64,000 nucleotides of DNA. Origin: Gordonia terrae (GTDB taxonomy: Bacteria > Actinomycetota > Actinomycetes > Mycobacteriales > Mycobacteriaceae). The stretch is from the NCBI RefSeq assembly GCF_001698225.1, contig NZ_CP016594.1, positions 2,542,001-2,606,000 on the forward strand. Reading direction: 5' to 3'. Position numbers and translations under genes: made by a program. Below the pieces are notes generated by a model. That model had not been told where the DNA came from. It saw nothing but the letters and a program-made list of their open reading frames with translations, and did no database searches. The number at the start of each line of letters is the position of its first letter. The stretch's first letter is position 1. Shown one piece after another: positions 1-64,000 of this stretch.

Positions 1-1398
1 AAGCCGATCATCGCGGTCAAGTCCGGACGGGGCGCCATGACACCGGTCCGCGCGGCGCGGTCGGCGGCCACCCTCGACGACCAGATCGCCCGGATGATGC
101 TCGAACAGGCGGGGGTGATCCAGGTCGACACGATCCCCGAATTGTTCGACTGCGCGGCGTTGTTCGCTTATCAGCCGCTCCCGCGGGGACCGCGCGTCCG
201 CATCATCGGCAATTCCTCGGTGCTCGGCAGCCTGGCGGCCGATACCGCGCGCAACGGCGGCCTCGAGGTCGTCGACACGATCGATCTGGGAGCCGGTGCC
301 TCCGAGGAGGAGTTCGAGTCGACGGTCTCCGCGGCGATGGCCGATCCGGGTGTCGACGGGATAATCGTCGTCTTCGTGCCGCCGGTGGCGGTGGGCGCCG
401 ATTGGCACGCCCGCGCCCTCATGGCGGCGGCGAACACACCCGCCGCCGATGGCGACAAACCGATTGTCACGACCTTCCTCGCCGTGGACGGTATCCCACC
501 GGGCCTGACCAGGCCCGGTCCGGGCGGGATGCCGACGAAGGGGTCGATCCCGTCGTACGGCTCACCCGAGCGGGCCGCGGCAGCGTTGGCGAGGGCCTGG
601 CAGTACGCCCGGTGGCGCCAGCGGCCGGAGTCCGTCGTGCATCGTCCCGAGGGCACGGACCCCGAGACGGCCCGGATGTTCGTGCGTGAGGCCATGTCGG
701 GCGAGGGTGTCCCCGACACTCCCGGCGAGCGACTGCTCGGACACGTGGAGTCGGCGAAGTTGTTGCGCTGGTACGGCATCCACGTGGTCCCGTTCCGGGA
801 GGTCACCACCATGCACGAGGCGTCCGCGGCCGCGCGCGAGCTGGGACTACCGGTGGCGGTGAAGGCGACGTCGGACAAATGGCGCGGCCGGCTCGACCGC
901 GAGGGCGCGCGCCTCGACCTGCCCGACGCGACATCCGTGGTGACCGCGTTCGCCGAACTCACCGAGCTGACCGGTGATCGGGTGCTGCACGTGCAGAAGA
1001 TGGCACCGAAGGGCGTCGGCACGGTGATCCGGGTCCGCGACGACCCGTCGTTCGGTTCGGTCATCTCGTTCGGTCTGTCCGGGCGGACGTTCGATCTGCT
1101 GGGCGATCACGGTTACCGAGCCGTCCCGCTGTCCGAGCTCGACGCTCGTGAACTGATCGAGGAGCCGCGGTCGGCACCGCTGCTGTCGGGATACCGCGGG
1201 GAGGAGCCTGCCGACAAGGAGGCGCTCGCGGATCTCCTGCTCCGCATCTCGACCCTCGTCGACGACATCCCGGAGGTACGCGAAGTCGTCTGCGACCCGA
1301 TCCTTGCCTCGGTCGACGGGGTGGCCGTGCTCAATGCCCGGATACGAGTGGGCCCGGTGCCCGACAGGCGGGACACCGGACCCAGACGACTCGGCTGA
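1..1398 (+). CDS. NDP-forming acyl-CoA synthetase-like protein, 3' part only
   Basis: The reading frame is open from base 1, so the gene starts outside the window; the first ATG at 37 is internal. The visible 465 residues begin with PIIAVKSGR, the usual end of the CoA-ligase alpha-type domain. They run through the remaining CoA-ligase lobes into an ATP-grasp-like beta domain (from about residue 245, AKLLRWYGIHVVPF), ending in a region that normally packs the nucleotide site. Family members make acetyl-CoA with ADP formation. Actinobacterial relatives are often fused to a GNAT domain and act as protein acetyltransferases (Pat type), and a GNAT domain, if present, would have to be upstream of the window. 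The segment after KSGR reads RAARSAATLDD where catalytic members usually carry SHTGAL, so ligase activity is doubtful. It is convergent with sigB, 55 bases away. The family call is good; the function is uncertain. Confidence 0.8.
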   Translation, partial: KPIIAVKSGRGAMTPVRAARSAATLDDQIARMMLEQAGVIQVDTIPELFDCAALFAYQPLPRGPRVRIIGNSSVLGSLAADTARNGGLEVVDTIDLGAGASEEEFESTVSAAMADPGVDGIIVVFVPPVAVGADWHARALMAAANTPAADGDKPIVTTFLAVDGIPPGLTRPGPGGMPTKGSIPSYGSPERAAAALARAWQYARWRQRPESVVHRPEGTDPETARMFVREAMSGEGVPDTPGERLLGHVESAKLLRWYGIHVVPFREVTTMHEASAAARELGLPVAVKATSDKWRGRLDREGARLDLPDATSVVTAFAELTELTGDRVLHVQKMAPKGVGTVIRVRDDPSFGSVISFGLSGRTFDLLGDHGYRAVPLSELDARELIEEPRSAPLLSGYRGEEPADKEALADLLLRISTLVDDIPEVREVVCDPILASVDGVAVLNARIRVGPVPDRRDTGPRRLG

Positions 1399-1453
1399 TC
1401 GGCGGACCGACCGAGAGACTCAGTGAAGGCTGCAGTCGAGCGTGGGGGGACCC

Positions 1454-2470
1454 TCAGCTCGCGTAGGCACGCAGGCGCTCGGCACGGTCACCGTGGCGGA
1501 GCTTGCCCATGACCTCGCGCTCGATCTGACGCACGCGCTCGCGCGACAGCCCGAACATGCGGCCGATCTGGTCGAGGGTGCGTGGCTGGCCGTCGTCGAG
1601 GCCGTAGCGCATCCGGATGACCTGCTGTTCCCGCTCGTCCAGCGTGGCGAGGACGGCCCGGATGTCGGAGTGCAACAGTCCGGCGATCACCGCGTTCTCG
1701 GCGGAGGTGGCCTCGGCGTCTTCGATGAAGTCTCCGAGCGGTGCTTCCTCGTCGCTGCCCACCGGCATGTCCAGGCTCACCGGGTCGCGGCTGTGGTCGA
1801 GGAGGTCGGCGATCTTCTCCGCGGGGATGCCCGACTCGTTGGCCAGCTCGTCGTCGGTCGCCTCTCGGCCGAGCTGCTGGTGCAGCTCGCGCTTGATACG
1901 GGCCAGCTTGTTGACCTGCTCCACGAGGTGGACGGGGAGCCGGATCGTGCGACTCTGATCCGCCATACCGCGGGTGATCGCCTGGCGAATCCACCAGGTG
2001 GCGTAGGTCGAGAACTTGAAGCCCTTGGCGTAGTCGAACTTCTCCATGGCCCGGATCAGACCCAGGTTGCCCTCCTGGATCAGGTCGAGGAGCGGCATGC
2101 CGCGGCCGGTGTACCGCTTGGCCAGCGAGACGACCAGGCGGAGGTTCGCCTCGAGCAGGTGCGCACGGGCGGCCTCACCTTCCCGGACGATGACCGCGAG
2201 GTCGCGCTTCTTGGCGGCGGAGAGCCGCTTCTTGTTCGCCAGAACGTGTTTGGCGTAGAGGCCGGCCTCGATCTGCTTGGCGAGTTCGACCTCCTGCTCC
2301 GCGTTGAGGAGAGCGGTACGACCGATTCCGTTCAGATAGACACGGACCAGATCCGCCGCTGGAGACTGGGCGTCGAGATCTTGTTCGGTCATCGCCGGCC
2401 GGGTACCCGGAGGGGTGACTTCGGCGAAACCTTTGGTCGGGGTCGAACGTGCAACTGTCGAGCGTGACAT
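1454..2470 (-). CDS. sigB: RNA polymerase sigma factor SigB (group 2 sigma-70)
   Basis: This 338-residue sigma-70 factor directs RNA polymerase to stress and stationary-phase promoters in Mycobacteriales. Region 1.2 is near residues 35-70 ([11 protein letters not shown]), region 2 near 99-168 ([41 protein letters not shown]), region 3 follows, and region 4 with its helix-turn-helix is near 280-330 ([23 protein letters not shown]). It lacks the long N-terminal extension of SigA, and its length and ending YAS match mycobacterial SigB. The frame extends upstream, but AGGAGG lies four bases before the ATG at 2470, which decides the start. A SigE/SigH-type promoter precedes it. DUF3099 lies upstream on the same strand. 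Confidence 0.96.
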
Positions 2471-2503
2471 GCGGCCTCCTGACTTGAGTGCGTTCACTGG
2501 GTC

Positions 2504-2531
2504 CAACGTCCATGTGTGGCCGATAGTTCCC
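2504..2531 (-). promoter_or_regulatory. ECF (SigE/SigH-type) promoter of sigB
   Basis: On the minus strand GGGAAC (2531-2526) is followed, after exactly 18 bases counted from GGAAC, by GTTG (2507-2504). This fits the GGAAC-N16-19-GTT pattern used by actinobacterial SigE/SigH-type ECF sigma factors, which are known to transcribe sigB in mycobacteria. The predicted transcript would have a short leader before the sigB ATG at 2470. The match is visible; use by SigE is inferred. Confidence 0.7.
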
Positions 2532-2668
2532 GAGAGTGCTTCGGAGCAAACCTCGATGAGGCTTGGTGACCTGCGCATTCTTTTTCGCGACTCGACAAGC
2601 GGCTGAGAAGTTGCTGAGATGTCGCGCGCGACGGAACCGCGCCGCGATGCGGTGAACGGGTCGAGGTG

Positions 2669-3121
2669 TCAGGCGCGGGGATCGTCGGGGTCGACGACCT
2701 GCCCGTCGACGGTGCGCGACAGCTTGTTCTCGGTGTCGGGGAGTGCGGGCGGGCCCACGACGTGGTGGTCGGCGCCGTACTTGTACTGGGGGACCTCGCC
2801 GCGCTTGCGCGGTGGACGGTCGTTGGCGATGAGGACCGCCGCCCAGGGCAGCGGGATGGAGATCGCGACGATCGCCAGCGCCAGGAGCCCCGACCCGGTG
2901 ATGCCGTAGGCGATGCCGGCGATCAGGAGGGCGGGCACGCGGAAAGCCATGAGGAACAGGTATTTCCGAACGCGTGCCCGGTGCTGGGCCTCCAGCGAGT
3001 CCGGCGCGTCGGTGATCAGGTAGGTCTCGGCGGCCGGCCGTTTCGACAGGGGGTGGCCGTGCTCGTCGACGTGCGGTGACGCGCTCCTGCGGCCGTACTG
3101 ACCGCGACCGGTCTCACCCAT
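2669..3121 (-). CDS. DUF3099 family two-helix membrane protein
   Basis: A 150-residue protein of the actinobacterial DUF3099 family. A hydrophilic N-terminus (ETYLITDAPDSLEAQHRARVRK) is followed by two adjacent membrane helices (about residues 61-80, FLMAFRVPALLIAGIAYGI, and 84-105) and a charged C-terminal tail rich in Pro and Lys. The function is unknown; the membrane hairpin suggests an envelope role. The ATG at 3121 was chosen because the upstream frame is low complexity and a purine-rich AAAGGGAA sits just before this ATG. It lies upstream of sigB on the same strand, 198 bases away, and is divergent from the DUF3039 gene with 100 bases between starts. Confidence 0.85.
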   Translation of the reverse strand: MGETGRGQYGRRSASPHVDEHGHPLSKRPAAETYLITDAPDSLEAQHRARVRKYLFLMAFRVPALLIAGIAYGITGSGLLALAIVAISIPLPWAAVLIANDRPPRKRGEVPQYKYGADHHVVGPPALPDTENKLSRTVDGQVVDPDDPRA

Positions 3122-3221
3122 GGATTCCCTTTGTTCGAACACCCTCTCCACTGTCCCACTTTCGATCATCGAATGCACCCGCGGCTTCGCCCGCCGCCGC
3201 CTGTTGACGCACAATGGACGC

Positions 3222-3494
3222 ATGGGAACCGAAACCATCGAACGCCCGGACCTCGACGAATGGTCCGACACCAAGACCGACGAGCGTCCCGACGCCGACG
3301 CGACCGATCGGGATGACGACGACCGCCCCAAGTTCTTCCACTACGTGAAGAAGAACAAGATCGCCGAGAGCGCGGTCATGGGGAACCACGTCGTCGCCCT
3401 CTGCGGCGAGACCTTCCCGGTGACGCGGTCGGCCAAGCCCGGGTCTCCGGTGTGCCCGAAGTGCAAGAAGATCTACAGCAAGATGCGCAAGTAG
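3222..3494 (+). CDS. DUF3039 small zinc-ribbon-like protein
   Basis: A 90-residue protein with an acidic N-terminal half (many Asp and Glu) and a conserved C-terminal DUF3039 segment with CGETFPVTRS followed by CPKCKK. Single and paired cysteines suggest metal binding, but this is inferred from spacing. The ATG at 3222 is preferred over the longer open frame because the upstream part has no family-like features and overlaps the divergent promoter. The family is common next to sigB and the helicase in Mycobacteriales; no function is established. Confidence 0.85.
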   Translation: MGTETIERPDLDEWSDTKTDERPDADATDRDDDDRPKFFHYVKKNKIAESAVMGNHVVALCGETFPVTRSAKPGSPVCPKCKKIYSKMRK

Positions 3495-3506
3495 CGGCTG
3501 CCTGAT

Positions 3507-3540
3507 CGGGCCCGCCCGCTGCCGGGCGGCGGCGGGCCCG
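3507..3540. terminator. Hairpin between convergent DUF3039 and YihY genes
   Basis: A perfect 10-base inverted repeat (CGGGCCCGCC at 3507-3516 and its complement at 3531-3540) encloses a 14-base GC-rich loop. It sits 12 bases after the DUF3039 stop and 6 bases beyond the YihY stop, so it could serve both strands. There is no T-run, as is usual in high-GC actinobacteria. Confidence 0.6.
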
Positions 3541-3546
3541 GCGCCG

Positions 3547-4752
3547 TCAGCCGCGCCCGCGTTCGCGCGGCTGCCTGCGGATCGGACCGGAGGACAGCCG
3601 GTCGGGCAGGGTCCGGAGCTGTCCGGTGAAGTCCGATGTCTGCGAATTCACCCAGTGGCGCACCTGGGTCGTGGTCGAGGCCTTCGCCGGCCAGAACTGT
3701 TGCACCGCGGCGTTGAACTCCGCGCCGATCACGATGCCGAATCCCAGCGAGAACGTGAAGAGCAGGAACGCGATCGGGGTGGCCAGCGCTCCATAGGAGA
3801 CCCCGGCCTCGGTGATCTTGGTGAGGTAGATGCGCAGCAGATAGCTCGCCACCCAGAAGAACACGCCGGCCACGACGGCGCCGCCGATGAGCCGATGCCA
3901 CGGCAGGGGATTGGGCAGCGCGAGGTGGTAAAGCGTCGTGAGCACGAACAGGAGGAGGACCGCGACGAACGGGAAGTAGCCGTAGTCGATGAGGGTGGTG
4001 ACGAACGATCCCCACGATTCCGGCACGATCGCCCGGAGGTAGTTCGGTCCGAGGGCGACGAGGGGCAGCAGGAACACCGCCACGCTCAGGAATCCGACGT
4101 AGAGGAACAGCGCGAAGAACCGCTGCCACACCGGATTACGGACCTCGTGCTGATCGTGGGCGTGGGCGATCGAGGCGATGAAGCACGATACGGCCGACGA
4201 TCCCGCCCACAGTGACAGGACGAAGCCGACCGACATCAACCCGATCCGTCCGCGACCGAGCACGCTGTCGACGGTGGGGGTGATCAGGTCGTCGACGACG
4301 GTCGGGGTGAACGTGCGGTCGGCGAAGTCGATGATGCGGGCGTACACGACGTCGACGGTGTCGGGACCGAACCAGCCCGCGACGTAACCGACCGAACCGA
4401 GCAACCCGAGCAGCAGCGGCGGCAGGGACAGCGCCTGCCAGAACGCGGCCTGCGCGGCCCAGCCGATGATCCCGTCGTCCCAGGACTTGACGATGGTCCG
4501 CCAGATCACGCGATGGATGTTCGGCAGCACCGGCAGGCCGGGCCCGGTCGGTGCCTCGTCTCGGACCGGGTCGTCGTTGCCCGGCTTCGACGAACGGCCG
4601 GCGTCGGCGGGCACCTCGACGTCGCCGGACGCGGGCGCGGCTCGCAACGCGGCGGAGCGCAGGGGTTCGGTCGCGGTGTCGCCGATCGGGGCGGTGATCG
4701 CGGCCGACACGGGCGCGGGTGGCGGCCCCGCGGGCAGGCTCGGCGCAGCCAC
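3547..4752 (-). CDS. YihY/virulence factor BrkB family membrane protein
   Basis: About 401 residues. A long Pro/Ala-rich cytoplasmic N-terminus (about 100 residues) precedes six hydrophobic helices typical of YihY/BrkB proteins, including GLLGSVGYVAGWF, GLMSVGFVLSLWAG, LFLYVGFLSVAVFLLPL, FPFVAVLLLFVLTTLYH, GAVVAGVFFWVASYLL and IAFLLFTFSLGFGIVIGAEFN. The conserved WAAQAAFW and GAEFNA motifs are present. The family has no agreed biochemical role despite older labels such as ribonuclease BN. The GTG at 4752 lacks a clear ribosome site, and the frame stays open further upstream without an ATG, so the exact start is uncertain. It is divergent from the helicase gene. Confidence 0.88.
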   Translation of the reverse strand: MAAPSLPAGPPPAPVSAAITAPIGDTATEPLRSAALRAAPASGDVEVPADAGRSSKPGNDDPVRDEAPTGPGLPVLPNIHRVIWRTIVKSWDDGIIGWAAQAAFWQALSLPPLLLGLLGSVGYVAGWFGPDTVDVVYARIIDFADRTFTPTVVDDLITPTVDSVLGRGRIGLMSVGFVLSLWAGSSAVSCFIASIAHAHDQHEVRNPVWQRFFALFLYVGFLSVAVFLLPLVALGPNYLRAIVPESWGSFVTTLIDYGYFPFVAVLLLFVLTTLYHLALPNPLPWHRLIGGAVVAGVFFWVASYLLRIYLTKITEAGVSYGALATPIAFLLFTFSLGFGIVIGAEFNAAVQQFWPAKASTTTQVRHWVNSQTSDFTGQLRTLPDRLSSGPIRRQPRERGRG

Positions 4753-5035
4753 CGACGACGTCTCGTCGGCCAGCGGGACCGGATTCCTCTTACGCGTTGT
4801 GATGTGTTCAATATCCCTGATCGGAGGGGCGGTTGGGTACTCGGGTCACCAGGCGAGTCGTTCGGATCGCCCACGAGGGGCGACTTCCGTGGGCCCCTCG
4901 GCCCGGTGTCGGGATGCGGGAGCTGTCGCCGGTCGGCGGTACGATTGGCGGGTCCCCTTGGGCGCGGGTGCCGCACGCGAGGGGTCATTTCATGTCCGGC
5001 AGTACACCCGCACGCGTGGAGGAGCAGCACTGAAG

Positions 5036-6796
5036 GTGACGTCAGCCGAACCCTCCGCCAGTGGTCCGTCCGGGTCCACGAGCGCCCCCACACAGCAGCT
5101 CCGCGCCTGGCAGCGTCGTGCGCTGACCAAGTACCTGACGCAGAAGCCGAAGGACTTTCTCGCCGTGGCGACCCCCGGCGCAGGCAAGACGACCTTCGGT
5201 CTGCGCATCGCCCGCGAGCTGCTCGACGACCGCACCGTCGACAAGATCACCGTGGTCGCGCCCACGGAGCATCTCAAACACCAGTGGGCCGAGGCCGCGG
5301 CGCGCGTCGGGATCGCGCTCGACTCCCGGTTCACCAACGCCGCCGGACAGACCAGTTCGGACTTCCACGGCGTCGTGGTCACCTACGCGCAGGTGGCCGC
5401 CCACCCGGCTCGGCATCGGGTGCGCACCGAGAACTACCGCACGCTGGTCATCCTCGACGAGATCCATCATGGTGGCGATGCCAAGTCCTGGGGTGAGGCG
5501 ATCCGCGAGGCCTTCGACGACGCCGAGCGCCGGCTGCTGCTGACCGGTACGCCGTTCCGCTCGGACGACTCGCCGATCCCGTTCGTCACCTACGAACCGG
5601 AGGCCGGCGGGCATCAGCGTTCCAAGGCCGACCACACCTACGGCTACGCCGACGCCCTGAAGGACGGCGTCGTCCGCCCGGTCGTGTTCCTCGCCTACTC
5701 CGGTGAGGCCAGTTGGCGGGACAGCGCGGGCGAGGAGTACACCGCGCGCCTGGGCGAGCCGCTCTCGGCGGAACACACCACGCGCGCCTGGCGCACTGCC
5801 CTCGACGCTCACGGCGACTGGATCCCGGCGGTGCTCACCGCCGCCCACACCCGCCTCGGACAGTTGCGCGCGACCGGCACACCGGACGCGGGCGGCTTGG
5901 TGATCGCCACCGATCAGACCGCGGCCCGCGACTACGCCGAACTCCTCACCGCCATCACCGGTAGAGAGCCGACGGTCGTGCTCTCCGACGACCCGAAGTC
6001 GTCGTCGCGGATCGGCCAGTTCGCCGCGTCCACCGACGAGTGGATGGTCGCGGTCCGCATGGTGTCCGAGGGTGTCGACGTGCCGCGCCTGGCCGTGGGC
6101 GTGTACGCCACCAGTTCGTCGACCCCGCTGTTCTTCGCGCAGGCCATCGGCCGCTTCGTGCGATCGCGTCGGCCGGGTGAGACCGCGAGCGTCTTCCTGC
6201 CGTCGGTGCCGGTGTTGCTCGACCTGGCCAGCCAGATGGAGGTCGAGCGCGATCATGTGCTCGGCAAGCCGCACCGCGAGAGCGACGGCCTCGACGACCA
6301 ATTGCTGATCGACGCCAACAAGCAGGAGGACGAGCCGGGGGAGGACGAGCCGAAGTTCCAGTCCCTGCACGCCGACGCCGAGCTCGATCAGGTCATCTTC
6401 GACGGCACGTCGTTCGGCACGGCGACGTTCGCGGGCAGCGATGAGGAGTCGGACTACCTCGGCCTTCCGGGGCTGCTCGACGCCGATCAGGTGCGTGCCC
6501 TCCTGCGCAAGCGGCAGGAGGACCAGGTCACCGCGCGGACGGCTGCGTCGACCGCGGAGTCTCCGGCGAATGCCGAGCAACCGACGCCCGGCCGACCCCC
6601 CGGGACGACCGGTGAGAACCTGCACGCGCTGCGCAAGGAGCTGAACACTCTCGTCGCCATGCATCACCATCGCACGGGTAAACCGCACGGCATGGTGCAC
6701 AACGAATTGCGGACCCGTCTCGGTGGGCCGCCGACCGCGATGGCCAGTGCCGAGCAACTCAAGGAACGGATCGCCGCGCTGCGCGAGTGGCGCTGA
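5036..6796 (+). CDS. DEAD/DEAH-type (superfamily 2) helicase
   Basis: A 586-residue SF2 helicase-like ATPase. The N-terminal Q/R region LRAWQRRAL precedes Walker A ATPGAGKTT (about residues 45-53), the DEIH Walker B (about 146, ILDEIHHGG) and motif III-like LLTGTPFRSD. The second RecA domain carries QAIGRFVRSRR (motif VI). The C-terminal 130 residues are acidic and then basic, ending in a small helical tail (HALRKELNTLVAMHHHRTGKPH). Substrate and role are unknown; relatives resemble type III restriction/XPB-like translocases and are widespread near sigB in this order. The GTG at 5036 is chosen because GGAGGAG lies 11 bases upstream; the frame itself runs 570 bases further over the divergent gene. 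It ends at a strong hairpin. Confidence 0.9.
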   Translation: MTSAEPSASGPSGSTSAPTQQLRAWQRRALTKYLTQKPKDFLAVATPGAGKTTFGLRIARELLDDRTVDKITVVAPTEHLKHQWAEAAARVGIALDSRFTNAAGQTSSDFHGVVVTYAQVAAHPARHRVRTENYRTLVILDEIHHGGDAKSWGEAIREAFDDAERRLLLTGTPFRSDDSPIPFVTYEPEAGGHQRSKADHTYGYADALKDGVVRPVVFLAYSGEASWRDSAGEEYTARLGEPLSAEHTTRAWRTALDAHGDWIPAVLTAAHTRLGQLRATGTPDAGGLVIATDQTAARDYAELLTAITGREPTVVLSDDPKSSSRIGQFAASTDEWMVAVRMVSEGVDVPRLAVGVYATSSSTPLFFAQAIGRFVRSRRPGETASVFLPSVPVLLDLASQMEVERDHVLGKPHRESDGLDDQLLIDANKQEDEPGEDEPKFQSLHADAELDQVIFDGTSFGTATFAGSDEESDYLGLPGLLDADQVRALLRKRQEDQVTARTAASTAESPANAEQPTPGRPPGTTGENLHALRKELNTLVAMHHHRTGKPHGMVHNELRTRLGGPPTAMASAEQLKERIAALREWR

Positions 6797-6856
6797 TCGG
6801 TCGGGTGGGGCGAAGGCCCGGACATGACCGACACGACGGACAGACGCACGACACGA

Positions 6857-6890
6857 CAGAGCCCGGCCGGATGATTCCGGCCGGGCTCTG
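6857..6890. terminator. Bidirectional hairpin between helicase and DUF7455 genes
   Basis: A perfect 14-base stem (CAGAGCCCGGCCGG at 6857-6870, complement at 6877-6890) with a six-base loop ATGATT. It lies between the convergent helicase stop at 6796 and the small-protein stop at 6928. There is no T-run. Confidence 0.75.
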
Positions 6891-6927
6891 TGCGCGTAGG
6901 AACGCCCGTGTCAGATCGTCGGGATCG

Positions 6928-7134
6928 TCAGACCAACTCGCCGGCGGACTCGACGACGGTGGCGCTCAGCTCGACGAGACGGGCTTCGTGCTCGTTGAAG
7001 TGATGGCGGCAGAAGAGAAGCTCGCCGCCCTTGGGCAGGACGGCCCGTACCTTGGCTGCGGCGCCGCAGCGATCGCAGCGATCGGCGGCAGTGAGCGGCA
7101 GGTAGATCGGGGCTGTGGTGGCGATGTCAGTCAT
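6928..7134 (-). CDS. DUF7455-type small zinc-ribbon protein
   Basis: A 68-residue protein with CDRCG near residue 20 and LLFCRHHFNEH near 44. The two Cys pairs and His residues suggest one bound zinc. This short family (C-x2-C then FC-x-HH) is common in actinobacteria next to primary sigma factor genes; its role is not known. The ATG at 7134 has GGAGGA nine bases upstream. The longer frame from 7221 covers what looks like promoter sequence and is not adopted. Confidence 0.85.
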   Translation of the reverse strand: MTDIATTAPIYLPLTAADRCDRCGAAAKVRAVLPKGGELLFCRHHFNEHEARLVELSATVVESAGELV

Positions 7135-7328
7135 GGTTGTCGTTCCTCCGTCCCGGTCCGGCGCCGGTGTCCGGTCGCCTTCCCTTCGAGCCGACACATC
7201 CGGGCGATGCGTCAACCTCACTCTGTCAGACGCTCGAGGCGTTCGTATTGTTCCGGGGGTGCGCTCGGTGTGTCGTCACTCACCGTTTACCTCGCGCAAC
7301 AACTGGACAACGATCGCCCGAACGCAAT

Positions 7329-7355
7329 GCGACCCGGCCATGGGGGCCGGGTCGC
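7329..7355. terminator. Hairpin downstream of the TauE gene
   Basis: An 11-base perfect stem (GCGACCCGGCC at 7329-7339, complement at 7345-7355) with loop ATGGG. It lies 38 bases past the TauE stop on the minus strand and ahead of the DUF7455 gene, so it probably ends the TauE transcript. The rest of 7135-7392 shows no gene and should hold the DUF7455 promoter. Confidence 0.65.
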
Positions 7356-7392
7356 ACCACTCTACGTGTTCTGCGCGGGTCGGGTCGGACGG

Positions 7393-8442
7393 TCAGCTCG
7401 TCCGGGTGGGGGAGTGCGTCCCGCTTGCGCCCGCGTCGGGTTCGGGTGCGGTGTCGGCGGCCGGGATGTCGGACGTCGATGCCGCCTCGGTGCCCGAACG
7501 CTCCGTGCCCTCGGCGCCCACGAGCGCCTCTTCCTGCTCCTCGCGGAAGTGGGTGACCGCGTCCGAGGACTCGTTCTCACGGTCGCGCAGGTACTCGCGA
7601 AGCGAGTAGGCGAACGCCGCTGCCCAGGCGATGGCGATCACGACGTAGAAGACGTTGCGCACCGAGCCGGGGGCATCGATGAAGTCGCTCTTCAGCAGGC
7701 TGCGGGTGTTGGTGAGGACGATCAGGCCGCCGACCGAGGCGCCCAGAAGGCGCGGCGGGATGTGGCGCACGAGCCAGGCGGCGATCGGTGCGGCGATCAC
7801 GCCGCCGACGAGGATGGCGCCCACCCACGCGAAGTTGATGCCCTGCGAACCGAGGCTGAACAGGAATCCGAGGCTGGCGGCGACGGCGATGATGAACTCG
7901 CTGGTGTCGATCGAACCGATCACCTTGCGGGGTTCGAGGCGGCCGCTGGCCAGGATGGCCGGGGTGCCGACCGGCCCCCAGCCGCCGCCACCGGTGGCGT
8001 CGACGAATCCGGCGACGAATCCGAGCGGGCTGAGGAAGCGCTTGCGCAGCGGCTTGCCGAGGTTGTGCCGGGGAATGCCCTGGAAGGTGAAGCGCACCAG
8101 GATGTAGAGACCCAGCAGCAGGAGGATCACGGCCATGACGGGGGCCGCGGTCTCGGTGGAGAGATTCGACAGGATCGTCGCGCCGAGGAATGCGCCGATG
8201 GCACCCGGAATCGCGATCCGGCGCACGACGCGCCAGTCGACGTTGCCGAACTTCCAGTGCGAGACGCCGGACACCAGCGTGGTGCCGATCTCGGCCAGGT
8301 GCACCGTTGCCGACGCGGCGGCCGGGTTGGTGCCGATGGCGAGGAGGAGGGTCGTGGTGGTGACGCCATAAGCCATGCCGAGACTGCCGTCGACGAGCTG
8401 TGCAGCGAAGCCGACGAGGCCGATCAGGACAATCGTTCTCAT
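7393..8442 (-). CDS. TauE/SafE family sulfite/sulfonate exporter-like permease
   Basis: A 349-residue membrane protein with about eight hydrophobic helices and the TauE/SafE repeats (LVGFAAQLVDGSLGMAYG, SATVHLAEIGTTLVSG, GFVAGFVDATGGGGWGP, GSIDTSEF). The acidic C-terminal tail of about 90 residues is cytoplasmic and low complexity. Family members move sulfite, sulfonates or related organosulfur anions across the inner membrane. A role in sulfur handling is supported here by an upstream leader peptide of the cysteine-responsive actinobacterial type. The ATG at 8442 follows GGAAAGA. It is the only obvious gene in its transcript. Confidence 0.88.
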   Translation of the reverse strand: MRTIVLIGLVGFAAQLVDGSLGMAYGVTTTTLLLAIGTNPAAASATVHLAEIGTTLVSGVSHWKFGNVDWRVVRRIAIPGAIGAFLGATILSNLSTETAAPVMAVILLLLGLYILVRFTFQGIPRHNLGKPLRKRFLSPLGFVAGFVDATGGGGWGPVGTPAILASGRLEPRKVIGSIDTSEFIIAVAASLGFLFSLGSQGINFAWVGAILVGGVIAAPIAAWLVRHIPPRLLGASVGGLIVLTNTRSLLKSDFIDAPGSVRNVFYVVIAIAWAAAFAYSLREYLRDRENESSDAVTHFREEQEEALVGAEGTERSGTEAASTSDIPAADTAPEPDAGASGTHSPTRTS

Positions 8443-8568
8443 AGTGGGTCTTTCCGGGAAGTCACACCGTCAGGGGCGTGACGAGGCTGGAGCGGGCACG
8501 ATGCGGCCGCGAGAAGAGAAACGCAGAAGGTGGGGACGCACGTGGGCCCCGGGGCGGGTTGGGTCGTC

Positions 8569-8664
8569 TCACAGACACAGCATCGAGGCTGTGCGCAGCA
8601 GGTCAACGGTGGCGCGGCGCACCAACATGGCGCCGCGTCTGCTCCCGGTCACTGCGTAAGTCAC
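8569..8664 (-). CDS. Leader peptide of the actinobacterial sulfur/cysteine type (leaderless candidate)
   Basis: A short minus-strand frame ends VRRATVDLLRTASMLCL and stops at 8569. The RR-x3-DL-x-R-x2-S-x-LC pattern is the signature of leader peptides found ahead of sulfur-assimilation and transport genes in Streptomyces and mycobacteria, with a Cys codon two codons before the stop. The GTG at 8664 is preferred (31 residues) because a TAGGAT -10 element ends six bases upstream, so transcription would begin on the start codon, as for many mycobacterial leaderless genes. An ATG at 8628 (19 residues) is the alternative. It lies 126 bases upstream of the TauE gene on the same strand and probably controls it by attenuation or coupling. 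Confidence 0.65.
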   Translation of the reverse strand: MTYAVTGSRRGAMLVRRATVDLLRTASMLCL

Positions 8665-8670
8665 CGCGCC

Positions 8671-8676
8671 ATCCTA
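8671..8676 (-). promoter_or_regulatory. -10 element for the leader peptide/TauE transcript
   Basis: TAGGAT on the minus strand, six bases from the GTG at 8664. No good -35 is visible (GGAGTT is the nearest at standard spacing), which is common for actinobacterial promoters. Confidence 0.45.
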
Positions 8677-8776
8677 TGTAGTGCCTCGCCGAAACTCCGA
8701 CTCTCCGCCTGTGTCGAAATCGGAGCGCGCGCAAACCTTGACAAATCTGCCTTTGCGTGTCTGTGCGGGCACGAAA

Positions 8777-8819
8777 ACGCCGTCGCCCCCGTACCGGTGA
8801 GGCACGGGGGCGACGGCGT
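8777..8819 (-). terminator. Rho-independent terminator of sigA
   Basis: A perfect 16-base stem (8777-8792 with 8804-8819) and 11-base loop. Read on the minus strand it is followed by TTTTCG, a short T-run, 17 bases beyond the sigA stop. Confidence 0.85.
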
Positions 8820-8835
8820 CGAACGAAGGGGCGAC

Positions 8836-10275
8836 CTAGTCCAGGTAGTCGCGCAGGACCTGCGACCGCGACGGGTGGCGCAGCTTGGACATCGTCTTGG
8901 ACTCGATCTGCCGGATGCGCTCGCGGGTCACGCCGTACACCTGGCCGATCTCGTCGAGCGTGCGGGGCTGACCGTCGGTGAGACCGAACCGCAGGCGGAC
9001 GACGCCGGCCTCGCGCTCGGACAGGGTCTCCAGGACCGACTGCAGCTGATCCTGCAGCAGCGTGAAGCTGACCGCGTCCACCGCGACCACGGCTTCGGAG
9101 TCCTCGATGAAGTCACCGAGCTGGCTGTCGCCCTCGTCGCCGATGGTCTGGTCCAGGGAGATGGGTTCCCGGGCGTACTGCTGGATCTCCAGCACCTTCT
9201 CCGGGGTGATGTCCATCTCCTTGGCGAGCTCCTCAGGCGTCGGCTCGCGGCCGAGGTCCTGGAGCAGTTCGCGCTGGATTCGACCGAGCTTGTTGATGAC
9301 CTCGACCATGTGCACCGGGATACGGATGGTGCGGGCCTGGTCGGCCATGGCACGGGTGATCGCCTGGCGAATCCACCAGGTGGCGTAGGTCGAGAACTTG
9401 TAACCCTTGGTGTAGTCGAACTTCTCGACCGCGCGGATCAGACCGAGGTTGCCCTCCTGGATCAGATCCAGGAACGCCATGCCGCGGCCGGTGTAGCGCT
9501 TGGCCAGGGAGACGACCAGGCGGAGGTTCGCCTCGAGCAGGTGGTTCTTGGCGCGGTTGCCGTCGCGCGAGATCCAGTTGAGATCGCGTTTCTGGGCGGT
9601 GCTGAGCTTCTCGCCGGCATCCATGATGCGGCGGAGACGTTCGGTGGCGAAGAGACCGGCCTCGATCCGCTTGGCGAGCTCGACCTCCTCCTCCGCATTG
9701 AGGAGGGCGACCTTGCCGATCTGCTTCAGATACGCGCGGACGCTGTCGGCGGAGGCGGTGAGTTCGGCGTCCTTGCGCGCCTGGCGCAGGGCCTCCGATT
9801 CCTCCTCGTCCCACACGAAGTCGCCCGACTTCGCAGCGGCGGACTCGTCTTTGGCGCCCGCCTTCGCGGTGGCGGAGGCGGCGGCGGCCGGGGCCTTGGC
9901 GTCGGTGGCCTCCTCGTCGTCGTCCGACTCGTCGGAATCGTCATCGTCGTCGTCGACCTCGAGGTCGTCGATCTCGACGTCTTCCAACTCGGCGTCGGGA
10001 CCGTCGATGTCGTCGATCGAGTCCGGGTCGTCGGGCTCGGCGTTCGGATCGTCGCCGGCGCCCTCGGCCGACGCGGCCTTCTTGGCAGCTTTCTTCGGGG
10101 CCGCCTTCTTGGTGGCCTTCTTCGCTGCTGCCTTCTTGGCGGGAGCCTTCCGGGCGGCGGTCTTCTTCGCAGCCTTCTTGGCGGTCCGTTTGGCCGGGGC
10201 GTCGGTCGCGGCGGGGGTCGACTCGGTCGACTCCTCGGCCTCTACATCACCCTGATGGGTCGTGATGGCTGCCAC
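8836..10275 (-). CDS. sigA: Principal RNA polymerase sigma factor SigA
   Basis: The 479-residue housekeeping sigma factor. The N-terminal extension holds a Lys/Ala-rich tract (about 29-69) and then an acidic tract (about 74-123) before the conserved core beginning [17 protein letters not shown]. Regions 1.2 ([13 protein letters not shown]), 2 ([32 protein letters not shown]), 3 and 4 ([30 protein letters not shown]) are intact, and the C-terminus VLRDYLD matches mycobacterial SigA. The GTG at 10275 has GAAAGG six bases upstream; the frame upstream of it is promoter sequence. ppgK lies upstream on the same strand, and a strong terminator follows. Confidence 0.97.
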
Positions 10276-10396
10276 GTACAACCTTTCGAACTGTCTTCTG
10301 TGGTGTCTACTGTCGTCTGTCACCAGACGCGACACGGCAGCACGAGCCGCCGTGGACGAGGTCTTGGTTTCGCGGTTGGAATGACCGGTGACGACC

Positions 10397-10429
10397 ATTG
10401 TAACGACATCGTCCGGTCCGGTGTGTCAA
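10397..10429 (-). promoter_or_regulatory. Possible sigA promoter elements
   Basis: TTGACA (10429-10424) and TACAAT (10402-10397) occur on the minus strand 120-155 bases upstream of the sigA GTG. The 21-base spacing is long for one promoter, so they may belong to two overlapping promoters. Confidence 0.35.
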
Positions 10430-10454
10430 AGACCTGGTCAATGGACGCGCGGCG

Positions 10455-11258
10455 CTAGGTTTTGAGGCCCCGCGAGACCGCCATGGCGGCGCCGACGATG
10501 CCTGCTGTGTTGAGCAGTACCGCCGGTACCACCGGGGTCTTGTTGGTCAGCAGCGGAATCCACTTGTCGGACTTGCGGCTGATGCCCCCGCCGGCGATGA
10601 AGAGCTTCGGCCAGAAGAGTGCTTCGTAGGTCTCGAGCACCTCGGAGACCTTCTCGGTCCACTTCTCGTAGGACCAGCCCTTCTCCTCCCGGACGCGGGA
10701 GGAGGCCTGATGCTCGGCTTCCTTCTTGCCGACCTGGAGGTGTCCGAGCTCGGTGTTGGGCACGAGGGTGCCGTCGATCAGGATCGCCGATCCGATCCCG
10801 GTCCCGAACGTCAACAGCATCACGACCCCTGCGACGTCCTTGCCGGCGCCGTACGCGTCCTCGGCCATGCCCGCGGCGTCGGCGTCATTGAGCACCGACA
10901 CCTGCCTGCCGTCGAGGTGTTTGCTGAACAGCTCGTAGACGTCCGTGCCGATCCAGGCCTTGTCGATGTTGGCGGCCGTGCGCATGATCCCGTCGGTCAC
11001 GACGCCGGGCAGGGTGATGCCCACCGGGCCCGTCCAGTCGAAATGCGCAACGACCTCGGCCACCCCGTCGGCGACGGCGTCGGGTGTCGCCGGCTGTGGG
11101 GTCAGCACCTTGAACCGCTCGCCGACGAGCTCACCGGAATCGAGGTCCACGATCCCGCCCTTGATCCCGGACCCACCGACGTCGACGCCGAAACCGAGGT
11201 TGGTCGAGGGCGTCGAACCGTCGGGGTCGGACGATTCGGGGACGGACGTGTCGGTCAT
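10455..11258 (-). CDS. ppgK: Polyphosphate glucokinase (ROK family)
   Basis: 267 residues, close to the mycobacterial enzyme. It phosphorylates glucose to glucose-6-phosphate using inorganic polyphosphate or ATP in the cytoplasm. The ROK phosphate-binding motif [13 protein letters not shown] is near residues 23-35, the glucose-binding region includes [17 protein letters not shown] and [10 protein letters not shown], and [14 protein letters not shown] is the PPGK-type variant of the ExGH signature. A GGGAG ribosome site precedes the ATG at 11258; the ten extra upstream codons are not adopted. It is divergent from suhB with 157 bases between starts. Confidence 0.95.
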
Positions 11259-11415
11259 GGCGGGGCTCCCTGTCCGGGTCGGCGGCAATCGACATCCAGG
11301 CTATCCACGCGACCTGCCGAACGCGCGACATCGCAACACTTGTCGACACGTTTCGCCCGTTCGAGGCGAGAGATCGGTCACCGCGATCGGCGGTGCGGTC
11401 GGGCCATGTGCTGAC

Positions 11416-12369
11416 ATGGAAGGCGTGGATCAGACAATTCCGGTGGACGAGCTCGCCGCGGTCGCCGACGCCGTGGCCCGGGAGGCCGCCGCGCACGTGC
11501 GTCGCCGCCGGCCCGAATTGTTCGGTGCGACACCGGGACACGGCGAGCCGCCGGAACCGGGCACCGTTGACGCGACGGTGCAGGCTGTGTCGACGACGTC
11601 GACGGTGCAGCCCGTGTCGACGACGTCGACGGTGCAGGCTGTGTCGACGAAGTCGACGGAAACCGATCCGGTCACCCTTGCCGACACCGAGACCGAGCGA
11701 CTGATCCGCTCGCTGCTCCGTCAGGCGCGCCCCGACGACGAGGTGCTGGGGGAGGAGGACGGCGGCAGTCGCGCGGTGCCCTCCGGCGTCCGATGGGTCG
11801 TCGACCCGATCGACGGCACCGTCAATTTCATGTACGGCGTCCCGGCCTACGCGGTGTCGGTCGCGGCGCAGGTCGACGGGCGGTCGGTGGCCGGGGTGGT
11901 CGTCGACGTCGCCCGCGACGTGACCTACGGCGCGACCCTCGGCGGTGGAGCCTGGGCCGCGGACTCGACCGGGGTCCGGCGCCCGTTGCGCTGCAACCCT
12001 GTCAGTCGTGCCGAACTGGCCCTGGTGGCAACGGGTTTCGGGTACGACGCAGCACGACGCCGACAGCAGGGCCGCATCGTCGCCGAACTGCTGCCGCGCG
12101 TGCGGGACGTGCGTCGCATCGGCGCCGCGGCCCTCGACCTGTGCATGGTCGCCGCCGGTGCCGTCGACGCGCACTACGAGCACGGGCTGAGCCCGTGGGA
12201 CTGGGCGGCGGGAGGCCTCATCGCCGCCGAAGCCGGCGCCGTCGTCCATACGCCGCCGCCGGACTCCCGGGCCGACGAGGGACACATCACCGTCGCCGTC
12301 GCGCCGGGTGTGGCCGACGAATTCCTCGCGCTGCTGGACGAATTCGATGCGCGTCGCCCGCTGACCTGA
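11416..12369 (+). CDS. suhB: Inositol monophosphatase family protein (SuhB-like), with an in-frame repeat expansion
   Basis: 317 residues; it hydrolyses inositol-1-phosphate or related sugar phosphates. Metal-site motifs are present: STKSTETDPVTLAD (about 78-91), GEEDGG, WVVDPIDGTVNF and SPWDWAAGGLIAAEAG. M. tuberculosis SuhB is about 290 residues; the excess is a 27-base unit present three times just before the TKSTETD loop. The first two copies read STTS where the last reads STKS, so only the final copy keeps the lysine that normally precedes the TD motif. Inositol is the head group for the lipids made by the pgsA-patA-pimA genes at 52-55 kb. The ATG at 11416 is the first in a frame with family-like sequence. 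Confidence 0.9.
   Translation: MEGVDQTIPVDELAAVADAVAREAAAHVRRRRPELFGATPGHGEPPEPGTVDATVQAVSTTSTVQPVSTTSTVQAVSTKSTETDPVTLADTETERLIRSLLRQARPDDEVLGEEDGGSRAVPSGVRWVVDPIDGTVNFMYGVPAYAVSVAAQVDGRSVAGVVVDVARDVTYGATLGGGAWAADSTGVRRPLRCNPVSRAELALVATGFGYDAARRRQQGRIVAELLPRVRDVRRIGAAALDLCMVAAGAVDAHYEHGLSPWDWAAGGLIAAEAGAVVHTPPPDSRADEGHITVAVAPGVADEFLALLDEFDARRPLT
11575..11655 (+). repeat. Three 27-base tandem repeats within suhB
   Basis: Units at 11575-11601, 11602-11628 and 11629-11655 encode TVQAVSTTS, TVQPVSTTS and TVQAVSTKS. Units differ by only one to three bases, so the duplication is recent or kept homogeneous. It keeps the frame. Confidence 0.95.
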
Positions 12370-12370
12370 G

Positions 12371-13063
12371 TCAGCAGGGCGTGGAGTGCACGGCCTCGAC
12401 GAGTACCGGGTCGACGCCGCTCGCCGGGTTCTTCGGGTCCGCCGAGCGCAGTGCCTCCAGGGCGGCCTGCGCGTCCTGCGACATCTCGCCGCCCGAGTGG
12501 TGGACACCCAGGGCGACATCGACGGCCGTCCCGCGCCGGCCGTCGTCGACGAGCTGGGCGCACGGGAACGCGAGCCACGTGGCCGCCGCGGCGGCGCGAC
12601 CCGCCGGGCCGAACCGGATCTGCGCGACGCAGTCGAGATCCCGGTTGGGGTACACCGGATCATCGGCGTATGGGTTGTCCGGCACGGGCGTGAAGCCCTG
12701 GGCGGTGAGGTCGTCGGACACCGTCCGGGCAGCGCCGCGTTCGTCGGAGGCGTTGAGGACCCGCACACCGAAGGTCGACAGCGGAGCCGGTGCGACCCCG
12801 AGCATCTCGTCGCGCCCGACGACGGTCAGCGTCGGCGGTGCGGCCGGTGCGGGTGCGCCGGCCTCCACCGACGTCGGGGGCGTCGGCTGATTGCAGGCCG
12901 TCGGTACGGATTCGGTGTCGCCGCCACCGAGCGCGATCGCCCACACCACCACACCGACGACCATCAGGACGACGACCGTGATGATCGCGGGCGCGTAGCG
13001 GCGCCGGCGGTAGGGGCGGCCCTGCTCGTCTGTCGGATAGCCGGACGTAATCTTCGACACCAC
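12371..13063 (-). CDS. cei: Envelope integrity protein Cei (LytR C-terminal-domain family)
   Basis: About 230 residues. A short cytoplasmic segment (SGYPTDEQGRPYRRRRYAP) precedes one membrane helix (about 26-47) and a Pro-rich linker, then an extracytoplasmic LytR_C-like domain beginning FGVRVLNASDERGAART and ending in a terminal Cys. Mycobacterial Cei is needed for cell-envelope integrity. The start is GTG at 13063, ten bases after AGGAG; the adjacent GTG at 13060 or a TTG at 13081 are alternatives. The stop lies one base from the convergent suhB stop. Confidence 0.88.
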   Translation of the reverse strand: MVSKITSGYPTDEQGRPYRRRRYAPAIITVVVLMVVGVVVWAIALGGGDTESVPTACNQPTPPTSVEAGAPAPAAPPTLTVVGRDEMLGVAPAPLSTFGVRVLNASDERGAARTVSDDLTAQGFTPVPDNPYADDPVYPNRDLDCVAQIRFGPAGRAAAAATWLAFPCAQLVDDGRRGTAVDVALGVHHSGGEMSQDAQAALEALRSADPKNPASGVDPVLVEAVHSTPC

Positions 13064-13474
13064 CGTGAACTGGCTCCTCAACTGGGCGTTGCGTGATCTC
13101 GGATCACTCTAGAGGGTGGCCCCGCGGCGGACCGCGTGCCTCGCCGGGAGCGGTGTCGGCCGCGCGAATCGGGTCGTCTGCCGACGGACGAGGTGAAACT
13201 TACCGACGAGTTGGGTGCAGTGTATTGACCTTGGATGGGGCGTCGACTAAGCTTCGGGCGCCCGCGCTTCCAGACCCGGGGTGCGCCTGATATCTAACCG
13301 TGATCGACATCACGCAATACGTTTGTTCTTCTGGTACGAATCTCGCCCGAGACGACGTTGCAGTGACCCCATCGGTAAGACAATCCCGGCGGAGTCGTGC
13401 GCAAGAACACCGGGTGGCGACGTCAGCGCCGTCACCGTGAGCGCCCCTCACACTCTCGACAAGTTAGGCACAGA
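13064..13474. other. 411-base intergenic region between cei and DUF4193
   Basis: No gene is supported. The region separates divergent genes and must hold both promoters. A sigma-70-like promoter for the plus strand lies at 13225-13253, leaving about 215 bases of untranslated leader before the DUF4193 ATG. The frames here are short and without family-like sequence. Confidence 0.6.
13225..13253 (+). promoter_or_regulatory. Sigma-70-type promoter for DUF4193 gene
   Basis: TTGACC (13225-13230), a 17-base spacer and TAAGCT (13248-13253). This is a good match for a housekeeping promoter and implies a long 5' leader. Confidence 0.55.
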
Positions 13475-13774
13475 ATGGCTACAGATTATGACGCGCCACG
13501 GCGGACGGAGACCGAGGACCTCAACGAGGACTCGCTCGAAGAGCTGAAGGCCCGGCGCAGCGAGGCCCAGTCCTCGGCGGTGGATGTCGACGAGAGTGAC
13601 ACCGCGGAATCCTTCGAACTCCCCGGCGCCGATCTCTCCGGCGAAGAGCTGTCGGTGCGTGTCATCCCCAAGCAGGCCGACGAGTTCACCTGTACCAGCT
13701 GCTTTCTCGTCTATCACCGCAGTCGGCTGGCCGAGGAGAACGGAAGCTCGCTCATCTGCGTCGACTGCGCGTGA
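13475..13774 (+). CDS. DUF4193 family small acidic zinc-ribbon-like protein
   Basis: A 99-residue actinobacterial protein. An acidic N-terminal two thirds (EDLNEDSLEELKARRSEAQ) is followed by a C-terminal CTSC-x17-CVDC arrangement that could bind one metal ion. The M. tuberculosis counterpart at the same position is about 100 residues. The function is unknown. The ATG at 13475 gives the family start MATDYDAPR; the longer frame is not supported. Its transcript probably ends at the hairpin at 13809. Confidence 0.9.
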   Translation: MATDYDAPRRTETEDLNEDSLEELKARRSEAQSSAVDVDESDTAESFELPGADLSGEELSVRVIPKQADEFTCTSCFLVYHRSRLAEENGSSLICVDCA

Positions 13775-13808
13775 GCAGGTCCGCCGCCAGCGACTGACAG
13801 CTGACGAA

Positions 13809-13840
13809 AGGGGCCGTCGCCGAACACCGGCGCGGCCCCT
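13809..13840. terminator. Bidirectional hairpin between DUF4193 and DUF3093 genes
   Basis: AGGGGCCG (13809-13816) pairs with 13833-13840, and CGCCG (13818-13822) with 13828-13832, leaving one bulged T and a five-base loop. It lies between two convergent stops. Confidence 0.75.
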
Positions 13841-13855
13841 TCGTCGTGTCCGGGG

Positions 13856-14428
13856 TCAGGCGGTGGGGGCGGGACGGTCGGCCGCGGCGTCCTCGATGCC
13901 CAGGGCGGCGAGGAGTTCGGCCGGGCGCCGGGTGGACACGAGCCAGTACGGGGTCGGGTCGTCGGGATCGTCGAGGACGATGAGGACCATCGTCTTCACC
14001 CAGGACCGGTGCACGAGGTAGGCGGCCGGATCGAGCTGGCGGCCGAGTGCCGCGCTCTTGGCCGACGCCGGAACCGTCGCCCCGCGGGCCACGACGCCGC
14101 GCGGCAGGACGGCGCGATGGGCGTGCAGTTCCCGATCCGGGGTCACCCGGATGCGGGTGCGGCCCATCGACCACAGCATCACCACGCACAGCACGCCGGT
14201 GGCGACGTAGCCGATGATGCTCCAGGCGCTCCCACGCGCCGACAGCTGGATCTCGTAGCCCACCACGCCGGTGAGGACCACGGCGGCGAGCCACCACCAC
14301 CAGGGGACGTACAGGCGCTCGTCGAACCGATCGGTCGTCGAGTCGGTCACGCCGGCGGTCCGCCCGGTGGGTGCGGGGGAGGCGTCCGACGTGCCCCCGG
14401 GGCGCTCGGGCGAATGATCTGCGGTCAC
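13856..14428 (-). CDS. DUF3093 family membrane protein
   Basis: 190 residues. After a polar N-terminus come two membrane helices (about 42-58, PWWWWLAAVVLTGVVGY, and 70-87) and a C-terminal domain with RELHAHRAVLPRG and ending near TRRPAELLAAL. This arrangement is characteristic of the actinobacterial DUF3093 family and of its position next to dut. The function is unknown. The GTG at 14428 lies 22 bases from the divergent dut GTG, so the two promoters must overlap. Confidence 0.87.
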   Translation of the reverse strand: MTADHSPERPGGTSDASPAPTGRTAGVTDSTTDRFDERLYVPWWWWLAAVVLTGVVGYEIQLSARGSAWSIIGYVATGVLCVVMLWSMGRTRIRVTPDRELHAHRAVLPRGVVARGATVPASAKSAALGRQLDPAAYLVHRSWVKTMVLIVLDDPDDPTPYWLVSTRRPAELLAALGIEDAAADRPAPTA

Positions 14429-14450
14429 GTGACCAGCGTAGTCTGCGTCC

Positions 14451-14936
14451 GTGACCCCAGATCTCCCCCCTGCGCAGCCCTCCGCCCCGGCGTCGATCGC
14501 GGTCCGTCGCCTCGACCCCGACCTACCCCTGCCGACCAGGGCGCACCCGGGTGATGCGGGGGTCGACCTCTATTCGACGATCGATCTCGAACTGCCCGCC
14601 GGGCGCCGGCAGCTCGTCGGAACCGGGATCGCGGTGGCCCTGCCGGTGGGCACCGTCGGGCTGATCCATCCGAGGTCGGGCCTCGCCGCCCGGGCCGGCC
14701 TGTCGGTCGTGAACACCCCGGGCACCATCGACGCCGGCTATCGCGGAGAGATCAAGGTGTGTCTGATCAACCACGACCCGGAGCAGACGATCTCGATCGC
14801 GCGCGGCGACCGGATCGCCCAGCTGATCGTGCAGCGGGTCGAGCTGCCCGACTTCGTCGAGGTCGACGAACTCGATGAGACCGCCCGGGGCGACGGCGGT
14901 TACGGATCGAGCGGCGGTTCGGCGATTCTCGCCTGA
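14451..14936 (+). CDS. dut: dUTP diphosphatase (dUTPase)
   Basis: A 161-residue trimeric dUTPase that converts dUTP to dUMP and pyrophosphate, keeping uracil out of DNA and feeding dTMP synthesis. All five motifs are present: [47 protein letters not shown] and the C-terminal [11 protein letters not shown] that closes over the active site. The GTG at 14451 starts a frame of normal family length. Confidence 0.97.
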
Positions 14937-15020
14937 CCGCTGCCCGGTGGTGGTGGATTACTGTTTTCCGTGTGGCCGGCAGATCGTCGTCGCCGGCGGT
15001 GACGAACCAGGAGTGACGCG

Positions 15021-15962
15021 ATGGCACAGGACGGATCAGAGGAACTGCGGGTCGGTCAGGCGCGTGGTCCCTACGACCTCGACGCGCTGACCACCCGACC
15101 GCAGGAGCTCGAGAACTCCCATCTCGACCTCGGCTCGGTGCTGGTGCCGGTGGTCGAGGGTGGCCAGGTCACCGTCGAGATGTCCGAGGCCCACCAACCG
15201 CAGAACGTGTACCTGGTGACTCCCATCGGCCGCATCTCGGTGACGGCGTTCGCGGCACCGAAATCCCCCGGGATGTGGCGCGAGGTGGTCCGGGAACTGG
15301 CCGGTTCGCTCCGCGACGACGGCGCCACCACGAGTGTCGAGGACGGGCACTGGGGGCGTGAGGTGGTCGCCGAGGTGGACGGTGTCACCCATCGGTTCAT
15401 CGGGGTCGACGGGCCGCGCTGGCTCGTCCGGTGTGTGGGCAGCGGGCCCACCGAGAACTCCGAGGACCTCGCACGGCTGAGCCGTGCGGTGCTCGCCGAA
15501 ACCGTCGTCCGGCGCGGTTCCGAACCCTTCCCCCCGCGGGACCCGCTGCCGATCGTGCTGCCCCCGGTGCTCGCCGAGCAGGTCGCGGCCGCCCAGCAAC
15601 AGATATTCGCCGACCCCGCGGCCGGACAGAATCCCCAGAACCCGACGGCCCAGAACCCGAGCGCCCAGAACCCGAGCGCCCAGAACCCGAGCGCCCAGAA
15701 CCCGACGGCCCAGGCTCCGGTCGCCGGGGCCGACGCGGACGCGACCGACGAGTCGGGTCCCGTCGCCGGCGGCGCGCTCGATCAGGTCGCGCACGCCACC
15801 GTGTACGGCGAGAACACCTTTCGCGATGACGCGGATGCCGCTGTCGAGGTTCCCCAGGACGAATCACCCGCGGCCGAGGCGCCCGATGTGCCGGCGGACG
15901 CCGATGACCAGGAGCCGCCGTCGTCGGGATCGGCGATGCAGCGCTTCCTGCGACGGCGCTGA
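15021..15962 (+). CDS. DUF3710 family protein with AQNPS repeats
   Basis: 313 residues. The conserved DUF3710 domain occupies about 1-180 (LDLGSVLVPVVEGGQVTVEM, VSVTAFAAPKSPGMWREV, DGPRWLVRC, FPPRDPLPIVLP). The C-terminal 110 residues are low complexity, with a 15-base repeat encoding AQNPS/AQNPT and then an acidic tail ending MQRFLRRR. The family is conserved after dut in Mycobacteriales; the function is unknown. GGAG lies seven bases before the ATG at 15021. Confidence 0.9.
   Translation: MAQDGSEELRVGQARGPYDLDALTTRPQELENSHLDLGSVLVPVVEGGQVTVEMSEAHQPQNVYLVTPIGRISVTAFAAPKSPGMWREVVRELAGSLRDDGATTSVEDGHWGREVVAEVDGVTHRFIGVDGPRWLVRCVGSGPTENSEDLARLSRAVLAETVVRRGSEPFPPRDPLPIVLPPVLAEQVAAAQQQIFADPAAGQNPQNPTAQNPSAQNPSAQNPSAQNPTAQAPVAGADADATDESGPVAGGALDQVAHATVYGENTFRDDADAAVEVPQDESPAAEAPDVPADADDQEPPSSGSAMQRFLRRR
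15636..15710 (+). repeat. Five 15-base tandem repeats in the DUF3710 gene
   Basis: Units CAGAACCCGAGCGCC (three central copies identical) or with ACG in place of AGC (first and last copy), encoding QNPSA/QNPTA. A partial unit CAGAATCCC precedes them at 15627. Confidence 0.95.
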
Positions 15963-15969
15963 CGTCCGC

Positions 15970-16701
15970 TCACGCCTGCGGGTCCATCAGACCGAGGATG
16001 CCGTCCCGCGTGCCGGCTCCGAGGAGCCCCGGGTTTCGGCCCCAGTCGTCGAGGGCGACCTCTGCGAGAGCCGATCGCGGTGCGGCGGCGTGCCATTCAC
16101 GGGCGACGGCGATCGGGTGCACGGGATCGTCGGGGGCCGCGACGATGGCGAGGGGCACCGTGAGGCCGCCGATCTCGGCGGGCACCGGAGCCCGGTAGCC
16201 GGCCGCCTCGCGCAGGGCGGCGGCGAGTCCCGGGTGCAGGCGCCGCCACGACCGGGTCAGTTCCGCGGCCAACCAGCCGGGGCTGCTGCTCGTCATCGCG
16301 GCAATGGTGGCCTCGAGTCCGTCACGCTCGAGCGCCTCGGCGGTGGCGACGGCACTCGCGGCCGCGGGGGCGGTGTGGGCCTCGCCACTCCATGCCGGCA
16401 GCGCGGCGAGCACTCCGGAGCACCGTCGTCCGGCATCACCGATGGCCCAGTCGAGCGCGATCGCGGCCCCGATCGAGACGCCGCCCACCAGAATCGACCG
16501 ATGGGCTCGAGCGGCACGCTCCAGCCCCAGTCGGTGGCCGTCGATCAGCGACGCCGTCGGTTCCAGGGCGATGAGCTCGATGCCGAGGTCGGCGGCGGCG
16601 ACGCCGAAGGAGCGGGAGGCGTGGTCGGCGTCGGAACCCGTTCCCGGGATCACGACCAGAGCGGTCGGCGGCGGGCGGTGCAGACGGTCGGTGCCGGGCA
16701 T
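15970..16701 (-). CDS. Alpha/beta hydrolase
   Basis: 243 residues with an alpha/beta-hydrolase fold pattern: VVIPGTGSDADHASRSFG near the oxyanion strand, the nucleophile elbow GGVSIGAAIALDWA (Ser about 95) and the acid-loop region VAAPDDPVHP. A histidine candidate is WHAAAP near residue 207. The substrate is unknown. An orthologue occupies this place in M. tuberculosis. The gene is convergent with DUF3710, seven bases between stops. The ATG at 16701 has only a weak ribosome site. Confidence 0.85.
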   Translation of the reverse strand: MPGTDRLHRPPPTALVVIPGTGSDADHASRSFGVAAADLGIELIALEPTASLIDGHRLGLERAARAHRSILVGGVSIGAAIALDWAIGDAGRRCSGVLAALPAWSGEAHTAPAAASAVATAEALERDGLEATIAAMTSSSPGWLAAELTRSWRRLHPGLAAALREAAGYRAPVPAEIGGLTVPLAIVAAPDDPVHPIAVAREWHAAAPRSALAEVALDDWGRNPGLLGAGTRDGILGLMDPQA

Positions 16702-16793
16702 CAGGGCATCATCCCCTAGTGTGTCCCGGGGCCCCGCGCAGACCCGAGTTCGCGGCGGCCCGGCACCGCGGAATGCCCCCGTGGTCGTCTACG

Positions 16794-16823
16794 TTGTCAC
16801 TGGCACGGGCCGGGGTCTACGCT
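16794..16823 (+). promoter_or_regulatory. Possible promoter of the OB-fold/DUF3159 operon
   Basis: TTGTCA (16794-16799), an 18-base spacer and TACGCT (16818-16823), about 90 bases ahead of the ATG at 16916. Confidence 0.4.
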
Positions 16824-16915
16824 GGCGGACAGGTCACCGATCACTCGTTCGGCGACCCACGGTCACCGCTCTGCACAGCCCGCGGTACCGGCCGAAATCC
16901 ATTGGGAGGGTCGAG

Positions 16916-17290
16916 ATGCCCACTGCCGGCTATCTCAAACGACTTACCCGTCGGCTGACCGAAGATCTCGGTGACGCCGACGCAGAGAAGATCGCCGAGG
17001 AATCCAAGGCGACGGGTGCCCAGCGCGCATCCGAATGCTGCCGCGGTGACGAGGTCACCATGCACGGTGAGCTCCGCGCCGTCGAGACGTGTTCGCGGTC
17101 GGCCAAGGCGGGTGTGAAGGCCGAATTCTTCGACGGTTCCGACATCGTGATGCTCAAGTGGCTGGGTCGCAACCGCATCACCGGGATCGAACCCGGCCGC
17201 AAGGTCACCGTCCGCGGCCGCCTCGCCGAGCAGGACGGACACAAGGTGATCTACAACCCTTATTACGAGCTGCACGGCGTCGACGAGTGA
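16916..17290 (+). CDS. OB-fold nucleic-acid-binding protein
   Basis: 124 residues with a single OB-fold-like beta barrel: GDEVTMHGELRAVETC, FFDGSDIVMLKWLGRNRITGI, PGRKVTVRGRLAEQDG and NPYYEL. The first 35 residues form a helical lead-in. The family is conserved with DUF3159 in Mycobacteriales; binding of DNA or RNA is inferred from the fold only. GGGAGGG lies six bases before the ATG at 16916. Its stop overlaps the next start (GTGA). Confidence 0.88.
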   Translation: MPTAGYLKRLTRRLTEDLGDADAEKIAEESKATGAQRASECCRGDEVTMHGELRAVETCSRSAKAGVKAEFFDGSDIVMLKWLGRNRITGIEPGRKVTVRGRLAEQDGHKVIYNPYYELHGVDE

Positions 17291-17979
17291 CCGGCCCGGC
17301 GCCCGACCAGTCGGCATCTGAACCGTCGGCTCCCGAGCGGACGACGCCGACGGTCCTCGAACAGATCGGTGGCGTCTCGGGCCTCGTCTACTCGACGGTG
17401 CCCGTGGTGGTGTTCGTCCCCGTCAACTCCTTCTTCGACCTCCGCACGGCCATCTACGCCGCACTCGGTGTGGCAGCGCTGCTCTTCGTCGTACGACTCA
17501 TACGCCGCGAACCGCTCACACCCGCGATCTCGGGCCTGCTGGGTGTAGGGATATGCGTCTTCATCGCCGACCGGGTGGGGGATGCGAAGGGCTACTTCCT
17601 CTTCGGTATCTGGAGCACCCTCGTCTACGCGATCGTCTTCGTCATCTCGATCCTGGTGCGCCGGCCCCTCATCGGTGTGGCGTGGCACCTGGTCAACGGC
17701 GAGGGGTCGAGCTGGCGCAGACAACGCTCCATCCTGCGTGCCTACGACATCGCCACGGCGCTGTGGGCGCTGCTCTTCGCGGCGCGCTACCTCACCCAAT
17801 CGGAACTGTACGACGACGGCGCGACCGGGTGGCTGGCCTTCACCCGCATCGCGATGGGGTGGCCCCTGACCGCTCTCGTGGTGCTCGCGACGATCCTGCT
17901 CGTCCGCCGCGCGCAGCGCGCCGAAGCGGCCCGCGCGGAAGCCTCGGCGGACGCCGGGATCACCGCACGATCTGCATAG
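17287..17979 (+). CDS. DUF3159 family membrane protein
   Basis: 230 residues with about six membrane helices, beginning after VLEQIGGVSGLVYSTVP and including FVPVNSFFDLRTAIYAALG, GLLGVGICVFIADRVG, GIWSTLVYAIVFVISI and WPLTALVVLATILLVRR. This is the actinobacterial DUF3159 family of unknown function. Translation starts at GTG 17287, overlapping the OB-fold gene stop, so the two are probably coupled. Its last 20 bases overlap the end of the convergent ceoC-like gene. Confidence 0.88.
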   Translation: MTGPAPDQSASEPSAPERTTPTVLEQIGGVSGLVYSTVPVVVFVPVNSFFDLRTAIYAALGVAALLFVVRLIRREPLTPAISGLLGVGICVFIADRVGDAKGYFLFGIWSTLVYAIVFVISILVRRPLIGVAWHLVNGEGSSWRRQRSILRAYDIATALWALLFAARYLTQSELYDDGATGWLAFTRIAMGWPLTALVVLATILLVRRAQRAEAARAEASADAGITARSA

Positions 17980-18622
17980 CCTCGTAGAGGGCGGGTTCGG
18001 CCTCGGTCGGCGCGATGAAGATCAGTTCGTCGCCGCCCTCGATGGGGTCGTCGCGCTGCGGGACGATCACCCGTCCGCCGCGCAGGATCGCGACGAGTGC
18101 CGCGTCCCGGGGGAGTTCCAGCTTGCGTACGGGTTTACCCGCGAGCGGCGTGTTCGACGGCAGGGTCAATTCGACCAGATTGGCCTGTCCCTGGCGGAAG
18201 GTCATCAACCGGACCAGATCGCCGACCGACACCGCCTCCTCGACGAGGGAGGCCAGCAGTCGCGGCGTCGACACGGCGACGTCGACGCCCCAGTCCTCGC
18301 CGAAGAGCCACTCGTTGCGGGGATCGTTGACGCGGGCGACCACCCGGTTGACCGCGAACTCCGTCTTCGCGAGGAGACTGACGACGAGGTTGGCCTTGTC
18401 GTCGCCGGTCGCGGCGATCATCACGTCGTAGGTCTGCAGCTGCGCGTTCTCGAGATTGGCGAGTTCGCACGCGTCGGCGAGCACCCAGTCCGCGCCGGCG
18501 ACGGCGTCGGTGTCGATGTGACCGGCGTCGCGCTCGAAAAGTGTGACCTCGTGGGCGTTCACGAGCAACTCGCGTGCGATGGAGCGCCCGACCGCGCCGG
18601 CTCCGGCGATGGCAACCTTCAC
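17960..18622 (-). CDS. ceoC: TrkA-type potassium regulator (CeoC-like), RCK_N + RCK_C
   Basis: 220 residues. The N-terminal Rossmann RCK domain starts AIAGAGAVGRSIAREL (dinucleotide motif) with acidic E30 after the second strand (TLFERD). A C-terminal RCK_C domain runs from about 140 (NLVELTLPSNTPLAGKPV, GDELIFIA). Such proteins gate potassium transporters in response to nucleotides. It is downstream of a second TrkA gene, 22 bases apart, forming a CeoB-CeoC pair as in M. tuberculosis. No TrkH/TrkG channel gene is present nearby. The GTG at 18622 gives the conserved MKVAIAG start. Confidence 0.92.
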   Translation of the reverse strand: MKVAIAGAGAVGRSIARELLVNAHEVTLFERDAGHIDTDAVAGADWVLADACELANLENAQLQTYDVMIAATGDDKANLVVSLLAKTEFAVNRVVARVNDPRNEWLFGEDWGVDVAVSTPRLLASLVEEAVSVGDLVRLMTFRQGQANLVELTLPSNTPLAGKPVRKLELPRDAALVAILRGGRVIVPQRDDPIEGGDELIFIAPTEAEPALYEAMQIVR

Positions 18623-18644
18623 TTCAGGACTCCTTCGGCCCGGA

Positions 18645-19313
18645 TCATCCGGACTCGTTCTGGGTGAACGGCTTCGCGGCGAGGCCGCGGGCGTTCTTGA
18701 GATTGTCGAGCATGACTGCCCCGTAGATCACATCATCCTGTTGGACAACGGTTTTCGCGTCGGGCAGGACCGGGCGTCCGACGCGGCTGAGGAACACGAC
18801 CCGCGCCCCGGTCTGTTCCTGGAATCGGGCGACCGAGATCCCGATCCAGGACTCGTCGACGTCGATCTGCGCGATGGCCAGCGAACCGGACGGGTCGCGC
18901 CACTCCATCGTCGTCGTCTCGCCGAGTGCCGAGACGAACCGTTCGGTCGTCCACGGCACGGTCGCCACCGTCGGGATCCCGAGACGCTCGTACACCTCGG
19001 CTCGCTTGGCGTCGTAGATGCGGGCCACGACGCGCTCGACGTCGAAGGTCTCGCGGGCCACCCGCGCCGAGATGATGTTCGAGTTGTCCCCGGACGACAC
19101 CGCGGCGAAGGCGTCGGCGTGCTCGATGCCCGCCTTGACCAGGATCTCGCGGTCGAACCCGACCCCGGTGATCGTGCGGCCCGCGAAATCGGGGCTCAAT
19201 CGCACGAACGCGCTCGGATCGCGGTCGATGATCGCGACGTCGTGTCCGCGCTTCTGCATCGCCATTGCGAGCGAGGATCCGACCCGCCCACAACCCATGA
19301 TGACCACCTGCAC
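18645..19313 (-). CDS. ceoB: TrkA-type potassium regulator (CeoB-like), RCK_N + RCK_C
   Basis: 222 residues. The Rossmann motif VVIMGCGRVGSSLA is followed by IDRD, and the C-terminal RCK_C domain covers about 145-215. The GTG at 19313 is chosen because GAGAGG is six bases upstream and the product then begins at the first strand; a GTG at 19328 would add five residues. It is divergent from the KimA-like permease with about 80 bases between starts, an arrangement that suggests common regulation of potassium uptake. Confidence 0.92.
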   Translation of the reverse strand: MQVVIMGCGRVGSSLAMAMQKRGHDVAIIDRDPSAFVRLSPDFAGRTITGVGFDREILVKAGIEHADAFAAVSSGDNSNIISARVARETFDVERVVARIYDAKRAEVYERLGIPTVATVPWTTERFVSALGETTTMEWRDPSGSLAIAQIDVDESWIGISVARFQEQTGARVVFLSRVGRPVLPDAKTVVQQDDVIYGAVMLDNLKNARGLAAKPFTQNESG

Positions 19314-19391
19314 GGCATTCCTCTCCACATGCGGCTCGTCTGCCGCGAGTCGAACCTACCCGGCTCGGCGCCGACGCTCTAGGGTTGCCTG

Positions 19392-21407
19392 GTGTCCACC
19401 GTCTCCAAGGTGTCCGTCGCGACGAAACGCCTGCTGCTCGGCAGGCCGTTCCGCAGCGACACCCTCGGTCATACCCTTCTGCCCAAGCGGATCGCCCTGC
19501 CGGTCTTCGCGTCCGACGCGATGAGCTCGGTGGCGTACGCGCCGCAGGAGATCTTCCTGGTCCTGTCCGTCGCGGGGATCAGCGCGCTCGCGTTCACGCC
19601 GTGGGTGGCGATCGCCGTTGCGATCGTCATGATCGTCGTCGTCGCGAGCTACCGGCAGAACGTGCACGCCTATCCGTCGGGTGGCGGCGACTACGAGGTG
19701 GCGACGGTCAACCTGGGACCCAACGCGGGCCTCACCGTCGGCAGCGCCCTCCTCGTGGACTACGTGCTCACGGTGGCGGTCTCGGTCACCTCCGCCGCGG
19801 AGAACATCGGCTCGGCGATCCCGTTCGTCGGTGAGCACAAGGTGTGGTTCTGCGTGGGCGCGATCATGCTGCTCGCCGCGGTGAACCTCCGCGGCATCAA
19901 GGAGTCCGGCGCCTTTCTGGCGATCCCCACCTACGGGTTCATCATCGGTGTCCTGGGCATGCTCATCTGGGGCTTCACCGAGATCTTCGTGCTCGGGCAG
20001 GACATCCATTCCGAGACCGCGGACTTCGGGATCGTGCCCGAGCAGGACAACCTCACCGGGCTGGCACTCGTCTTCCTCGTCGCCCGGTCGTTCTCGTCCG
20101 GCTGTGCGGCGCTGACCGGGGTGGAGGCCATCAGCAACGGCGTGCCGGCGTTCCGGAAACCCAAGTCGCGCAACGCCGCGACGACGCTGCTGCTGTTGGG
20201 TGCCTTCTCGATCACGCTGCTGCTGGGCATCGTCCTGCTGGCCGAGAAGATCGGCGCGAAGTACGTGATGAATCCCGAGCAGGATCTCATCGGCGCGCCC
20301 GAGGGCTATCAGCAGAAGGCGATGATCGCGCAACTCGCGCACGCGGTGTTCGACTCGTTCCCGCCCGCGTTCTTCTTCGTCGCCACCGTCACCGCCCTGA
20401 TCTTGCTGCTGGCCGCCAACACGGCCTTCAACGGGTTCCCGGTGCTGGGTTCGGTGCTCGCGCAGGACCGTTACCTCCCACGGCAGCTGCACACCCGCGG
20501 CGACCGGCTGGCGTTCAGCAACGGCATCCTGTTCCTGGCGATCGCCGCGATCATCTTCGTGGTCGCCTTCGGCGCGCAGGTGACCGCGCTGATCCAGCTC
20601 TACATCGTGGGTGTGTTCGTGTCGTTCACCCTGAGCCAGACCGGCATGGTGCGGCACTGGACGCGCCTGCTGCGCACCGAGACCGATCCGAGCGCGCGCC
20701 GCCGCATGATGCAGTCCCGGGTGGTCAACACCGTGGGCTTGGTGATGACGGCCACCGTCCTCGTCGTGGTGCTCCTGACCAAGTTCACCGAAGGGGCCTA
20801 CATCGCGGTCATCGCTATGGTCGTGCTGTTCGTGATCATGAAGCTCATCCATCACCATTACGCATCGGTGCAGCGGGAACTCGACCGCGCCGAGGAGGAC
20901 GACGAGGCCGTCCTGCCGAGCCGCACCCACTCGATCGTGCTCGTGTCCAGCCTGCACATGGCGTCCAAGCGTGCCCTGCGGTACGCGCGGGCGACCCGGC
21001 CGGACGTCCTCGAGGCGATCACGGTCAACGTCGACGACCGCGACACCCGCAAACTCGTCTCGGAATGGGAGGCCAGCGACATCACGGTCCCGCTGAAGGT
21101 CATCGCGTCGCCGTATCGCGAGATCACCCGTCCGGTCGTCGAATACGTGCGCCGGGTGCGCCGCGAGTCGCCGCGTGACGTGGTCACCGTGTTCATCCCG
21201 GAGTACGTCGTTGGACACTGGTGGGAGCAGATCCTGCACAATCAGTCGGCGCTGCGCCTCAAGGGACGCCTGCTGTTCGAACCCGGCGTCATGGTGACCT
21301 CGGTGCCGTGGCAGCTCACCTCGTCGGACCGGCGCAAGGAAGACCGTGCGTACTGGGCGCCGGGGGAGACCCGCCGCGCACTGGGCGAACCCGAACGGCG
21401 ACCGTGA
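19392..21407 (+). CDS. APC-superfamily permease, KimA-like potassium importer
   Basis: 671 residues. About 12 membrane helices fill residues 35-480 (FASDAMSSVAYAPQEIF, YPSGGGDYEVA, SALLVDYVLTVAVSV, NLRGIKESG, AANTAFNGFPVL). A C-terminal cytoplasmic domain of about 180 residues follows (HSIVLVSSLHMASKRALRYA, VPLKVIASPYREITRPV), as in Bacillus subtilis KimA (607 residues). KimA imports potassium with protons; older annotation calls this family amino-acid permease. The potassium assignment is supported by the divergent pair of TrkA regulators but is still an inference. The stop overlaps the methyltransferase start. Confidence 0.85.
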   Translation: MSTVSKVSVATKRLLLGRPFRSDTLGHTLLPKRIALPVFASDAMSSVAYAPQEIFLVLSVAGISALAFTPWVAIAVAIVMIVVVASYRQNVHAYPSGGGDYEVATVNLGPNAGLTVGSALLVDYVLTVAVSVTSAAENIGSAIPFVGEHKVWFCVGAIMLLAAVNLRGIKESGAFLAIPTYGFIIGVLGMLIWGFTEIFVLGQDIHSETADFGIVPEQDNLTGLALVFLVARSFSSGCAALTGVEAISNGVPAFRKPKSRNAATTLLLLGAFSITLLLGIVLLAEKIGAKYVMNPEQDLIGAPEGYQQKAMIAQLAHAVFDSFPPAFFFVATVTALILLLAANTAFNGFPVLGSVLAQDRYLPRQLHTRGDRLAFSNGILFLAIAAIIFVVAFGAQVTALIQLYIVGVFVSFTLSQTGMVRHWTRLLRTETDPSARRRMMQSRVVNTVGLVMTATVLVVVLLTKFTEGAYIAVIAMVVLFVIMKLIHHHYASVQRELDRAEEDDEAVLPSRTHSIVLVSSLHMASKRALRYARATRPDVLEAITVNVDDRDTRKLVSEWEASDITVPLKVIASPYREITRPVVEYVRRVRRESPRDVVTVFIPEYVVGHWWEQILHNQSALRLKGRLLFEPGVMVTSVPWQLTSSDRRKEDRAYWAPGETRRALGEPERRP

Positions 21408-22708
21408 CCGGGTCGGGATCGCCCCGCCGGGTCGAGGTCACCGTCGACCGACCGGCCAACGGCGGTGAGGCGGTGGGCCGCGCGGACGGCCGGGTCGTGT
21501 TCGTGCGCGGGGCGATCCCCGGCGAACGGGTGGTCGCCGAGATCACCGACGACCGGCACGACTCGTACTGGCGGGCCGATGCGGTGGACGTGCTCGACGC
21601 CTCACCCCATCGGGTGCCCTCACCGTGTCCGGCGGCGTCGGCCGGAGCCGGCTGCTGCGATCTCGGCCACGTGGCGCCCGATCATGCCCGGGACCTGAAA
21701 CAGGCTGTGCTGCTCGATGTCCTGGACCGGGTGGGCCATCTCCCGCGGAACGTCGTCGCGAGCACCGAGCTGGCGACCGTCGGTGTCCGGCGGCTCGGGG
21801 ACGCCGACCTCGGCTGGCGGATCCGTACCCGCCTCGCCGTGGACGGGCAGGGGCACCCGGGCCAGTCGGCGTTCCGCGGCCGGACGATCGTGACCGAGCC
21901 CTGCGTGCAGCCCGCCGCGGGGATGCTCGACGGACTCGCCGACGGTCGCTTCACCCCGCACTCCGAGCTCGCGGTCGTGCTCGACGCCGACGGCGCACGC
22001 CACGTCACCGAGCTGGCACCGGTCGAGAAGCCGCGGCGGGGCCGCGCCGACAGCCGGCGCCGCGCGCAGCAGAACCGTGTCCGGCGGTCGCGACCCCGCG
22101 CCCAGGCGATCCTCGAAGGCGGCGCGAACGCGGTGCACCGTGTCGGCGGGCGGTCCTGGGACATCCCGATCACGGGATTCTGGCAGGCGCACCGCGAAGC
22201 GCCCCGGACCTACTCCGAGACCGTCGCCGAACTCGTCGGTGCGCGTCTCGGGACGCCGCCGCGCGTGGCGTGGGATCTCTACGGCGGCGCGGGAGTGTTC
22301 GCGGGCGCGTTGCTCGACGGTCCGGGTGGCCTGGACTCCGTTCACATCGTCGATTCCGATCCGGCCGCCCTCGACGCCGCCGACCGTGCTTTCGCCGGCG
22401 AGGGCGATCGGGTGCGCACCCACAGGGGCGAGGTCGCGACCCGGATCGCGGACCTGACCGGGCGGCCCGACGTCGTCGTGCTCGACCCGCCCCGCACGGG
22501 TGCAGGCGAGCGGGTGATCACCGCGGTCGCCGACGCCCGGCCCGGCATCGTCGTCCACGTGGGCTGTGACGCAGCCCGGTTCGCACGTGATCTCGGACTC
22601 TTCGCCGAGCGCGGATTCCGCGTCGCGGAGATCCGCGGTTTCGACGCGTTCCCGCTGACACACCACGTGGAAGCGGTGGCCTGCCTCCTCCCGTCCGCGC
22701 CCGGGTGA
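21404..22708 (+). CDS. TrmA/RumA-type RNA uridine methyltransferase
   Basis: 434 residues. An N-terminal TRAM-like OB domain (about 8-65, GGEAVGRADGRVVFVRGAIPGE) is followed by a Cys cluster (PCPAASAGAGCCDLGH), which could hold an iron-sulfur cluster as in RumA. A C-terminal Rossmann methyltransferase carries DLYGGAGVFAGAL, DPPRTGAG and the catalytic-loop VGCDAARFARDL, ending in DAFPLTHHVEAVA. It should methylate C5 of a uridine in tRNA or rRNA with SAM; which one cannot be told. The GTG at 21404 overlaps the permease stop (GTGA), so translation is coupled. Confidence 0.92.
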   Translation: MTGSGSPRRVEVTVDRPANGGEAVGRADGRVVFVRGAIPGERVVAEITDDRHDSYWRADAVDVLDASPHRVPSPCPAASAGAGCCDLGHVAPDHARDLKQAVLLDVLDRVGHLPRNVVASTELATVGVRRLGDADLGWRIRTRLAVDGQGHPGQSAFRGRTIVTEPCVQPAAGMLDGLADGRFTPHSELAVVLDADGARHVTELAPVEKPRRGRADSRRRAQQNRVRRSRPRAQAILEGGANAVHRVGGRSWDIPITGFWQAHREAPRTYSETVAELVGARLGTPPRVAWDLYGGAGVFAGALLDGPGGLDSVHIVDSDPAALDAADRAFAGEGDRVRTHRGEVATRIADLTGRPDVVVLDPPRTGAGERVITAVADARPGIVVHVGCDAARFARDLGLFAERGFRVAEIRGFDAFPLTHHVEAVACLLPSAPG

Positions 22709-22859
22709 GCAACGCGGGCCCGGACGGTCCGGCGACGGCGGTGTCCCGGCCATCCGCCGGTCCGGCTCGCGACGAATGCTTCCGTAGACTGACCTGACAT
22801 GTGCCGGACGTCGTCGGCACAACAGCCGACCCGGCCTCGCGCCGGTGATGGAGGAAACG

Positions 22860-24818
22860 ATGGGTGTGCTCGACCGGATCAGCTCACCGGCCGATCTCCG
22901 GCCGCTGTCGGACGAGGAGATGGAAACCCTCGCGTCCGAGATCCGGACGTTCCTGATCGAGAAGGTCGCGGCCACCGGCGGGCACCTCGGTCCGAATCTC
23001 GGTGTCGTCGAGCTGACGCTCGGCATCCACCGGGTCTTCGACTCGCCGTCGGACGCGATCCTGTTCGACACCGGCCACCAGTGCTACGTCCACAAGATCG
23101 TCACCGGACGCAAGGACGGCTTCGATCAGCTGCGTCAGCGCGCCGGGCTCACCGGCTACCAGGAACGCGCGGAGTCCGAACACGACTGGGTGGAGTCCTC
23201 GCACGCCTCGGCGGCGCTGTCGTACGCGGACGGACTGGCGAAGTCCTTCGAGCTGACCGGTCAGTCGCACCGCACTGTGGTCGCGGTCGTCGGTGACGGC
23301 GCTCTGACGGGCGGTATGTGCTGGGAGGCGATCAACAACATCGCGGCCTGCAATCGCCCGGTGGTCATCGTCGTGAACGACAACGGGCGCTCGTATGCGC
23401 CGACGATCGGCGGTCTGGCCAGCCATCTGTCCGGGCTCCGGCTGCAGCCGGGGTACGAGAAGTTCCTCGACGAGGGGCGGCGCGTCGTCAAGCAGGTGCC
23501 CGTCGTCGGCGAACCGGCCTATGCGGTCCTGCACGGGATGAAGAGCGGACTCAAGGATCTGCTGGCCCCGCAGGCGATGTTCACCGACCTCGGTCTCAAG
23601 TACGTCGGGCCCGTGGACGGTCACGACATCGACGCGGTCGAATCGGCGCTGCGGCAGGCACGCGACTTCGGCGGACCGGTGATCGTCCACACCGTGACCC
23701 GCAAGGGCATGGGGTACGCCCACGCCGAGAACCACGTCGCCGACCTGATGCACGCCACCGGGATCATCGATCCGGTCACCGGGCGACCCACGAGTGTGTC
23801 ACCGCAGGACTGGACCGCGGTGTTCTCCGCCGCGCTGCTCGACGCCGGCGCCAACCGCCCCGACGTCGTCGCCATCACCGCAGCCATGCCCGGACCGACC
23901 GGACTCACCCCGTTCGGCGATCGCTACCCGGATCGCATGTTCGACGTCGGCATCGCCGAACAGCATGCGATGACCTCGGCGGCCGGGCTCGCCCTCGGCG
24001 GACTGCATCCGGTCGTCGCCATCTACTCGACGTTCCTCAACCGGGCATTCGACCAGCTGCTGATGGACGTCGCGCTGCTGAAGCAGCCGGTGACGCTCGT
24101 CCTCGACCGTTCCGGGATCACCGGCCCCGACGGTCCGAGCCACCACGGCATGTGGGACCTCTCGCTCATGGCGATGGTGCCCGGTCTGCGGGTGGCCGCA
24201 CCGCGGGACGCGGTCCGGCTTCGCGAGGAGTTCGACGAGGCACTCGGTGTCGCCGACGGTCCGACCGCGCTGCGGTTCTCCAAAGGCGCGGTCCCCGAGG
24301 ACATCCGGGCCGTCGAACGGCTCGACGACGGGGTCGACGTACTGCACCGGACCGACCGTGACCTCGGCCCGGCCGGCGGCGACGTGCTGATCGTCGCGGT
24401 CGGTGCGTTCTGCGGACTGGCCGTGGACACCGCCGAACGCCTCGCGCGTCAGGGCATCGACGCGACGGTCGTCGATCCGCGGTGGGTGCTGCCCGTGCCG
24501 ACATCGGTGGTCGAGGTGGCGCGCCGCCATCGGCTGGTCGTCACCCTCGAGGACGGATGCACCAGCGGCGGTGTCGGTTCCGCCGTCGCGACCGCGCTGT
24601 CGACGGCCGAGGTGCTGGTGCCGGTGCAGATCAAGGGCATCCCGCAGGAATTCGTCCCGCACTCCTCCCGGGGTGAGATCCTCGCCGATCTCGGGTTGAC
24701 CGCACAGGACCTCGCCCGGTCGATCACCGCCACGGTGTCGGGCATGCAGGCCGGGCCGGGCCTCGACCGCGCGATCCAGAACGCGCCCGACGCGGCGGAG
24801 AGCCGCGCAGAGGACTGA
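22860..24818 (+). CDS. dxs: 1-deoxy-D-xylulose-5-phosphate synthase
   Basis: 652 residues, a normal length. The thiamine-diphosphate enzyme condenses pyruvate with glyceraldehyde-3-phosphate in the first step of the MEP isoprenoid pathway. Visible motifs are [13 protein letters not shown], the ThDP motif [16 protein letters not shown], the catalytic Glu region [15 protein letters not shown] and [20 protein letters not shown]. The ATG at 22860 follows GGAGGAA by three bases. A TAGACT element at 22785-22790 is a candidate -10. It supplies precursors for decaprenyl phosphate used in arabinan and mycolyl-arabinogalactan synthesis. Confidence 0.97.
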
Positions 24819-24848
24819 CACCCACAGCGGACTGAACGCGGCGGTTCC

Positions 24849-26011
24849 ATGCCGGACAGGTCCGGTTTGGCCGGTACCGCGGCTGGGCATTTTCACCTGG
24901 TGAACGATGACCCGCCGGCACCTACCCTCGGGGTCGAGGAGGAGTTCGTCCTGGTCGACCGGGAACCGGACGGCCGGTCGGGCGCAATCGTGAGGTGGCT
25001 GCGGCGGCATCGGCGCGCGGTCTCGACCTCGAGTTGGAGCTCACCTCCTCGCAGATCGAGATCGCGACGCCCGCGGCCGGCTCGGGTCCGGAGACCGGCG
25101 ATCACCTCCGTCGGCTACGTGACATCCTGGCCGCGGCCGCCGAGGAGGTGGGTGTCGACGTGGTCGCGTGCGGGGTGCCGCCGCGCGTGCCCGACTCGTT
25201 CCCGGTGACCGACACCGGCCGGTACCGCGCGATCGCCGACCGTTACGGAATGCTCGCCCACGAGCAGGGCATCAACGGTTGCCACGTCCACGTGGGCGTG
25301 CCCGACACCGAGACGGCGGTCGCGGTGTGCAACTGGCTGCGGCCGTGGCTACCCCTGCTGCTGGCGCTGGCGGCCAACTCGGCGATCTATCGCGACGCGG
25401 ACTCGGGCCACGCGAGTTGGCGGTCGGTGCTGTGGTCGCGGTGGCCGGCATCGGGGCCACCGCCGCATCTGCGCTCGGCCGAGCACTTCGCCGACACCGT
25501 CGAACTCCTCGTCGCGACCGGCGCGATCCTGGATCCGCACATGCTCTACTGGGATGCCCGACCGTCGGATCACCTACCCACGGTCGAGGTACGGGTCGGC
25601 GACGTGCAGATGCGGGCGGAGGAAACACAGGTCTTCGCCACCGTCGTCCGGGCCGCGGTGATGAGCGCTCTCGACGACCTACGGCACGGGGGACGACGGT
25701 CACGTTCCGGCGCGGTCCTCGATCCGGCGCTTCTGTCCGCCGCCTACTGGATCGCCGCTCACGACGGCATCGACGACCGCGCGCTGGACCCGGCGACCGG
25801 CGCTCTGATGTCCATTCGGACCCGCGTCGATCAGCTGCTCACGACCCTCGTACCCGCGCTCGACCGGCTCGGCGAACGTGAGCACGTCGAGCAGGCGCTG
25901 AGTGCGATGCGACGGGACGGTAACGGGGCCACCCGGCAGCGGCGGATCTTCGAGGAGTCCGGGTCGGCGCTCGCCGTCGTCCGGGCGGCCACGCTGCGCC
26001 GGGCCGGCTGA
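24849..26011 (+). pseudogene. Carboxylate-amine ligase (GCS2/YbdK family), frameshifted
   Basis: The family N-terminus PTLGVEEEFVLVD is encoded at about 24920-24958, but the rest (from EVAAAASARGLDLELELTSSQIEIATP to about 26011) lies in another frame. Adding one A within 24961-24966 (GGGAACC) would restore a normal sequence, VDRETGRPVGRNREVAAAA. Downstream family motifs are intact: GCHVHVGVPD, WPLLLALAANSA-like PLLLALAANSAIYRD and VEVRVGD. The family joins glutamate to an amine such as cysteine with ATP, and the metal-binding EEE is separated from the body by the shift. Either the gene is a recent pseudogene or there is a base-calling error. A GTG at 24995 could start a truncated, presumably inactive protein. 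The 5' start (24849 or 24900) is uncertain. Confidence 0.8.
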
Positions 26012-26023
26012 CCACAGCCAGGT

Positions 26024-26452
26024 TCAGCGCAGCGTCGCCAGGTTCGAGATCGACTTGTGCACATCGGCTTCCAGTACCTTGGCGACGAGCCGGCCGACCG
26101 GACCGTTGAGCAGCCCGCCGGACAACTCGGCCGAGAGGTCGAAGTGGGAGCCGTCGACGATCTCGTCGACCTTCATCGCCAGATCGATGTTCACGCCGCC
26201 GCGTCCGGTTCCGGAGAGTGCGATCAGGCGCGGCTCGTCGTAATCGGTGACCGTCCAGTGGATGACGTTGCGGAAGCCCTTGACCTTGATCAGCGACGAG
26301 ATGGTGGTTCCCTCGGCGATCGTGTCGGGCACCGGCGAACGCCAGCCGCCGAAGATGGTCATCCATTCGTCGAAGCGCGAGAGGTTGCTCGCGAGAGTCC
26401 AGGCCGCGCTGGGGTCGAGGTCGGAGTCGATGCCGACGGAGACTGTGGCCAC
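26024..26452 (-). CDS. SRPBCC-fold protein (Rv0910-type)
   Basis: 142 residues with the START/Bet v1-like pattern: an N-terminal strand ATVSVGIDSDLDPSAAW, helix SNLSRFDEWMTIF, alternating strands and a long C-terminal helix (RLVAKVLEADVHKSISNLATL). Such folds bind small hydrophobic ligands. Rv0910 homologues are labelled as toxins in databases, but no antitoxin gene is next to this one, so that label is not adopted. GGGAG lies seven bases before the GTG at 26452; the earlier ATG at 26533 lacks support. It is convergent with the frameshifted ligase. Confidence 0.82.
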   Translation of the reverse strand: MATVSVGIDSDLDPSAAWTLASNLSRFDEWMTIFGGWRSPVPDTIAEGTTISSLIKVKGFRNVIHWTVTDYDEPRLIALSGTGRGGVNIDLAMKVDEIVDGSHFDLSAELSGGLLNGPVGRLVAKVLEADVHKSISNLATLR

Positions 26453-26572
26453 AGAACTGCTCCCATCGCAGGAGGTGGTCCGCTCGGGAAGGTGACTTCC
26501 CCCGGGCGGTTCGTGCATTCGGGTGGTTCGCATTCGGGTCGTGACCGAATGTACGCGAACGACGCGGTGTGG

Positions 26573-27850
26573 CTACTCGCCCGCTGCTGTCGGCCCTGGT
26601 CGAGCAGCCTCGAGGAGGGCCTGCGTCAGGGGCTCGGCACACAGTGTCCGCTGCCAGACGCGGGCGCCCGCAGCGGCCAGGTGCGCATCGAGCGCCGCGG
26701 CCGTGATCGGCTCGGGCAGCCCGTCCCAGCACAGTTGCCGCACCACATCGGGAGCGAGAAGGTTCTCCATCGGCAGGGTGTGGGTTTCGGCGATCTCTTT
26801 CAGCGCCGGACGCACCGTCTGCAGTCGTGCCGCGGCCTCCGGGTTGCGCTGATCCCAGCGACTGACCGGTGGCAGGCCCGGCCCGGTCGTCTTGCGCGAC
26901 GGGAGCTTGCTGTCGGGGATCTCGCGGGCCCGTTGCAGCGCCGACAGCCAGATCCCGGCCTGGCGTCGTTGCCGCGGACCGCCGAAGACCGGCAACTTGG
27001 TGAGTTCGGCGATGGACTCGGGGTTCACGGTCGCGGCGTTGACGATCGCGGTGTCGGGCAGGACGCGGCCGGGTGCGACATCCCGGCGCTGCGCCAATTC
27101 CTCACGCGCGGTCCACAATTCGCGCACAGCAGCCAGTGCGCGGGTCGACTTGACGGTGTGGATGTTCGAGGTCTTGCGCCACCTGTCGGTGCGCGGCGGG
27201 GCGGGCGGCCGGGAGAGGATGTATGCGAATTCCTCGCGCGCCCAACCGTCTTTGCCGGCCGCGGCGAGCGCGGCGTCCATCGCATCACGCAGTTCGACGA
27301 GGACCTCGACGTCGAGTGCGGCATAGTTGAGCCACTCGTCGGGCAGGGGACGACGCGACCAGTCGGCCGCACCATGACCCTTGAGAAGCCCGAGCCCGAG
27401 GAACTCGGCCACCATCGCCGCCAGGTTGACCTTGGCCAGGCCCAGGAGGCGTCCGGCCAGTTCGGTGTCGTACAGCTCGACGCACTCGAAACCGAGTTCA
27501 CGCAGGCACGGGAGGTCCTGGTCGGCGGCGTGCAGCACCCACTCCGGTCCGCGCAGAGCGTCGATCACCGGTGCCAGTGCGTCCGGATCGCCGATGGGGT
27601 CCAGCAGGAAGCTGCCCGACCCGTGTCGTTTGATCTGGATCAGATAGGCCCGTTGTGAGTAGCGGTAGCCCGATGCGCGTTCGGTGTCGATGGCGATCGG
27701 TCCGCTGCCCGCCGCGAGAGCTGCTGCGGCGTCCGCGAATTCGGCGGCCGTCGCGAGGACCGGGGGTACGCCGTCGGCCGGCTGGAGCAGTGGGGTGACC
27801 TCCGGTGTGGGGTCGTCGGGAGCCGTGTCGTCGGGCGCGGGATCGTTCAC
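26573..27850 (-). CDS. rnd: Ribonuclease D-like 3'-5' exoribonuclease
   Basis: 425 residues. The DnaQ-like exonuclease domain (about 45-210) shows Exo I AIDTERASGYRYS, Exo II LHAADQDLPCL and Exo III NYAALDVEVLVEL. An HRDC domain follows (about 225-310), and a second HRDC-like C-terminal region. The enzyme would trim tRNA or other structured RNA 3' ends. The GTG at 27850 overlaps the stop of DUF3000 (GTGA), so the pair is translationally coupled. Length and partner match the M. tuberculosis arrangement. Confidence 0.93.
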   Translation of the reverse strand: MNDPAPDDTAPDDPTPEVTPLLQPADGVPPVLATAAEFADAAAALAAGSGPIAIDTERASGYRYSQRAYLIQIKRHGSGSFLLDPIGDPDALAPVIDALRGPEWVLHAADQDLPCLRELGFECVELYDTELAGRLLGLAKVNLAAMVAEFLGLGLLKGHGAADWSRRPLPDEWLNYAALDVEVLVELRDAMDAALAAAGKDGWAREEFAYILSRPPAPPRTDRWRKTSNIHTVKSTRALAAVRELWTAREELAQRRDVAPGRVLPDTAIVNAATVNPESIAELTKLPVFGGPRQRRQAGIWLSALQRAREIPDSKLPSRKTTGPGLPPVSRWDQRNPEAAARLQTVRPALKEIAETHTLPMENLLAPDVVRQLCWDGLPEPITAAALDAHLAAAGARVWQRTLCAEPLTQALLEAARPGPTAAGE

Positions 27851-28473
27851 GTCGCGCCGAGTTCGGTCACCCCGACCGGTGGGAGACCGGCTGCGGAGGC
27901 GAGGACATCGCAGAACGCCTCGAGATGGCTCCCGAGCCCGTCCGCGCTGAGTGCGGTCCACGAGGCCCGCACCTCCAGTTGGTGTGCGCGCGGCGGCCCG
28001 GCGATGTCGCCGTATCGGACCGACGTGGTGGAGGTGACGGTGCCACCGAGGGCGGTCACCTCGACGCGGTGCGCCGACCCCTCCGGTGTGGCGGTCGCGC
28101 CGACCGGTACGCCGAGCGCATCGCTGATCCAGCTCCAGGCCACCTCGGGCAGCAGGGGGTCCATGGCCAGTGCGGCCTCGACCTCGGCCTGTAGGAACGC
28201 GACGAGACGCATGGTGCCGTTCCAGGCGTCCTGGCCCGCGGGGTCGAAGAGCAGGATGAGTCGCCCGAACGCGCTGCCCTGCGAATCGGTGGGCACCACG
28301 TCGAGGTCCTCGGGCGGACGCACCTCGGCGCCGACGGCGTAGCTGTAGGGCGCCAGGCGCTGCGGCGGGCGGATGGGTCCGACCTCGATCTCGCGGCGCA
28401 CCCGGGCAGCATGCAGCGACTCCACCGCCGCGCGGAAATCAGCAGGCTCGTCCGGAGCTCCCGAAGAGGTCAC
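27847..28473 (-). CDS. DUF3000 family protein
   Basis: 208 residues of the actinobacterial DUF3000 family. Recognisable parts are PADFRAAVESLHAARVRRE, PIRPPQRLAPYSYAVGAEV, GRLILLFDPAGQDAWNGTMRL and the C-terminal LEVRASWTALSADGLGSHLEAFCDVLA. The function is unknown, but the protein is constantly linked to the RNase D gene it overlaps. The GTG at 28473 starts at the family N-terminus; the long upstream frame overlaps the hemE promoter. It is divergent from hemE. Confidence 0.9.
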   Translation of the reverse strand: MTSSGAPDEPADFRAAVESLHAARVRREIEVGPIRPPQRLAPYSYAVGAEVRPPEDLDVVPTDSQGSAFGRLILLFDPAGQDAWNGTMRLVAFLQAEVEAALAMDPLLPEVAWSWISDALGVPVGATATPEGSAHRVEVTALGGTVTSTTSVRYGDIAGPPRAHQLEVRASWTALSADGLGSHLEAFCDVLASAAGLPPVGVTELGAT

Positions 28474-28564
28474 CGTTCGACCGTAGGGCGGGCGCGCCCG
28501 GCCACGGCGGAGGCGCGCCGACACCACACGTGCGGGATCGGGGGGCATGGCAGAGTAAGCGGTG

Positions 28565-29629
28565 ATGTCGAACGCAACTGGTACCCGGGTCCATAGGTCG
28601 CACCTGCCGCTCGTCGCCGCGGCCACCGGCGCGACCCCCTCACGCCGTCCGGTGTGGTTCATGCGGCAGGCCGGCCGGTCGCTGCCCGAATACCGGGCCA
28701 TCCGCGCCGATCACGGCATGCTGGAGTCCTGCTTCGACGCCGAACTGGTCTGCGAGATCACGATGCAGCCCGTCCGCCGGCACGACGTCGACGCGGCGAT
28801 CCTCTTCTCCGACATCGTGGTGCCGCTCAAGGCCGCAGGCATCGACCTCGACATCGTCGCCGGAACCGGACCGGTGATCGCCGAGCCGGTGCGCTCGCCC
28901 GACGCGGTGTCACGCATCCAACGACTGGAGCCCGCTGCCGTCGGCTCGATCGCGCGGGCCATCGAACTCCTGCTCGGCGAACTGGGCGACGCCACGGCGC
29001 TGATCGGCTTCGCCGGTGCGCCGTTCACCCTCGCCTCGTACCTCATCGAGGGCGGGCCGAGCCGCAACTACGAGCGGACCAAGGCGATGATGCACGGCGA
29101 CCCGGAGACGTGGGGCGAACTCATGGCACGTCTCGCCGACATCACCATCGCGTTCCTGCGCGTCCAACTCGACGCGGGCGTCGACGCGATCCAGCTGTTC
29201 GACTCGTGGGCCGGCATGCTGTCGGCCGCCGACTATCAGCGTTTCGTGGCGCCGCACAGCGCCCGCGTGCTGGCCGAGGTCGCCGAATACGGGGTGCCGC
29301 GCATCCACTTCGGCGTCGGTACCGGTGAGCTCCTCGCCCCCATGGCGCATGTCGGCGCCGACGTCATCGGCGTCGACTGGCGCGTGCCGCTCGAGGAGGC
29401 CGTCCGCCGGGTGGGTCCGGGCAAGGCCGTGCAGGGCAACCTCGACCCGACACTCCTGTTCGCCGGCCAGGACGTGGTCGACAGTGAGGTTCGGCGGGTC
29501 GTCGCCGACGGCGACCGCGCGGTGGCGGCCGGGGCGATCGGGCACATCTTCAACCTCGGTCACGGCGTGCTGCCCGGCACCGACCCGGATGTGCTGACGC
29601 GGGCCGTCGAAGTGATCCACAGCCTCTGA
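28565..29629 (+). CDS. hemE: Uroporphyrinogen decarboxylase
   Basis: 354 residues. It removes four acetate carboxyls from uroporphyrinogen III to give coproporphyrinogen III. Motifs seen are [16 protein letters not shown] (substrate-binding Arg residues), [31 protein letters not shown] and a C-terminal [13 protein letters not shown]. The ATG at 28565 is directly preceded by an in-frame GTG (28562), so the start could be one codon earlier. The stop overlaps hemY (TGATG), giving a coupled haem operon. Confidence 0.97.
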
Positions 29630-31035
29630 TGTCTCCGCGCGTCCGGATCGCGATCGTCGGCGGCGGGATCTCCGGCCTGACCGCCGCGTACCGCCTTCGT
29701 CGTGCGCTCGGGTCCGACGCCCACATCGACCTCGTCGAGGCATCCGGTCGGCTGGGTGGTGTGCTGCACACCGCGACCGTCGGCGAGCGGGCCGTCGACG
29801 TCGGAGCCGAGGCGTTCATCGTCCGGCGTCCCGAGGCGCTCGACCTCGTCACCGAACTCGGCCTCGCCGACCGGATCGTCTCACCGACACCGCGGCGTCC
29901 CGCCGTGTGGTCGGGGGAGCGGTTGCATCCGCTGCCCGGTCCGGCATTGATGGGGATCCCGGCCGGTCCGGCGGTCGTCGAGGGGCTCGCCGACCCCGCC
30001 GACCTCGTTCGGATGGCCGACGAACCCGGACAGCCGTTGAGTTGGCAGGCCGGCGCCGACATGTCCGTCGGGGAGCTGGTCGCCGAGCGGTTCGGGCCTT
30101 CCGTCGTCGCTCGGAGCGTCGATCCGATGCTCGGCGGGGTGTATTCCAGTCTCGCCCGTGACATCGGGGTCCGTGAGGCGCTCCCGGCCCTCGCGACGAG
30201 TCTGGACGCGGGTACGCCGTCGCTCAGTGCCGCCGTCGACGCCCTCATCGCCGCCGGCGCGGGCGCCTCCGGCCCCGTCTTCGGTGCGCTCGTGGGCGGT
30301 TACGCGGTCCTCCTCGACGCCCTGCGGACCGCGGCCGGTATCGATCCCCAGATGGCCGGTCCCGTCACCGATGTCACTCCGTCGGCAGACGGTTGGGTGC
30401 TCGGATCCGATGGTGCCGTGGATCGGCCACCGTACGACGGGGTGATCCTGGCGGTGCCCGCCTGGCGGGCCGGCGACCTGCTGCACCGGTCCGTGCCGGA
30501 GCTGTCCGCTCCGCTGCGGGCGGTCCGGCGCGCCTCCTCCGTCGTGGTGTCGATCGCGCTTGCGCCGGAAACGGTGCTACCCGAACACTCCGGCGTGCTG
30601 GTGGGCACCGGAGAAGGATTGCGCGCCAAGGCTTTCACGTTCAGCTCGCAGAAGTGGGCCCACCTGTCCGACACCGGCCGGCCGGTGTCGGTCCGGGCGT
30701 CGTTCGGACGGTTCGGTGCGCCGGTTCCGGATGAGACCACCGAACCCGGGGTCGAGGAGCGGTTGCGGCGCTATGCGCTCGAAGATCTCGACGAGGTGTG
30801 CCGGGCCGCCGGCGTCCCGCCGGTGTCGTCGAGGGTCGTCGACGTGTATGTGCAGCGCTGGGACGAGGGACTGCCGGTCTATGCGCCCGGACACCTCGCC
30901 GCGATGGCGCAGGTGCTGAGTGCGCGGCCCCCGCGTCTCACCCTGGCCGGGTCGTCGTACGCCGGCGTCGGGGTGCCGGCCTGCATCGGCCGGGCCGGTC
31001 GCGCGGTGACCGAACTGCTCGACGATCTGGCGTGA
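29629..31035 (+). CDS. hemY: Coproporphyrinogen III / protoporphyrinogen oxidase (FAD)
   Basis: 468 residues. The N-terminal FAD motif IAIVGGGISGLTAAYRLR is followed by LVEASGRLGGVL, and the C-terminal FAD-contact segment is LAGSSYAGVGVPACIGRAGRAV. Actinobacteria use the coproporphyrin-dependent route, where this enzyme (CgoX) oxidises coproporphyrinogen III to coproporphyrin III. That assignment is supported by hemQ directly downstream. The start overlaps the hemE stop. Confidence 0.95.
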   Translation: MSPRVRIAIVGGGISGLTAAYRLRRALGSDAHIDLVEASGRLGGVLHTATVGERAVDVGAEAFIVRRPEALDLVTELGLADRIVSPTPRRPAVWSGERLHPLPGPALMGIPAGPAVVEGLADPADLVRMADEPGQPLSWQAGADMSVGELVAERFGPSVVARSVDPMLGGVYSSLARDIGVREALPALATSLDAGTPSLSAAVDALIAAGAGASGPVFGALVGGYAVLLDALRTAAGIDPQMAGPVTDVTPSADGWVLGSDGAVDRPPYDGVILAVPAWRAGDLLHRSVPELSAPLRAVRRASSVVVSIALAPETVLPEHSGVLVGTGEGLRAKAFTFSSQKWAHLSDTGRPVSVRASFGRFGAPVPDETTEPGVEERLRRYALEDLDEVCRAAGVPPVSSRVVDVYVQRWDEGLPVYAPGHLAAMAQVLSARPPRLTLAGSSYAGVGVPACIGRAGRAVTELLDDLA

Positions 31036-31092
31036 GCCGGCAGGGTTGACCTGCCTCGTCGTCGGATGGGCTGCGGTGGCACGATGGCTTCC

Positions 31093-31788
31093 ATGAGCCG
31101 CTTGGATTACGCAGAACTCAACTCGACGATCCGCTACCTGATGTTCTCGGTGTTCGCGGTCCGCCCCGGTGAACTGGGCGCCGATCGTGATCAGGCCAAA
31201 TCGGATGCCGCGGACTTCTTCAAGTCGCTCGAGGACAGCGGCGTCGTGGTGCGCGGTGTCTACGACGTGTCCGGACTGCGCGCCGACGCCGACTTCATGA
31301 TCTGGTGGCACGCCGAAGACGTCGAGCCGATCCAGGCCGCCTACGCCAGGTTCCGCCGCGAGACGGTTCTGGGACGTGCGTGCAACCCGGTGTGGAGCAA
31401 CGTCGCGTTGCATCGCCCGGCCGAGTTCAACAAGAGCCACATCCCGGCGTTCCTCGCGGGCGAGGAAGCCGGCAACTACATCTGCGTGTACCCGTTCGTG
31501 CGGTCCTACGAGTGGTACCTGCTGCCCGATGAGGAGCGTCGCAAGATGCTCGCCGACCACGGCAAGGCGGCCCGTGCGTACAAGGACGTCCGCGCCAACA
31601 CCGTGTCGTCGTTCGCGCTCGGCGACTATGAGTGGCTGCTGGCGTTCGAGGCGCCCGAACTGCACCGCATCGTCGATCTGATGCGTGACCTGCGCGCCAC
31701 CGAGGCCCGGTTGCACGTCCGCGAGGAGACGCCGTTCTTCACCGGTCCGCGCGTCGAGGTGTCCGCGCTGATCGACGCGCTGCCCTGA
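31093..31788 (+). CDS. hemQ: Coproheme decarboxylase (HemQ/ChdC)
   Basis: 231 residues, the same length as the mycobacterial protein. It converts iron-coproporphyrin to haem b using peroxide, the last step of the coproporphyrin route. The core is highly conserved: LYDV-like [53 protein letters not shown] (catalytic Tyr region) and LADHGKAAR (haem-ligand His). The ATG at 31093 gives the family start; an ATG at 31084 would add three residues. The ferrochelatase gene is not in this window. Confidence 0.96.
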
Positions 31789-31803
31789 GCCGGGGAGCGG
31801 ACG

Positions 31804-32235
31804 CTAGTCGGCGGACTCCAGCTTGAGGCTGATGCTGTTGATGCAGTAGCGGAGGTCGGTGGGGGTGTCGTAACCCTCACCGGCGAAGACGTGACCGAGG
31901 TGGCTCTTGCAGTTCGCGCAGAGCACCTCGACACGCCGCATGCCGAGTGAGTTGTCCTCGACCTCGATGATCCTGTCACCGGCCAACGGGGAGAAGAACG
32001 ACGGCCAGCCGCAGTGCGATTCGAACTTCTGCTCGCTGCGGAACAACTCGGCGCCGCAGGCGCGGCACCGGTAGACCCCGACCGTCTTGGTGTCGGTGTA
32101 CTCGCCGGTGAACGGTGCTTCGGTGCCTGCCTGGCGCAGGACCCGGTATTCGGCGGGGGTCAGGCGCTGCTTCCACTGGTCGTCGGTGAGATCGGCGAGA
32201 TCTTCGGCGTCGGTCGACGGGGTGCTGTCGGTCAT
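31804..32235 (-). CDS. msrB: Peptide-methionine (R)-S-oxide reductase
   Basis: 143 residues. It repairs methionine-R-sulfoxide in proteins. Zinc ligands appear as CRACG (about 58) and CANCK (about 106), the substrate site as HCGWPSFF and SHLGHVF, and the catalytic Cys as RYCINSISL. GGAGG precedes the ATG at 32235 with short spacing; the upstream frame is not supported. It is convergent with hemQ, 15 bases between stops, the conserved order in Mycobacteriales. Confidence 0.96.
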   Translation of the reverse strand: MTDSTPSTDAEDLADLTDDQWKQRLTPAEYRVLRQAGTEAPFTGEYTDTKTVGVYRCRACGAELFRSEQKFESHCGWPSFFSPLAGDRIIEVEDNSLGMRRVEVLCANCKSHLGHVFAGEGYDTPTDLRYCINSISLKLESAD

Positions 32236-32272
32236 GCCCTCCACGGTAGCGCGCGTGGCCGGACCGACTGTG

Positions 32273-33577
32273 TCAGCGCTGTTTCGACAGGCCGACCGCG
32301 TCCTCGGCGCTGGTGGCCGTGTCGGCGGAGGCGTCGATCCCGCCGGCGGGGACACGCGGCGCATCGGACTCCGGCCGGACCGGTGGCACCATGCCGGCCA
32401 CCCCGTCGGACCTCATGTCGAGGTATCGGAACAGCAGCGAGCAGAACACCGCGATCATCAGCAGCGACCAGCCCCACGTGACCTTGTTGTACTCGACCAT
32501 CCAGCCGAACGCCGTCCATCGGTCGGAGTAGAAGCCGTCGAAGGTCATACAGCCGTAGACACCGAGCCACGCAGGCCAGTTGCGCATCGGCGACCCGGGG
32601 AGCAGCACCGTCATGAGCAGCGGGAACAGGAGCATCGAGTAGTAGCCCTGACCGAGCGAACCGACCAGGAACGTGGTGCACAGCAGGACTCCCGACGAGA
32701 CCGCCAGCCACATCAGCTCGTTGGTCTTGCGGTAGTAGCGGTACAGGAACCACAGCGAGAACGCGGCCATCAGCACGAACGCCGCGCGCAGCAGCAGGAT
32801 CAGCCACGGGGCGACGCCGAAGTAGGCACCGTTGCCGGCGATCGAGCTGTTGTAGTAGTCACGCGCCTCCCCGAGGTACGGGACCGTCCGACTGATGAAG
32901 TCGTTCGCGTCGACCGAGAGGGGCCAGGCGACGACCGTCAAGACGACCGGGATGACGATGGCGAGGGCGAACACCCGCCACTGGCGGTTGAGCAGCGGCA
33001 GGAGCATCAGGGGCGCCAGCACCGGCTTGACGGCCAGGGTCAATCCCATCGGTACACCGGCCCACCAATCGTGCCGGTTGAGCATCAGCATGAGGAATGC
33101 GATCAGTCCCAGCAGTACGAACGAGTTGAAGTTCGTGAAGATCAGTGTGTGCGAGACGGTCTCGGTGCTGAAGAAGAAGAACAGGACCGTCGGCATGACC
33201 CACGAGTCGAGGGCGTAGCCGAACATCCGGGTGAGCAGGTAGGCGCAGATGAGAAGCGCGATGACACTGACGGCGATGAAGGCCCAGCGGGCGCGCTCGT
33301 AGTCGATGATCGCCACCGGCGCCATCAGCAGGGTGCCCGACGGCGGGTAGAGGTAGTGCGGGTCGACGGTGGCGTAGTTCTCGCCGTAGACCGGCAGGTT
33401 GTTCAGGAAGTTGTAGGCGGCGGCGTACACCGGCTTGAAGTCATCGGTGCGGTCACCGTTGACACCCAGGAACACCGAGCGGTGCACGACCATGAGCAGG
33501 CTGATCGGCCACAGGACCATCGGGATGATCCGTTGAGCACTCATCGGTGGATAGAGATACCTGTCGAGATTCGCCAC
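32273..33577 (-). CDS. aftC: Alpha-(1->3)-arabinofuranosyltransferase AftC
   Basis: 434 residues, a GT-C/GT87 polyprenyl-phosphate-dependent enzyme with about ten membrane helices. The first external loop carries the acidic GDRTDDFKPVYAAAYNF and YLYPPSGTLLMAP, the expected catalytic region. AftC adds alpha-1,3 branches to the arabinan of arabinogalactan and lipoarabinomannan. The gene lies between msrB and the TAP-like lipoprotein, as in M. tuberculosis, which supports the specific name. The C-terminal tail is polar and disordered. The GTG at 33577 has no strong ribosome site; the ATG at M12 is an alternative. Confidence 0.9.
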   Translation of the reverse strand: MANLDRYLYPPMSAQRIIPMVLWPISLLMVVHRSVFLGVNGDRTDDFKPVYAAAYNFLNNLPVYGENYATVDPHYLYPPSGTLLMAPVAIIDYERARWAFIAVSVIALLICAYLLTRMFGYALDSWVMPTVLFFFFSTETVSHTLIFTNFNSFVLLGLIAFLMLMLNRHDWWAGVPMGLTLAVKPVLAPLMLLPLLNRQWRVFALAIVIPVVLTVVAWPLSVDANDFISRTVPYLGEARDYYNSSIAGNGAYFGVAPWLILLLRAAFVLMAAFSLWFLYRYYRKTNELMWLAVSSGVLLCTTFLVGSLGQGYYSMLLFPLLMTVLLPGSPMRNWPAWLGVYGCMTFDGFYSDRWTAFGWMVEYNKVTWGWSLLMIAVFCSLLFRYLDMRSDGVAGMVPPVRPESDAPRVPAGGIDASADTATSAEDAVGLSKQR

Positions 33578-33637
33578 CCGCGAACCGTACTACGCTCGCC
33601 GTCGAGCTCAGAACCCCGAGCGCGCCTCCGGCGTTGC

Positions 33638-35248
33638 TCAGGTCGGACAGCCGCGTTGGGTCGGGCCCTGCAGCGGGGCCCGGTCGACATACTCGGTGAC
33701 CACCTCGGCGGCACAGGCGCTTCGGCCCAGCACCGAGAACCCCAGTCCGTCCCAGGCGACCGTCACCGGTTCGGCGTCGGCGTTCATGAACAGCGGGACC
33801 AGGGCGGCGGCTCCCTCGCCGCCGTTGATCGGGTCGCGTGTCCCGTTGAGGATCAACGGGTCGGCCGGCAGCGACGTGGGCGGCCGGACCGGATTGCCCG
33901 AGGCCCAGCCGTTGCACCGGACGAGCGAGAGCGCGCTGTCGGCCCCGGTGAGAGGGTTCTGCTTCGACCACGCGTCCACGAGACCCGGCACCTCGTTCTG
34001 GCCGACCGGTCCGGTGACGTCGTTGCACCGGGAGACCAGGGCGCCGTCGGGAAGCCGGAGGGTGGCGGCGCGATCGGCGAGACGGACGAGCGCGGCGGTC
34101 TGCCCGCGGTCGGCGGCCGCGATCGCGTCGGCGAGGTCGAGGAGTGACTGCGGCCGGTCCGAGGCGAGGGCGAGGGTCGTCGTGATCGCGTTGAGCGCGG
34201 CGGTGTCCGACAGGGAGGGGAGCTCGCCTGCGCGCGCCTTGGTCAGCACGCGGGTCATCGTCGCGACTCCGTTGGTGCCGAGGGCGCAGCCGCCAAGCGC
34301 CGAACAGCGCTGTGCGAAGCCCTGCAGCGCCACCTGGACGCCCCGCGCCTGTGCCAGGGCGCGGTCGCGCGCGTTCGCGCCGAACGGCGTCGGGGTGTCC
34401 AGGATGATCCGCCCGGCGCGCCCGCCGTACAGGGAGGCGAAGGCGAGCACGACATCGGAACCCTCGCCGGCGCCGATGAGTCCGAGGTGTTCGACCCCCC
34501 AGCGCTGACGAAGGGACTCGAGATCTGCGGCGGCGTTCGTCGCCCCGAAACTCAACTGGTACGGGGTGAGTGTCTCGGTACAGCCGTCGGACGCCGACGA
34601 CGCTGCCGATGCGAGCCGGGAGATCCGCGCGTCGGTGGTCGTCCCTCGCTCGGTGAGGCCGTTGTTCGCGATCGTCTCGCGTTCGAGTCGGGTCATGCAG
34701 TCGATGTCGGTGCTGAGTGGGATCCCGCGATGGTCGACCGCGACCACCGGGTGCGACGCGAGGAGCGCCCGTCCCGGTCCGGCCGTCATGACCATCAGGG
34801 TTCGCGACGACGGCAGGTCCGAGCCGGAGGTGAGGACGAGCGGCGCGGCATCGGGTGGCGTCTCGGCCGTCCGGGCGCGGGTCACCGCGATCGAGACCGC
34901 TTCGCCGTCCGGCTTGTCGCGGTCGATGGGCGAGTCGTACTCGGCGCACTCGATGGTCACGCCCTCCGGACGTGCCACCCCGTACCGTTCGGTCGTCTCG
35001 GCGGCACAGTCACTCCACGCCAGATCGGTCTTCGGCGCCGCGAGCGCCGGCACCGGCGGGGCGGTCGACGAGGACGGGGCAGGCCCCTGCTGGCCGCCGC
35101 CACCCGGGATCAGGTCCGGTCCGCGATCGGGGCCGACGGCACAGGAGGACAGGACGATCGCCGCGATCGCGCCGGCGACGACACCCGCGAGAGCCCTCGG
35201 ACGGGTGCGTGGTCCTACGCCGACGGCCGGGGTGTGCGCTCTTGGCAT
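33638..35248 (-). CDS. Lipoprotein of the TAP-like alpha/beta-hydrolase family, catalytic residues degenerate
   Basis: 536 residues. The signal peptide has lipobox LSSC with Cys at about residue 36. The domain order is that of SlpD/TAP tripeptidyl aminopeptidases, ending with a TAP-like C-terminal domain (NGWASGNP, PLILNGTRDPINGGEG). The nucleophile elbow reads GAGEG (about 259-263) where active members have GxSxG, so serine is missing. The usual His segment reads GLGFSVLGRSAC without a His. The oxyanion Gly-rich loop is also altered (TSGSDLPSS). It is probably a surface-anchored, non-catalytic relative. The ATG at 35248 gives a standard signal peptide. Confidence 0.82.
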   Translation of the reverse strand: MPRAHTPAVGVGPRTRPRALAGVVAGAIAAIVLSSCAVGPDRGPDLIPGGGGQQGPAPSSSTAPPVPALAAPKTDLAWSDCAAETTERYGVARPEGVTIECAEYDSPIDRDKPDGEAVSIAVTRARTAETPPDAAPLVLTSGSDLPSSRTLMVMTAGPGRALLASHPVVAVDHRGIPLSTDIDCMTRLERETIANNGLTERGTTTDARISRLASAASSASDGCTETLTPYQLSFGATNAAADLESLRQRWGVEHLGLIGAGEGSDVVLAFASLYGGRAGRIILDTPTPFGANARDRALAQARGVQVALQGFAQRCSALGGCALGTNGVATMTRVLTKARAGELPSLSDTAALNAITTTLALASDRPQSLLDLADAIAAADRGQTAALVRLADRAATLRLPDGALVSRCNDVTGPVGQNEVPGLVDAWSKQNPLTGADSALSLVRCNGWASGNPVRPPTSLPADPLILNGTRDPINGGEGAAALVPLFMNADAEPVTVAWDGLGFSVLGRSACAAEVVTEYVDRAPLQGPTQRGCPT

Positions 35249-35324
35249 GTCCGCGAGAGTAGTCAACGCCACCGCGAAGACGCCCCGGCCGGGTGCGGGG
35301 GCGCGTCGGGATGGGACCGACGGG

Positions 35325-36125
35325 TCACCGGGTCGACGAGCGCCCGTGGCGGAGCCATCGGGTGAACACGAACCCGTCGTCGTCGGTGAGGATCGACGCC
35401 GGGCGCAGCGCGTGCAGGACGGCGGATGCTCCGCCGGACTCCGCGCCGCCGGTGGTCACGATGCGTCCGGCGTCGCCGCCCACCAGGTGCGGGCTCGTGG
35501 TGAGGCAGAGTTCGTCCAGGGCGTCGGCGGCCACGAGGGAACCGAGCAGGCGGGGTCCACCCTCGCACAGCACGCGGGACCATCCGCGGTCTCTGCAGTG
35601 TTCGAGGATTGCCGACGTCGCGACGGTGTCGTCACCGCAGTCCACCAGCGTCGCGCCCGCGTCGATCAACGCGCGTCGACGATCCGCGGGGGCGTTCGTA
35701 CAGGTGAGGACGACCGTGTTCGGGTCGGCGACGGGCTCGAAGTCGGGTGGGATGGACAACGACCGAGACACCAGCGCCAGTGCCGGCGCGGGTGCCTGCC
35801 CCAGCGATTCGCGATGCGCGGCGAGCGCGTCGTCGGCCTGGGGCCGGCCGTACCCCTCGGTGGTCGCGGTACCGGCACCCACGAGGATGACGTCGGCCAG
35901 TCCGCGCAGCACGCGGAACAGGGCCTTGTCGCCGCGTCCGCCGAGTCCGCCGGATTTACCGTCGTAGGTGACCGCACCGTCGATCGATGACACCATGTTG
36001 GCGCGCACGAAGGGGGTGGCGGCGTCGGAACCCGACGCCGGGCCCGGTGGGTACCGGTACAGCTCGGCCAACCGGCCCAGCTCGTCGTCGGATGTGACCT
36101 GGGTCGCTTTCTGCAGGTGGAACAT
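35325..36125 (-). CDS. RibD C-terminal-type pyrimidine reductase/dihydrofolate reductase-like protein
   Basis: 266 residues with the RibD_C/DHFR fold: RANMVSSIDGAVTYDGKSGGLGG, LADVILVGAGTATTEGYG (NADPH region) and VLCEGGPRLLGSLVAAD. There is no deaminase domain. The M. tuberculosis orthologue Rv2671 can reduce dihydrofolate when overexpressed, so the physiological substrate is uncertain. The ATG at 36125 begins at the family N-terminus (MFHLQKATQV). It is divergent from the ZapE gene with only 35 bases between starts. Confidence 0.88.
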   Translation of the reverse strand: MFHLQKATQVTSDDELGRLAELYRYPPGPASGSDAATPFVRANMVSSIDGAVTYDGKSGGLGGRGDKALFRVLRGLADVILVGAGTATTEGYGRPQADDALAAHRESLGQAPAPALALVSRSLSIPPDFEPVADPNTVVLTCTNAPADRRRALIDAGATLVDCGDDTVATSAILEHCRDRGWSRVLCEGGPRLLGSLVAADALDELCLTTSPHLVGGDAGRIVTTGGAESGGASAVLHALRPASILTDDDGFVFTRWLRHGRSSTR

Positions 36126-36160
36126 GTGTTCATCATTCCGCGGATGGCTACTCTCCACAC

Positions 36161-37174
36161 ATGGTGGCCCGACTCTGCGATCGCAACCCTGCGACCTCGC
36201 CCGACGCACTCATCGACGAGATGGTGCCCCCGTCGACGTTCGACGACGTCAGCTTCGACTCCTACATCCCGGACCCGAACGAGCCGTCGCAGGCCGAGGC
36301 GGTGGCCAAGGCGCGCGACTTCGTGGTGCGGGCGTCGAAGGCGCGCTCCGGGAAGAAGGGCCTCTTCTCGCGGAAGGCGCCGGCCCAGGGAGTCGGTCTC
36401 TACCTCGATGGCGGTTTCGGCGTGGGCAAGACCCACCTGCTGGCATCGATCTACCACTCGATGCCCGCGCCGAAGTCGTTCGCGACGTTCGTGGAGGTCA
36501 CCCACGTGGTCGGTGCGCTCGGCTTCGTCAACGCGGTCGAGCGGCTCTCGCAGCACACGGTGCTGTGTATCGACGAGTTCGAACTCGACGACCCGGGCGA
36601 CACCATGCTCGTCTCCCGGCTGCTGACCGAGCTCACCGCCAAGGGCGTCTCGATCGTCGCCACCTCGAACACGCTTCCCGGCCAGCTCGGCGAGGGCCGG
36701 TTCGCCGCCCAGGACTTCCTGCGGGAGATCCGCAAACTGTCCGCGGTGTTCGAGACCATCCGTGTCGACGGCCCCGACTACCGCCACCGTGACCTGCCGC
36801 CCGCGCCGGAGCCGCGAAGCGAGTCCGAACTGACCGAGATCGCCGAGTCCACCGACGGCGCGACCCTCGACGACTTCGACGCCCTGTGCGATCACCTCAG
36901 CACGCTGCACCCGTCGAAGTACAAGGACCTCGTCGACGGCGTCTCCCTGGTCTGCATCTCGGGATTGCACCCGGCCGAGGACCAGTCGGTGGCGCTGCGC
37001 CTGGTGGTGCTCGCCGACCGCCTGTACGACGCCCACATCCCGGTCACCGTCGCGGGCGCGAAACTCGACGAGATCTTCACCGACGAGATGCTCGCCGGCG
37101 GCTATCGCAAGAAGTACCTGCGTGCCACGTCCCGCCTGCTCGCGCTCTCGCGGTTCGCGGAGTCGGCGGCCTGA
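36161..37174 (+). CDS. zapE: ZapE/AFG1-type AAA ATPase
   Basis: 337 residues. Walker A GGFGVGKTHLLAS is near residues 84-96, Walker B CIDEFELDDPGD near 135-146, and sensor-type ATSNTLP near 166. The C-terminal half includes YKDLVDGVSLVCISGL and the AFG1 ending YRKKYLRATSRLL. E. coli ZapE acts at the division site; AFG1 assists respiratory complex turnover. The role in actinobacteria is not established. The start at 36161 (ATG) overlaps promoter space with the divergent reductase gene. Confidence 0.92.
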   Translation: MVARLCDRNPATSPDALIDEMVPPSTFDDVSFDSYIPDPNEPSQAEAVAKARDFVVRASKARSGKKGLFSRKAPAQGVGLYLDGGFGVGKTHLLASIYHSMPAPKSFATFVEVTHVVGALGFVNAVERLSQHTVLCIDEFELDDPGDTMLVSRLLTELTAKGVSIVATSNTLPGQLGEGRFAAQDFLREIRKLSAVFETIRVDGPDYRHRDLPPAPEPRSESELTEIAESTDGATLDDFDALCDHLSTLHPSKYKDLVDGVSLVCISGLHPAEDQSVALRLVVLADRLYDAHIPVTVAGAKLDEIFTDEMLAGGYRKKYLRATSRLLALSRFAESAA

Positions 37175-37198
37175 CAACGTAACCGGGTTTGTGTCGGC

Positions 37199-37774
37199 TC
37201 AAAGCCGTTGCGTGAACACGTAATCGTGTTCGGTGCTCTCCCCGAGGGTGAAGGTCTTCACACCGACGCGTTCGAAACCCATCTTCGTGTAGAACCGCTG
37301 GGCGCGGGCGTTCAGCTGATTCACCCCCAGCCAGATGAGCGTGCTGCCGTGTGACCGTGCGCGTTCGATCGCGGTGCCCATGAGCAGATGCGACGGGGTC
37401 GCGCCCTGCCGCGAATGGTGGTCGCGCAGCACGTACATCTTGGACACCTCGCTCACCGGACGTTCGGTCACGACCGCGCAGACGTCGGGGTGTGCCGGTT
37501 CGGTGTGCATCACGAGCGCGTAGCCGAGGATCGGGCCGCCGACACCGTCTCGCGCGACCAGGACATCGGCGCGCGGATCGGTGATGTGGGCACGAAAGTT
37601 GCTCTCCCGCAGGTTCGCCGCGACGAAGTCGTCGATGTCGGCCGGCGACGCATGCGGTGGGCACGCGAGCGGAAACGTGATGGCGGCGACCTCGGCGACA
37701 CCCCCCGCCGCGGCGGGGTCGGTCACGACCTCGACGACGACCTCGGTCGTACCGGTGACATCGGGGCCGCTCAC
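37199..37774 (-). CDS. GNAT family N-acetyltransferase
   Basis: 191 residues. The GNAT fold is visible as SEVSKMYVLRDHHSRQGATPSHLL (motif A with the acetyl-CoA pyrophosphate loop R-x-x-G-A/T) and LGVNQLNARAQRFYTKMGFERVG (motif B). The N-terminal half carries PADIDDFVAANLRESNF. The acceptor is unknown. The GTG at 37774 overlaps the stop of the rhodanese gene (GTGA), so the two are coupled. Confidence 0.9.
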   Translation of the reverse strand: MSGPDVTGTTEVVVEVVTDPAAAGGVAEVAAITFPLACPPHASPADIDDFVAANLRESNFRAHITDPRADVLVARDGVGGPILGYALVMHTEPAHPDVCAVVTERPVSEVSKMYVLRDHHSRQGATPSHLLMGTAIERARSHGSTLIWLGVNQLNARAQRFYTKMGFERVGVKTFTLGESTEHDYVFTQRL

Positions 37775-38589
37775 GACAGCGGGCGGGCCGGGTCGGCGGT
37801 CCAGGCGTTCATCGACCCGTCATAGACGGCGACGTCGTCCCGGCCGAGGGTGCGCAACGCGAATGCGGCTGCGGTGGCGGCGATCCCACCGCCGCAATAG
37901 GTGACCGGTCGCACCGACGGGTCGAGGGCGCCCGCGTCGTCGAACAGTCGGCGGAGCTCGTCGAGCGGCCGGAGCCGGCCGGCGTCGTCGACCAGTTCGG
38001 CGAACGGCACGTTGACACTGCCGGGGATGTGGCCGCCCGCGAACGATTCCCGGTCGAGTGCGTTCACGAGCAGGACGGACGAATCGCCGGTGGCGGCGGC
38101 GACCTCGTCGGTGGACACGATGCGCTCGGACCGGCGGCTCGGGGTGAATGTCGCTGCCGGACGGGTGACCTCGCCGGTCTCGACCGGCAGGTCGGCTGCG
38201 GTCCAGGCGCTGTATCCGCCGTCGAGGACGAGCACGTCGTCGAATCCCTCGAGTCCGAACTGCCACCACAGGCGGGTGGCCCAGATGCCGTTCACGGTGT
38301 CGTAGACGACGACGGTCGAGTCGTCGCCGATCCCCAGCCCGCCGATCGCCGTGGCGAACCGCGCCGAGTCGGCCGCGGCGAAGGGAGCTTCGCCGTCGGG
38401 ATCGCTCAGATCGGCGATCTGGTCGGCGAACACCGCGCCGGGCAGGTGACCGGCCAGATAGGTGTCCCGGCCGGAGGCGACATGTGCGCCGTCGGCATCG
38501 AAGGTCAGGTGCACGGTGGCGTCGACGATGCGCAGGTTCTCGTCGTCGAGACGGGCGGCGAGGTCTGTGGCGGAGATGAGCGAGGTCAT
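37771..38589 (-). CDS. Tandem-rhodanese sulfurtransferase (SseA-type)
   Basis: 272 residues with two rhodanese domains. The first (about 5-125) is the inactive copy, with YLAGHLPGAVF and YDTVNGIWATRLWW. The second has HIPGSVNVPF and the active-site loop VTYCGGGIAAT (Cys about 234), resembling thiosulfate or 3-mercaptopyruvate sulfurtransferases. It would transfer sulfane sulfur to cyanide or thiols. The ATG at 38589 is adopted over a GTG three codons earlier; neither has a clear ribosome site. It is co-transcribed with the GNAT gene. Confidence 0.9.
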   Translation of the reverse strand: MTSLISATDLAARLDDENLRIVDATVHLTFDADGAHVASGRDTYLAGHLPGAVFADQIADLSDPDGEAPFAAADSARFATAIGGLGIGDDSTVVVYDTVNGIWATRLWWQFGLEGFDDVLVLDGGYSAWTAADLPVETGEVTRPAATFTPSRRSERIVSTDEVAAATGDSSVLLVNALDRESFAGGHIPGSVNVPFAELVDDAGRLRPLDELRRLFDDAGALDPSVRPVTYCGGGIAATAAAFALRTLGRDDVAVYDGSMNAWTADPARPLS

Positions 38590-38611
38590 GACAGACACCG
38601 TAGTCCCGCCG

Positions 38612-40555
38612 TCATCGGAGGGGTTCGGTGGTGAAGTCGGCGAGCTCGACGCGGCGGGTCCTGTCCCAGTAGTCGACGATCCGCCACGGCAGGACGGCGA
38701 CCACGCGTCCGTCGGGGTTGCGATACCAGTTGGTCATCGCCGGATGCGTCCACACCATCTGCGCGTGGGCGCGGTCGACGGCGTCGTTGTACTCCTCGGT
38801 GACGTCCCGCCGGACTTCCAGTGCGCCCAAGCGGTTCTCGATCATCGCGCGGATGGCGTCGCAGACGTAGCGCACCTGGTATTCGAGGATGCTGATGAAG
38901 CTGCCGCCGTGTCCCAGTGCGGTGTTCGGTCCGGTGAGGATGAACAGGTTGGGGAAATCGGGCGCGGTGATGCCGAGGTAGGCATACGCGTCGTGGTCAC
39001 CCCACGCCTCGACCGTGTTCTGCCCACTGCGCCCCACGATGTCCATGGGGTAGAGGTAGCGATCGCTGTGGAACCCGGTCGCGAAGACGATGATGTCGAA
39101 GTCGTGCGCGGCGCCGGTGCCGTCGACGAGTCCCTGGGACGTGACCCGCTCGACGCCGTGCGGGACCAGTTCCACATTCGGCCTGCGCAACATGCGAAAC
39201 CAGCCGTTGTCCAACAGCATCCGCTTGCCGAAGGGCGGGTAGTCGGGAGTCGACAGTTCGATGAGGTCGTCGCGGTCGCCCAGTTCGGTGCGCAGGTAGC
39301 GCAGGTAGAACTCGCGGTGACCGTGGTTGACGGCGTTGATCGACGCGGTCGGCTCGGGCCACTCCGGGTCGACGCGCAGGGTCGAGTGGACCTTGTCGTT
39401 GAAGATCCACGACAGACGTGCGCGGTACCACTCCCGGTACCCGGGGAGATTGTCCATCAGCCAGTGCACGGCGTCGCCGACCGGTGCGAAGTAGTCGTCG
39501 TTCGGCGCGATCCACTGCGGTGAGCGCTGGAAGATCGTCAGCGACCCGACCCGATCGGCGATCGCCGGCCCGATCTGCATCGCGCTGGCGCCGGACCCGA
39601 CGATCGCCACCCGCTTGCCGGTGAGGGCGTCGGGCTCGTCGAGTTCGTCGGGCCACTGGGCGGAATGGAAGATCGGACCGGTGAAGTCGGCCAGGCCCGA
39701 GAGCTGGGGGAGCTTGGGGCGGTTGAGGAGTCCGACCGCGCTCACCAGGATCCGGGCCGTGAGGGTGTCCTGACGGCCGTCGCGATCCCGGACGTGGACC
39801 GTCCAGCGCTGGGTGTCGGCATCGTAGGTCGCCGAGATGACCTCGGTGCCGAAGCGGACGCGATCACGCACCGCGTGCCGGTCGGCGAAGGCCTGAAGGT
39901 AGCCCTGCACCTCGTCGCGTTTGCCGAAGTGCGTCGACCACGGGTGGTCGAAGGACGAGATGGAGTACAGGTAGCTCGGCGTGTCCACGCCCGCGCCGGG
40001 GTAGCGGTTCTCGTACCACGAGCCGCCGACCTCATCGTTCTTCTCCAGCACGGTGTGCTCGACGCCGGCTTCGGCGAGTTGCGTGGAGATCAGCATGCCG
40101 GCCACCCCGGCGCCGATCACCAGCGCGTCGATCGACGTGGCGAGATCGGCGGGCACGGTCGGCAGGTGTGTACCCCGTAGGTCGCCGCGGACGATCTCGG
40201 TCATCATCGGCGCGAATTCCGGGGCCACCTGCTCGCCCGCGGTGAACGACATCAGGGCGGCCACGAGTGTCTCGTCGGCGGGCGTGCGCGTCGGCTGCCC
40301 CCGGTCGTACCAGTCGTCGAGAGCCTCGACGACCGCCTCGCGGATCTCCTGCTGGATGTCCGCTGCGAGCCCGCCCGAGGAGTTGTCGTCCATGCCGCGG
40401 CTGCGGGTCGGCCGGTATCGGTCGGCCATCCACCGGCGGTCACCGGTCATCTCCACGAGAACGGCGAGCAGGGTCGGGATGTTGCCGGCCGCGACCGCCG
40501 CGCGGATGTCCGCGGTGCGCGGCCGGGTGTCCGAGGGCGAGGAAACGGATGTCAT
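38612..40555 (-). CDS. Baeyer-Villiger flavin monooxygenase (4-hydroxyacetophenone monooxygenase-type)
   Basis: 647 residues. An N-terminal extension of about 140 residues precedes the FAD motif VIGAGVAGMLIS and the BVMO fingerprint FTGPIFHSAQWPD (F-x-G-x3-H-x3-W-[PD]). The NADPH motif VGSGASAMQIG and the late motif TGPNTALGHGGSF follow. Length and extension match HAPMO-type enzymes (about 640 residues), which insert oxygen next to a ketone using NADPH and O2. The natural substrate is unknown. The ATG at 40555 has no ribosome site, and promoter elements lie so close that the mRNA is probably leaderless. It is divergent from the nitroreductase-led operon and shares its operators. Confidence 0.93.
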   Translation of the reverse strand: MTSVSSPSDTRPRTADIRAAVAAGNIPTLLAVLVEMTGDRRWMADRYRPTRSRGMDDNSSGGLAADIQQEIREAVVEALDDWYDRGQPTRTPADETLVAALMSFTAGEQVAPEFAPMMTEIVRGDLRGTHLPTVPADLATSIDALVIGAGVAGMLISTQLAEAGVEHTVLEKNDEVGGSWYENRYPGAGVDTPSYLYSISSFDHPWSTHFGKRDEVQGYLQAFADRHAVRDRVRFGTEVISATYDADTQRWTVHVRDRDGRQDTLTARILVSAVGLLNRPKLPQLSGLADFTGPIFHSAQWPDELDEPDALTGKRVAIVGSGASAMQIGPAIADRVGSLTIFQRSPQWIAPNDDYFAPVGDAVHWLMDNLPGYREWYRARLSWIFNDKVHSTLRVDPEWPEPTASINAVNHGHREFYLRYLRTELGDRDDLIELSTPDYPPFGKRMLLDNGWFRMLRRPNVELVPHGVERVTSQGLVDGTGAAHDFDIIVFATGFHSDRYLYPMDIVGRSGQNTVEAWGDHDAYAYLGITAPDFPNLFILTGPNTALGHGGSFISILEYQVRYVCDAIRAMIENRLGALEVRRDVTEEYNDAVDRAHAQMVWTHPAMTNWYRNPDGRVVAVLPWRIVDYWDRTRRVELADFTTEPLR

Positions 40556-40562
40556 GACTAAA

Positions 40563-40591
40563 ACTAACCACTGTTAGTACTTCGACGTCAA
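40563..40591 (-). promoter_or_regulatory. Promoter and TetR-type operator A of the monooxygenase gene
   Basis: On the minus strand a TTGACG -35 (40591-40586) is followed by the inverted repeat ACTAAC-N4-GTTAGT (40563-40578), whose right arm overlaps the likely -10 (TTAGTT). The start codon at 40555 falls about where the transcript should begin. The operator would block polymerase directly. Confidence 0.65.
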
Positions 40592-40619
40592 TACCGGATC
40601 GATGCACTCCTCGCGGCTA

Positions 40620-40676
40620 TTGACGTCGCGAATCGGGTGTGTAAGTGTGTGCTCAGTCATACTAACAACGGTTAGT
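40620..40676 (+). promoter_or_regulatory. Promoter and TetR-type operator B of the nitroreductase operon
   Basis: TTGACG (40620-40625), 16 bases, TAAGTG (40642-40647), then ACTAAC-N4-GTTAGT (40661-40676) just past the expected transcription start. Both arms are identical to those of operator A. GGAGG (40682-40686) precedes the ATG at 40694. Confidence 0.7.
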
Positions 40677-40693
40677 GATCACGGAGGGTTGAC

Positions 40694-41332
40694 ATGGAAC
40701 TCAGCGAAGCAATGCGCACCACGGGCACCTGCCGCTACTTCAGCGAGCGGCCCGTCGAGGACGAGGTGCTGTATCGGGCGTTCGACGACGCGCGATTCGG
40801 CCCGCAGGGCGGGAACCGTCAGCCCGTCCGCTGGGTGGTCGTCCGCGACGAGACGACGAAGAAAGCTCTCGCCGACCTCTACCTGCCGTTCTGGGAGGGT
40901 TACTACGCCGCGGTCGTCGAGGGTTCGAAGAAGGTCGGCGCGATCCCCAAGACCGTGGAGAGTGCCAACTACTTCGCCCACCACCTCGCCGAGGTGCCGG
41001 CGCTGATCGTGGTCTGTGCCGAGATGGACGGTCTGCATCCCACCGACCACGAACTGGGCAGGCTCAGCGTCGTCGGCGGGGCGTCGATCTACCCGAGTGT
41101 CCAGAACCTCACGCTCGCGCTCCGGCAACAGGGCGTGGCGACCGCACTGACGACCCTGCTCTGCGCCGCCGAGAACGAGGTGAAGGACCTGCTCGGCATC
41201 CCCGACGGCTACCTCACCGCAGCGCACATCGCCGTCGGCTACCCGCGCGACGACTTTCCCCGCAAGCTGACCCGGACCCCGGTCGAGGACATCACCTTCC
41301 TCGACCGCTTCGACAACCGGATGTTCGCGTGA
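40694..41332 (+). CDS. Nitroreductase family flavoprotein
   Basis: 212 residues. The nitroreductase/FMN-reductase fold shows MRTTGTCRYFSERPVED at the N-terminus (FMN phosphate-binding Arg), FGPQGGNRQPVRWVVV, ASIYPSVQNLTLALRQQG and a C-terminal VGYPRDDFPRK. Relatives reduce nitro groups, enones or flavins, or saturate ring double bonds. In this cluster a role in reducing an unsaturated ketone or CoA ester, or in flavin supply, is an inference. A GGAGG ribosome site precedes the ATG. The stop overlaps the ligase start. Confidence 0.88.
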   Translation: MELSEAMRTTGTCRYFSERPVEDEVLYRAFDDARFGPQGGNRQPVRWVVVRDETTKKALADLYLPFWEGYYAAVVEGSKKVGAIPKTVESANYFAHHLAEVPALIVVCAEMDGLHPTDHELGRLSVVGGASIYPSVQNLTLALRQQGVATALTTLLCAAENEVKDLLGIPDGYLTAAHIAVGYPRDDFPRKLTRTPVEDITFLDRFDNRMFA

Positions 41333-42939
41333 GTGCCCCCGCCATGAACCCGACCACGCGCGCCCTGTCGCCCGCACAGACCTCGATGCTCGGCCGGGCC
41401 ACCATCGGTGACCAGCTCCGACGACTGGCCCGGTCCCAGGGATCGACCCCGGCGATCGTGGCGTACGACGCACAGGGCGGACGGACGTCGACGTCCTACG
41501 CCGAGCTCGACGCGATGGCCAATCGCGTCGCGCATGTTCTGCTCGACCTCGGCGTCGGGCGAGGGGACCGGGTGGCGGTGATGAGCCGCAACCGCGTCGA
41601 GACGGTCGCCACCTACTACGGCGCATTGAAGGTCGGCGCCGCGTACTCCGGCGTGAGCCCGATGTTCCGCGAAGGCGAGGTCGCACAACAGCTCCGCCAC
41701 CTGGAGCCGACGGTGCTGGTGATCGAACAACCGCTGTCCGCGCTGGCCGGCCCCATCGCCGACAGTCTCGGCATCTCGGTCCTCGTCGTCGGCGACGCCG
41801 AGGGGAACTCGTGGAACTCCTTCGACGAGTCGGTGGCCGCGGCGGACGACTCCGAACCGGAGTGTGAGGTCGACGAACACGACCTCGCGATGATCGTCTA
41901 CACCAGCGGGACCGAGTCGACACCCAAGGGCGTCGAGATCGCCCACCGCAACTACCTCATCTCCACCTCGCCCGCGTACACATGGGGACTTCGCTGCCGC
42001 AACGACGACGTGTGGCTCTACGTCATGCCCTTCCACACCATCGCCGGGATCGGTTCGCTGACGTCGCTGACGCTGCTGGGTGCCACCCTCGTCCTGCCGG
42101 CCGCGGTCGACCCGGCGACGGCGTTGCGGATGATCCGGGACGAGAAGATCTCCGTCCTGGCGCAGACGCCGACGTTCTTCATCGCGCTGGCCAATCACCC
42201 CGATTTCGGCCCCGACACCGTGGGTACGGTGCGTCGCTGCCTGACCTACGGCGGCCAGGTGTCGCCGCACGCGGTCGACGCGTGGGCCGCGGCCACACCC
42301 GAGTCCGTCTGGGGCACATACTGGGGACAGTCCGAGCTGACCCAGCTCGGCTCGGTCGGCTGGTTCCGGCGGCTCGAAGACGTACCGGACCAGGACCCGA
42401 CATGGATCGGCAAGCCGGTCGGGCACCTGGAGGTCCGGGTCGTCGACGCCGACGGCAACGACTCCGAAGAGGGCGAGCTGCTGTGTCGCACACCGTCGGT
42501 CATGCTCGGCTACTTCAAGGACCCCGAGCGCACCGCGCAGGTCTTCGAGGGTGGCTGGGTGCACACCGGTGACATCGTCCGCATCGATGCGGAGGGCAAC
42601 CTGTTCTTCCGTGACCGGCGCAAGGACATGATCAAGACCGGCGGGTTCAACGTCGCATCGCAAGAGGTCGAGCGTGTCCTGCAGGCGCACCCCGACGTCG
42701 AGCGCGCCGCCGTCGTGGGGCTTCCGGACCCCTATTGGTCGGAGGCCGTCACCGGCTTCGTGGTCCTGCGCGCGGGTGCGGAGGTGAACGGCGACGACAT
42801 CCGTGAGTACTGCCGCACCGACCTGGCAAAGTACAAGGTGCCCAAAGAGGTCCACGTCGTCGACGCACTGCCGACCGACGCCCAGGGCAAACTGCTCAAG
42901 CGCGAGTTGAGGAAGGCCTATGGAACCGGTCAGGGCTGA
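41329..42939 (+). CDS. AMP-forming acyl-CoA synthetase
   Basis: 536 residues of the ANL superfamily. The P-loop-like motif IVYTSGTESTPKGVEIAHRN is near residue 187, the GYFKDPERTAQVFEGGWVHTGDI region carries the adenylate-binding Asp, and the C-terminal catalytic Lys lies in DAQGKLLKRELRK. It activates a carboxylic acid to its CoA thioester; the context suggests an acid arising from ring or chain cleavage. The GTG at 41329 overlaps the nitroreductase stop (GTGA), and the end overlaps the TetR gene by 20 bases. Confidence 0.93.
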   Translation: MSAPAMNPTTRALSPAQTSMLGRATIGDQLRRLARSQGSTPAIVAYDAQGGRTSTSYAELDAMANRVAHVLLDLGVGRGDRVAVMSRNRVETVATYYGALKVGAAYSGVSPMFREGEVAQQLRHLEPTVLVIEQPLSALAGPIADSLGISVLVVGDAEGNSWNSFDESVAAADDSEPECEVDEHDLAMIVYTSGTESTPKGVEIAHRNYLISTSPAYTWGLRCRNDDVWLYVMPFHTIAGIGSLTSLTLLGATLVLPAAVDPATALRMIRDEKISVLAQTPTFFIALANHPDFGPDTVGTVRRCLTYGGQVSPHAVDAWAAATPESVWGTYWGQSELTQLGSVGWFRRLEDVPDQDPTWIGKPVGHLEVRVVDADGNDSEEGELLCRTPSVMLGYFKDPERTAQVFEGGWVHTGDIVRIDAEGNLFFRDRRKDMIKTGGFNVASQEVERVLQAHPDVERAAVVGLPDPYWSEAVTGFVVLRAGAEVNGDDIREYCRTDLAKYKVPKEVHVVDALPTDAQGKLLKRELRKAYGTGQG

Positions 42940-43564
42940 GGACGACGCCGTCTCGGCAGCCGACGATCAGCGGCAGCGAACAGATCGACGGCCACGCCGG
43001 CGCCGCGACGAGATCGTCGAGGCCGCCGCGGGATACTTCGCCGAACACGGATACTCCAACGCCGGGATGCGTGACATCGCGCAGGCGGTCGGCATGCGGG
43101 GCGCGAGCCTCTACAACCACTTCCAGTCCAAGGAGGAGATCCTCTACGCGATCGCCCTGCGGATGACCGAGGACCCGCAGCAGGACCTGTTGCTGCTCGA
43201 CGGCGAAGGCGGTCCCGTCGAGCGGTTGACCAACCTGATCGAGGCGCATGTCCGGCGGTTGGCGCGACACCGGGTGGAACACCTTGTCGCCCTGCGGGAG
43301 CTGTCGGCGCTCACGCCCGAGCATCGCCGCGTGGTCACCGACTATCGCAAGTACTACCAGCGTCGGATCCGCGACGTCATCGATGCCGGCGCGCGGCTGG
43401 GCCTGTTCGAGGTTCGCGACCCGCACCAATCGGCGATCGCGGTGCTCGATCTGATGAACGGGATCAGCTGGTGGCTCAACGACTCCCACGACGTCGACCA
43501 GTTGGTGCGCGACTACGTCGACTTCACGATCGGTGGCGTTCTCCACCACCGTCCGGCGTCGTGA
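42920..43564 (+). CDS. TetR family transcriptional regulator
   Basis: 214 residues. The N-terminal helix-turn-helix is typical: RRRDEIVEAAAGYFAEHGYSNAGMRDIAQAVGMRGASLYNHFQSKEEILY at about 23-75, split here by family position. The C-terminal ligand domain resembles TetR_C of fatty-acid/CoA-responsive regulators. It is embedded between the ligase and CoA-transferase genes and is the obvious candidate to bind ACTAAC-N4-GTTAGT at 40563 and 40661. A CoA-thioester inducer is an inference from its neighbours. Start ATG at 42920 overlaps the ligase end. Confidence 0.93.
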   Translation: MEPVRAEDDAVSAADDQRQRTDRRPRRRRDEIVEAAAGYFAEHGYSNAGMRDIAQAVGMRGASLYNHFQSKEEILYAIALRMTEDPQQDLLLLDGEGGPVERLTNLIEAHVRRLARHRVEHLVALRELSALTPEHRRVVTDYRKYYQRRIRDVIDAGARLGLFEVRDPHQSAIAVLDLMNGISWWLNDSHDVDQLVRDYVDFTIGGVLHHRPAS

Positions 43565-44655
43565 GCGGCCCGCTCGCCGGCGTGCGGGTGGTCGAGATGC
43601 CCGGCCTCGGGCCGACCCCGCACGCATGCATGCTGCTCGCGGATCTCGGTGCCGACGTCATCCGGATCCGGCGCCCCGGCCCCGATCTGCCCGGGCCCGA
43701 CGGTATCCCGAATGCCGACGCAGGTCTGTACCGGTCACGGCGCAGCGTCGACGCAGATGTGAAGGATCCCACCGACCTCGCGGGCATCCGCGAGTTGGTC
43801 CTGCGCGCCGACATCCTGGTGGAGGGTTTTCGGCCGGGTGTGATGGAGCGCCTCGGCCTCGGGCCCGAGATCTGCTCCGACGCTCCGCAACTCATCTACG
43901 CCCGGATGACCGGATGGGGCCAGAGCGGTGACCGCGCCGCCACTGCGGGACACGACATCAACTACCTGGCCGTCACCGGTGTGCTCGAGGCGATGGGTCC
44001 GGCCGGATCGCCACCGGTGCCGCCGCTGTCGCTCGTCGGCGATTTCGGTGGGGGATCGATGTTGCTCGTCGTCGGGGTGCTGGCCGCCCTGCACGACCGC
44101 ACGCGTACCGGCCGCGGTCAGGTGATCGACGCTGCGATGGTCGACGGTGCCGGACTCCTCGCCGCGCTCCAATGGTCGTGGAAGACGGCCGGACGCTGGG
44201 GTTCTCGAGATCAGGGCAACCTGCTCGACGGGTCGGCGCCGTTCTACGCCACGTATCGGTGCGCCGACGGCAGATTCGTCGCCGTCGGTGCGCTCGAGGA
44301 GAAGTTCTGGCGGAACCTCGTCGACACCCTCGGGGTGGGCGATCTGCCCGATCGGTGGGACCGTGCCTCGTGGCCGGTGATCGGCGCGGCACTGCAGGCC
44401 CGCTTCGGCACGCGCACGCGCGACGAGTGGGGGAGCGTCTTCGCGGACGTGGATGCCTGCGTCACACCGGTTCTCGACTTCGACGAGGCCGCCGTGGACC
44501 CGGTCGCGGTGCAGCGGGGCTCGTTCGTGCGCGTCGACGACGCGATCACCCCGGCGCCGGCACCCCGCTTCTCGCGGACCGTGTTGCCGGCTCCCTCCGC
44601 GCCGTCGGCGGCGTCGCTGGGGGAGATCGTGGGCGAGTGGTCGGCGACGAGGTAG
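43561..44655 (+). CDS. CaiB/BaiF CoA-transferase family protein (alpha-methylacyl-CoA racemase-like)
   Basis: 364 residues. The family start GPLAGVRVVEMPGLGPTPHACMLLADLGADV is complete. ADILVEGFRPGVMERLGLGP and MTGWGQSGDRAATAGHDINYLAVTG follow, with the GDFGGGSMLLVVG motif. The GHDINY and GDFGGGS motifs and the length match alpha-methylacyl-CoA racemase (Mcr), which inverts 2-methylacyl-CoA in branched-chain and sterol side-chain oxidation. The start GTG at 43561 overlaps the TetR stop. A strong terminator follows. Confidence 0.9.
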   Translation: MSGPLAGVRVVEMPGLGPTPHACMLLADLGADVIRIRRPGPDLPGPDGIPNADAGLYRSRRSVDADVKDPTDLAGIRELVLRADILVEGFRPGVMERLGLGPEICSDAPQLIYARMTGWGQSGDRAATAGHDINYLAVTGVLEAMGPAGSPPVPPLSLVGDFGGGSMLLVVGVLAALHDRTRTGRGQVIDAAMVDGAGLLAALQWSWKTAGRWGSRDQGNLLDGSAPFYATYRCADGRFVAVGALEEKFWRNLVDTLGVGDLPDRWDRASWPVIGAALQARFGTRTRDEWGSVFADVDACVTPVLDFDEAAVDPVAVQRGSFVRVDDAITPAPAPRFSRTVLPAPSAPSAASLGEIVGEWSATR

Positions 44656-44672
44656 CGAATTCGTGACAACGA

Positions 44673-44700
44673 AAAACCCCCGGGGTGACCCGGGGGTTTT
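44673..44700. terminator. Rho-independent terminator after the CaiB gene and tRNA-Val
   Basis: A perfect 12-base stem (AAAACCCCCGGG at 44673-44684 with 44689-44700) and loop GTGA. TTTT ends the stem on the plus strand, and A-runs give T-runs on the minus strand, so it can end both the CaiB operon and the minus-strand tRNA transcript. Confidence 0.9.
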
Positions 44701-44704
44701 GTCG

Positions 44705-44779
44705 TGGTGCGCGATACAAGGATTGAACTTGTGACCTCTTCCGTGTCAGGGAAGCGCTCTCCCACTGAGCTAATCGCGC
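44705..44779 (-). tRNA. tRNA-Val(GAC)
   Basis: 75 bases including an encoded CCA. Acceptor arms GCGCGAT and ATCGCGC pair fully, and the anticodon loop CTGACAC gives GAC. The TTC arm (GTTCAATC) is normal. Confidence 0.95.
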
Positions 44780-44800
44780 GGGTATCAAATTGTGTAGCGG

Positions 44801-44874
44801 TGGAGGTGGCGACGGGAATCGAACCCGTGTACACGGCTTTGCAGGCCGTTGCCTCACCACTCGGCCACACCACC
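44801..44874 (-). tRNA. tRNA-Cys(GCA)
   Basis: 74 bases including CCA. Acceptor GGTGGTG pairs with CGCCACC (one G-T), and the anticodon loop CTGCAAA gives GCA. It is 21 bases from tRNA-Val. Confidence 0.95.
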
Positions 44875-44896
44875 AGATGCGAGTCGACTCGCGCCG

Positions 44897-44969
44897 AGCG
44901 GATGACGGGATTCGAACCCGCGACCCTCACCTTGGCAAGGTGATGCGCTACCAGCTGCGCTACATCCGC
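44897..44969 (-). tRNA. tRNA-Gly(GCC)
   Basis: Acceptor GCGGATG pairs with CATCCGC, and the anticodon loop TTGCCAA gives GCC. CCA is not encoded. It is first of three tRNAs (Gly-Cys-Val) on the minus strand, probably one transcript. Confidence 0.95.
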
Positions 44970-45017
44970 ATGCCCACGAGCGATCTTGTGGATCTTGCTG
45001 CTCGCGGTGCGAAGAGA

Positions 45018-45047
45018 AACTTACGCGATGGTTTCCGAACTATCCAA
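45018..45047 (-). promoter_or_regulatory. Possible promoter of the tRNA-Gly-Cys-Val transcript
   Basis: TTGGAT (45047-45042), 18 bases, TAAGTT (45023-45018) on the minus strand, about 50 bases ahead of tRNA-Gly. Confidence 0.4.
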
Positions 45048-45144
45048 ATCGCCTGGTCAGAAGCGTGGGACGAGGTGAATCCCCAGCATGTGATTCACCA
45101 GGCGACCCGAAACTCCTCGCTGTGACGTGGCCCACCGTCGGAAT

Positions 45145-45173
45145 TTGGGACTTCTGCGCAAGCCGTGTAATCT
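45145..45173 (+). promoter_or_regulatory. Promoter of tRNA-Val(CAC)
   Basis: TTGGGA (45145-45150), 17 bases, TAATCT (45168-45173), ending 49 bases before the tRNA. Confidence 0.6.
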
Positions 45174-45222
45174 TCTGGCTCGTGCACAGGCGCCCCTGGC
45201 ATCGACAGCAGGCGCCCGACAC

Positions 45223-45294
45223 GGTCCCGTGGCTCAGTGGAAGAGCGTCCCGTTCACACCGGGAAGGTCGCTGGTTCGATCCCAGCCGGGACCA
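45223..45294 (+). tRNA. tRNA-Val(CAC)
   Basis: 72 bases. Acceptor GGTCCCG pairs with CGGGACC, and the anticodon loop TTCACAC gives CAC. CCA is not encoded. A strong hairpin follows nine bases later. Confidence 0.95.
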
Positions 45295-45302
45295 CCGGAT
45301 CA

Positions 45303-45336
45303 CAAGAGCCTCGCCGGATTTCCGGCGAGGCTCTTG
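45303..45336. terminator. Terminator of tRNA-Val(CAC), convergent with the alarmone synthetase gene
   Basis: A perfect 16-base stem (45303-45318 with 45321-45336) and two-base loop, followed by TCGTT. It may also serve the minus-strand gene ending at 45381. Confidence 0.85.
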
Positions 45337-45380
45337 TCGTTGGCCGGGTTCCGCGACATCCGAATCCCCCGGCGGGGAGG

Positions 45381-46142
45381 TCAGGGTGCTTCCGGTCGGC
45401 CTTCCTCGACCTCCGGCCACGACGAATGCTGCCGCAGATACCGGATCACGTCGTCGTCGATCGGGTCGCGCGCCGAATCGGGCCCGTCGCCGTGGACCTC
45501 GGCGTGCAGCCGTTCCATCCGTTGATCCAGTTCGTTCGCGGTGCGAGCCGCCGAGGCGAGCTCGGCGGACAGATGATCAGGGACGCGGCCGTCGTACTTG
45601 TAGAAGATCTTGTGCTCCAGCGACGCCCAGAAGTCCATCGCGACAGTTCGGATCTGGATCTCCACCACGACCTCGACGGGTCCGGTGGACAGGAAGACCG
45701 GGATCGCGACGATCGCGTGCAGACTCTTGTAGCCGTTGGGCTTGGGCGCGGCGATGTAGTCCTTGATCTCGATGACGCGGATGTCGTCGTGCGAGGTCAG
45801 GGTCTCCAGGATTCGATAGGTGTCGGCGATGAAGCTGCACGTGACGCGGATGCCCGCGATGTCGGTCAGCTGGGAGCGGATCGTGGGCAGGTCGGGGGCG
45901 ATGCCCTTGCGCATGGCCTTGCGCAGGATGCTGTCCGGTGTCTTGACCCGCGAGGTCACGTGCTCGATGGGGTTGTAGTGATGCAGGTGAAGGAACTCGG
46001 TGCGCAGGATGGTGACCTTGGTCAGGATCTCGTCGACCGCGAACTGATGTTCCATCTGGAATCGGGTCATGTCGCCACGCAGTCGCGCCAGATCACCCAG
46101 GATCTCGCGGTCGGTCGGACTGTCGCTGTCGCCTGCGGTCAT
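45381..46142 (-). CDS. Small (p)ppGpp synthetase (RelA/SpoT synthetase domain only)
   Basis: 253 residues. The synthetase core has SRVKTPDSILRKAMRKG, LTDIAGIRVTCSFIADTYRI, the G-loop IKDYIAAPKPNGYKSLHA and VEIQIRTVAMDFWASLEHK. There is no HD hydrolase and no TGS/ACT region, so it is a stand-alone small alarmone synthetase (RelP/RelQ class) that makes pppGpp/ppGpp from ATP and GTP/GDP. The EIQIRT loop resembles RelQ-like enzymes. GGAGGA precedes the ATG at 46142. The main Rel is expected elsewhere. Confidence 0.92.
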   Translation of the reverse strand: MTAGDSDSPTDREILGDLARLRGDMTRFQMEHQFAVDEILTKVTILRTEFLHLHHYNPIEHVTSRVKTPDSILRKAMRKGIAPDLPTIRSQLTDIAGIRVTCSFIADTYRILETLTSHDDIRVIEIKDYIAAPKPNGYKSLHAIVAIPVFLSTGPVEVVVEIQIRTVAMDFWASLEHKIFYKYDGRVPDHLSAELASAARTANELDQRMERLHAEVHGDGPDSARDPIDDDVIRYLRQHSSWPEVEEGRPEAP

Positions 46143-46411
46143 CGGTCCTCCACTCTCTCGCTCCGATGGACGCACAACAGGCCACCGACCATCGACGATA
46201 GAAGCTCTCGCGATTTCGCCGCGTCTGGGCGAACATCGGGCGTTCGACCGATCAGATGAACAGCGCCTCTACCTCGAGGTTCGTCGCCATCAAGTGGATA
46301 TGCTGCGGACTCACGTGGGCTGTCCACAGCGGACGGATTGTTCCTCGGCAGCGACCACGCCCTCTGTCCCCGCCCCGCCTACCGCTACGAGAACTTCTGA
46401 GGAGAACCGTA

Positions 46412-46744
46412 ATGGCAAAGAAGAGCATCGCCGGATTTGCCGTGGCTGCAGCAGTCATCGGCGCTGTGGCCGGTGTCGGCGAGGCGTCGGCGGCGCCGTC
46501 CTCGGAGCAGCGCGACGGCGGGCCTTGCTACGTGCACGAGTACGGCATGGACTCTGCCGACGGCGCGCTGTACTGCTCGCCTGAGGGCGAAGGGTTCTGG
46601 CGCAGTCATGCAGTGTCTCGCGCGCCCAAGGTCCGACTCGGCGCCCCCTGCCCGAAGCTCGGTGCTCGCGCGATGGTGTACCAAACCGACGGCATCGCCA
46701 CCTGCCGCCAGTCGAACAGCGCCGGTTTGCGGTGGCAGTGGTAG
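46412..46744 (+). CDS. Secreted small protein with two Cys modules
   Basis: 110 residues. A clear Sec signal peptide (MAKKSIAGF, hydrophobic 9-22, likely cut after ASA at 27) leaves a mature protein of about 83 residues. It contains two related segments: GGPC(39) then DG(50-51), C55, W63, and GAPC(80) then DG(93-94), C98, W108. Each is likely one disulfide-bonded module. No function is recognised. GGAGAA lies seven bases before the ATG at 46412. It is convergent with a lipoprotein gene, and 269 bases of promoter region precede it. Confidence 0.8.
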   Translation: MAKKSIAGFAVAAAVIGAVAGVGEASAAPSSEQRDGGPCYVHEYGMDSADGALYCSPEGEGFWRSHAVSRAPKVRLGAPCPKLGARAMVYQTDGIATCRQSNSAGLRWQW

Positions 46745-46781
46745 TTGCCGCGTTCTGCGGGTGTGGCACGTCCGGTCGCGG

Positions 46782-47315
46782 TCAGTAGGGACTGCAACCC
46801 TGAACGAACACGGGCCGGTATGGCTGTCCCGCAACCGCATCGACGTCGGCGAGAACCCGGGCCAGCACGACGACCGCGGCGTCTGCGGATCGCTGCTGCG
46901 GCGCGATGAGAAGCGCGTAACCGTGTCGCATCGTCACTGTGGCGATGATGCGCGCCTGCCAGCCCGGCGCGTCGGCCGGCGGTGACTGGATGGCGTTCAG
47001 GACGCGGCAGGTCGACCGCTGCGCGAGCTTCTCGCCGGCGTTCCCGGTCGAAAGGTCGACCAGTGCCTCGGTCGCACGCTGTTGGTCTGGCCGGAGCGCG
47101 GCGTCGTCGGGGAGTGGCCACCTATCGATGTGTGGGCGCACGGGCTCAGACGGGGTGTCGACGGCGATGCGAATCGGTGGTGCCGGACCCTCGACCACGG
47201 GATCAAACGCGCCGGCGCGCGTCATCGCCGCCGGTTCGATGCCGCTGCCCGTGCAGGCGGCGATGGTCAGTGCCAGAGTTGCCGCGGCGAGTGTGCCGAG
47301 TGCTTTCGGTGGCAT
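46782..47315 (-). CDS. Putative lipoprotein of unknown function
   Basis: 177 residues. The signal peptide ends in lipobox LTIAAC with Cys at residue 21. The mature part has a Pro-rich segment (about 40-75) and a C-terminal region with two Cys residues (RSTCRVLNAIQ and FVQGCSPY) that could pair. It contains IIATVTMRHGYALLIA and long valine-rich strands. No family is recognised. ATG at 47315. Confidence 0.75.
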   Translation of the reverse strand: MPPKALGTLAAATLALTIAACTGSGIEPAAMTRAGAFDPVVEGPAPPIRIAVDTPSEPVRPHIDRWPLPDDAALRPDQQRATEALVDLSTGNAGEKLAQRSTCRVLNAIQSPPADAPGWQARIIATVTMRHGYALLIAPQQRSADAAVVVLARVLADVDAVAGQPYRPVFVQGCSPY

Positions 47316-47427
47316 GGTGTCGTCCCCAAGGTGATCTCGTCACCCACCGAGATCGACGGTAGTCCGGCCCGGGCCGCCGGGACCGGGCTGTCTGTCGAAC
47401 AACCGACCTCGTCACGCGGCGTTTCGC

Positions 47428-48861
47428 GTGAGCGGGCTCACAATTGGGGCGTACTCTCGCCGCGTGGCCGCGAAGACTGCCGTCGATCTGCCGGAGTCGC
47501 CACGTGCTGTGCCCGCACCGATCCCGACGGCGGCGATCGTCGTCGCGGCCGTCGTCGCACTCGGGGTGATCGCCTGGCACGTCGCGGCATTCCCCATCAC
47601 CAACCCGTTCTACGGACTCTTCGAGAACGCCACCGATGTCCGTGTCTACCGCGCAGGCGCTGCCACGGTGCTCGACGCCGGACCGCTGTACGACGCCCCT
47701 GTCCTGTGGCGACTGCACTTCACCTATCCGCCGTTCGCCGCGGTGGCCTTCGTCCCGCTGGCCCTGCTCACCGAGACTGTCGCCAACATCGTGTGGTGGA
47801 CAATCGGATTCGCAGCGCTCACCGGCGTCGTCGCGATGAGCCTCCGCAGCCTGAACCACCGCTTCGATACCCGCCTCGGCGTGTTCGCCGTGCTGATCGC
47901 GATCGCGTCCACCGCCCTCGAACCCATCCGCACGACCATCTGGCTCGGGCAGGTCAACCTCCTGGTGATGACGCTCATCCTGGTCGACCTGGTGTTCCTC
48001 GGGAAGAGTTCGCGGTGGCGCGGAGTCGCGATCGGGATCGCCGCCGGGATCAAACTGACACCGCTGTTCGCGGTCGTCTACCTGGTGGCGAGCCGGCAAT
48101 GGCGTGCGGCCGGTACCGCGGTGGCGACCTTCGCGGCGACCGTGGCCATCGGATTCGTGGTCATCCCGGGTGATTCGTGGGCCTACTGGACCCGCCACCT
48201 GACCGAGACCGACCGTGTCGGCCGGGCCGATTCGCCCGCCAACCAGTCGATACGCGGATCCGTGTCACAGTTGTTGGCCCACTTCGACATAGGACGATTC
48301 GCCGAGCGCGCGCCCGGCGGGCCCGTCTTCGTGGCGCCGACCTGGTTGTGGCTACCGCTCGCGGTGATCGTCGCCGGTCTCGGGCTGCTCGCCGCGGTGC
48401 TCGCCCATCGCGAGTCGCGCGAGGTCCTGGCGGCGACGATCGTCGGGATGACGATGTGTGCGGTCTCGCCCTTCGCGTGGGGACACCACTGGGTCTGGTG
48501 CGTACCCCTCTTCATCGTCGGGCTCGACCTGGCCCTGCGGCGGGGGACGACGGCTCGTACATGGTGGTACTGGCTTGCCCCGGCAGGCGTGGTGGGCCTG
48601 ACGTTCACCTGGTGGCGGCACTGGTGGGACAGCGGGCCGTATCTGACGTCGGATCACGCGATCGCTCTGGGGCTGTTCATGATGCCGCGTGACCCACCCG
48701 GCTCCCTCGTCGGGGACGTGCAGGTCGTTCTCTACTCGGGGTGTTACCCGCTGCTGCTCGCGGTCACGGTGTCGGCGACCCTGATCGACGCTGCGCGGAC
48801 GCGGCACCGGCGTCGTACGTCGACACTGCCGGCGCCGGAGGACGCTGCCTCGATCGCGTAG
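47428..48861 (+). CDS. GT87 (DUF2029) polyprenyl-phosphate-mannose-dependent mannosyltransferase
   Basis: About 477 residues with about ten membrane helices. The first outside loop after helix 1 carries NATDVRVYRAGAATVLDAGPLYDA, the acidic site of GT-C enzymes of the PimE/Rv2181 type, and LHFTYPPFAAVAF follows. These enzymes add alpha-1,2-mannose to phosphatidylinositol mannosides or lipomannan from the outside of the membrane. Which step is served cannot be told. The GTG at 47428 is tentative; a GTG at 47464 is equally possible. The next gene begins 85 bases downstream. Confidence 0.87.
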   Translation: MSGLTIGAYSRRVAAKTAVDLPESPRAVPAPIPTAAIVVAAVVALGVIAWHVAAFPITNPFYGLFENATDVRVYRAGAATVLDAGPLYDAPVLWRLHFTYPPFAAVAFVPLALLTETVANIVWWTIGFAALTGVVAMSLRSLNHRFDTRLGVFAVLIAIASTALEPIRTTIWLGQVNLLVMTLILVDLVFLGKSSRWRGVAIGIAAGIKLTPLFAVVYLVASRQWRAAGTAVATFAATVAIGFVVIPGDSWAYWTRHLTETDRVGRADSPANQSIRGSVSQLLAHFDIGRFAERAPGGPVFVAPTWLWLPLAVIVAGLGLLAAVLAHRESREVLAATIVGMTMCAVSPFAWGHHWVWCVPLFIVGLDLALRRGTTARTWWYWLAPAGVVGLTFTWWRHWWDSGPYLTSDHAIALGLFMMPRDPPGSLVGDVQVVLYSGCYPLLLAVTVSATLIDAARTRHRRRTSTLPAPEDAASIA

Positions 48862-48946
48862 CCTGGACGTCACTTTTCCGGCACGTACGGCCGGGACGCA
48901 CACCGGCCCCACACATCATCGGGCCGGACGAACAGGGTGGGAGACG

Positions 48947-49459
48947 ATGCCGACACCGGGGGCGAGCGAGTCCGGAGTGAACGAGACCTCCACGCCGGAC
49001 ACCGCGCGGCGTGGATCGTCGACGTCGGACCGGGCCGATCGCGGGTCCCGCCGGCACCGGCTCCGGATCCTCGCGCGTCACCGTCGCTTCGTCGTACGCA
49101 GCAATCCGCGGTGGCACGGCATCTACCGCATCGCGGTCGGGACCATCGGCACGATCGTCTTGCTCTGCGGGATCGTCGCGATCCCGTACCCGGGCCCCGG
49201 ATGGCTCATCGTGTTCCTCGGCCTCGGAATCCTGGCATCGGAGTTCGAGTGGGCCCACCGCCTGCTGAAGTTCGCGCGCGCCAAGTACGACGCCTGGATG
49301 GAGTGGATGGGCCGTCAGCACTGGTCGGTGCAGGCGATCTTCTGGCTCGGCACCTGCGCGATCGTCATCGCGACCCTCTGGGTGCTCGGTGCCCTGCACA
49401 CCGTCGCCGGCTGGGTGGGTCTCGACTACGAGTGGCTGGCGAGCCCCGTCTTCGGCTGA
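48947..49459 (+). CDS. PGPGW (TIGR02611-type) membrane protein
   Basis: 170 residues. A basic N-terminal region (about 1-55) precedes a helix ending in the PGPGW motif ([27 protein letters not shown]). Another helix pair, with [19 protein letters not shown], comes near the C-terminus. The family is small, membrane-embedded and of unknown function. It lies just ahead of thrS on the same strand. Confidence 0.85.
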
Positions 49460-49580
49460 CCGCCGGCGCCACGAGGTAGGGGTGCACCCCGCGACGACCC
49501 GGCGCGGATACCATCAGAGTCGCAAACGTCCCGACCCGGACGCGTCTTCGCGTGTCCGCCCCGACCCTAGGAGCGCCCCC

Positions 49581-51674
49581 GTGCCCGACGACGTCCAGGT
49601 GACCAGCCCCGCCACGATCCGTGTGCCGGCTGGGACGACCGCGGGCACCGCACTGCGCGAGGCCGAGTTGCCCAACAAGGGGCCGGAGGCCGTCGTCGTC
49701 GTCCGCGACGCGGGCGGCGATCTGCGCGACCTGTCGTGGGCACCCGACGCCGACACCGATGTCGAACCGGTCGCCGCGAACACCGAGGCCGGCCGCAGCG
49801 TGATCCGGCATTCGACCGCACACGTTCTCGCGCAGGCGGTCCAGGAGCTGTTCCCCGAGGCCAAGCTCGGCATCGGCCCGCCGATCAAGGACGGCTTCTA
49901 CTACGACTTCGACGTCGCCGAGCCCTTCACACCCGAGGACATCGCAGCCCTCGAGAAGAAGATGAAGCAGATCATCAAGTCGGGTCAGCGATTCTCGCGC
50001 CGGGTCTACGCGTCGAAGGACGAGGCCCGCGCCGAACTGGCCGGCGAGCCGTTCAAGCTCGAGCTCATCGACGACAAGGGTGCCGCCGACGACGCCGAGG
50101 TCATGGAGGTCGGCGGTGGCGAACTGTCGGTCTACGACAACCTCAATCCTCGTACGGGCGAACGGATCTGGTGCGATCTGTGCCGCGGGCCGCACGTCCC
50201 GACCACCAAGTACATTGCGGCTTTCAAGCTGACCCGCAGCTCGGCGGCCTACTGGCGCGGCGATCAGGCCAACGCCGGTCTGCAGCGCGTGTACGGCACC
50301 GCGTGGGAGTCGGCGGAGGCCCAGGACGCGCATCTCGAGATGCTCGCGGAGGCCGAGAAGCGCGACCACCGCCGCCTGGGTTCCGAGCTGGACCTGTTCA
50401 GCTTCCCCGACGAGATCGGCTCGGGCCTGCCGGTCTTCCACCCCAAGGGCGGCATCATCCGCAAGGAGCTCGAGGACTACTCGCGACTCCGCCACTCGCA
50501 GGCCGGCTACGAGTTCGTCTACACCCCGCATGCGACGAAGGGCGAGCTGTTCAAGCGGTCGGGTCACCTCGACTGGTACGCCGACGGCATGTACCCGCCG
50601 ATGCAGCTCGACGAGGAGGTCGACGCCGACGGCACCGTCCGCCGACCGGCCATCGACTACTACCTCAAGCCGATGAACTGCCCGATGCACAACCTGATCT
50701 TCAACTCGCGGGGCCGTTCGTATCGTGAGCTGCCGCTTCGCCTGTTCGAGTTCGGCACGGTGTACCGCTACGAGAAGTCCGGCGTCGTCCACGGCTTGAC
50801 CCGTGCGCGCGGCTTCACCCAGGACGACGCCCACATCTACTGCACCCGGGAGCAGATGGGCGATGAGGTGCGGTCGCTGCTGCAGTTCGTGCTCGATCTG
50901 CTGCGCGACTACGGTCTCGACGACTTCTACCTGGAGCTGTCGACCCGCAATCCCGACAAGTCGATCGGCTCCGACGAGGCCTGGGAAGAGGCGACCGAGG
51001 TCCTGCGCGACGCCGCGTCGAGCTTCGGACTCGACCTCGTCGACGACCCCGGGGGCGCCGCGTTCTACGCGCCGAAGATCTCCGTGCAGGCCCGCGACGC
51101 CATCGGCCGGACGTGGCAGATGTCGACCATCCAGGTCGATCTGATGCTGCCGGACCGGTTCGAGATGGAGTACACCGGTTCCGACGGCGCCAAGCACCGC
51201 CCGGTGATGATCCACCGAGCCCTGTTCGGGTCGATCGAGCGGTTCTTCGGTGTACTCACCGAGCACTACGCGGGAGCGTTCCCGGCCTGGCTGTCCCCGG
51301 TCCATGTGGTGGGCATCCCGGTCGCCGAGGCGTTCGTCGAGCACCTCCAGGGCGTCGTCGACGATCTGTTCGCCGCCGGCGTCCGCGCCGAGGTCGACTC
51401 CTCCGACGACCGGATGCAGAAGAAGATCCGCAACCACACCACCGGCAAGGTGCCGTTCATGCTGCTGGCCGGCGAGCGCGACGTCGAGGCAGGCGCGGTG
51501 AGCTTCCGCTTCCGCGACGGGACGCAGGTCAACGGCGTGCCGGTGGCCGACGCGGTGTCCGTCATCGTCGAGTGGGTCCGCAGCAGGCGCAACGAGTCGC
51601 CCACCAAGGAGCTGATCGAGATCGCCCTGGGCGACGTGGAGACGGTCGTGGTGGCGGGGGCGCTCGATGAGTGA
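49581..51674 (+). CDS. thrS: Threonyl-tRNA synthetase
   Basis: 697 residues, normal for the order. The N-terminal TGS domain (about 1-75) is followed by the editing domain ([26 protein letters not shown]) and the class II core. The zinc/threonine site shows [42 protein letters not shown] and motif 3 [11 protein letters not shown]. The anticodon-binding domain closes the protein. The GTG at 49581 follows GGAG. The end overlaps the HIT gene by eight bases, starting an operon of lipid genes. Confidence 0.97.
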
Positions 51675-52230
51675 CGCCGCCTTCGGGGACGCGCCCGGCG
51701 AGATCCGGGACGAGGGGGTCGGCGTCGGCGATCGCCTGCAGCGGCTGTGGAGTCCGCACCGGATGACCTACATCGCCGACCCGCAACCGGCGGAGAAGAC
51801 CGGACACCCGTTCCTCGACATCCCGACCATGTCCGACGAGGACGGTCTCATCGTGGCGCGCGGCGAGGCCGTCTACGCGGTGCTGAACCTCTATCCGTAC
51901 AACCCGGGGCACACCATGGTGGTGCCGTACCGGCAGGTCGCCGACCTCGAGGACCTGACCGCGACGGAATCGGCCGAACTGATGTCGTTCACGCAGCGGA
52001 TGATCCGGACCATCAAGTCGGTGTCGAATCCGAACGCCTTCAACGTGGGACTGAACCTCGGGTACGCCGCGGGCGGTTCGCTCTCCGAACACCTCCACCA
52101 GCACATCGTGCCGCGGTGGATGGGTGACGCGAACTTCATCACGATCGTGGGTGAGACGAAGGTCATGCCACAGCTGCTGCGAGACACCCGCGGACTGCTG
52201 GCCGATGCCTGGCAGCGTCTGGGCGACTGA
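51667..52230 (+). CDS. HIT family hydrolase/AP4A phosphorylase-like
   Basis: 187 residues. The histidine-triad motif [10 protein letters not shown] is near residues 145-154, and the N-terminal part has [18 protein letters not shown]. The M. tuberculosis counterpart at this place (Rv2613c) is a diadenosine-tetraphosphate phosphorylase, so this enzyme probably degrades AP4A, a by-product of tRNA synthetases. Its location after thrS fits that. The ATG overlaps the thrS end. Confidence 0.92.
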
Positions 52231-52326
52231 CGTCCGCGGCGTGCGATCAGGTGAGGCGAGTCAGACGATGAGTGACCGGGACGCGTCGGCGCGCGGCGCG
52301 CGGCGAGATGGGGGAGGAACTCGGCG

Positions 52327-53028
52327 ATGCTGAGCATTCTGGGTCGGGCGTCGGTCTCGAAGGTGACCCTCCCGATGGGTCGGGCGCTCCTGCGGACCGG
52401 GCTCACGCCGGACTCGGTGACGGTGATCGGCACGCTGGCCGGCGTCGCGGCCGCGCTCACCCTCTTCCCGATGGGACAGCTCTTCTGGGGCACGCTGGTC
52501 ATCTGGCTGTTCGTGATGTTCGACATGCTCGACGGCGCGATGGCCCGTGCCCGCGGCGGTGGTACGCGCTTCGGTGCGGTCCTCGACGCGACATGCGACC
52601 GCGTCGCCGACGGCGCCATCTTCGCCGGCCTGGCGTGGTGGTGCGCCATCACCGAACCCCACGATCTGTTGCTCGTCGCGACCCTGATCTGTCTGGTGAC
52701 CTCCCAGGTGATCTCCTACGCCAAGGCCCGCGCGGAGGCGAGCGGTCTCTACGGCGACGGCGGTCTCATCGAGCGGCCGGACCGGCTCATCATCGTGCTC
52801 GTCGGCACCGGGCTCACGGGACTCGGGTTGTGGTGGGCCGTGCATGTGGCGATGTGGCTCCTCGCCGTCGCCAGCGTGATCACCGTCGGGCAGCGGATGT
52901 GGTCGATCGCCCAGTCGCCGGGCGCGCGGGACCTCATCCCGATCACGCCTGCACCCGAGGACACCGCATCCGAGGCCGGCCCGACGGCCGGCCCGGACGG
53001 ACCGACGCCACCCGTGGGAGAGCGATGA
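52327..53028 (+). CDS. pgsA: Phosphatidylinositol phosphate synthase
   Basis: 233 residues. The CDP-alcohol phosphotransferase motif D-x2-DG-x2-AR-x8-G-x3-D-x3-D is seen as DMLDGAMARARGGGTRFGAVLDATCD at about 66-91, split by function. It lies among six hydrophobic helices. It joins CDP-diacylglycerol with inositol-1-phosphate, the first committed step to PIM and lipoarabinomannan. The C-terminal tail is polar. The ATG at 52327 follows GGGGGAGGAA; the stop overlaps the next gene (ATGA). Confidence 0.95.
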   Translation: MLSILGRASVSKVTLPMGRALLRTGLTPDSVTVIGTLAGVAAALTLFPMGQLFWGTLVIWLFVMFDMLDGAMARARGGGTRFGAVLDATCDRVADGAIFAGLAWWCAITEPHDLLLVATLICLVTSQVISYAKARAEASGLYGDGGLIERPDRLIIVLVGTGLTGLGLWWAVHVAMWLLAVASVITVGQRMWSIAQSPGARDLIPITPAPEDTASEAGPTAGPDGPTPPVGER

Positions 53029-53948
53029 CCGATCTCGGCGCACTGGCGGCCGACCTCGGGTACCGGGCGGGCTGGGCCGCGGTCCGATGGGCACCGGAGC
53101 GGGCGGCGCGGGCCGTGTTCGACCGCGCGGGGAACGTCGCCGGGCGCCGGTCCGGCGGTCCGGATCAGTTGCGGCGCAATCTCGCCCGTGTCCTCGGTGT
53201 CGAACCGGCGGAGGTGCCCGACGACCTCCTCGCCGACGCGATGCGGTCGTACGCGCGCTACTGGTGTGAGGCGTTCCGGCTGCCCGCGCAGGATCGCGCG
53301 ACGGTGGCGCAGACCGCGGTGCTCCCCGACGCGGACCGGGCTCGTCTGGATGCCGCGCTGGCCCCCGGCAAGGGCGTGATCCTGGCCCTGCCGCACACCG
53401 GCAACTGGGACACGGCCGGAGTCTGGCTGGTCCAGCACTACGGCCGATTCGCGACCGTCGCCGAGCGACTCAAGCCGGAGACGCTGTTCGAGCGGTTCGT
53501 GGCCTACCGGGAGTCGCTCGGCTTCGAGATCTTCCCGCTCAGTGGCGGCGAGCTGCCGCCCTTCGGGCTGCTGGCCGACCGGCTGCGTGCCGGGGGCATC
53601 GTGTGCCTGCTCGGCGAGCGGGACATCGCCCGGCACGGGGTGCCGGTGACCTTCTTCGGCGAGCGAACCCGCATGCCGGCTGGATCGGCGCGACTGGCGA
53701 TCGAGACCGGCGCCGCACTGTTGCCGGCCCATCACTGGTTCGAGGAGGCGCCGTACTCCCGTATGAGCCTCGGCGAGCCGATCGACGTCTCCGGCGGCAT
53801 CGAATCCGCCACGCAGGCGCTGGCCGACGCCTTCGCGGTCAACATCGCCGCGCATCCGGCGGATTGGCACATGCTGCAGCCGCTCTGGGAGGCGGACTGG
53901 ACCGATCGGCAACGCAGTCGCGTGGAACGGGACGGGCCGCCGCCATGA
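53025..53948 (+). CDS. patA: Phosphatidylinositol mannoside acyltransferase (PatA)
   Basis: 307 residues of the LPLAT/HtrB family. The catalytic motif HTGNWD is at about 124-129, and the second motif LLGERDIARHGVPVTFFGE contains the conserved Glu-Arg-Asp. It transfers palmitate to the 6-position of the mannose on PIM1/PIM2 at the inner face of the membrane. Its place between pgsA and pimA is diagnostic. The start overlaps the pgsA stop. Confidence 0.95.
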   Translation: MTDLGALAADLGYRAGWAAVRWAPERAARAVFDRAGNVAGRRSGGPDQLRRNLARVLGVEPAEVPDDLLADAMRSYARYWCEAFRLPAQDRATVAQTAVLPDADRARLDAALAPGKGVILALPHTGNWDTAGVWLVQHYGRFATVAERLKPETLFERFVAYRESLGFEIFPLSGGELPPFGLLADRLRAGGIVCLLGERDIARHGVPVTFFGERTRMPAGSARLAIETGAALLPAHHWFEEAPYSRMSLGEPIDVSGGIESATQALADAFAVNIAAHPADWHMLQPLWEADWTDRQRSRVERDGPPP

Positions 53949-53994
53949 CCGGCCCGCACGATCAGGACTCGGAAACGACGACCAGGGGAGTGCC

Positions 53995-55119
53995 ATGCGT
54001 ATCGGGATGATCTGTCCCTACTCCTTCGATGTGCCCGGCGGGGTCCAGGCCCACGTCACCGAACTCGCCGACGTCTTCCTCGACCGCGGTCACGAGGTGA
54101 GTGTGCTCGCCCCGGCCGCCCGCGACACCGACCTGCCGGAGTACGTCGTCCGGGCGGGACCGGCGCTGGCCATCCCGTACAACGGATCGGTCTCCCGCGT
54201 GAACTTCAGTCCCAAGGGCTACCTGCGACTCCGACGCTGGGTCGCCGAGAACGGCTTCGACGTCCTGCACGTGCACGAACCGAATTCGCCGAGCATCTCG
54301 ATGCTGTCGTTGATGGTGGCGTCCGGGCCGATCGTCACGACGTTTCACACAGCGACGTCGAAGTCATTGTGGCTGAGCGTTTTCCAAGGAATCCTGCGGC
54401 CTTATCACGAACGGATCGCGGGCAAGATCGCCGTCTCCGAGCTCGCGCGCCGGTGGCAGATGGAATCGCTCGGCTCGGACGCCGTCGAGATCCCGAACGG
54501 CATCAACGTCGCCTCCTTCGCCGACGCGGAGCCCCTCGAGGGATATCCGCATCCCGGTGGGACGATCCTGTTCCTCGGTCGCTTCGACGAACCACGCAAA
54601 GGCATCGACGTGCTGATGCGCGCCCTGCCCGCGGTGGTGGAGAAGTTCCCGTATGTGCGGGTCCTCGTCGTGGGCGGCGGCAATCAGGCGGCGTTGCGCC
54701 GTCGGGCGGGCGCGCTCGCCGAGCATCTCGTGTTCCTCGGGCAGGTCGACGACGCGACCAAGGCGCGGGCGCTGGCTTCGGCCGACGTGTACTGCGCACC
54801 CAACCTCGGCGGCGAGAGCTTCGGCATCGTCCTCGTCGAGGCGATGGCGGCGGGTGCGGCGGTGATCGCCAGCTCGCTGAACGCTTTCCGCCGGGTCCTC
54901 GACGACGGCCGGGCGGGTCGGCTGGTCGAGACGGGTTCCCCCGATCAGCTCGCGGCGGGGCTCGTCGAGCTGCTGACCGATCCGGAAGCGCGCGCCGACC
55001 TCGTCGCCGCCGGTCGGGTCCGCGCCGACAAATACGACTGGTCGCGGGTCGCCGATCAGATCCTCCGGGTCTACGACACCGTCACCGTGGGAGCCGGTCC
55101 GGTCGTGGTGTCGGACTGA
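53995..55119 (+). CDS. pimA: Phosphatidylinositol alpha-mannosyltransferase PimA
   Basis: 374 residues, a GT4 GT-B enzyme. The N-terminus has MICPYSFDVPGGVQAHV and VLHVHEPNSPSISML; the C-terminal donor domain shows LGRFDEPRKGIDVLM and the E-x7-E motif NLGGESFGIVLVEAMAAG. It moves the first mannose from GDP-mannose to the inositol 2-position. It is 46 bases from patA and overlaps the downstream gene (TGATG). Confidence 0.97.
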   Translation: MRIGMICPYSFDVPGGVQAHVTELADVFLDRGHEVSVLAPAARDTDLPEYVVRAGPALAIPYNGSVSRVNFSPKGYLRLRRWVAENGFDVLHVHEPNSPSISMLSLMVASGPIVTTFHTATSKSLWLSVFQGILRPYHERIAGKIAVSELARRWQMESLGSDAVEIPNGINVASFADAEPLEGYPHPGGTILFLGRFDEPRKGIDVLMRALPAVVEKFPYVRVLVVGGGNQAALRRRAGALAEHLVFLGQVDDATKARALASADVYCAPNLGGESFGIVLVEAMAAGAAVIASSLNAFRRVLDDGRAGRLVETGSPDQLAAGLVELLTDPEARADLVAAGRVRADKYDWSRVADQILRVYDTVTVGAGPVVVSD

Positions 55120-55664
55120 TGGCCACCTGGATCGTTCTCGGTGTGGTGGCCGTGCTGCTCGTGGTGGGCTGGGCCTACCACACGGCGAACCGGCTCGACC
55201 GCCTCAACGTGCGGGTCGACCTCGCCCGTCAGGCGCTCGAGTCGAGTCTCGACCGTCGAGCGGTGGTCGTGCGTGCCGTCGCCGCCGAGATGATCACGGG
55301 CGACGGTTCCGCGGGGTACCGCACGCCCGTCGGCGACGACGTCGCCGCTCAGGCGCGTGAACTGGCGCTGCTGGCCGACCGGGCCGAGCGTGCGGCTCCG
55401 TCGGCGCGTGAGGACGCCGAGAACGCCGTGTCGGCCGCGCTGGCGCGCACCGACCCAAACCGTCGGTCCGCAGCGCTCGTCGTCGAGCTCGCCGATGCCG
55501 AGACGCGGGTGATGATGGCCCGTCGCTTCTACAACGACGCCGTCCGCGACACCAGGGCTCTCGCGCAGCGGCGGCCCGTCCGGTGGCTCCGGCTCGGCGG
55601 GCACGCCACGCCCCCGGAGTACTTCGAGATCATCGAGCGCGTCACCCCAGGCCAGGCGGACTGA
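55119..55664 (+). CDS. LemA-like single-helix membrane protein
   Basis: 181 residues. One N-terminal helix (about 3-20, ATWIVLGVVAVLLVVGWAY) is followed by a helical, probably coiled domain (NRLDRLNVRVDLARQALESSL, ETRVMMARRFYNDAVRDTRAL) and a C-terminal PVRWLRLGG. The RRFYNDAVRD segment is that of LemA proteins. The function is unknown; translational overlap with pimA suggests a link to the membrane lipid operon. Start ATG at 55119 shares the last base of the pimA stop. Confidence 0.8.
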   Translation: MATWIVLGVVAVLLVVGWAYHTANRLDRLNVRVDLARQALESSLDRRAVVVRAVAAEMITGDGSAGYRTPVGDDVAAQARELALLADRAERAAPSAREDAENAVSAALARTDPNRRSAALVVELADAETRVMMARRFYNDAVRDTRALAQRRPVRWLRLGGHATPPEYFEIIERVTPGQAD

Positions 55665-55759
55665 CCCTCGTCGGGGGCGATCGGCCCCTCACCTAGACTG
55701 GTGGGCGTACCGACGCCGCGATCGCGGCTGGTCGAGACTGCGACACGAGGAGATCTTCA

Positions 55760-56671
55760 GTGAGTCACAACGGCGCGACCGTTCCCGAGGTCGGCCAGGG
55801 CACGGCCCGGGTCAAGCGTGGCATGGCAGAAATGCTCAAGGGCGGCGTGATCATGGATGTCGTGACCCCCGAGCAGGCGAAGATCGCCGAGGACGCCGGT
55901 GCCGTCGCGGTCATGGCCCTCGAGCGGGTGCCCGCCGACATCCGCGCCCAGGGTGGCGTGTCGCGGATGAGCGACCCGGACATGATCGACGGCATCATCG
56001 CCGCGGTGTCGATCCCGGTGATGGCCAAGGCCCGCATCGGTCACTTCGTCGAGGCGCAGGTCCTGCAGAGCCTGGGCGTGGACTACGTCGACGAGTCCGA
56101 GGTCCTGACCCCGGCCGACTACAGCAACCACATCGACAAGTGGGCGTTCACCGTGCCGTTCGTGTGCGGTGCGACCAATCTCGGTGAGGCCCTGCGCCGC
56201 ATCACCGAAGGCGCGGCGATGATCCGCTCGAAGGGCGAGGCGGGTACCGGCGATGTGTCCAACGCGACCACGCACATGCGTCAGATCCGCGATCAGATCC
56301 GTCGGCTGACGTCGCTGCCGAAGGACGAGTTGTACGTCGCGGCAAAGGAATTGCAGGCGCCCTACGATCTCGTGGCCGAGGTTGCCGAGGCCGGCAAGCT
56401 GCCGGTCACGCTGTTCACCGCCGGCGGCATCGCCACCCCGGCCGACGCCGCGATGATGATGCAGCTCGGCGCCGAGGGCGTGTTCGTGGGATCGGGGATC
56501 TTCAAGTCGGGCAACCCGGCACAGCGCGCCGCGGCCATCGTGCAGGCGACCACCTTCCACGACGACCCGGACGTGCTGGCGAAGGTCTCGCGCGGTCTGG
56601 GCGAGGCGATGGTCGGCATCAACGTCGACGACATCCCGCAGCCGCACCGCCTCGCCGAGCGCGGCTGGTGA
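55760..56671 (+). CDS. pdxS: Pyridoxal 5'-phosphate synthase subunit PdxS
   Basis: 303 residues. This (beta/alpha)8 lyase makes PLP from ribose-5-phosphate, glyceraldehyde-3-phosphate and ammonia from PdxT. Motifs are [18 protein letters not shown], the Lys-bearing [39 protein letters not shown] and the late [10 protein letters not shown]. The GTG at 55760 has AGGAG eleven bases upstream. pdxT lies 3.3 kb downstream, separated by the signalling cassette and tesB. Confidence 0.97.
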
Positions 56672-56802
56672 CCGGTTCGACCGAATCGTAGGTGGTCAGC
56701 CGGACCGCCGTCCGCCGCGGAGCCCCCGCCCAACACGCCCGAGACCGAACAGTCGACAGGCGTAGCGGGTCAAGGGCTCCGCGGCGGTAGTATCTGCTGA
56801 TC

Positions 56803-57669
56803 ATGGATGCGGCGACCATCGTTCGAGACGCTTCGGTCTCGGGCACACACATCGTGGGTGAATTGCGGCTCGAGTGGTCTGCCGCGTGCAACGTCGGACG
56901 AGTCCGCGAGACAAACGAGGACGCTGCGCTCGCGCTGCCGGGGATGTACCTGCTCGCCGACGGCATGGGCGGTCACGACAGCGGGGAGCTGGCCAGCGAG
57001 GCAGCGCTTCTCACCCTGTCGGAGGCCACCAGCGCGGGGGAGCTCAAGGCCACCCAGCTGCAGCTCGATGATCTGCTGCTCGCCGCCCAGCGTCGGATCG
57101 GGGAGATCGACACCGAGACCGAGCGTCGCGCGGGCACCACCGCGACCGGCGTCGTGCTCGTCACGCACCAGCAGAGCCCCCACTGGCTCGTGCTCAACAT
57201 CGGCGACTCCCGGACCTACCGTTTCCAGAACGGGTCGCTCAACCAGCTCACCACCGACCACTCCCAGGTCCAGGAATTCATCGACGCCGGCTTCCTCACC
57301 CCCGAGCAGGCCCGCACCGACCCGCGTCGCAACGTGATCACCCGTGCGTTGGGCGCCGGCATGGTCGACCCGGTGGCCGACTACTCGAGCACCCCGGCTT
57401 TCCCGGGTGACGTGCTGCTGCTGTGCACCGACGGCCTGACCGGTGAACTGCCCGACGAGGAGATCGGCGACATCCTGCGCAACGCCGCGGATTCCCAACA
57501 GGCTGCCGAGCGGCTCGTCGACGCCGCGCTGGCACTCGGCGCGCACGACAATGTCACCGTGATCGTCGTGTCCGTCCACGAGTCGGTGCCGACCCTGACG
57601 ATGCCCGCGCTCGACGGTTCGGCGCAGGGAGAGGCAGCCGGACAGGCTCCGGCACCCGACCCGAGCTGA
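56803..57669 (+). CDS. PP2C-type Ser/Thr protein phosphatase
   Basis: 288 residues. All metal-site motifs are present: GRVRETNEDA (about 29), LLADGMGGHDSGE (about 49), LNIGDSRTYR, TDGLTGEL and AHDNVTVIVV. There is no membrane helix, unlike PstP, so it is cytoplasmic. It removes phosphate from Ser/Thr proteins; the partner is unknown. It is followed 11 bases later by an FHA protein and then a LuxR regulator, suggesting one signalling unit. Confidence 0.93.
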   Translation: MDAATIVRDASVSGTHIVGELRLEWSAACNVGRVRETNEDAALALPGMYLLADGMGGHDSGELASEAALLTLSEATSAGELKATQLQLDDLLLAAQRRIGEIDTETERRAGTTATGVVLVTHQQSPHWLVLNIGDSRTYRFQNGSLNQLTTDHSQVQEFIDAGFLTPEQARTDPRRNVITRALGAGMVDPVADYSSTPAFPGDVLLLCTDGLTGELPDEEIGDILRNAADSQQAAERLVDAALALGAHDNVTVIVVSVHESVPTLTMPALDGSAQGEAAGQAPAPDPS

Positions 57670-57680
57670 TCGGAGAGCAG

Positions 57681-58448
57681 ATGACCACGGGGCAGGATCG
57701 AGCCGCGACCCCCGCAGAACCCGGCGACGCCGCGCTCGATGCCGGGGCAACCTACGTCGAGTACTGCGGCGAACGCATCGCCCTCGACGCCGATCGCCGA
57801 TTCTTCATCGGTCGGGAAGCCGATCTGTCGATCGACGACAATCCTTACCTTCATCGTCGATTCCTGGTCGTCCACAACGAGAACGGGCTGTGGTGGCTGA
57901 CCAATCTGGGTACGCACCTGTCGGCCAGCGTGTCGGCGGGCGATGTCGGGTTCTCCGCGACGTTGGGTCCGGGTGCGCGGATGCCGCTGGTCTTCGGCGA
58001 GACGACCATCGTGTTCACCGCGGGCCCCACCACCTATGAACTGAGCCTGTTCGCCCGCGCGCCGCAGGTGAAGTCCGTGACCCGCCCGGAGTACAGCGGC
58101 GGTCACACCACCCAGGGCGTGCCGACGCTCACCGAGAGCCAGAAACTGCTCATCATCGTGCTGGCCGAGGAGATCCTCCGACGCGAGGGGACAGGGTCGA
58201 GTGCCATCCCGTCATCGGCGCAGGCGGCCCGACGGCTGGGCTGGCCGCTCACCAAGTTCAACCGCAAGCTCGACAACGTCTGCGACAAACTCGACCAGCT
58301 CGGCGTGAGCGGAATGCGCGGCGGCGGAGGCAAACTCGCCAGCAATCGCCGGACCAAACTCGTTGAATACGCGGTGTCGTCGCGCATCGTCACCCGCGAG
58401 GACCTCCCGCTCATCGACGCCGAGGCGGCACGGAACGCCGAGGGCTGA
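57681..58448 (+). CDS. FHA-domain protein with C-terminal helix-turn-helix-like region
   Basis: 255 residues. The FHA domain (about 25-130) shows the phosphothreonine-binding pattern FFIGREADLSIDDNPYLHRRF and WLTNLGTH. The C-terminal half begins LTESQKLLIIVLAEEILRRE and contains AARRLGWPLTKFNRKLDNVCDKL, typical of a DNA-binding winged helix or sigma-4-like region; this is inferred. It could read the phospho-state set by a kinase and the adjacent phosphatase. The start is ATG at 57681 after GGAGAGCAG. Confidence 0.85.
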   Translation: MTTGQDRAATPAEPGDAALDAGATYVEYCGERIALDADRRFFIGREADLSIDDNPYLHRRFLVVHNENGLWWLTNLGTHLSASVSAGDVGFSATLGPGARMPLVFGETTIVFTAGPTTYELSLFARAPQVKSVTRPEYSGGHTTQGVPTLTESQKLLIIVLAEEILRREGTGSSAIPSSAQAARRLGWPLTKFNRKLDNVCDKLDQLGVSGMRGGGGKLASNRRTKLVEYAVSSRIVTREDLPLIDAEAARNAEG

Positions 58449-58471
58449 GGCCGACTCTCCTTTGCACGCTG

Positions 58472-58527
58472 TTGACCTGCGGTTTCATCGTGGGTAGTTC
58501 TCCCCACGGGTAGGGGAGTTCTCCCCA
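58472..58527 (+). promoter_or_regulatory. Promoter with paired repeats ahead of the LuxR gene
   Basis: TTGACC (58472-58477), 17 bases, TAGTTC (58495-58500). Overlapping it, AGTTCTCCCCA occurs at 58496-58506 and 58517-58527, exactly 21 bases (two helical turns) apart. The second copy is half of the near-palindrome GGGGAG-TT-CTCCCC (58513-58526). This looks like an operator, perhaps autoregulatory. Confidence 0.55.
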
Positions 58528-58618
58528 TCGACCGCCCGGGCGAAAGCTCATAATCTTCATCTCATCGCCGGGAGAACCCGGAGGACCACCCCAGAAGATG
58601 AGTGAAGAGGAAGCACAC

Positions 58619-59113
58619 ATGACTGCGATCGCCCATCAGGCTCCCCAGCACCTGCGCTCGGTCAGCGCTCGTCGCGATGCGGAGGCCATCGCCCGCCGGA
58701 AGGAAGCCCTGGCGCGTCTCGCGGCCCGCCGGATGCCGTTGCCCGGCCACCAGATCCAGACGTCGCGCTCGGGTCAGCCGCTGGGTCTGGGACATCGACC
58801 GGGCCACCCCCACCTGCACCGGGCGGTCGCCGTGCCCGCCACCACCGACATCCCCGAGGTCGCCGCGGCACCGGCCGTCGACCGGGCGAAGCCCAACCTC
58901 ACCTCACGCGAGGTCGAGGTGCTGCGCACCTGGATGCTCGGCGACTCCAAACCTGCTGTGGCACAGGAGCTCTACATCTCGCTCGGCACGGTCAACACTC
59001 ACCTCACCCGCATCCGGGCCAAGTACGCCGAGATCGGCCGTCCGGCCCCGACCAAGGCGTCGTTGGTCGCCCGCGCCATCCAGGACGGGATCATGACGCT
59101 CGACGAGCTCTGA
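58619..59113 (+). CDS. LuxR-type helix-turn-helix regulator
   Basis: 164 residues. The first 80 residues are basic, then Pro/His-rich, with no receiver domain. A LuxR helix-turn-helix fills the C-terminal part (about 98-155: LTSREVEVLRTWMLGDSKPAVAQELYI, LGTVNTHLTRIRAKY). The ATG at 58619 is preferred with GAGGAA six bases upstream; an ATG at 58598 would add seven residues. Its own promoter with repeats precedes it. Close neighbours suggest control by phosphorylation. Confidence 0.88.
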   Translation: MTAIAHQAPQHLRSVSARRDAEAIARRKEALARLAARRMPLPGHQIQTSRSGQPLGLGHRPGHPHLHRAVAVPATTDIPEVAAAPAVDRAKPNLTSREVEVLRTWMLGDSKPAVAQELYISLGTVNTHLTRIRAKYAEIGRPAPTKASLVARAIQDGIMTLDEL

Positions 59114-59177
59114 TCGCGGAACGTCTGGCCGGCGGGCAGGGGAGTGTCCACCGGCCCGGTGCGCGATACTGGTCTGC

Positions 59178-60020
59178 GTGGCAGCCATCGAGGACATACT
59201 CCAGGTCGAGCAGATCGACAACGACATCTACCGTGGCGGTGCCTTCCCGAGTCGCCTGCAGCGCACTTTCGGCGGTCAGGTCGCAGGCCAGGCCCTGATG
59301 TCGGCGACCCGGACGGTGTCCGAGGAGTTCGATGTCCACTCGTTGCACGGCTACTTCCTTCGCCCCGGCGATCCGGACCGCCCGGCGGTGTTCCTCGTCG
59401 ACCGCATCAGGGATGGACGATCCTTCGTGACCAGGCGGGTGACCGGAGTCCAGAACGGTGAGGCCATCTTCACGATGTCGGCGTCGTTCCACGTCCGCAC
59501 CGACGAGGGCTACGAGCACCAGGACCGGATGCCGCCGGCGCCGCGCCCGGACGAGCTCGCCGACCGATCCGAGGAACTGAGTGAGAGCGAGCGCGCGGTC
59601 TTCCAGGAGTGGCGCAACTTCGACCTGCGCATCGTCCCGGCCGACAAGCTTGTCACGTCGCCCTATTTCGCTGCCCAGCAACGGGTGTGGTTCCGTTACC
59701 GACATCCGCTGCCAGATGACACGGTGTTCCACGTCGGCACGCTCGCCTACATGAGCGACATGACCCTGATCGGTTCGTCGCGCGTGCCGCATCCGGACTC
59801 CAAGCCGCAGGTGGCCTCCCTCGACCACGCCATGTGGTTCATGCGGCCCTTCCGCGCCGACGACTGGCTCCTCTACGACCAGACCTCGCCGTCGGCGGGA
59901 GCCGGACGTTCCCTCACCCAAGGGCGGATCTTCGACCTACAGGGACGACTCGTGGCCGCGGTCACCCAGGAGGGCCTGACCCGCACCGGGCGGCGCGACC
60001 CCGCCCGGACCGATCGGTGA
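59178..60020 (+). CDS. tesB: Acyl-CoA thioesterase II (TesB-type)
   Basis: 280 residues with a double hotdog fold. The N-terminal hotdog has [15 protein letters not shown] and [16 protein letters not shown], the second [22 protein letters not shown] with catalytic Asp and the Thr/Gln in SLTQGRIFD. It hydrolyses medium- to long-chain acyl-CoA. The GTG at 59178 gives the family N-terminus. The stop overlaps pdxT, a linkage conserved in M. tuberculosis. Confidence 0.94.
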
Positions 60021-60637
60021 CCGCGACGAACCGGCCGCGTATCGGGGTCCTCGCGCTGCAGGGTGACGTCCGCGAGCACGTCCACGCGCTCGAGGCCAGC
60101 GGTGCCGACGCCATCGCCGTCCGTCGTCCGGCCGAGCTCGACGAGATCGACGGGATCGTCATTCCGGGCGGCGAGTCGACCACGATGAGCAAATTGCTCG
60201 GCATCTTCGACCTGTTCGACCCGCTCGCGGAGAAGCTGTCCGACGGGCTCCCGGCCTACGGGTCGTGCGCCGGCATGATCATGCTCGCATCCACGATCCT
60301 CGACACCCGCCCGGACGCGCGGCACCTCGATGCCCTCGATGTGACGGTGCGCCGCAACGCATTCGGCCGCCAGGTCGAGAGCTTCGAGACCGATCTCGAC
60401 TTCGCCGGGATCACCGACGCCGAGGGTGCTGCGCCGATGCGCGCGGTGTTCATCCGCGCGCCGTGGGTGGAGACGATCGCCCCCGAGGTCAAGGTGCTGG
60501 CACGCGTGCCCGACGGTCCGGCGGCCGGGCGGATCGTCGCGGTCCGTCAAGGAAACGTCCTCGCGACGTCGTTTCACCCAGAGGTGACCGGCGACCGGCG
60601 CGTACATGAATACTTCGTGGAGATGGTGCGTCGGTAA
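60017..60637 (+). CDS. pdxT: Pyridoxal 5'-phosphate synthase glutaminase subunit PdxT
   Basis: 206 residues, a class I glutaminase that feeds ammonia to PdxS. Motifs are [26 protein letters not shown], the catalytic YGSCAGMIM (Cys about 85) and the His-Glu pair SFHPEVTGD (about 186-188). The GTG at 60017 overlaps the tesB stop. It works with pdxS at 55760. Confidence 0.96.
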
Positions 60638-60792
60638 GATCGTGCCGAACCAGAGGTAGACCATGAGCCCGGCACGCCGGGCGCAACCAACAGGGCGCAC
60701 AACAAGTTGGGCGGCCGGACAGAGGCAGGAGTGCGCCGGATGCGGGCTGCGGCCCGCCGCACGTGCCGGCGCCGGGAAAGGAATCGACGGAC

Positions 60793-61548
60793 ATGAGCGG
60801 CCACTCCAAATGGGCCACCACCAAGCACAAGAAGGCGGCCATCGACGCCAAGCGCGGCAAGATGTTCGCCAAGCTCATCAAGAACATCGAGGTGGCGGCA
60901 CGGACCGGCGGCGGCGACCCGGCGGGCAACCCCACGCTGTTCGACGCCATCCAGAAGGCCAAGAAGTCGTCGGTCCCCAACGACAACATCGAGCGCGCGC
61001 GCAAGCGCGGCGGTGGCGAAGAGGCCGGCGGCGCCGACTGGCAGACCATCATGTACGAGGGCTACGGACCCAACGGCGTGGCCGTGCTCATCGAGTGCCT
61101 CACCGACAACCGCAACCGCGCGGCCGGCGAGGTCCGGACCGCGATGACGCGCAACGGCGGCAACATGGCCGACCCGGGCTCGGTGTCCTACCTGTTCACC
61201 CGCAAGGGCGTGGTGACGCTCGAGAAGAACGGGCAGAGCGAGGACGACGTGCTGATGGCTGTGCTCGACGCCGGTGCCGAAGAGGTCACCGATCTGGGTG
61301 AGTCCTTCGAGATCGTGAGCGAGCCAAGCGATCTGATCGCAGTCCGCAGCGCTCTGCAGGAGGCCGGGATCGACTATGACTCCGCCGAGGCGAGCTTCCG
61401 GGCGTCGGTCGAGGTGGCCGTGGACGCCGACGGCGCCCGCAAGGTGTTCAAGCTGATCGACGCGCTCGAGGACTCCGACGACGTCCAGAACGTCTACAGC
61501 AACGTCGACATCAGCGACGACGTCCTCGCCGAACTCGAGAACGACTGA
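60793..61548 (+). CDS. yebC: YebC/PmpR family protein (translation or transcription factor)
   Basis: 251 residues. The start [24 protein letters not shown] is invariant in this family, and [22 protein letters not shown] and FTRKGVV follow. Members have been described as DNA-binding regulators and, more recently, as aids to translation of polyproline stretches. The ATG at 60793 sits in the expected place. It lies ahead of ruvC as in most actinobacteria. Confidence 0.96.
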
Positions 61549-61607
61549 CCTCAGGACGCGGCCAGGTGTGTTGATCACCGGCGTCGTCCGCTCGTCCCGA
61601 TAGGATC

Positions 61608-61623
61608 TCGAACAGTTGTTCGC
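61608..61623 (+). promoter_or_regulatory. LexA (SOS) box of ruvCAB
   Basis: TCGAACAGTTGTTCGC matches the actinobacterial LexA site TCGAAC-N4-GTTCGA with one mismatch in the last base. A TAGGAT -10 (61601-61606) directly precedes it, so LexA would block the transcription start. The same bases also form a hairpin ACAGTTG-TTCG-CAACTGT (61612-61629). Confidence 0.8.
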
Positions 61624-61652
61624 AACTGTCCGCGAGGCCTGGGAGGGTACGA

Positions 61653-62222
61653 GTGCGCGTCATGGGTGTCGATCCGGGTCTGACCCGGTGCGGTATCGCG
61701 CTGGTCGAGTCGGCGCGTGGTAGGTCGGTGACGGCGCTCGACGTCGACGTGGTGCGCACCCCGAGTGACATGGACCTCGCCGAGCGGTTGCTCGCCATCT
61801 ACACCTCGGCGTGTCACTGGCTCGACGTCCACCAGCCCGACGTGGTCGCCATCGAACGCGTCTTCGCCCAGAATCAGGTGTCCACCGCGATGGGGACCGC
61901 GCAGGCCGGTGGCGTCATCGCGCTGGCCGCGTCGCAGCGCGATGTCCCGGTCCGCTTCCACACCCCCTCGGAGGTGAAGGCGGCCGTGACCGGCAGCGGG
62001 CGCGCCGACAAGGCCCAGGTGACCGCGATGGTCACCCGGATTCTCGGCATGCAGACCAAACCGCGTCCCGCCGACGCGGCCGACGCGCTCGCGCTGGCGA
62101 TCTGTCACTGCTGGCGCGGACCGATGATGGAACGGATGGCCGCCGCGCAGAAGCAGGCCGACGCCGCCGCGGCCCGTCACCGCGCGCGGGTGGCCCAGGC
62201 ACGAGAGGGGAGTCGCGCATGA
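61653..62222 (+). CDS. ruvC: Holliday junction resolvase RuvC
   Basis: 189 residues. The nuclease cleaves Holliday junctions. The catalytic acidic residues lie in [36 protein letters not shown] (Glu) and the C-terminal [12 protein letters not shown] (two Asp). The GTG at 61653 follows GGAGGG. The stop overlaps ruvA (ATGA). The C-terminal 25 residues are Ala/Arg-rich. Confidence 0.97.
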
Positions 62223-62812
62223 TCGCGTCAGTTCGCGGACCGGTGTTGGAGATCGCTCTCGACCATGCCGTGATCGATTGCGGGGGAGTGGGTTACCGCG
62301 TGCTGGCCACGCCCGCGACGCTGTCCCGGCTTCGCCGGGGCGACGAGGCGACGCTGCTGACCTCGATGATCGTCCGCGAGGACTCGATGACGCTCTACGG
62401 CTTCACCGAGCCGGACGCCCGTGCCCTCTTCGCTCTGTTGCAGACGGTGACCGGTGTCGGCCCACGACTGGCGATGGCCACCCTCGCGGTGCTCGAACCG
62501 GATGCGCTGCGGCGAGCACTCGCGGAGTCCGACACCAAGGCCCTGACGTCCGTGCCCGGCATCGGCAAGCGGGTGGCCGAACGGCTCTGTGTCGAACTGC
62601 GGGACAAGGTCGACCGGCCCACCGGCGAGCCCGCGAGCGGTGTGACCGTCGTCGGCGGCATCCGAGAGCAGGTCGCCGAGGCCCTCGTCGGGCTGGGATT
62701 CACCGCGGGCCCCGCCGAGAAGGCGGTCACCGCGGTCCTCGCCGAACACCCCGACGCCGATGCGTCGACGGCGCTCCGGCACTCGTTGTCGCTGCTGGGG
62801 AAGGCGTCCTAG
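62219..62812 (+). CDS. ruvA: Holliday junction branch-migration subunit RuvA
   Basis: 197 residues. The OB-fold domain I ([12 protein letters not shown]) is followed by two helix-hairpin-helix motifs ([16 protein letters not shown] and [15 protein letters not shown]) and domain III, which contacts RuvB ([17 protein letters not shown]). It binds four-way junctions and loads RuvB. Start ATG at 62219 overlaps the ruvC stop; ruvB begins directly after the TAG. Confidence 0.97.
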
Positions 62813-63901
62813 ATGTTCGACGACACCGATGACGTCGACGACCGGGACGTGAGCGCGACCCCGGTCCGCTCCGACGGCGATCTCGACGCGGGTCTGCGCC
62901 CGAAGTCGCTCGCCGACTTCATCGGGCAGCCGCGGGTCTGCGAACAGCTCGAACTCGTTCTGCACGGTGCCAAGGGGCGTGGCGGCACACCCGACCACAT
63001 CCTGCTGTCGGGTCCGCCAGGGCTCGGCAAGACGTCGCTCGCGATGATCATCGCCTCGGAGATGGGGGCCGCCATCCGGGTGACCTCGGGGCCGGCCCTG
63101 GAGCGCGCCGGCGACCTCGCGGCCATGCTGTCCAACCTCGTCGAGGGCGATGTGCTGTTCATCGACGAGATCCATCGCATCGCGCGTCCGGCCGAGGAGA
63201 TGCTGTACCTCGCGATGGAGGACTTTCGCGTCGACGTCGTGGTCGGCAAAGGACCCGGTGCGACCTCGATCCCGCTCGACGTCGCGCCGTTCACCCTGGT
63301 CGGGGCGACAACCCGATCCGGTTCGCTCACCGGGCCGCTGCGCGACCGGTTCGGATTCACCGCGCACATGGAGTTCTACGAACCCGACGAGCTCGTCCGG
63401 GTGCTCCATCGGTCGGCCGGGATCCTGGGCATGGAACTCCGCGGCGACGCCTCCGGCGAGATCGCTCGCCGCTCGCGGGGCACGCCCCGTATCGCGAACA
63501 GGCTGCTACGCCGGGTCCGTGACTACGCCGAGGTACGCGGCGACGGCTCGATCACCGTGGACGTCGCCCGCGCAGCGCTCGCGGTCTACGACGTCGACGA
63601 ACTCGGTTTCGACCGGCTCGACCGAGCCGTGCTCGACGCCCTGATCCGCGCTTTCGGCGGCGGACCGGTCGGCGTGTCGACGCTGGCCGTGGCGGTCGGC
63701 GAGGAGCCGGCCACCGTCGAGGAGGTCTGCGAACCGTTCCTGGTGCGCGCCGGGATGATCGCCCGGACGCCCCGCGGGCGGGTCGCCACCGCCGCCGCCT
63801 GGCATCACCTCGGTCTCACCCCACCGGCGGGTGCGATGAACGCCACCTTCGGCGTGCGTCCGCGCGACGTCGGTGCGGAGACGTTGTTCGACGACCTCTG
63901 A
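62813..63901 (+). CDS. ruvB: Holliday junction DNA helicase RuvB
   Basis: 362 residues. The AAA+ motor drives branch migration with RuvA. Walker [12 protein letters not shown] is near residues 66-76, Walker B FIDEIHRI near 117-124, sensor 1 VGATTRSG near 164, and the arginine-finger region GPLRDRFGF follows. The C-terminal winged helix ends at AETLFDDL. It begins with no gap after ruvA. The three genes form an SOS-induced operon under the LexA box at 61608. Confidence 0.98.
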
Positions 63902-64000
63902 CCACACCGGCACCACCTGCGGGGATGACCTCCGCGCAAGACGTGGCACACTGTGTGGAGCACAGCTGAGCTGATGCTGCCCGGATCACCTCCGGACAGG
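63902..64000. other. Non-coding end of window after ruvB
   Basis: 99 bases without a recognisable gene, hairpin or promoter. In related genomes yajC follows ruvB; its start is not reached here. Confidence 0.5.

Follow-up and report, generated by a model that had tools for sequence, protein, structure and literature searches.

Leader peptides with cysteine codons have already been published for actinobacteria (PMC1262725; PMC4633059). The candidate leaders described by Seliverstov (2005; PMC1262725) stand ahead of cys operons in Mycobacterium and Propionibacterium and of cbs in Bifidobacterium; they carry runs of Cys codons near the stop codon, show no terminator hairpin and are followed by a pyrimidine-rich stretch before the gene. 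For the mycobacterial cys leaders, control by Rho was proposed (PMC1262725). Mycobacterial poly-cysteine short open reading frames (Canestrari, 2020, as cited in PMC9031893 and PMC9094748) are leaderless, lie ahead of sulfur genes and have their Cys codons close to the stop, and one such leader in M. smegmatis is reported to act by translation attenuation (PMC9031893). The leader analyzed here, which precedes a TauE/SafE permease gene (tauE) in Gordonia, belongs to this already known kind of cysteine leader; new are its TauE target and the reinterpretation of that target. Within the freely readable literature, no report of a leader before a TauE gene was found, which is weak evidence of absence.

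The window, a stretch of 64,000 nucleotides from Gordonia terrae, carries the leader on the minus strand as a frame of 31 codons (8569..8664; GTG at 8664, TGA at 8569; MTYAVTGSRRGAMLVRRATVDLLRTASMLCL). Its core, VDLLRTASMLC (8575..8607), ends in a single Cys codon, TGT (8575..8577), two codons ahead of the stop and not part of a run of Cys codons; this codon would be the sensor. A -10 hexamer, TAGGAT (8671..8676, minus strand), ends 6 nt before the GTG, and 126 bases separate the leader stop from the tauE ATG at 8442. The principal sigma factor gene (sigA; 8836..10398, minus strand) lies upstream; in 20 of the 22 Gordonia loci with a leader, its C-terminal part adjoins the frame. Peptide, coordinates, hexamer spacing, gap and position of the Cys codon were all confirmed as given in the preliminary description of this locus. 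A Pfam search of the peptide yielded no match, and Rfam gave only two matches, both under their gathering scores and on the opposite strand. With the NF042934 "putative leader peptide" profile, the window peptide scored 17.8 bits, below the cut-off of 27, and at conserved places of the profile it has T instead of V and L instead of R. Taken alone, the window copy would therefore be weak evidence.

Comparison within the genus changed this picture. Among 59 Gordonia genomes, 23 tauE orthologues (matches at E ≤ 1e-60) were found and the leader frame precedes 22 of them, the sole exception being a 70%-identical homologue in G290. The preliminary description had suggested looking for the peptide upstream of TauE genes in other Gordonia genomes, where the frame indeed proved conserved. 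In the 21 tabulated leader rows (L042 is not in the table), residues D, L, R, A, S, M, and C of the core are invariant. Between 17 distinct 36-nt cores, mean dN was 0.10 and mean dS 0.72 (dN/dS 0.14), and differences clustered at third codon positions (585 of 930). These substitutions mark the genus core, VDLLRVASMLC, as being under constraint at the protein level. All 22 tauE leaders use TGT as their Cys codon, against a background of 26 TGT and 78 TGC codons in 68 gene-like frames taken from eight named Gordonia loci and the window, although the 22 leaders are related and do not represent 22 independent events. In 11 of the 22, the Cys codon is followed by a further 3–8 codons.

Used as a DNA pattern, the core gave only two matches in 249 genomes of the order, both from the same genus, and matched eight contigs in a collection of named genomes, all of them Gordonia. 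Outside the genus, regular expressions, which divergent leaders could escape, detected a leader in 3 of 91 tauE upstream stretches (L028, L079, and L121) and none in the remaining 88. Pairing of the leader with tauE therefore appears to be rare elsewhere. That the leader is a chance frame devoid of function would agree with the score of the window copy alone, which stays under the NF042934 cut-off, but this explanation is contradicted by conservation of the frame, placement of the -10 hexamer and the dN/dS ratio, and is considered extremely improbable.

In 21 of the 22 leader loci, a TANNNT hexamer ends 6–7 bases before exactly one in-frame start, a spacing seen at only 1 of the 474 other start-like triplets of these upstream regions and at 14 of 4500 triplets in the window. 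This placement would set the mRNA start on the start codon itself and supports the leaderless arrangement previously suggested for the window locus. A promoter scan of positions 8300–8900 showed no full sigma-70-type promoter: the -10 hexamer stands alone, with no fitting -35. The one locus lacking a -10 is that of G032, where the leader ATG lies 2 bases behind the cysNC stop, and the leader would therefore be read from the cysNC operon. A separate tauE promoter in the spacer between leader and gene was also considered and rejected, since none of the 22 spacers contains a TANNNT hexamer.

Upstream of the leader, at 77–80 nt before its start, an element to which no role is assigned (TTTGTCAAGGTTTG; 8732..8745, minus strand) shares GTCAA with all 21 loci that have a -10. 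It is possibly a regulator site or a second promoter. In the window's own genome, only one other site, at three mismatches, was found. Genus-wide matches to TGTCAAGGGTTGTGC, with two mismatches allowed, were no commoner than those to a reversed control, and the element thus gives no regulon. An inverted repeat is visible by eye between sigA and the leader, where a terminator scan of positions 8300–8900 reports none.

Kindred leaders are widespread in the class: of 118 genomes, 85 had an NF042934 (cis_reg_atten) match at E ≤ 0.001 and 71 a score over the cut-off, against 0 of 14 controls. Close to their C-terminus, the tauE-linked leaders share the motif R-x-[VI]-D-L-x-R-V-x-x-x-x-C with this family and, unlike the window copy, five tauE-linked Gordonia leaders reach the cut-off (G006, G288, and G022; G297 and G010 together with frame neighbors). 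The highest-scoring NF042934 match in the genus, L173 (G012, C1:119025), reaches 35 bits. The window's own genome holds two kindred leaders, one before a nitrite/sulfite reductase gene (L001, C1:3618404) and one, with four Cys codons, before a rhodanese gene (L002, C1:4585822). Ten downstream genes, hand-picked from 59 loci with kindred leaders, encoded sulfite/nitrite reductase (three), rhodanese (two), DUF4395 proteins (two), and one each of a luciferase-like monooxygenase, a dicarboxylate symporter, and a flavin reductase. The window leader, too, is a short frame placed ahead of a gene related to sulfur. Genus-wide conservation and the five orthologues over the cut-off bear out the earlier assignment of the frame as an actinobacterial cysteine-type leader. 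It shares with the mycobacterial poly-Cys frames the leaderless start, Cys close to the stop, a position ahead of a sulfur gene and, in its own genome, a poly-Cys relative before a rhodanese gene. In contrast to the tested mycobacterial leaders, which carry Cys runs, it has one Cys codon and its target is a permease.

The untranslated spacer (8443..8568, minus strand) is C-rich and G-poor and may be a candidate Rho loading region. Its skew, (C-G)/(C+G), was positive in 22/22 Gordonia loci, with a mean of 0.29, compared with 0.065 in 92 other tauE upstream stretches and 0.006 in 72 genes of the same genus that have no leader; for 38 leader-preceded genes, tauE genes included, the mean was 0.19. 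The skew flips at the leader stop, from -0.15 over the final 15 bases of the leader to +0.32 over the 15 that follow. No terminator-like site was reported between positions 8300 and 8900, and the fold of the 255-base leader region was no better than that of shuffled sequences (z 0.19). Rho loading sites are marked by a high C:G ratio and absence of structure (PMC12121999). Because the C-richness of the spacer sets in right at the leader stop, these observations favor Rho-type control. The locus thereby resembles the cys leaders of Seliverstov (2005; PMC1262725) in its Cys near the stop, the absence of a terminator hairpin, the pyrimidine-rich region preceding the gene and the proposed role of Rho, and differs from those described there in its tauE target, its single Cys codon and a C bias measured across the genus.

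On this basis, the locus is best read as a conserved actinobacterial cysteine-family leader, kin to NF042934, that would raise expression of a TauE/CysZ-like permease under cysteine shortage, a reading to which we assign a probability of about 0.6. Transcription would start on the GTG itself. When Cys-tRNA is scarce, the ribosome would wait at the UGU codon of the leader, possibly aided by the constrained nascent chain, and would thereby hinder termination by Rho. With plentiful cysteine, the ribosome would leave at the stop, exposing the C-rich spacer, and Rho would end transcription before tauE. As the permease would import sulfate or sulfite, the switch would raise sulfur uptake. What the sequence itself shows is the frame and its conservation, the leaderless-type -10, the invariant TGT, the kindred sulfur-gene leaders and the C-rich spacer. 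Since 3–8 codons follow the Cys codon in half of the leaders (11/22), a ribosome waiting there would not reach far enough to cover the spacer.

The same sensor could instead act on translation, with a stalled ribosome freeing the ribosome-binding site of tauE from RNA structure. At the window locus this site is probably GGAAAG (8450..8455, minus strand), and GAAAG or GGAGAG precedes the tauE start in 22/22 loci. Such an output would match that described for the M. smegmatis poly-Cys leader (PMC9031893). In one coarse folding model applied to the 22 loci, however, the tauE site was largely accessible when no ribosome was present (mean 0.61 unpaired) and slightly less so with a ribosome at the Cys codon (0.57), a shift in the wrong direction (p 0.02). 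Hiding of the tauE start until a stall occurs was consequently discarded as unsupported within this minimal model, although tertiary or alternative folds may behave differently. This result sets the locus apart from the mycobacterial leader, and translation attenuation is regarded as unlikely.

Rather than a starved codon, the sensor might be the nascent chain, VDLLRVASMLC, which would arrest translation upon sulfur-metabolite binding, in the manner of TnaC with tryptophan. That D, L, R, A, S, and M are so strictly constrained (dN/dS 0.14) in a peptide with only one Cys speaks for such a sensor, but may also reflect constraint on codons or RNA, and the poly-Cys leaders of the family are in keeping with simple codon starvation. 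A pure nascent-chain sensor is viewed as doubtful. A broader version of the preferred reading, held with comparably low confidence, is that the VDLLRVASMLC chain and UGU might jointly stop the ribosome when cysteine is low, so that Rho is kept away from the spacer and the importer is switched on, and that this importer replaced a lost sulfate ABC transporter in this Gordonia lineage.

The product of tauE (7393..8442, minus strand; 349 aa) scored 152 bits with the TauE/SafE family (PF01925; gathering cut-off 32.6), and a PDB sequence search returned three weak matches and no TauE structure. The preliminary description took the protein for a sulfite exporter. Its sequence context points in another direction. 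In Corynebacterium glutamicum, genes are ordered fpr2-cysIXHDNYZ, and a strain without cysZ failed to grow with 2 mM sulfate or sulfite, growth being restored at high sulfate (PMC1266029). Genome G251, of the same family, encodes a homologue 58% identical to the window protein over 232 aa, whose gene comes last in a series of sulfite/nitrite-reductase-, CysH-, CysD-, CysN-, and sirohydrochlorin-chelatase-like genes, which follows the C. glutamicum order (cysI-H-D-N-Y-Z-like). In G032, the order (L210, 3263-8113) is sigA, a Stf0 sulfotransferase gene, CysD-like and CysNC-like genes, leader and tauE. This CysZ-type order with assimilatory sulfate reduction genes is absent from the window locus, where tauE stands by itself next to sigA and has a leader of its own, and in 46 of 47 tauE loci, most of them with only 1.5 kb flanks, no cysI, H, D, N, or Y gene adjoins. 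Likeness to CysZ is judged from protein family and synteny.

A second line of evidence comes from other sulfate transporters. CysT, the permease of the sulfate ABC transporter, scored over the cut-off in 54 of the 59 Gordonia genomes, and the five CysT-less genomes, the window's own included, all carry leader and tauE. The difference in tauE presence (5/5 versus 18/54 in genomes with CysT) corresponds to a Fisher p of 0.007, a value weakened by shared ancestry: the five genomes sit in one tauE clade, so that few independent events are represented. SulP was found in 58 of 59 genomes and the window's own genome has four SulP matches; tauE is therefore not claimed as the sole sulfate importer. 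Separately, sulfate ABC-transporter genes were seen beside the sulfite-reductase operon in G289 and were missing there in G288 and in the window's own genome (L214, L216, and L217).

An exporter under control of the leader would relieve sulfite stress instead of feeding cysteine synthesis. Besides the Pfam name TauE, this interpretation can draw on Streptomyces, in which some TauE proteins encoded beside persulfide dioxygenase are taken as sulfite exporters (PMC7533328). It accords poorly with the cys-operon synteny in G251 and G032, with the kindred leaders preceding assimilation genes elsewhere in the genome of the window and with the presence of leader and tauE in all CysT-less genomes, and it is judged distinctly improbable, more so than translation attenuation or a nascent-chain sensor. 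Import would fit better, because the gene would be induced by cysteine shortage along with sulfite reductase. With cys-operon synteny and the CysT-less genomes weighed against SulP, the single clade, the 46 loci that lack cys neighbors and the exporter papers, the tauE product is likely to import sulfate or sulfite as an uptake permease of the CysZ kind. The claim of sulfite export was thus not borne out, and the label "sulfite exporter" is likely misleading for the window permease.

If this reading is correct, a TauE-family permease would join the actinobacterial cysteine leader system and a likely misleading annotation would be corrected. The locus would also offer a compact, single-codon test case for leader action where neither a terminator nor hiding of the start site is seen.
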